22,022 nt of DNA, from positions 1 to 22,022 of the IMG/VR virus record IMGVR_UViG_3300010299_000075, one strand, 5' to 3'. Shown in pieces: positions 1 to 22,022 of this stretch. How positions within the stretch are numbered: the first letter of the stretch is position 1; every line of letters starts with the position of its first letter. The notes under the pieces are model-generated. The model made no database searches, had not been told where the DNA came from, and saw nothing but the letters and a program-made list of their open reading frames with translations. The position numbers and the translations under genes are program-made. This DNA is from a virus.

Positions 1-1842
1 GCAAGTTTCTTAAGGTCTGATGCTAGTGACACATATTCTTCTGGAACATTAACTTTCGGTACTGGAACTGCTCTAGATCTTGCAACTAATGACGTATACG
101 CTAGTTTTCGTGTTTTTAGGAATAGTAAGTCCGGTAGTGACGGATTGTTCATGGGATATGGAAATAACAATAGTGGTCTAACCAGAATTTATGGTGGAGG
201 TTCAACTAGTACACATCTTAGCGTTAGTAGTAGTGGAATGACCTTTGGTGGTAGCACTGTCTGGCACGCTGGTAACGACGGTGCTGGTTCTGGACTAGAT
301 GCTGATCTTCTTGATGGTGCTCAACCTAGTGTATCTGCATCAAACAGTACTATAGTACAGAGACACAGTAGTGGATATATTTACGCAAACTACTTCAACA
401 CTACCCCGAACGATGTTACTTCTGGTGTCACGAAGGTTCTAGTTGAAACTGGAAACGACGGGTTTATGCGTCATGGTACAGCGGATGCTATTAGATCATT
501 TATTAATGTAGAGTCAGGAGCTACTGCAGACCAAACTGCATCGGAGATTCTTACTGCTATTAAGACAGTTGATGGTGCTGGTTCTGGACTTGATGCTGAC
601 TTACTTGATGGTATTAGTAGTGCAAGTTTCTTAAGGTCTGATGCTAATGACACTGCTACCGGGTCTTACTTATTCAATAGAAATAATGCTGCCATCACAA
701 ATACTTCGTATGCTCAAGGTAATAATCATATAGAATTGCGAACGACTAATGCCAGTAATCCGATTCTAGGATTTCATAGGAGTGGATATACTGCAACAGC
801 TCTTTACCATTCTGGATATGGTTCCGGTTCTCTTAGAATGAGAAATGCTGATGGCAATGATGGACCTATATTCTCAACTTTCAATGATGGTGCTGGTTCT
901 GGTCTTGACGCTGACTTATGGGATGGAAATCAATTTGCAACCTATTTGAACCAGGCGGTATTGACCACTTCCTCACCCAGCTTCAACCAAGTTATAACAA
1001 CGAATAACGGTAACGGAACTAATGTAAGAATAGGAGATGACGCTTGGATAGGTGATATAAACGCTGCAAACACTATTAGAGTTCAAGGAGTTCAAAATGG
1101 TGCCAATGGGTACATCGTCTTTGGTAATAGCAACACCACAGCTTTAGGTCGTGCAGGTACTGGTGCGTTAACCTACGGAGGTAGCACTATCTGGCACGCT
1201 GGTAACGACGGTGCTGGTTCTGGTCTTGATGCTGATACTGTTGACGGAACTCAACTATCAAACTTGATGACTCTGAGTGGAACTCAGACTATTACTGGAA
1301 CTAAAACATTTACTGGAATCACTCAAACCAATCAATTGAGAGTGGGATCCACGACTGGCCCTACCGGTTCGGGGAATGGGACCTTAGTCGTTGCTGAAAA
1401 TATTCACATTAACAACGCCGGTGCACAAGACAACAACGGTAGATTCCAAATTTATGTGGGTGAACAGGAGGACATTACTGCAACAACAGGCAAAATTCAG
1501 TTTACATTTTCAACGAACCCAACAACCGACAGAACTTCCGCACTGTTAAAAATTACAGTGTCTTGGCAGCTCACCAACAACAACATCTTGAACCAGGCAG
1601 CCATCGAATTTATGGCACAAATCAATAACAACACTAGCGGGGTCGTGGCTATCGGTGACATCCAGCCTATTTATGAATATAGGACAACCGTTGCATCTGA
1701 TGTCACATTTACAAATCTAAACGGTGGCCAATGTCGCTTTGACGTTCAAACTGTTGTAAATGCTACTCCAAGCGCCACTTACAAGGTAGAGATACTTTGT
1801 CGAGATGGTAAAATAGATCTATCATCAGTAAGCAAAACCTAA
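1..1842 (+). CDS. Tail fibre-like protein, 5' end outside the window
   Basis: The reading frame is open from base 1, so the gene starts upstream; the first internal Met (145) is not a credible start because fibre repeat sequence precedes it. The product is rich in Gly, Ser, Asn and Thr. It carries four copies of a GAGSGLDAD-type motif (DNA near 280, 574, 889 and 1210), two of them preceded by a WHAGNDG motif, and two copies of SFLRSDA. Such short beta-type repeats are typical of phage fibre shafts. The last ~160 residues (from about nt 1345) lack the repeats and look like a separate beta-rich tip domain; the DNA there is locally more GC-rich. The role in host receptor contact is inferred from architecture. 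It could also be a baseplate-associated short fibre; the specific T4 counterpart cannot be named. Confidence 0.8.
   Translation, partial: ASFLRSDASDTYSSGTLTFGTGTALDLATNDVYASFRVFRNSKSGSDGLFMGYGNNNSGLTRIYGGGSTSTHLSVSSSGMTFGGSTVWHAGNDGAGSGLDADLLDGAQPSVSASNSTIVQRHSSGYIYANYFNTTPNDVTSGVTKVLVETGNDGFMRHGTADAIRSFINVESGATADQTASEILTAIKTVDGAGSGLDADLLDGISSASFLRSDANDTATGSYLFNRNNAAITNTSYAQGNNHIELRTTNASNPILGFHRSGYTATALYHSGYGSGSLRMRNADGNDGPIFSTFNDGAGSGLDADLWDGNQFATYLNQAVLTTSSPSFNQVITTNNGNGTNVRIGDDAWIGDINAANTIRVQGVQNGANGYIVFGNSNTTALGRAGTGALTYGGSTIWHAGNDGAGSGLDADTVDGTQLSNLMTLSGTQTITGTKTFTGITQTNQLRVGSTTGPTGSGNGTLVVAENIHINNAGAQDNNGRFQIYVGEQEDITATTGKIQFTFSTNPTTDRTSALLKITVSWQLTNNNILNQAAIEFMAQINNNTSGVVAIGDIQPIYEYRTTVASDVTFTNLNGGQCRFDVQTVVNATPSATYKVEILCRDGKIDLSSVSKT
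261..293 (+). repeat. 33-bp direct repeat in fibre gene, copy 1
   Basis: This stretch is identical by eye to 1191-1223 and encodes the WHAGNDGAGSG motif. The copies are 930 bp apart in the same frame. They are a coding repeat and a possible site for recombination between fibre segments. Confidence 0.8.
1191..1223 (+). repeat. 33-bp direct repeat in fibre gene, copy 2
   Basis: Second copy of the repeat at 261-293. It lies about 120 bp before the point where the repeat-rich shaft gives way to the distinct C-terminal domain, so it sits near a plausible tip-swapping boundary. Confidence 0.8.
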
Positions 1843-1871
1843 TTTATATTAATAATTTAACCCTTTCTAAA

Positions 1872-2207
1872 ATGACAACATCTTTTAACTGGACTATTAC
1901 GTGCTTAGAAAGATACATAAGCACTGGACTTGTAAAAAAAGTACATTGGCGATTAAACGCTGAGCAATCAGGATACAAGCAATATTCCTTAGGTATTGTA
2001 ACTTTACCTCCTCCAGGAGAAAATTTTATTCCCTTTGAAGATTTAACAGAAGAGATCATTATTGGATGGCTCGGTTCCATTCAAGAGTTTGACAAAGCAG
2101 AAGCAGAGGCAGAGTTACAAACCAAACTAGATCAGTTTCTTTTGTCAGAAACAACATTAGGAGGAATGTTACCTTGGAAAGTTGAAACAGGAATAGGTAC
2201 AACATAA
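1872..2207 (+). CDS. Small conserved-type phage protein, function unknown
   Basis: The 111-residue soluble protein begins MTTSFNWTI and contains KVHWRLNAEQSGY, VTLPPPGENFIPFEDLTEE and IIGWLGSIQ, followed by a helical acidic stretch (residues ~75-90) and a C-terminal LPWK motif. This layout (beta-rich N half with a VHWR motif, PPGE..F.P...LTEE, then a helix) resembles a family of ~100-residue phage proteins often encoded next to tail fibre genes, recalled rather than searched. The gene lies 29 bp after the fibre stop and has no clear Shine-Dalgarno, so translation may depend on coupling or on an AT-rich leader. A fibre chaperone or small virion component would fit its position, but that is a guess. 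No signal peptide or membrane segment is visible. Confidence 0.75.
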   Translation: MTTSFNWTITCLERYISTGLVKKVHWRLNAEQSGYKQYSLGIVTLPPPGENFIPFEDLTEEIIIGWLGSIQEFDKAEAEAELQTKLDQFLLSETTLGGMLPWKVETGIGTT

Positions 2208-2217
2208 AGAAATTGAA

Positions 2218-2225
2218 TATAAATA
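2218..2225 (+). promoter_or_regulatory. T4-type late promoter box TATAAATA
   Basis: Exact match to the T4 late promoter consensus, 11 bp after the stop of the 111-residue gene. It is followed at once by a weak 6-7 bp AT-rich hairpin (AAAGAA / TTCTTT, 2225-2240) and then by the mini-ORF at 2244. Confidence 0.75.
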
Positions 2226-2243
2226 AAGAAACTCTTCTTTAAA

Positions 2244-2327
2244 ATGCAGGAAGTTAATTTGCATAAATGGTTCAAGGGATCAAAATCCAAAGATGGTAAA
2301 TCTGGTTGGGTATTAACAAGTCAATAA
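2244..2327 (+). CDS. 28-codon mini-ORF or domain remnant
   Basis: A 27-residue reading frame sits between two late promoters. Its middle reads HKWFKGSKSKDGKSGWV, nearly the same as residues 61-77 of the large modular protein encoded at 6729 (DWFGKSKSKDGKSGWVN), and it stops right after the shared block. Codon choice differs at several positions, so it is not a fresh copy. It may be a minimal expressed peptide driven by the TATAAATA at 2218, or the leftover 5' end of a longer gene of that family truncated during fibre-gene exchange. No Shine-Dalgarno is visible. The similarity is clear; whether it is translated is not. Confidence 0.45.
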   Translation: MQEVNLHKWFKGSKSKDGKSGWVLTSQ

Positions 2328-2339
2328 GATATAAGTTTT

Positions 2340-2347
2340 TATAAATA
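2340..2347 (+). promoter_or_regulatory. T4-type late promoter box TATAAATA
   Basis: Exact late-promoter consensus 38 bp upstream of the fibre gene at 2386; the expected transcript would have a leader of roughly 30 nt containing a GGAGA element (near 2371) before the start codon. Confidence 0.85.
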
Positions 2348-2385
2348 TATGCAGGTAAAGAATTAAACGTGGAGAAACAGCTAAG

Positions 2386-4110
2386 ATGGCTTCTAATAGA
2401 GAATTATCACAATTTGCAAGTAAGGTTGTAGTAAATGATACAACAGGAACTATAAGTTTTGGTACTACGGTAACAGATTTAGTTGTATCTGGTGTTTCTA
2501 CTTTTAGTAATGTAGTAATTGGTGGAGCATCTACTTCACTAGTTGTAACTGGTGATGCTCATATATCTGGCGCTGTAACTGCAACATCATTTACTGGTGA
2601 TGGTTCTGGATTAACTGGACTGAACGCTTCAAATCTTACTTCTGGTCTTGTTCCATCATCTGTTCTTCCAGCAGTGATGATCAACGACATCTCTGGGAAT
2701 GCTGGTACTGCAAGTGCTTGGGAAACTGCAAGAACTTTTGCTATTGTTGGAGATGGAAGTGGTTCTGTATCTGTTGATGGATCTGCAAACGTATCACTAA
2801 ACCTCTCCGTTACTGGTGGTGATGCAGACACTCTTGATACTCTCAATTCTACGCAGTTCTTGAGATCCGACACTAGCGATACGATGTCGGGTACACTCAC
2901 CGCTAATTTCTTTGCTGGTAATGGTTCTGCATTAACAGCATTAAATGCAAACAATATTACAACAGGAACTCTAAGTAATGATAGACTTCCTGCTACTCTG
3001 ACCAAAGATATTAGTGGTAATGCTGCTACTGCAACGAATGCAGCGTCTGCAGGAAATGCGGATACCTTAGATAGTCTTAATTCAACACAATTCCTGAGAT
3101 CTGATCAAAGTGATTCGATGACGGGAACGTTAACTGCAACTGCCCTTGTTGGTAATGGTTCTGGTCTAACCAATTTAAATGCTTCCAGTATTACTGGAGG
3201 AACTATTTCAGCTGCCAGACTTCCATCTACCATGAGTGGCATTTTTAATGGAAATGCTGATACTGCAAGTAGATGGGAAAATGCAAGAACCATTAATCTT
3301 ACAGGAGATGCATCTGGTTCTGTTTCAATTGATGGTTCTAGTGACGTAACACTAACAGTTAGCGTGTCTGATGCAGCAACTGCAGCAAATGCATTAAAAC
3401 TTGGTAATCTTAATTCAACTCAGTTCTTAAGATCTGATCAGAGTGATTCAATTTCAGGAACTCTGACTGCAACTGCCTTTGGTGGTAATGGTTCTGCATT
3501 AACGGCATTAAATGCCTCAAATATTTCTACAGGAACTATTAGTAATGATAGACTTCCTGCTACTATTACTAAAAACATCAGTGGTAATGCTGCTACTGCA
3601 ACGAATGCGAATAACTTAGATAATCTTAATTCAACTCAGTTCTTAAGATCTGATCAAAGCGACACAATGTCGGGAACTTTGACAGCAACTGCTTTCAGCG
3701 GTAATGGTTCTAATTTAACAAGTCTAAATGCTACTAACATTACTTCTGGTACTATCAGTGATAGTCTACTTCCATCTAGTATGAATAGCAATATTACAGG
3801 AAATGCTGCTACTGCAACTAGATGGGCATCTTCAAGAACAATCACCCTTGCAGGAGATACTACTGGTTCAGTTTCACTTAATGGTTCTGCGGATGTAACT
3901 TTATCTGTTACAATTAAAGATGATAGTCACAATCATACAATTGCTAATATTGATGGTCTTCAAACCGCATTGGATGCTAAGGCATCAGCAACTAATAACT
4001 TTGTAACGAGTAATAGTGTTACTGAAATTATTACACTATCTCAAGCAACTTATGATAGTTTAGTCGCCTCGGGAAGTGTTGTTTCCACAGTTCTTTATGT
4101 AGTCGTTTGA
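2386..4110 (+). CDS. Tail fibre protein with alternating long and short repeats
   Basis: The 574-residue protein starts MASNRELSQFASKV. It contains five copies of a unit that opens GNGS/GDGS-x-LTxLNA (residues ~72, 178, 257, 367, 439), passes through a Leu-Pro pair and ends NAxTA. Four LNSTQFLRSD blocks link the units (near 158, 236, 347, 419). Units 1, 3 and 5 carry an added Trp...ART...GD..GSVS..G block; units 2 and 4 lack it, giving a higher-order period of about 185 residues. The C-terminus has SHNHTIANIDGLQTALDAK, an H-x-H segment like the metal-binding motifs of long tail fibres, and ends in a YDSLVASG...LYVVV strand common at phage fibre and baseplate termini. A late promoter precedes it. 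The role as host-binding fibre or shaft is inferred; the T4 gp37/gp12 equivalence is uncertain. Confidence 0.85.
   Translation: MASNRELSQFASKVVVNDTTGTISFGTTVTDLVVSGVSTFSNVVIGGASTSLVVTGDAHISGAVTATSFTGDGSGLTGLNASNLTSGLVPSSVLPAVMINDISGNAGTASAWETARTFAIVGDGSGSVSVDGSANVSLNLSVTGGDADTLDTLNSTQFLRSDTSDTMSGTLTANFFAGNGSALTALNANNITTGTLSNDRLPATLTKDISGNAATATNAASAGNADTLDSLNSTQFLRSDQSDSMTGTLTATALVGNGSGLTNLNASSITGGTISAARLPSTMSGIFNGNADTASRWENARTINLTGDASGSVSIDGSSDVTLTVSVSDAATAANALKLGNLNSTQFLRSDQSDSISGTLTATAFGGNGSALTALNASNISTGTISNDRLPATITKNISGNAATATNANNLDNLNSTQFLRSDQSDTMSGTLTATAFSGNGSNLTSLNATNITSGTISDSLLPSSMNSNITGNAATATRWASSRTITLAGDTTGSVSLNGSADVTLSVTIKDDSHNHTIANIDGLQTALDAKASATNNFVTSNSVTEIITLSQATYDSLVASGSVVSTVLYVVV
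3405..3440 (+). repeat. 36-bp direct repeat in fibre gene, copy 1
   Basis: Identical by eye to 3621-3656, 216 bp (72 codons) away. It encodes the NLNSTQFLRSDQ block; diverged copies of the same block lie near 2845 and 3076. Confidence 0.8.
3621..3656 (+). repeat. 36-bp direct repeat in fibre gene, copy 2
   Basis: Second copy of 3405-3440. Exact recombination between the copies would delete one short unit in frame. Confidence 0.8.
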
Positions 4111-4156
4111 GTTATGTTTCAACTTGCAAATAAAATATTTAAAAGGAGATTCATAA

Positions 4157-5461
4157 ATGTATAACGAATTTGATCATAATAAAGGCTTTTCAAAAGGATT
4201 TAAAATACTTCACGAGCAGGATATTGGAAACTGGAGTAATCTTGGTAATCTCGATGATTCTGATTTCTTTGATTTTTTGTTTAGACGTTTTCCATCTACA
4301 TTCACAGAAGTAGAGACTCCAACTCCAGAAGAACCAAATGGATCAACCCTTATATGTGGAAACTCTTATTTTAATAATAACCGTGTCACAAGTATCTATT
4401 ATAATGGTGTAGATCTTTGTGCTACTCCTCCCGAAGATATAGCAGAACCAGAAACACCCGAACCATCAGCAAATATAATTGGTAGATTGTTGTTACAAAT
4501 AGACACTAGAAAGTTTTCAAATATTGGTTCAAATACAGCCATACCATCAAATAAAAATTTTGAGGTTGTTGCTACTGGTAGAAGTGGACTTATCGATATT
4601 AATTGGGGTGATGGGACTTCTGATGCATCTGTTAGAGCAGGGAGAATAAGACACGTATATCAAAACCCAGGAATTTATACAGTAACAATATCAGCAAGGT
4701 CAACTTTTAATCTAAGTTACCCTGATATTGGTGGTTATGGAAATTGTATATTATCAATTGATTATATTGATGATGTATGGCTTGCTACTGTTTCTCCTCT
4801 TGACGTACGTGGGTGTATAAATTTACAATCAATAAACTTTCCATCAAGAGATATATTTAATCGACCTTACGGAAAAGACCAATTTTTAGTTCTCGAAACT
4901 ATTTTTGAGGGATGTGTAAATTTAACATCTGTTGATTTTTTTGACACTTCTAAGGTTTTTGATTGGAGTGCTACTTTTGCTGGATGTTCGTCATTAAGAG
5001 GCATCCCCACTTACGATTATTCTGGAGCTAGTCAATTTACAAGAACTTTTGCAAATTCTGGATTGGTAGTATGGGATTCTACAGCACCTTTTAATAAATC
5101 TTCTGAGTCATTCGTTGAGACCTGGTTTGGTTGCTCAAATCTCAAAGATTTTCCTCCAGGAAAATTTGATAATATATTTCAAAATCTCTCAGATGCAAGC
5201 GCAAGAGCAGGTGCTTTTAGAAATAGACTGACTGGTATATTTGAAGGTTGTGCGTTAACTCCCACATCAATTGAAAATATCTTGGTTTCATTAGCTAATA
5301 CAAAAGTGAGAGACAAAAACAGGACGTTAGTACCACTGACAAATGTTAATGCTGATTTTAATGGTGGAACCAATGCTAAAAAATCAACTTGGACTGCAGC
5401 TGCTAATGATGCATATAATACTCTCTCACTTAGAGGATGGAATATTTCTTTCAATTCTTAA
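4157..5461 (+). CDS. PKD-like plus BspA/DUF285-like repeat protein A, putative adhesin
   Basis: The 434-residue protein has a strong Shine-Dalgarno (AAGGAGA, 4143-4149). Residues 1-62 form an acidic, aromatic N-terminus ending in a Pro/Glu linker. Residues 66-90 (CGNSYFNNNRVTSIYYNGVDLC) are shared with the next gene. Residues ~135-180 look like a PKD or immunoglobulin-like beta domain (INWGDGT ... HVYQNPGIYTVTIS). Residues ~215-370 carry repeats of the form F-x-GC-x-NL/SSL (GCINLQSINFP, FEGCVNLTSVDF, FAGCSSLRGIP, WFGCSNLKDFP), the pattern of DUF285 and BspA-type leucine-rich surface proteins. The C-terminus (AKKSTWTAAANDAYNTLSLRG-W) is a recurring ending of such proteins. BspA-type domains mediate surface adhesion in bacteria; here a tail-tip or fibre role in host recognition is inferred from position next to fibre genes. 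Confidence 0.75.
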   Translation: MYNEFDHNKGFSKGFKILHEQDIGNWSNLGNLDDSDFFDFLFRRFPSTFTEVETPTPEEPNGSTLICGNSYFNNNRVTSIYYNGVDLCATPPEDIAEPETPEPSANIIGRLLLQIDTRKFSNIGSNTAIPSNKNFEVVATGRSGLIDINWGDGTSDASVRAGRIRHVYQNPGIYTVTISARSTFNLSYPDIGGYGNCILSIDYIDDVWLATVSPLDVRGCINLQSINFPSRDIFNRPYGKDQFLVLETIFEGCVNLTSVDFFDTSKVFDWSATFAGCSSLRGIPTYDYSGASQFTRTFANSGLVVWDSTAPFNKSSESFVETWFGCSNLKDFPPGKFDNIFQNLSDASARAGAFRNRLTGIFEGCALTPTSIENILVSLANTKVRDKNRTLVPLTNVNADFNGGTNAKKSTWTAAANDAYNTLSLRGWNISFNS

Positions 5462-5476
5462 TTAATAGGATAAAAT

Positions 5477-6694
5477 ATGTCACCTCTATTTTCTTGCACT
5501 AACGCATATACTAATGGTAGAAAAGTTTCTAAAGCTTATTTTAATGGAACTGATCTATGTCAAGATTCATTTTCGACTCCAGGATTAATACCACCTGGTG
5601 CCGTTGGCACTGCAATCATTGAAATTGATACTCGTTTATATCGCCGCGAGTCAACTTTTGGGACTGGTAGCGTAGATCCAACCAATAAAGAATTTTCAAT
5701 TGCCATACAATCATCTAGCACTCCAGATATTGGTGCTGGAAAACCGGCAATTGTTATTGACTGGGGAGATAATACTGTATTTACAGGTACTAGTCGAGGT
5801 GTTGATACCAGAGGAACTACTATTGGTACATCTAGTGGCAATATCTTTGATCACACATATCCATCACCTGGAGAATATACGGTTACTTTTAGTAATCTTT
5901 CCAAAAATGGATGTAGTTTTTCTTCATCATCTGGAGGAGCATTTGCTTTCCAATCCTTTGCCGCACAATACCAAGAGTGCATTAAAACCGTTAGATTTGA
6001 AAACAATACCTGGCGGTTTAGAATATCAACATCCAATAGATCTTTATTTGGAGACTGCATCAATCTTACGAGTTTTACTGCCCCAACCATAGACCCAATA
6101 GATGGAGGATCTCCCTTTTTAAGGGTTAGTTCTCTTGATGGTGCTTTTACAAATTGCAGTAGTTTGACTAGTTTTCCATCTATTAACACATCTAATATCA
6201 CTCAATATATTGGAACTTGGTCAGGATGCTCATCACTATCAAATTTTCCAAATAATTTAGACTTTACTAATTCAACTGTTCTTAGAGCTACTTTTAAAGG
6301 ACTTCCAATCACTTCTTGGAACTGTAATGGTAGGATAACTGCGTTTGATCTTCGTGGATGTTGGGAAAATTGTACAAATTTGGTTGATTTTCCTGCAAAT
6401 AAATTTGATGGACCACTTAGAACTGTTAGTTCATTTAATTTTCAAACTAGAACTGTTGAAACTCGAACGCAAGAGTACAATACAAATGCTTTTGAACGTA
6501 CCTTTAAGAATTGTGCATTAAGTCCACAATCAATTGAAAATATTTTAACATCTTTAGTTACTGGCGGTGCAACAAATATTACATTATCTCTTGAAGGTGG
6601 TGCAAATGCAGTAGCATCAACCTGGACTGGAAGTGCTATTGCTGCATACAATACTCTTATAAGTAGAGGTTGGACTATTACTAGAAATGCATAA
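5477..6694 (+). CDS. PKD-like plus BspA/DUF285-like repeat protein B, putative adhesin
   Basis: This 405-residue paralogue of the preceding gene lies 15 bp after it. It lacks the ~65-residue N-terminal extension and opens directly with the shared module (SCTNAYTNGRKVSKAYFNGTD). A PKD-like domain follows (VIDWGDNT near 93-100, HTYPSPGEYTVTFS near 126-139), with a longer Ser/Gly-rich insert than in A. Repeats with GDCINLTSF, FTNCSSLTSFP, WSGCSSLSNFP and ENCTNLVDFP run from ~190 to 350. Both proteins share NCALSPQSIENIL-type and STWTGSAIAAYNTLISRGW-type endings. Only a weak Shine-Dalgarno (AGGA) is present, so translation may be coupled to gene A. No signal peptide is seen, consistent with virion assembly rather than secretion. 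Duplication followed by divergence of the exposed repeats suggests selection on receptor binding; this is inference. Confidence 0.75.
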   Translation: MSPLFSCTNAYTNGRKVSKAYFNGTDLCQDSFSTPGLIPPGAVGTAIIEIDTRLYRRESTFGTGSVDPTNKEFSIAIQSSSTPDIGAGKPAIVIDWGDNTVFTGTSRGVDTRGTTIGTSSGNIFDHTYPSPGEYTVTFSNLSKNGCSFSSSSGGAFAFQSFAAQYQECIKTVRFENNTWRFRISTSNRSLFGDCINLTSFTAPTIDPIDGGSPFLRVSSLDGAFTNCSSLTSFPSINTSNITQYIGTWSGCSSLSNFPNNLDFTNSTVLRATFKGLPITSWNCNGRITAFDLRGCWENCTNLVDFPANKFDGPLRTVSSFNFQTRTVETRTQEYNTNAFERTFKNCALSPQSIENILTSLVTGGATNITLSLEGGANAVASTWTGSAIAAYNTLISRGWTITRNA

Positions 6695-6697
6695 GGA

Positions 6698-6704
6698 CTA
6701 AATA
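6698..6704 (+). promoter_or_regulatory. Late promoter-like box CTAAATA
   Basis: CTAAATA matches the late consensus in its last six bases and sits 24 bp upstream of the start at 6729, right after the stop of the adhesin gene. Such C-for-T variants are used in cyanophages, to my knowledge, but the match is imperfect. Confidence 0.5.
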
Positions 6705-6728
6705 AAAATAAGGTAACTGCCGATTGCA

Positions 6729-8363
6729 ATGAAGAAATACTGTCGTCTTTGTAAAAAGAAAGAGTCCAGAGGTCAATGCGGATTCGGTCCCAAGATGTGG
6801 GATAAGTATTCTGTTGATGATGCATCAGATAAAGAAATTGAAAGTGCTGCATCTGACTCTGGAATTACGGAAGTAAATCTTTCTTATTATGCAGAAGAAG
6901 GTCTTCGTGATTGGTTCGGCAAGTCTAAATCAAAAGATGGCAAATCTGGTTGGGTGAATGTAGTCACTGGTGGTACTTGTGCTAGTGATGAACCTGGTGA
7001 AGGGACACCTAAGTGTGTTTCATCTTCTAAACGTGCAAGTATGAGTAAGGCAGAAAGACTTTCTGCTGCTACAAGAAAGAAAAAAGCAGATCCAGGTCAA
7101 CAGCAAAAGTCTGGTGCTGCAAAACCAACATATGTCTCTACTGATCCCAAAAAGAAAATGAAGGAAGAAGTTAACACTTTTAATGAAGCAGATATGAGTG
7201 GTGCTCCTTCAATTAAAGATGCAAAACCAGCAAAGAAAACTAAGGTTAAGTATGATCCTCATATGAAGGTAATGGCACCCCAGATTAAGAAAGAAGAAAT
7301 GGAAGTTACAGAAGCAAAGGATAAACCAGGTAAGAGTAGTGGTAAGAAAGATGCTTGTTACCATAAGGTTAAGTCTCGTTACTCGGTATGGCCTTCTGCA
7401 TATGCATCAGGTGCCCTTGTAAAGTGCCGTAAGAAGGGTGCTGCTAACTGGGGAAACTCTGATAAGAAAGAAGAGTTCCAGGGGTTTACAGATGCACAGA
7501 TTGCTGCACTTGAAGAGATTGGTGCAATCGAGGTAAACGAAGAAGGACAAAAGTGCTGGAAGGGATATGAAAAGAAAGGCACTAAAAAGATGTTTGGTAA
7601 GACTTATAACAATTGTGTCAAGAAAGAAGGATATGCACCTGGTGATGTAGATCAAAAAGTTGGTGCAGTAACATCAATTCCAAAGTCTGATCAAGATGCT
7701 GCTAAAGCAAGATTACTTGCTAAAGCAAAAGCAAAGCGTGAAAAGATGAAGAAAGAAGATGTTGAATTAACAGATGCTTATGGAGATACCTTTGCAGTTG
7801 TAACTGATGTTGTAAAACCAGAACCACTGAAACCTACAACACAAGATTTTCAATGGGAAATGATGGATGATCTAGAAGCAATAACTGAAGCATCTAGACT
7901 TCCAGCAAAGACAGGAAACGTTGTAATGGTAGTTATCAATTGGAGAGGTAGATCTTTCTCAACAAAGATGTTCTTCCCACAAGCATCGATGCCTAAGAGA
8001 AAAGATATTGAAACAGAAATACAAAAACTTTATCCAGATTCTAGAGTTGTATACTTTGCATTATCAAACATTGGTCAAGGTGAACCTTTGATTCAAGTTA
8101 CTACTGAAGATTGGCAAAAAGTAAATAAGAAAGATAAGACTGATGGTATGAGTCCTGATGCAGTAAAGGCATATCGTCGTGAGAATCCTGGTTCAAAACT
8201 AAAGACTGCTGTAACTGGTGATCCTAAACCAGGTAGTAAAGATTCTAAACGTAGAAAGTCTTATTGTTCTAGATCAAAAGGACAACAAGATATGCATAAT
8301 ATTGATTGCTCAAAGACACCAGATAAAGCAATCTGTAAAGCACGTAGACGTTGGAAGTGCTGA
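6729..8363 (+). CDS. Modular Cys/Lys-rich cyanophage protein (DUF6321/DUF5872-like motifs)
   Basis: The 544-residue protein is built of several short modules joined by Lys/Glu-rich linkers. An N-terminal Cys cluster (C5, C8, C17) is followed by residues 60-140 with DWFGKSKSKDGKSGWV, CASDEPGEGTPKCVSS and GAAKPTYVSTDP. Residues ~198-242 contain KKDACYHKVKSRYSVWPSAY and a CRKKGAANWG end. Residues 276-300 read CWKGYEKKGTKKMFGKTYNN followed by CVKKE. A compact domain at ~397-460 resembles the protein encoded next at 8367. The tail ends RRKSYCSRSKG...KARRRWKC. From memory the first, second and last modules match domains of unknown function widespread in cyanomyoviruses. ITE-Ala at 385-388 fits the gp21 protease consensus and would release the last ~157 residues. 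A virion or internal head protein is plausible; the function is unknown. Confidence 0.8.
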   Translation: MKKYCRLCKKKESRGQCGFGPKMWDKYSVDDASDKEIESAASDSGITEVNLSYYAEEGLRDWFGKSKSKDGKSGWVNVVTGGTCASDEPGEGTPKCVSSSKRASMSKAERLSAATRKKKADPGQQQKSGAAKPTYVSTDPKKKMKEEVNTFNEADMSGAPSIKDAKPAKKTKVKYDPHMKVMAPQIKKEEMEVTEAKDKPGKSSGKKDACYHKVKSRYSVWPSAYASGALVKCRKKGAANWGNSDKKEEFQGFTDAQIAALEEIGAIEVNEEGQKCWKGYEKKGTKKMFGKTYNNCVKKEGYAPGDVDQKVGAVTSIPKSDQDAAKARLLAKAKAKREKMKKEDVELTDAYGDTFAVVTDVVKPEPLKPTTQDFQWEMMDDLEAITEASRLPAKTGNVVMVVINWRGRSFSTKMFFPQASMPKRKDIETEIQKLYPDSRVVYFALSNIGQGEPLIQVTTEDWQKVNKKDKTDGMSPDAVKAYRRENPGSKLKTAVTGDPKPGSKDSKRRKSYCSRSKGQQDMHNIDCSKTPDKAICKARRRWKC

Positions 8364-8366
8364 CTT

Positions 8367-8675
8367 ATGAAAACATATAGACAATTTCTTTCAGAAAACA
8401 TCACCATCAATGGTGATTTTAATGGAACACTAACATATGGAGGTGCTCCTGGAAAAGAACAACAGAAAGAGTCATTCTTTGCCGATGTTGTTTGGGAAGG
8501 TAAAATTTATCGTCTTGAAATAGAAGGAAAAATGCTTTCTAAAAATGAATTAGCGGAGCAAATTCAAAGCGAATATCCCGGAGCAATTGTTCATCAAATT
8601 TATCCGGGTGAGGCACCTTCTAAAATTAAAAGTTCAAAAAGATATCAACCAGAAAGATTAACTTGGAGTGACTGA
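8367..8675 (+). CDS. Putative internal head protein with capsid-targeting-like N-terminus
   Basis: The 102-residue protein begins MKTYRQFLSE. The T4 internal proteins IPI and IPIII begin MKTYQEFIAE, a capsid targeting peptide removed by gp21 after the Glu; here LSE at 8-10 fits the (L/I)xE cleavage rule. The mature part would be ~92 residues, containing VVWEGKIYRLEIEGK, a helix NELAEQIQSEYPG and a basic, Pro-containing tail. That domain resembles residues ~397-447 of the preceding protein (VVINWRGRSF ... IETEIQKLYPDS). The gene lies 3 bp after its upstream neighbour and 2 bp before the next gene, so the three are probably co-transcribed and translationally coupled. Packaging into the head and injection with DNA is inferred from the peptide. 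This N-terminal motif is, as I recall, recurrent in marine T4-like phage proteins, so it may have another meaning. Confidence 0.7.
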   Translation: MKTYRQFLSENITINGDFNGTLTYGGAPGKEQQKESFFADVVWEGKIYRLEIEGKMLSKNELAEQIQSEYPGAIVHQIYPGEAPSKIKSSKRYQPERLTWSD

Positions 8676-8677
8676 TT

Positions 8678-10033
8678 ATGGCACAGTGGAATAAAAACGA
8701 ACAAGCATATAGGGCACAAGACACTACAAACTTTGAAGTTTTCATGTGTGCCGATAGATACGGCAACATTGGAGATTGTGGAGTAACTACTGGTACAAGT
8801 GGTGGATCAGTTGATGCTTTTGGAAGATCAAGAACATCAGAACCATTTACACTTGCCGACTATACACACATTTATGGTGAAGAAGTAGAACTTCTTACGA
8901 AAACTGTTGGTGTTGGTGCTACAACCGAAGTAAATCCAAATACAGCATCTATCGCATTAATTGTTGGAACTGGTGCAACAGATCAGGTTATTCACCAATC
9001 CAGAATGTATCACCATTACATGCCTGGTAAGTCTCAATCTATAATGGCTAGTTTTAATTTTCTTGATGTAAGAGAAAATACGACAAAGAAAGTGGGATAT
9101 TATGATGATAGAAATGGTGTATTTGTTCAGCAAGAGGGAGACGGAACTGTTTCTGTTGTAAGAAGATCTTTTAATACTGGAATTGCCAGTGATATAGTCG
9201 TTAATCAGGTTAATTGGAATTTAGATCCTATGGATGGCACTGGTATTACCAGTGTATCTTTAGACTTCACCAAAACACAGTTGTTTGTCTCAGACTTTCA
9301 ATGGTTGGGTGTGGGTAGGATAAGATGTGGATTTGTTCTGGGTGGGAGAACTATATACTTCCATGAATTTAATCATGCTAATGTGGAAGAACATGCATAT
9401 TGGAGTTTACCATCACTTCCAATTAGATGCGAAATTGCCAATACAGGATCTGCTGTTGGTATTACATCAATGGAACAAATCTGCTCCACTGTATTGAGTG
9501 AAGGTGGATATGTTGAAACTGGTGTTGAGTTTGCTGCACATAACGGGCCAATTACCTTATCAAGAAATACACAAAGTACATTTAGACAATGTGTAGGTGC
9601 TATTAGACTATCTAATACATTCAAAGGAATTCCAAATAGAACAACAGTTAGATTGACTGATATTGAAGTATTGAGTGAATCTACAAATGCTAGACTTGAG
9701 ATTTGGAGATTACCAGGCAATAGTAATATTACAGGTGGAACTTGGGTAAGTGTTAATGATGATTCTGCAGTTGAATATAATGTTACGGCAGGGACTAATT
9801 TTACAACAACTGGTGGTGACTTGAAAAATTCAACATTACTTGCTGCAAATAATCCATCAGGAAAGCAAGCATCATCTATGGTTGCATTTAATCCAACTAC
9901 TGCAAGAAGATCTTATATTGCACAAAACATTGATGCTAATGATAGTAATATTTTTGCTATTATTGTAGAAAATTTATCTGATACTAGTGAAACAGATATT
10001 TACAATGCATTTCAGTGGAGAGAAACTAGGTAA
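8678..10033 (+). CDS. Putative virion structural protein
   Basis: The 451-residue protein begins MAQWNKNEQAYRAQDTTNFE and carries a segment SVDAFGRSRTSEPFTLADY (residues ~44-62) that I recognise as typical of a cyanophage and marine phage protein family annotated only as structural or hypothetical. The rest is predicted largely beta: repeated Gly/Thr-rich strands, with conserved-looking HQSRMYHHYMPGKSQ, KVGYYDDRNGVFVQ and MDGTGITSVSLDFTKTQ. There is no signal peptide or transmembrane segment. It is the last gene before the gp17 remnant, in the place where T4 has gp13-gp16; none of those is recognisable here, and no small terminase is seen in the window. Assembly in the tail or head surface is inferred from family and context. 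Confidence 0.7.
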   Translation: MAQWNKNEQAYRAQDTTNFEVFMCADRYGNIGDCGVTTGTSGGSVDAFGRSRTSEPFTLADYTHIYGEEVELLTKTVGVGATTEVNPNTASIALIVGTGATDQVIHQSRMYHHYMPGKSQSIMASFNFLDVRENTTKKVGYYDDRNGVFVQQEGDGTVSVVRRSFNTGIASDIVVNQVNWNLDPMDGTGITSVSLDFTKTQLFVSDFQWLGVGRIRCGFVLGGRTIYFHEFNHANVEEHAYWSLPSLPIRCEIANTGSAVGITSMEQICSTVLSEGGYVETGVEFAAHNGPITLSRNTQSTFRQCVGAIRLSNTFKGIPNRTTVRLTDIEVLSESTNARLEIWRLPGNSNITGGTWVSVNDDSAVEYNVTAGTNFTTTGGDLKNSTLLAANNPSGKQASSMVAFNPTTARRSYIAQNIDANDSNIFAIIVENLSDTSETDIYNAFQWRETR

Positions 10034-10038
10034 TTTTT

Positions 10039-10233
10039 ATGAGTGATAATGTATATCTTGGCAATCCGAATCTAAAAAAAGCAAATACTGCTATTGAGTT
10101 TACTCAAGAAGAGATTGCTGAGTTTATTAAGTGTAAGCAAGATCCCGTATATTTTGCAAAGAAATATATAAAAATTGTTTCTGTTGATGAGGGACTTGTA
10201 CCTTTTAATATGTACGGTTTCATCAATGTTTGA
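10039..10233 (+). pseudogene. Truncated 5' copy of terminase large subunit gene (gp17)
   Basis: A 64-codon frame beginning MSDNVYLGNPNLKKANTAIE aligns with the first 58 residues of the complete gp17 at 12291; I count 43 identities in 58 positions with one gap. After FNMY the similarity ends in GFINV and a stop. The fragment lacks everything from the Walker A motif (residue 78 of gp17) onward, so it cannot be an ATPase or nuclease. Its DEGLVPFNMY segment looks closer to the form I recall from other cyanophage gp17 proteins than the window's own full copy (DEGLTQFTPY). It is probably the relic of a resident gp17 displaced by an incoming cassette-plus-gp17 segment. A small expressed regulatory peptide cannot be excluded, because the frame is intact with its own ATG. 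Confidence 0.8.
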
Positions 10234-10424
10234 TTTATTAGTTGTAGATAATTGATCTAAAGATACTCTAATAGTTCTTATAGCTATCCTATCAACCTTA
10301 ACAAAGATATTCTAGTTAAGAAATACGATACTGTCAAGTATTAATTTTTACAGCATTAATGTTGACAACACTGTATCATCTATATACATTAATAACTTAA
10401 GGTTATTTCTACGGGAATGAATTC
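10234..10424 (+). other. 191-bp non-coding AT-rich stretch before the accessory cassette
   Basis: No ORF of useful length is seen. It contains small inverted repeats: CTTAAC/GTTAAG (10297-10320, 12-nt loop), AATAC/GTATT (10322-10342) and AATAAC/GTTATT (10391-10407, 5-nt loop). It also holds a sigma70-like promoter. None of the hairpins has a following T-run. It is the longest gap in the window, in a genome where most gaps are under 60 bp. Confidence 0.6.
10362..10390 (+). promoter_or_regulatory. Sigma70-like promoter ahead of the accessory cassette
   Basis: A perfect -35 box TTGACA (10362-10367) is followed after 17 bp by TACATT (10385-10390), four of six matches to TATAAT. The predicted start near 10397 falls at the base of a small hairpin, about 28 bp before the first cassette ATG. 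It is the only convincing host-type promoter noticed, and it suggests early or middle expression of the cassette within an otherwise late region. Confidence 0.5.
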
Positions 10425-10664
10425 ATGCAAACAACTATAATAGGTTTTTACCTTACCGTTTTTATTATTGCATGTTTATTTGCGTACGGTGGTTATGAAA
10501 GCACTATGCGTCTTTTCACTTATGTTGACTTACATTTGAGATTTTCAATTATCAAAGTAAGAATGTACTTTATGGCACGTAAGTTACGTAAAGAACTTAA
10601 TTTATCATCATTACCTCAACTTAAAGAATTAAAACAGAAGGAACCTAAAAATGACCAACGATAG
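10425..10664 (+). CDS. Small single-span membrane protein
   Basis: The 79-residue protein has one hydrophobic segment at residues ~5-22 (IIGFYLTVFIIACLFAYGG) followed by a basic amphipathic region (RFSIIKVRMYFMARKLRKEL) and a hydrophilic Lys-rich tail. The topology is probably N-out with the basic part in the cytoplasm, by the positive-inside rule. A modest GGGA element precedes the ATG. Its 3' end overlaps the next gene by 14 bp, so the two are likely translated together. The function is unknown; a role at the host membrane during early infection would fit the sigma70-like promoter upstream. Confidence 0.65.
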   Translation: MQTTIIGFYLTVFIIACLFAYGGYESTMRLFTYVDLHLRFSIIKVRMYFMARKLRKELNLSSLPQLKELKQKEPKNDQR

Positions 10665-10917
10665 AGAATTTTCTGACCTGACCCTTAACAGGAAAGAATG
10701 TCCAAAATGTCGTGCAATCTGGATCAATGGAGAACACTATTGGTCAGGAACTGGAAACAAAGGTAATGAGTTAGATTTAGCAGGTCTTGTATGTAATAGA
10801 CTAGGTGATCATCAATGCATCAATCCAATGAAGGGTATGGATGGTGGTGATACATGGGATAAAAGACTTGACGTATTGGATAAGAGATTAGATGAAAAAC
10901 TTCAAAATGGAGACTGA
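10651..10917 (+). CDS. Small zinc-ribbon-like protein
   Basis: The 88-residue protein starts inside the end of the previous gene, with AAGGAA 9 bp upstream as Shine-Dalgarno. Four cysteines are spaced as a possible metal site: C17-x2-C20 (ECPKCRAIW) and C48 with C56 (LVCNRLGDHQCINP). Between them lies GEHYWSGTGNKGNELDLAG. The C-terminal ~20 residues form a charged helix with a small repeat (KRLDVLDKRLDEKL). The pattern is one I recall from small hypothetical proteins of cyanomyoviruses. The role is unknown; nucleic-acid or protein binding are the usual uses of such ribbons. Confidence 0.7.
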   Translation: MTNDREFSDLTLNRKECPKCRAIWINGEHYWSGTGNKGNELDLAGLVCNRLGDHQCINPMKGMDGGDTWDKRLDVLDKRLDEKLQNGD

Positions 10918-10921
10918 AGAA

Positions 10922-11095
10922 ATGCCAAGTGGTAACGTTACAAAGACTGATCTTCTTTCTAGGATCTATAAATTAAAAACAGATTTATATGATGATAGTT
11001 TAGATATGTTTAATTGCTTTTCCGAAGAGAAGAAAGAAGGTGCTCATGACGCTTTAAATAGAGTATTGGACATCCTGCAAGAATACCGAGAATGA
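10922..11095 (+). CDS. Small helical protein, function unknown
   Basis: I favour the start MPSGNVTKTD at 10922 because GGAG lies nine bases upstream and the previous stop is at 10915-10917. In-frame ATGs at 10892 and 10907 are also possible and would overlap the previous gene. The resulting 57-residue protein is mostly alpha-helical (LLSRIYKLKTDLYDD, then a charged helix ending VLDILQEYRE). The stop overlaps the next start as ATGA. It resembles short proteins seen beside the preceding gene type in cyanophages, from memory only. Confidence 0.6.
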   Translation: MPSGNVTKTDLLSRIYKLKTDLYDDSLDMFNCFSEEKKEGAHDALNRVLDILQEYRE

Positions 11096-11229
11096 CAGAG
11101 GAACAAGAACGAACTCTCCGAGAGAGAATTGCAAAATCAAAGAATGATCTTCTCATGGAAGAACCATGCCCAATATATGAGGCAATAGATGAAGATTGGA
11201 ATGATTTTTGGTATTATGAAGACAACTAA
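11092..11229 (+). CDS. 45-residue acidic peptide
   Basis: The ORF starts with an ATGA overlap on the previous stop and encodes MTEEQERTLRERIAKSKNDL, then a Pro-Cys-Pro hinge and an acidic aromatic tail (DEDWNDFWYYEDN). An amphipathic N-terminal helix followed by an acidic, Trp/Tyr-rich tail suggests a protein-binding peptide, possibly a DNA mimic, though this is speculation. The coupled start and coding-like composition support it as real despite its length. Confidence 0.55.
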   Translation: MTEEQERTLRERIAKSKNDLLMEEPCPIYEAIDEDWNDFWYYEDN

Positions 11230-11232
11230 ATA
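11226..11232 (+). promoter_or_regulatory. Possible late promoter-like box CTAAATA
   Basis: CTAAATA overlaps the stop codon of the 45-residue ORF and lies 21 bp before the GTG start at 11254, the same geometry as the late promoters downstream. It has one mismatch to TATAAATA in its best alignment and is the only such box in the cassette, so the call is weak. Confidence 0.35.
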
Positions 11233-11253
11233 CAGATAAAATAAAAGAACACT

Positions 11254-11430
11254 GTGTATAAATTAGATTTCTCAATAGAAGATATTCATCTTTTACATCA
11301 TTGTGTTTGTAAGAGATTGGAAACTTGGGAGGGATCTCCTGCCAGACATCCACTAGAACAAGAACACTTGTGGTACTTGAGAGATGGGTTATACAGAGTA
11401 ATACTTGAATATAAATTTGAAAACTTATGA
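11254..11430 (+). CDS. Small protein with GTG start, function unknown
   Basis: The ORF reads (V/M)YKLDFSIEDIHLLHHCVC, then RLETWEGSPARHPLEQEHLW and a C-terminal YLRDGLYRVILEYKFENL: 58 residues, mostly helical. It requires a GTG start; no ATG is available upstream in frame without a stop. The end overlaps the next ATG as ATGA, and the layout (helix, W.GSPAR.P.EQE, helix) resembles a family of ~60-residue cyanophage proteins I recall. The Shine-Dalgarno is poor (AAAAGAA). Confidence 0.6.
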   Translation: MYKLDFSIEDIHLLHHCVCKRLETWEGSPARHPLEQEHLWYLRDGLYRVILEYKFENL

Positions 11431-11603
11431 ACTTTGAATTGACGATGGAAGATTTTACCATCATTCAGAATGCCTTACATTACTATAAAAAAGTAGAAAA
11501 ATATCCAAACTTTGCTCACTTTGATGAGGAAAGAATTAATAAGTTGCGAGATAAACTGGCATATCAAATGATACCGAGTAAAAATTCAAAACCAAAAGAA
11601 TGA
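11427..11603 (+). CDS. Small helical protein, function unknown
   Basis: The 58-residue ORF is fused by ATGA overlaps to both neighbours. It begins MNFELTMEDFTIIQNALHYY and continues with two charged helices and a basic tail (KNSKPKE). Its opening, xFELTMEDFxIIxxALxYY, parallels that of the preceding protein (KLDFSIEDIHLLHHCV), hinting at distant paralogy between the two neighbours. No function can be assigned. Confidence 0.6.
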   Translation: MNFELTMEDFTIIQNALHYYKKVEKYPNFAHFDEERINKLRDKLAYQMIPSKNSKPKE

Positions 11604-11803
11604 ATTTATTTCTTAGACCGATAGATGATGTCACTGGTGTGACATGGAGTATCATCTGGTGTATGATTATATTACTAACTGGAGTTGCTTATTACATATA
11701 TACAATTATGAGAATAGCATTTCAGGAGTTAGAGGAAGATGGCAGAAATGAAACCGCCGAACAGGAAGAGTTGTTACAACTTCCGAGTGGTAGAGATCAA
11801 TAG
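11600..11803 (+). CDS. Small single-span membrane protein
   Basis: The 67-residue protein has a hydrophobic segment at residues ~15-36 (TWSIIWCMIILLTGVAYYIY) and an acidic C-terminal tail (FQELEEDGRNETAEQEEL). It starts with an ATGA overlap on the previous gene and its 3' part overlaps the nuclease gene by up to 65 bp in another frame. The function is unknown; inner-membrane location is inferred. Confidence 0.55.
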   Translation: MNLFLRPIDDVTGVTWSIIWCMIILLTGVAYYIYTIMRIAFQELEEDGRNETAEQEELLQLPSGRDQ

Positions 11804-12200
11804 AGTTCTCGATGGAGATACGCTGGATGTAACAATTGATTTGGGATTTGATCTATATAAGAAAGAAAGAGTAAGAGTTGCAGGAGTCGATACGCCAGAG
11901 AAGAGGACGAGAGACCTTGAGGAAAAGGAGTTAGGAATTGACGCAACAAACTGGCTCAAAGAAAAACTGGAAGGGGCGTTGGCTGGTGATGATGACCTTG
12001 TTATTCGTACTGAACTTGTTGGTGGCGTTGGCAAATATGGGCGTCTTTTGGGTTGGCTTTACCTTGGGGACGGAAACGTGTCCCTTAACGAACAAATGAT
12101 TGAAGAAGGATACGCATTTCCCTATGATGGCGGCACTAAGGTGAAAGATTTTGAGGAACTGAGAGAAATACGCAGAGCACATGGTACTTTGATTGAATGA
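11739..12200 (+). CDS. Staphylococcal nuclease-like (thermonuclease family) endonuclease
   Basis: The 153-residue protein matches the SNase (SNc) fold. Counting from the first ATG, there is VLDGDT at 23-28, RVAGVDTPE at 46-54 and GKYGRLLGWLY at 98-108. These align R46, D51, T52, E54 and R102 with the SNase catalytic and Ca-binding residues R35, D40, T41, E43 and R87, so the enzyme should be active, cleaving DNA and possibly RNA in a Ca-dependent way. There is no signal peptide, so it should act inside the infected cell, for example on host DNA or in nucleotide recycling. AGAGGA lies two bases before the ATG at 11739 and eleven before an in-frame ATG at 11748, so the shorter start is possible. 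It lies directly upstream of the terminase, in the accessory cassette. Confidence 0.88.
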   Translation: MAEMKPPNRKSCYNFRVVEINRVLDGDTLDVTIDLGFDLYKKERVRVAGVDTPEKRTRDLEEKELGIDATNWLKEKLEGALAGDDDLVIRTELVGGVGKYGRLLGWLYLGDGNVSLNEQMIEEGYAFPYDGGTKVKDFEELREIRRAHGTLIE

Positions 12201-12201
12201 T

Positions 12202-12288
12202 ATGTCTACTCTTTTTGTAATTGGTTTTATATTATTTTTGACTTGTGCACTACATATTACATGGCCGGTAAAAAATAATAAGTTTTAA
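12202..12288 (+). CDS. 28-residue hydrophobic peptide
   Basis: A short ORF fits exactly between the nuclease stop and the gp17 ATG (gaps of 1 and 2 bp). It encodes MSTLFVIGFILFLTCALHIT followed by WPVKNNKF: a single transmembrane span with a short basic tail. The exact fit and membrane-like composition favour a real small protein, but no Shine-Dalgarno is visible and length alone gives little proof. Confidence 0.45.
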   Translation: MSTLFVIGFILFLTCALHITWPVKNNKF

Positions 12289-12290
12289 AT

Positions 12291-13934
12291 ATGTCTGATG
12301 TATATCTTGGTAATCCCAATCTGAAGAAGGCAAATACGCCGATTGAATTCAGTTCTAGTAATATTGAAGAATTTATTAGTTGTAAGGATGACCCTGTTTA
12401 TTTTGCAAAGAACTACGTAAAGATTGTTTCTCTTGATGAAGGACTAACTCAATTTACTCCATATATCTTTCAAGAGAAACTTATTAAAAATTTCCATCAC
12501 AACAGATTTAATATCTGTAAGATGCCTCGTCAGACTGGTAAGTCTACCACTGTGGTCTCTTATCTTTTACACTATGCAATCTTTAATGATAGTGTTAATA
12601 TTGGTATTCTTGCAAACAAGGCATCAACTGCAAGAGAACTTTTAGCAAGACTTGCAACTGCATATGAGAACTTGCCCAAATGGATGCAACAGGGTATTCT
12701 TGTATGGAACAAAGGTAATATAGAATTAGAAAATGGATCAAAGATACTGGCTGCTTCTACGTCTGCAAGTGCTGTCCGAGGCATGTCGTTTAACATTCTC
12801 TTCCTCGACGAATTTGCGTTCGTTCCAAACCATGTTGCAGATGCCTTCTTTGCCTCTGTTTATCCTACTATTACTTCTGGTAAATCAACGAAGGTAATTA
12901 TTGTTTCAACGCCTCATGGCATGAACCACTTCTATAGAATGTGGCATGATGCGGAGAAGAATGCAAATGAATATATTCCAACTGATGTTCACTGGACTGA
13001 AGTTCCTGGAAGAGATAGTGAATGGAAAAGACAGACGATTGCTAACACGTCAGAACAGCAATTTAAAGTTGAGTTTGAATGTGAGTTCTTAGGATCTGTT
13101 GATACTCTGATTGCTCCGAGTAAATTAAGGACCTTAGTTTATGATGCACCAAAAACTAAGAGTGCTGGATTGGATGTTTATACTGATCCAATTAGAAATC
13201 ATGATTATATTGTAACGGTTGACGTTGCGAGAGGAGTTGGTAATGATTACTCTGCTTTTGTCGTTACAGACATTACTACCTTTCCTCATAGAGTTGTTGC
13301 GAAGTATAGAAATAATGAAATAAAACCAATGATGTTCCCCAATATAATTTGGGAAGTTGCAAAGAGTTATAATAGTGCTTACATCTTATGTGAAGTTAAT
13401 GATGTTGGAGATCAGGTTGCTGCAATTCTTCAATATGATTTGGAGTATCAGAATCTTTTAATGTGCTCAATGAGAGGTAGAGCAGGTCAAATTGTCGGTC
13501 AAGGATTTTCTGGAAAGAAAACACAACTTGGTCTTAAAATGTCCAAGACGGTCAAGAAGGTTGGTTCTCTTAACCTCAAGACTATGATTGAGGAAGATAA
13601 ACTCCTTATCAACGATTATGAAATTATCTCTGAACTTACAACCTTTATTCAAAAGAATAATTCATTTGAGGCAGAGGATGGTTGTAACGATGACCTTGCG
13701 ATGTGTCTTGTGATTTATGCGTGGTTAGTTGCTCAGGATTACTTTAAAGAACTAACTGACCAGGATGTAAGAAAAAGAATATATGAAGAACAAAAGAATC
13801 AGATCGAACAAGATATGTCTCCCTTTGGATTTATCTCTGATGGTCTTGATGAGGATAGTTTTGTAGACAATAATGGTGACCGTTGGTATGTTGATGAATA
13901 TGGTGATAGATCTTATATGTGGGACTATATGTAA
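12291..13934 (+). CDS. 17: Terminase large subunit gp17 (packaging ATPase/nuclease)
   Basis: The 547-residue protein is the motor that translocates and cuts concatemeric DNA at the portal. Motifs: Walker A PRQTGKST (79-86), Walker B ILFLDEFA (169-176, D173/E174), a coupling STPHG motif (206-210), and an RNase H-like nuclease domain with VDVARG (D311), CEVNDVGD (367-374) and CNDDLAM (465-471). Length is somewhat below T4 gp17 (610). The acidic, aromatic C-terminus (DNNGDRWYVDEYGDRSYMWD) may bind the portal. No late promoter box or Shine-Dalgarno precedes it; expression probably depends on the cassette upstream. Its N-terminal ~58 codons are duplicated in diverged form at 10039. The stop overlaps the next start (TAATG). 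Confidence 0.97.
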   Translation: MSDVYLGNPNLKKANTPIEFSSSNIEEFISCKDDPVYFAKNYVKIVSLDEGLTQFTPYIFQEKLIKNFHHNRFNICKMPRQTGKSTTVVSYLLHYAIFNDSVNIGILANKASTARELLARLATAYENLPKWMQQGILVWNKGNIELENGSKILAASTSASAVRGMSFNILFLDEFAFVPNHVADAFFASVYPTITSGKSTKVIIVSTPHGMNHFYRMWHDAEKNANEYIPTDVHWTEVPGRDSEWKRQTIANTSEQQFKVEFECEFLGSVDTLIAPSKLRTLVYDAPKTKSAGLDVYTDPIRNHDYIVTVDVARGVGNDYSAFVVTDITTFPHRVVAKYRNNEIKPMMFPNIIWEVAKSYNSAYILCEVNDVGDQVAAILQYDLEYQNLLMCSMRGRAGQIVGQGFSGKKTQLGLKMSKTVKKVGSLNLKTMIEEDKLLINDYEIISELTTFIQKNNSFEAEDGCNDDLAMCLVIYAWLVAQDYFKELTDQDVRKRIYEEQKNQIEQDMSPFGFISDGLDEDSFVDNNGDRWYVDEYGDRSYMWDYM

Positions 13935-14161
13935 TGAAACTAGAAGACCAATTTAAATTTGGACATCTACTACTTGATGATAGAGTTTGTCGTACTTGTG
14001 GTGTAGAAAAAAATTTAATCGATGGATTTTATAGAACAAGAAAAGATAGGGGAGCAACAGCATCTTCTTATTCTTATGAGTGTAAGGAGTGTACAATAAA
14101 AAGAATTTCTAAAATCAGAAAAGAGAAGAAGGATAAACCAGATGTATATCCAGACTGGTAA
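13934..14161 (+). CDS. Small zinc-finger protein between gp17 and gp18
   Basis: I choose the ATG at 13934, which overlaps the gp17 stop as TAATG, over an upstream in-frame ATG at 13919 inside gp17. The 75-residue product has two CxxC knuckles, C19-C22 (RVCRTCGVEKNLIDGFY) and C50-C53 (YECKECTIKRISK), followed by a Lys/Arg-rich helix. The Cys pairs with a phenylalanine-tyrosine motif between them resemble the zinc-binding start of HNH or endonuclease VII-type proteins, but no nuclease domain follows. It could bind DNA during packaging; function unassigned. Confidence 0.7.
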   Translation: MKLEDQFKFGHLLLDDRVCRTCGVEKNLIDGFYRTRKDRGATASSYSYECKECTIKRISKIRKEKKDKPDVYPDW

Positions 14162-14201
14162 AATGCTCACGCCATATTTCCCCAGTGAAACAATCGAAAA
14201 T

Positions 14202-14209
14202 AATAAATA
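14202..14209 (+). promoter_or_regulatory. Late promoter box AATAAATA before gp18
   Basis: One mismatch to TATAAATA, 35 bp before the gp18 ATG. The leader contains a CGGAGA Shine-Dalgarno (14231-14236). The box sits in an AT-only inverted repeat that is probably chance. Confidence 0.7.
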
Positions 14210-14244
14210 TTTTTAGTTAATTTCAAAAGTCGGAGAAAAAACGA

Positions 14245-16470
14245 ATGGCCACTCCACAACTATCTCCTGGTGTAAGAATTAGGGAAGTTGACTTAACAGT
14301 TGGAAGAGCTGATAATGTCAATCCTTCTATTGGTGGTATTGCAGGTCCTTTTGAAAAGGGTCCTGTTGAGGCACCAAGAAAAATCGAAGAAGAGCAAAAT
14401 CTTCTTAATGTTTTCGGCAAACCATACGGTGCTGGCAACCACTTTGAGTATTGGATGTCTGCTTCCTCATATCTTTCATACGGAGCAACTCTGAACGTCG
14501 TTCGTGTTGACGGTGACGATCTGAAGAATGCAAACGCAGGTGTTGGTATTGCATCTACAACTACTCTGAAAATCAAGAGTTACGACGATTATTCCGAGAA
14601 CTATTCCTCAGCAAATAACTTCATCTACTCTGCAAAAGATCCAGGTTCATGGGCAAATGACTTGAAGGTCTGTCAGATTGATGACATTGCTGACCAAATC
14701 ATCGGTATCACAACAACGAACCCAGGCGATGCTGGTGTTACTATTGGTGCTGGTGTTACTGTTGCAATCAACTCCGTTCTTCCTGGTAGTGGAACAACAG
14801 CAGTATTTTCTGGTCACTTGAAGGCAATCATCACTGGTGTTACTACTGCAACATCAGGAACTGCAAGTTCTTTCGATGTTAAGATTCTTTCTCGCGTTTC
14901 TGCTGCAGGAACAGAAACTTCAATCACTTATGCAGAAGGAAATGCAACCGCATCAATTTCCGCAAGTGACGTTCTGACCTTTGTAAACTCTGCAGGTGTT
15001 GGTACAGATAACGGTTCTGGAAATGGCGTTGGCGCATTCAGTGCTGCTAGTGTACAAGACTGGTACGATCAGCAAACACTTGGTCTTGATAACAGCGTAA
15101 TCTTCTGGAAGACCCTTGCTCCAAAACCTGTAGCAAACTCATACTCCCGCAACAGAGACGGCGGAAATGATGCTGTTCACGTTGTAGTTGTTGATGATAA
15201 GGGTACAATTAGCGGAAACGCAGCAACAATTCTTGAGAAGTGGACATTCCTTTCAAAAGCAAAGGATGCTGTTTCTAGTGTAAATTCACCAACAAGAATC
15301 TACTACAAGAACTTCCTTGCAGACAACTCTGAGTATTTGTTTGCTGGTTATAATGCATCGCAAGCAGTTGATGCTTATCACGGCACAACTCCAACAGCAA
15401 CTGCATTTACTGGAGAGAACTTTACTGCAATCTCACTTTCAAATGGTCTCTGGGCACAAAATGCTCAGGGCGTAACCTTCTCTGCACTTGGAAATGTTAC
15501 TTACACCTTGCTTGGTGGTAAGAACTATGATGGAAATGAGGATCTTGAACTTTCTGGTTCACTGACAGCAACTCTTGGTAACCTGAATACTGCATATGGT
15601 AAGTTTGAGGATGAATCAGAAGTTGATGTTGACTTCCTGATCATGGGTCCTGGTCTTTCAACCAAGGAAGAATCACAAGCAAAAGCAAACAAGTTGATTG
15701 CTCTTGCAGAACTCAGACAGGATTGCCTTGCATGTATTTCTCCAAACAGAGCATCTGTTGTTGGATTGTCTGATGCAGACACCCAGACAAATAATATTAT
15801 TGACTTCTTCTCACCACTTACATCATCTTCCTACGCGGTATTTGACTCTGGTTATAAGTTCGTTTATGACAGATTCAATGATACCTTCCGTTATGTTCCA
15901 TGTAACGCAGACGTTGCAGGAATTATGGCAAGAACAACTAGAGATGCTTTCCCATGGTTCTCACCTGCTGGTCAGCAAAGAGGTGTTCTTCTGAATGCTG
16001 TAAAACTTGCATACAACCCAACCAAGGCACAGAGAGATCTTCTTTACCCAAGAAGAATTAACCCAATCATCAATAAGCCTGGTAGTGGCGTAGTTCTCTT
16101 TGGTGATAAGACCGGTCTTGCATTCTCTTCAGCGTTCGATAGAATCAACGTTCGTCGCCTGTTCCTCTTTGTTGAGGAAGCACTTGGAAGAGCAGCAGAT
16201 GCTCAACTCTTCGAATTCAACGATGAGATTACAAGAGCAAACTTTGTGAACATTGTTGAACCATTCCTTAGAGACATTCAGTCTAAGAGAGGTATTTTTG
16301 ACTTCCTGGTTATTTGTGACTCTACAAATAACACACCAGATATCATCGATCAAAATGAGTTCCGTGCAGATATCTTCTTGAAGCCTGCTAAGTCTATTAA
16401 CTTTGTTGAACTTACTTTCGTTGCTACAAGATCTGGCATCAGCTTCAATGAAGTTGCTGGTCGTGTTTGA
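14245..16470 (+). CDS. 18: Contractile tail sheath protein gp18
   Basis: The 741-residue protein is longer than T4 gp18 (659). It begins MATPQLSPGVRIREVDLTVG, the usual sheath start in which SPGV-x-(V/I)-x-E leads into the linker strand that connects neighbouring subunits, followed by GGIAGPFEKGPVEAP. Residues ~165-270 are low-complexity Thr/Ala/Gly-rich and probably form the surface-exposed variable domain. The conserved C-terminal sheath core includes FPWFSPAGQQRG, LLYPRRINPI, GDKTGLAFSSAFDRINVRRL, DAQLFEFNDE and FVELTFVATRSGISF. Many copies wrap the gp19 tube and contract on infection. It has its own late promoter and a good Shine-Dalgarno, with many C-ending codons, consistent with high expression. 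Confidence 0.97.
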   Translation: MATPQLSPGVRIREVDLTVGRADNVNPSIGGIAGPFEKGPVEAPRKIEEEQNLLNVFGKPYGAGNHFEYWMSASSYLSYGATLNVVRVDGDDLKNANAGVGIASTTTLKIKSYDDYSENYSSANNFIYSAKDPGSWANDLKVCQIDDIADQIIGITTTNPGDAGVTIGAGVTVAINSVLPGSGTTAVFSGHLKAIITGVTTATSGTASSFDVKILSRVSAAGTETSITYAEGNATASISASDVLTFVNSAGVGTDNGSGNGVGAFSAASVQDWYDQQTLGLDNSVIFWKTLAPKPVANSYSRNRDGGNDAVHVVVVDDKGTISGNAATILEKWTFLSKAKDAVSSVNSPTRIYYKNFLADNSEYLFAGYNASQAVDAYHGTTPTATAFTGENFTAISLSNGLWAQNAQGVTFSALGNVTYTLLGGKNYDGNEDLELSGSLTATLGNLNTAYGKFEDESEVDVDFLIMGPGLSTKEESQAKANKLIALAELRQDCLACISPNRASVVGLSDADTQTNNIIDFFSPLTSSSYAVFDSGYKFVYDRFNDTFRYVPCNADVAGIMARTTRDAFPWFSPAGQQRGVLLNAVKLAYNPTKAQRDLLYPRRINPIINKPGSGVVLFGDKTGLAFSSAFDRINVRRLFLFVEEALGRAADAQLFEFNDEITRANFVNIVEPFLRDIQSKRGIFDFLVICDSTNNTPDIIDQNEFRADIFLKPAKSINFVELTFVATRSGISFNEVAGRV

Positions 16471-16510
16471 TCCAAACTTAATTATCAAATAAAACCCGGA
16501 GGACCCTAAA

Positions 16511-17179
16511 ATGGCATTAAGAACAATCACTAACTTCAAATCCAGAATGCAGGGGGGTGGTGCTCGCCCTAACCTGTTTGAAGTTGACATCCCATCATTC
16601 CCAGCAGCAGCAGTAAATTCTGAATTTCCTGCCAGATGGCAGAACCAGGAACAGGAAACATTCCGTTTCCTTTGCAAGTCAGCTGCTCTTCCTGCATCAA
16701 ACATTGCACCAATCGACGTTCCTTTCAGAGGTCGTATTCTGAAACTCGCAGGTGACCGCACGTTTGATACCTGGACAGTAACCATCATCAACGATGAAGA
16801 CTTCCTGCTCAGAACTCAGTTCGAAGCATGGATGAATGCAATCAGTAAGCTTGACAACGCTTCTGGTGCAACCAATCCTTCTTCCTACATGACTGATGCT
16901 TATGTCTATCAGTTAGGTCGTGGTTACAATGCTGGTAGATTCTCAACAACCAGTGATGCGACCGAACAGGCAAATGGTAATGGCAACAGTCCATCACCAC
17001 AACTGAAGACATATCGCTTCTATGATATCTTCCCAACAAATGTATCACAGATTGATCTGTCATACGACACTGGTGACACCATTGAAGAATTCACTGTTGA
17101 GTTCCAAGTACAATACTGGGAACTTCCAGGTAAGAGTTCTAGTGGTAATAAAGATCTGACTGGTCAGAGAGTTAGATAA
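16511..17179 (+). CDS. 19: Tail tube protein gp19
   Basis: The 222-residue protein starts MALRTITNFKSRMQGGGARP, with NLFEVDIPSFP next, as in T4-like tube proteins; it is longer than T4 gp19 (163). FRFLCKSAALPASNIAP and DVPFRGRILKLAGDRTFDTW with TVTIINDEDF are core tube-fold motifs, and IEEFTVEFQVQYWE closes the beta barrel. The Ser/Gly-rich tail may be flexible. It stacks as hexamers inside the gp18 sheath. A very strong Shine-Dalgarno (GGAGGA, 16498-16503) and no promoter in the 40-bp gap suggest co-transcription with gp18; a terminator follows at 17196-17220. Confidence 0.96.
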   Translation: MALRTITNFKSRMQGGGARPNLFEVDIPSFPAAAVNSEFPARWQNQEQETFRFLCKSAALPASNIAPIDVPFRGRILKLAGDRTFDTWTVTIINDEDFLLRTQFEAWMNAISKLDNASGATNPSSYMTDAYVYQLGRGYNAGRFSTTSDATEQANGNGNSPSPQLKTYRFYDIFPTNVSQIDLSYDTGDTIEEFTVEFQVQYWELPGKSSSGNKDLTGQRVR

Positions 17180-17187
17180 TCTAGTTG

Positions 17188-17195
17188 GATAAATA
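17188..17195 (+). promoter_or_regulatory. Late promoter box GATAAATA before gp20
   Basis: GATAAATA differs from the T4 consensus only at the first base. It directly abuts the terminator hairpin that follows. A T4-type start 5-7 bp downstream would fall at ~17200-17202, beyond the 5' arm of that hairpin. Confidence 0.7.
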
Positions 17196-17220
17196 GAGCA
17201 GTAAGAAAACTGCTCTTTTT
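17196..17220 (+). terminator. Intrinsic terminator between gp19 and gp20
   Basis: A perfect 6-bp stem GAGCAG (17196-17201) / CTGCTC (17210-17215) with an 8-nt A-rich loop is followed at once by TTTTT (17216-17220). It ends the gp18-gp19 transcript 17 bp after the gp19 stop codon. Confidence 0.88.
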
Positions 17221-17226
17221 CCATAG

Positions 17227-18909
17227 ATGGCTAGATTATTTGGTTTTTCAATTGAAGGAGAAGACAAATCTCCAACTATACAGTCCCCCGTTCCGCCTAA
17301 CAATGCGGACGGGGTTGACTATTATGCATCGTCTGGCGCTGGATTTTATGGATCGTATTTAGATCTTGAAGGTGTTTATAAGAACGAAAATGATCTCTTG
17401 AGGAGATATCGTGAAATGGCACTTCATCCAGAAGTCGATAGTGCTATTGAGGATGTTGTAAATGAAGCAATTGTTTCGGATACAAATGATAGTCCAGTAC
17501 AAATAGAATTATCGAATTTGAATGCAAGCGATGGCATCAAAAACAAGATAAGAGAAGAGTTTAAGTACATTTTAGAGTTATTGGATTTTGATAATAAGTC
17601 TCACGAGATTTATAGAAACTGGTATGTTGATGGAAGGTTATTTTATCATAAGGTCATAGACCTAAAGAAACCAGAAGAAGGTATTAAAGAACTGAGATAC
17701 ATTGACGCAATGAAGATGCGTTATGTTCGTAAGTTGAAAAATAATTCTAATGTAAAATCAAACACTCCAATTTTGATGGCAAGTCAACCAGACTCACCAT
17801 TGAAATATGAATTCCCAGATATAGAAGAATTTTTTATCTATACTCCAGAACCTGCAAAATCTGTTGGTAGTGCTTTTGGTACTACTACACCACAGAAAAA
17901 TATTACAATGACCAAGGATTCAGTTACATATTGCACCTCTGGTCTTGTGGATAGAAATAAAGGTTTGGTTTTATCTTATCTCCATAAAGCAATTAAGTCA
18001 CTCAATCAACTAAGAATGATTGAGGATTCGTTGGTAATCTATCGTCTCTCAAGAGCACCAGAGCGTAGAATTTTCTACATTGATGTTGGCAATCTTCCAA
18101 AGATCAAGGCAGAACAATATCTTCGTGATGTGATGATGCGTTATAGAAATAAGTTAGTCTATGATGCAAATACTGGTGAGATGCGTGATGATAAGAAGTT
18201 TATGTCTATGATGGAAGACTTTTGGTTGCCCAGAAGAGAAGGTGGTAGGGGCACAGAAATTTCTACACTTCCTGGCGGTCAGAATCTTGGAGAGATTACT
18301 GATATTGAGTATTTCAAAAACAAACTTTATAGTTCTTTGAACGTTCCTCCATCAAGAATGCAATCTGATGGTGGTTTTAATCTTGGTCGTTCCTCAGAAA
18401 TTCTTCGTGACGAAGTTAAGTTCAGTAAGTTTGTTGGACGTTTGAGAAAAAGATTCTCAAAAATGTTTAGCGATATGCTAAAGACTCAACTGATTCTTAA
18501 GAATATTGTAACCCCAGAAGACTGGGATATGATGGAAGAGCATATTCAATATGATTTCCTATATGATAATCACTTTGCAGAACTGAAGGAAGCAGAACTT
18601 CTGACAGAGAGACTTAATCTTGTTGCAACTGCCGAACCTTATGTTGGTAAGTATTACTCTCAGGATTATGTTCGTCGTCAGATTTTACGTCAAACTGATC
18701 AAGAAATCATCGATCAGGATGAATTGATCGAAAAGGAAATATCTGATGGAATTATTCCAGATCCAAATATTCCTATTGATCCAGCAACCGGACAACCCAT
18801 GGATTCTGGAGTAGGTGGTGATTTAGGTGCTCCAGTAGTCGAACCAGAAATAGATGGTTCAGCAACGGAAGCACCAGAGATTAAACCACCCAAAGGTGGA
18901 GAAATATAA
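17227..18909 (+). CDS. 20: Portal vertex protein gp20
   Basis: The 560-residue protein (T4 gp20: 524) forms the dodecameric ring at the unique head vertex through which gp17 pumps DNA; it also nucleates prohead assembly. Family signatures include RRYREMALHPEVDSAIEDVV, SGLVDRNKGLVLSYLHKAIK, LRMIEDSLVIYRLSRAPERR, IFYIDVGNLPK, STLPGGQNLGEITDIEYF and KLYSSLNVPPSRM. The last ~50 residues are acidic and Pro/Gly-rich (PIDPATGQPMDSGVGGD), probably disordered. The ATG lies only six bases after the terminator T-run and has no Shine-Dalgarno, so the late mRNA would have an almost bare leader of ~25 nt. The stop codon lies inside the next late promoter. Confidence 0.97.
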   Translation: MARLFGFSIEGEDKSPTIQSPVPPNNADGVDYYASSGAGFYGSYLDLEGVYKNENDLLRRYREMALHPEVDSAIEDVVNEAIVSDTNDSPVQIELSNLNASDGIKNKIREEFKYILELLDFDNKSHEIYRNWYVDGRLFYHKVIDLKKPEEGIKELRYIDAMKMRYVRKLKNNSNVKSNTPILMASQPDSPLKYEFPDIEEFFIYTPEPAKSVGSAFGTTTPQKNITMTKDSVTYCTSGLVDRNKGLVLSYLHKAIKSLNQLRMIEDSLVIYRLSRAPERRIFYIDVGNLPKIKAEQYLRDVMMRYRNKLVYDANTGEMRDDKKFMSMMEDFWLPRREGGRGTEISTLPGGQNLGEITDIEYFKNKLYSSLNVPPSRMQSDGGFNLGRSSEILRDEVKFSKFVGRLRKRFSKMFSDMLKTQLILKNIVTPEDWDMMEEHIQYDFLYDNHFAELKEAELLTERLNLVATAEPYVGKYYSQDYVRRQILRQTDQEIIDQDELIEKEISDGIIPDPNIPIDPATGQPMDSGVGGDLGAPVVEPEIDGSATEAPEIKPPKGGEI

Positions 18910-18912
18910 ATA
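18905..18912 (+). promoter_or_regulatory. Late promoter box TATAAATA overlapping the gp20 stop
   Basis: Exact consensus; the gp20 TAA (18907-18909) is part of the box. It lies 26 bp before the gp67-like start. The leader holds an inverted repeat TGATAA / TTATCA (18917-18936) just before the ATG. Confidence 0.8.
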
Positions 18913-18938
18913 AAAATGATAAAGCAATTATTATCACT

Positions 18939-19100
18939 ATGGACGAATTAATGAATCTTATTGCTGCGGATGAAAGTCCATCACAAATTAGTGATGTTCT
19001 TAAAGATATTCTTTATGCAAAATCGGCAGATAAAATTGAAGCAATTAAACCAAATGTTGCATCTAGTATGTTTGGACTTGAGTCCGAAACTGAAGAATGA
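18939..19100 (+). CDS. 67: gp67-like prohead core protein
   Basis: The 53-residue protein reads MDELMNLIAADESPSQISDV, LKDILYAKSADKIEAIKPNV and an acidic end (FGLESETEE). T4 gp67 (PIP) sits in the same position, between gp20 and the protease gp21, and has a comparable helical N-terminal half (LKSxD...AxxxFxEAMxxRTxDLI) with a very acidic tail; here the tail is much shorter. In T4 it is part of the prohead core and is degraded by gp21. Assignment rests on position and general resemblance. No Shine-Dalgarno is visible. Confidence 0.65.
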   Translation: MDELMNLIAADESPSQISDVLKDILYAKSADKIEAIKPNVASSMFGLESETEE

Positions 19101-19106
19101 TAAATA
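19099..19106 (+). promoter_or_regulatory. Late promoter box GATAAATA overlapping the gp67-like stop
   Basis: One mismatch to TATAAATA; it shares two bases with the TGA stop of the gp67-like gene and lies 24 bp before the next start at 19131. Confidence 0.7.
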
Positions 19107-19130
19107 TGTAATAAAAAGAACTTTTGAACT

Positions 19131-19400
19131 ATGTCTAGAACTTTATTGTTGGGTGATGAATCTGCACTTCCAACAACAACTGGAACAGCAACAAGTTTTT
19201 CTGAAGCAGCTTCAGTGAGACTTGTAAATAATTCATCTACTGCTTATTCAGTTGTAGTTGTAGAGACACAAGGGGGAACCCAAATTGGATCTATGACTAT
19301 GCCCGGAAACTCAGTGGAGATTCTTGAAAAGAAATATTCCCATTGTGTATATGCAACAAACGCTTCTGTGCTTGGTGCAAAAGTAGGTTTTACAGGTTAA
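19131..19400 (+). CDS. Small beta-rich protein in the gp68 position
   Basis: The 89-residue protein (MSRTLLLGDESALPTTTGTA...) is predicted to be nearly all beta: SVRLVNNSSTAYSVVVVETQ, IGSMTMPGNSVEILEKK and VYATNASVLGAKVGFTG. In T4 this slot holds gp68, a helical core protein, which this does not resemble. A compact beta sandwich between the portal/core genes and the protease suggests a minor capsid or decoration protein. I recall similar short proteins in cyanophages under hypothetical names. It lies four bases before gp21, so the two are co-expressed from the promoter at 19099. Confidence 0.7.
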   Translation: MSRTLLLGDESALPTTTGTATSFSEAASVRLVNNSSTAYSVVVVETQGGTQIGSMTMPGNSVEILEKKYSHCVYATNASVLGAKVGFTG

Positions 19401-19404
19401 TCAA

Positions 19405-20058
19405 ATGAAACTAATCCGAGAAGAGATCGAAGACGTAAAAGTGTTTATTACCGAAGGTAAAAACGGCAAGAAGTCACTTTACATTGAAGGTGTATTCCTT
19501 CAGGGAAACATCAAGAACCGCAATGGTCGGATGTATCCTATGGAGACTCTTCGTCGAGAGGTGGGAAGATATAATGAAAGTTATGTTAATTCAGGAAGAG
19601 CACTTGGAGAACTTGGACACCCAGATGGTCCAACGGTAAATCTAGACAGAGTTTCACATAAAATTGTTTCTTTGAGAGAAAGCGGTTCAAACTATATTGG
19701 AAAAGCAAAGATTCTTTCTACTCCAATGGGTAAGATCGCAGAATCACTTTTATCTGAAGGTGTAAAGCTTGGTGTTTCTTCTAGGGGCATCGGTTCACTT
19801 ACACAAAATAGAGAAGGTGTAAATATTGTTTCTGATGACTTTATGTTAGCAACTGCTGCTGACATTGTTGCTGACCCATCTGCTCCTGATGCTTTCGTTG
19901 AAGGTATCATGGAAGGAAAAGAGTGGGTTTGGGAAGGAGGAATCCTTCGCGAAAAACATCTTTCATATATGAAAAAGCAAATTGATACATTAGTAAACCA
20001 AAAAATGCTGGAAGAGAAGAAGATTCAACTATTCAATGACTTTTTAGCAAATCTTTAA
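19405..20058 (+). CDS. 21: Prohead core protein and maturation protease gp21
   Basis: The 217-residue serine protease cleaves gp22, gp67, gp23 and internal proteins after the glutamate of (L/I)xE sites once the prohead is complete. It shows the family pattern: NRNGRMYPMETL (38-49), GELGHPDGPTVNLDRVSH (68-85) with catalytic His72, KLGVSSRGIGSL (121-132) with the catalytic serine at 125 or 126, and AADIVADPSAPDAFVEGIME (151-170) holding likely acidic partners. Length is equal to T4 gp21 (212). The C-terminal helix (KKQIDTLVNQKMLEEKKIQL) is probably the part that docks in the core. No recognisable defect. Confidence 0.96.
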   Translation: MKLIREEIEDVKVFITEGKNGKKSLYIEGVFLQGNIKNRNGRMYPMETLRREVGRYNESYVNSGRALGELGHPDGPTVNLDRVSHKIVSLRESGSNYIGKAKILSTPMGKIAESLLSEGVKLGVSSRGIGSLTQNREGVNIVSDDFMLATAADIVADPSAPDAFVEGIMEGKEWVWEGGILREKHLSYMKKQIDTLVNQKMLEEKKIQLFNDFLANL

Positions 20059-20060
20059 TT

Positions 20061-20068
20061 TATAAATA
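20061..20068 (+). promoter_or_regulatory. Late promoter box TATAAATA before gp22
   Basis: Exact consensus two bases after the gp21 stop; a second overlapping AATAAATA follows at 20065-20072. The leader before gp22 contains a GGAGAG Shine-Dalgarno (from 20093). Confidence 0.85.
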
Positions 20069-20103
20069 AATATAGTATAAAAACGGTAAATCGGAGAGTT
20101 CAA

Positions 20104-21228
20104 ATGTCTGGTGACAACTTACAAGAAATGGAGACGGCAAGGGGAGTCCAGTCAAAGACCGCAGTTAATGCTGGTGCAAAGTCTGGTGATCCAATGCCAA
20201 AATTGCAAAACGATGGTTCTCAACTAGCATCTGTTGAAGATCTCGGAGGTCCTACCCCTGAGAACTATAAGTCTGACGATGATTCCGCTAAGTTGAAAGA
20301 ACCAGGCGGCAGCCTTAAGCAAGTTAAGGATGTTGTAAACAAGGGAGCAAGATCTGCTGACCCAATGCCAGCAACTAAGAAAGAAGAAGTTGAGGCAGAT
20401 GAAGAGGAAGTTATCGAAGAGTCTCCTGAAATTACTGATGAAGTAGTCGAAGAAGAAACTGTCGAGGAAGTACTCGAAGTCAGCGACGAAGTTGACGTTG
20501 AAGAAGACGTTAATGCTCTTCTTGGTGGTGAAGAACTCTCCGAGGAATTCAAAGAGAAAGCAAAGACAATCTTTGAAGCTGCTCTGAAGACAAAAGTAGT
20601 TGAAATCAGAGAAGCACTCGAAGCACAATATGCTCAGAAACTTCAAGAAGAAGTTGAAGCAGCAAAAGCAGAACTCACTGAAAGAGTTGATTCCTATCTG
20701 GAATACGTCTCAGAAGAGTGGGTTTCTGAAAACCAACTTGCCATTGAAAATGGCATTAAAACTGAGATGACTGAATCATTCCTTTCAGGAATGAAGGGTC
20801 TTTTTGAAGAACATTATGTAACAATCCCTGAAGAGAAATATGATGTACTCCACAGTATGGTAGAAAAACTTGATGAAATGGAGACAAAACTCAACGAGCA
20901 AATCCATAAGAATATCTCCCTCAACAAGCGCCTCGCAGAGTCGGTTGCTGATAGCATCTTAGATCAGATTTCTGAAGGTCTCGCAGAGACGCAGAAAGAA
21001 AAGCTCGCTTCACTTGCAGAAAGTGTTGAGTTTGAAAGTGAAACTGCATATCGTGAAAAACTGAAGACGCTTAAGGAGTCATACTTCACATCTAGAACAG
21101 CGACTTCAACTTTAGCAAAGACTGAAACACTGTCCGAAGGTGTTGAGTCCGTACCACAAGAACAAACATATTCTTCTGATATGGCGTCATATCTGAAAGC
21201 ACTTTCATCTGTTGCTAAAAACAACTGA
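20104..21228 (+). CDS. 22: Prohead scaffold (core) protein gp22
   Basis: The 374-residue protein is longer than T4 gp22 (269) and fits the scaffold pattern. A disordered N-terminus contains a duplicated motif, NAGAKSGDPMP (22-32) and NKGARSADPMP (79-89). It is followed by a strongly acidic tract (~93-146; e.g. EEVIEESPEITDEVVEEETV) and long charged helices (~145-330) likely to form coiled coils. Several LxE or IxE triplets could serve gp21, which destroys the scaffold in maturation to free space for DNA. The C-terminus (SDMASYLKALSSVAKNN) is conserved-looking and could contact gp23. The gene lies between protease and capsid genes, as in T4. It has its own late promoter. Confidence 0.95.
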   Translation: MSGDNLQEMETARGVQSKTAVNAGAKSGDPMPKLQNDGSQLASVEDLGGPTPENYKSDDDSAKLKEPGGSLKQVKDVVNKGARSADPMPATKKEEVEADEEEVIEESPEITDEVVEEETVEEVLEVSDEVDVEEDVNALLGGEELSEEFKEKAKTIFEAALKTKVVEIREALEAQYAQKLQEEVEAAKAELTERVDSYLEYVSEEWVSENQLAIENGIKTEMTESFLSGMKGLFEEHYVTIPEEKYDVLHSMVEKLDEMETKLNEQIHKNISLNKRLAESVADSILDQISEGLAETQKEKLASLAESVEFESETAYREKLKTLKESYFTSRTATSTLAKTETLSEGVESVPQEQTYSSDMASYLKALSSVAKNN

Positions 21229-21267
21229 ATTTAACATTAACAAACTAAACATTTAAGGAGAAAGCAA

Positions 21268-22022
21268 ATGTTCCATTCCGAACATCTGCAGGAGAAGTGG
21301 GCACCTCTTCTGGACTATCAGGGTCTTGATAAAATCAAAGATTCACACAGAAGATCAGTAACCGCTGTCCTGCTCGAAAACCAAGAAAGATTCCTCAAAG
21401 AGCAAGCTGCCTTTGATAGTGGTTCCATGGGCAACCTCATGGAAGCAACCCCAACCAACGCCGCAAACGCTGCTGGTGCATCCGGTGGTTTTGGTGGTGC
21501 TGATGCACAAAACAATGGTCCTACCGCTGGTTTCGACCCCGTTCTGATCTCCCTGATCAGACGTTCAATGCCTAACCTGATGGCATATGATCTGGCAGGA
21601 GTTCAACCAATGAACGGTCCTACCGGACTCATCTTCGCAATGCGTTCCCGCTACAGCGCACAAGACGGCACCGAAGCATTCTTCAACGAAGCAGATACCG
21701 CATTCTCCGGTCAGGACGCAGGTCTTGATGAGACTGCAGGTTTCACTGGTGCTTCCGTAGGTATGGGTACTACCTCACAGTCAGGTAGCAATCCTTCCCT
21801 CCTCAACCCAACCGCAACTGCTGACGAAACAGCATATAACGTTGGTCAGGGTATGGTTACTGGCGATGCTGAGAACCTCGGCGGAACTGGTAGCGATGCA
21901 TTCAACGAGATGGCATTCTCGATCGAGAAAGTCACCGTTACTGCAAAGTCAAGAGCACTCAAGGCTGAGTACTCCTTGGAACTGGCACAAGACCTGAAGG
22001 CAATTCACGGTCTGAATGCTGA
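21268..22022 (+). CDS. 23: Major capsid protein gp23, 3' end outside the window
   Basis: The first 251 codons are present. The protein begins MFHSEHLQEKWAPLLDYQGL with DKIKDSHRRSVTAVLLENQE after it. GSMGNLMEATPTNAA contains LME-Ala at 57-60, a fit to the gp21 rule that removes residues 1-59, as T4 gp23 loses 65. The HK97-type capsid domain then starts: FDPVLISLIRRSMPNLMAYD, GVQPMNGPTGLIFAMRSRY, and KVTVTAKSRALKAEYSLELA before the break. The Shine-Dalgarno is strong (TAAGGAG, 21254-21260). No exact late box precedes it; only CTAAACA at 21245 comes close, so read-through from gp22 is likely. Codon use is sharply biased to TTC, AAC and ACC, unlike the AT-rich fibre genes, as expected for the most abundant protein. 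Confidence 0.97.
   Translation, partial: MFHSEHLQEKWAPLLDYQGLDKIKDSHRRSVTAVLLENQERFLKEQAAFDSGSMGNLMEATPTNAANAAGASGGFGGADAQNNGPTAGFDPVLISLIRRSMPNLMAYDLAGVQPMNGPTGLIFAMRSRYSAQDGTEAFFNEADTAFSGQDAGLDETAGFTGASVGMGTTSQSGSNPSLLNPTATADETAYNVGQGMVTGDAENLGGTGSDAFNEMAFSIEKVTVTAKSRALKAEYSLELAQDLKAIHGLNA

Follow-up and report, generated by a model that had tools for sequence, protein, structure and literature searches.

The locus and its neighbours

The window, by which we mean the whole 22,022-nucleotide stretch of IMG/VR virus record IMGVR_UViG_3300010299_000075 analysed here, carries a short gene within a structural operon, between gp16- and gp17-type genes (Table 1). Its product begins MKTYRQFLSENITINGDF in translation and is a full-length member of phrog_1742 (E 1e-34), a family annotated as of unknown function; a Pfam search with the body of the protein returned no match. 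The upstream multidomain protein is a homologue of S-SCSM1 gp29, which contains a domain shared with the cargo and is a virion protein by mass spectrometry (MS), and both flanking genes have MS-detected virion counterparts in S-SCSM1. Related loci usually run from a DUF6321-type gene through the cargo gene to a MAQWNK-type virion structural gene, with gaps of a few bases, and the downstream type of neighbour is present in most homologous loci. A gp21-type protease and a gp22-type scaffold are encoded in the same window, followed by the start of gp23, whose candidate propeptide site, NLME then A, aligns with FLTE then A of T4.

Two further features of the window may be recorded. A 64-residue open reading frame at 10039-10233 is closely similar to the N-terminal 60 residues of the gp17 terminase, whose start is at 12291, and looks like a truncated duplicate, and two adjacent proteins of about 400 aa at 4157-6694 look related, the first having a weak PKD-domain match.

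Table 1 Features of the window that bear on the tagged gene
Feature	Position	Strand	Basis
Upstream multidomain protein ending in DUF6321	6729..8363	+	Pfam; homologue with shared domain
Domain paralogous to the cargo core	7887..8096	+	Profile-profile E 1.7e-10; structure model
phrog_1742 cargo protein, 102 aa	8367..8675	+	ORF call, ATG start; phrog_1742 profile
Capsid-targeting-like decapeptide MKTYRQFLSE	8367..8396	+	Y4, F7 = targeting positions; L8, E10 = processing positions
Predicted gp21 scissile bond E10/N11 (L-S-E then N)	8394..8399	+	Inferred from gp21 motif L/I-x-E (PMC9026906)
Predicted folded cargo core, beta-beta-alpha-beta, residues 36-82	8472..8612	+	AlphaFold2
Downstream virion structural protein, phrog_1645 (head and packaging)	8678..10033	+	phrog profile
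gp21-type prohead protease (Peptidase_S77)	19405..20058	+	PF03420 E 3.9e-34
gp22-type scaffold, eight [LI]xE[AGSN] candidate gp21 sites	20104..21228	+	PF25623 E 2.4e-82
gp23 major capsid protein, start only	21268..22022	+	Translation

The N-terminal decapeptide and its conservation

The first ten residues of the product closely resemble MKTYQEFIAE, the start of both IPII and IPIII of T4. Six of the ten positions are identical (M1, K2, T3, Y4, F7 and E10), and position 8 is a conservative change, with Leu here and Ile in T4. Mutagenesis in T4 has shown that targeting by this capsid-targeting sequence (CTS) depends on its residues 4 and 7, and processing on residues 8 and 10, and gp21 cleavage falls after L/I-x-E (PMC9026906); the window protein has Tyr4 and Phe7 near its N terminus and L8-S9-E10 as a cleavage motif. 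A first-pass annotation of this DNA had given seven matching positions, a count corrected here to six. It was right about the open reading frame (plus strand, ATG, 102 aa), about the common start of the T4 internal proteins (which applies to IPII and IPIII), about a shared Glu10, the residue needed in T4 for cleavage, and about the presence of gp21, which the Peptidase_S77 match locates. Its view that the cargo is unlike the T4 internal proteins agrees with the missing Pfam match and with tblastn matches only in cyanophage records.

Those matches comprise full-length homologues in 135 cyanophage records, and the alignment begins at residue 1 in all 60 homologues among the matches listed. Two IMG/VR scans gave 160 homologous loci, which together with the window protein represent 121 distinct proteins; the second scan was queried with body peptides only and was therefore not selected on the N terminus. 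The pattern MK.[FY]..F[LIM].E is kept in 121/121 of these proteins: K2, F7 and E10 are the same in all, position 4 admits only Phe or Tyr and position 8 only Leu, Ile or Met, while positions 3, 5, 6 and 9 vary. The positions held constant in phrog_1742 homologues are those required in T4.

AlphaFold2 models the cargo body as short, mostly one 45-residue domain that follows a disordered linker on its N-terminal side, and confidence is low outside residues 36-82. In the upstream protein a candidate gp21 site, ITE then A, lies ahead of the paralogous domain. A virion protein of S-SCSM1 with 517 aa, the same size as gp29, also matches the cargo model. A PDB sequence search of the cargo gave only replication protein A, at chance level (E 0.12).

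Distribution of the tag

A DNA pattern for MK.[FY]..F[LIMV].E, with F, L, I, M and V allowed at position 8, was scanned in 12 phage genomes and gave 18 matches, and its reversal gave none. The 2,728 gene-like ORFs of these genomes contain the motif 16 times at the N terminus and six times internally; the internal rate predicts 0.023 N-terminal occurrences, so that the observed 16 amount to an enrichment of about 700-fold. T4 served as the positive control, in which the pattern recovers IPII, IPIII and gp61.1. The last of these (54 aa, hypothetical; NC_000866 18966-19130, minus strand) begins MKTFKEFIKE, a CTS-like tag, and directly adjoins 61.2 (adfA, DarT inhibitor), around which a possible anti-toxin-antitoxin island has been described (PMC9391042); gp61.1 may be an unrecognised internal protein.

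Almost all tagged phages encode a gp21 protease. A Peptidase_S77 gene is present in 10/10 T4-like genomes examined and was not found in S-CBWM1 or S-TIM5. S-CBWM1 has no strict motif, though NMNAT-like and kinase proteins have been found in its virions; S-TIM5, in which no gp21-type protease was detected, has one motif match.

In IMG/VR, the pattern MK[TS][FY]..F...EA occurs at no fewer than 80 loci, and 85/85 of the matches among those listed keep a frame open for at least 63 codons up to a stop, or until the contig ends. With near-copies removed, the 68 tagged proteins among the matches listed share only M1, K2, F7, E10 and A11, and the search pattern itself partly dictates E10 and A11. Pfam assigns these cargoes to cytidylyltransferase-like proteins (13), DUF6267 (5), AAA/Zeta-toxin-like proteins (3), DUF5661 (2), DPBB (2), DUF6321, DUF5824 and GNAT; most of the 68 have no Pfam match, and PADLOC gave two weak matches among them.

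Several tagged loci deserve separate mention. Small DUF6321 or DUF6321-like proteins are themselves tagged in L092 (22628-23125, S-SZBM1_192), L424 (S-CREM1 gp179), L253 and L283, whereas the DUF6321 of the window is the end of the untagged upstream protein. Short tagged proteins in L232, L246 and L255 have a Cys-rich segment resembling the start of the untagged S-SCSM1 virion protein gp29. The tagged cytidylyltransferase of S-SKS1 (L100; 72006-73234, minus strand) is split over two frames, reflecting a frameshift either in the phage or in the record. Four adjacent genes of S-CRM01 (99847-103973, minus strand; L135 704-3973) all have tag-like starts and form a cargo cluster of a cytidylyltransferase, proteins of 169 aa and 78 aa and an 821-aa kinase-like protein. 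Tagged proteins at L257 1211-1858 and L233 3736-4149 resemble ADP-ribosyltransferase domains by eye, which Pfam does not confirm; if true, this would parallel T4 Alt.

Tagged proteins in published virion proteomes

S-SCSM1 has two strict matches, gp30, which is the phrog_1742 homologue, and the NMNAT gp91; gp91 was detected in the virion proteome (PMC9602691) and gp30 was not reported there. The strict matches of S-CREM2 are a SAM hydrolase (Pfam S-adenosylmethionine lyase), the APH-like kinase gp14 and the cytidylyltransferase gp154, and the virion proteome of this phage contains all three (PMC10665884 Table 3). A slightly relaxed motif also fits gp13 (MKDLHSFLTE) and gp136 (MQTFSMFFSE), two further virion proteins of S-CREM2 without annotated function, so that 5/5 annotated proteins with the relaxed motif (SAM lyase, gp13, gp14, gp136 and gp154) are in the virion (Fisher p 6e-4, the motif having been relaxed after the data were seen). 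An S-CREM2 protein annotated as Cas9 contains LRFASFMAE then A at residues 17-25.

The S-SZBM1 cytidylyltransferase S-SZBM1_140 carries MRFRQFIIE then A and is present in the virion proteome, in which 30 proteins were found and the phrog_1742 homologue S-SZBM1_191 was not reported (PMC9146016). In S-SM1 the one strict match is a cytidylyltransferase (MKKFSAFLNE), whose gene cluster was detected in virions, and the S-PM2 cytidylyltransferase was not detected in S-PM2 virions (PMC3037559). No strict motif occurs in S-PM2, whose cytidylyltransferase is untagged at the annotated start; this fits the failure to detect it, although that proteome is older and was less complete. The S-CREM1 paper names one putative non-structural virion protein, gp157 (1403 aa, annotated as a lipoprotein lipase), which we used as a blind check. 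It is not among the strict-motif matches, and since it adjoins baseplate genes and may be structural, it is neutral for our reading of the tag.

Enrichment of the motif among virion proteins is not significant in S-SCSM1 alone or S-SZBM1 alone; the pooled p of 3e-4 is only indicative, given the small numbers and the relaxed motif. The clipped and uncut forms would be distinguished by their peptides: AAESGASVQAK against EAAESGASVQAK (after trypsin at K9) for the S-SCSM1 NMNAT, and SVNISGDFNGNLYINSAEQQQVDEK against SFLSESVNISGDFNGNLYINSAEQQQVDEK for S-SZBM1_191.

The first-pass annotation had called for such a scan of cyanophage proteomes, expecting the decapeptide to serve as a sequence handle, and had taken a motif mostly on non-virion enzymes as the result that would speak against it. 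One pattern retrieves dozens of unrelated cargoes, several unrelated tagged proteins are virion-associated (in S-SCSM1, S-CREM2, S-SZBM1 and S-SM1), and the tagged enzymes are those found in virions. Its capsid-targeting reading is accordingly strongly supported for the cyanophage system; for the cargo itself, homologues of which are unreported in S-SCSM1 and S-SZBM1 virions, packaging is still a prediction, as are clipping after residue 10, injection and an action on host defence or metabolism.

Discussion

We consider the window protein to be, with a probability of roughly 0.8, cargo that cyanophages load by a capsid-targeting system of the T4 type. As a general cyanophage system this reading is well supported, because the positions required in T4 are conserved, the motif is N-terminal, it co-occurs with gp21 and unrelated tagged proteins are found in virions. 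For the product of 8367-8675 itself we infer packaging, cleavage, injection and host action. What speaks most against packaging of the phrog_1742 protein is that two proteome lists do not include the family. The S-SCSM1 miss says little, because clipped gp30 gives only two tryptic peptides of 7-25 residues; S-SZBM1_191 would give six, though only 30 proteins were found in that study. The slightly acidic mature protein and the motif match in S-TIM5 also weigh against our reading.

We propose the following mechanism. The decapeptide would dock the new protein on the gp22-type prohead core via Tyr4 and Phe7, after which the shell would close round it. Cleavage by gp21 after Glu10 would then leave a mature protein of 92 residues inside the head alongside the DNA, and this protein would probably be ejected from there into the host. 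The same tag would also load unrelated proteins, including cytidylyltransferase/NMNAT, SAM lyase and protein-kinase-like proteins.

It is possible, though we regard it as the less likely course, that the packaged protein serves the core or morphogenesis of the head and is not an injected effector. The tag would then bring it to the scaffold, where it would aid head assembly and either stay or be lost on maturation. Its place in a structural operon, beside a domain-sharing multidomain protein found in S-SCSM1 virions, is consistent with such a role, as is the effect of T4 IPIII on head assembly (PMC9026906), and occurrence in 135 cyanophage records suggests a constitutive part more than an arms-race gene. 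Against this, the body is little more than a single small domain on a disordered linker, and phrog_1742 has no known morphogenetic role.

An injected binder of host RNA polymerase resembling T7 Gp2, which would be a functional counterpart of T4 Alt, seems improbable. The suggestion comes from the model of the fold: the top Foldseek matches in the PDB are the T7 Gp2-RNA polymerase complex (4lk0; E 0.027, 27% identity over 51 columns) and the RNA-polymerase-binding YkzG, and the cargo model overlays the Gp2 fold with a VIA Z of 4.9 (rmsd 2.1 over 49/51 residues). However, other small folds tie, a Z below 5 does not separate one small beta-beta-alpha-beta domain from another, and similarly shaped ribosomal proteins match equally well and outrank Gp2 for the paralogous domain. 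Homology to T7 Gp2 was also tested with sequence profiles and was not supported (E 0.53 and 0.38, the former from hhalign to T7 Gp2 as a single-sequence comparison). Arg56 and Arg58 of Gp2, which we take to be contact residues, fall by eye at Gln77 and Tyr79 of the cargo. That the N terminus is an ordinary amphipathic start, CTS-like by chance or family descent and without targeting, would accord with a family unreported in virions but is very unlikely for a motif that opens dozens of unrelated proteins, is so strongly confined to N termini and tags virion proteins.

Returning to capsid targeting, the wider implication is that one N-terminal tag probably loads a large and mostly undescribed set of proteins into heads for delivery to the host, a repertoire that could be read from sequence, in marine cyanobacterial T4-like phages and in other T4-like phages in IMG/VR contigs. 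The set would include NMNAT-like proteins, SAM lyase, kinases, GNAT, Zeta-toxin-like ATPases, DUF6267, DUF6321 and the phrog_1742 domain. Several papers have reported NMNAT, SAM hydrolase/lyase and kinases in cyanophage particles and left open whether these are cargo or contaminants; a shared tag, cut site and protease would explain their entry into the particle and argue for real cargo. The tag of the phrog_1742 family is newly pointed out here. In the open-access literature that we searched, CTS and cyanophages are mentioned together only in a T4 review, so the link has apparently not been made there, and the searched text of the papers on the virion NMNAT or cytidylyltransferase of S-SCSM1, S-CREM2 and S-SZBM1 does not note the tag. 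Cyanophages of the T4 type are among the most abundant viruses of the ocean, and the motif provides a search pattern for proteins that accompany their DNA and would be delivered before any viral gene is expressed. T4 proteins delivered by the CTS route block restriction enzymes, and the new set is therefore a good place to search for counter-defence and early take-over functions.

Comparison with known systems

The likeness to T7 Gp2 lies in a predicted beta-beta-alpha-beta arrangement and a similar size; Gp2 differs in having no capsid-targeting tag, and sequence profiles do not support the relation. With the T4 internal proteins IPI, IPII and IPIII the window protein shares the N-terminal decapeptide with K2, an aromatic residue at position 4, F7, L/I8 and E10, a genome that also encodes a gp21-type protease and a gp22-type scaffold, and the form of a short protein with an unrelated body. 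Unlike theirs, the cargo body is not homologous as far as tested, and the gene lies in the gp16-gp17 interval among structural genes, packaging, cleavage and injection being predicted from sequence. The T4 internal proteins are basic, whereas the mature phrog_1742 protein is slightly acidic (11 K/R against 13 D/E after residue 10, counted from the translation). The virion cytidylyltransferase/NMNAT (T4-GC190; S-SCSM1 gp91, S-CREM2 gp154 and S-SZBM1_140) differs in being an enzyme of about 290-420 residues that is MS-detected in virions, and shares with the window protein the same tag, the same phage group and the same protease.
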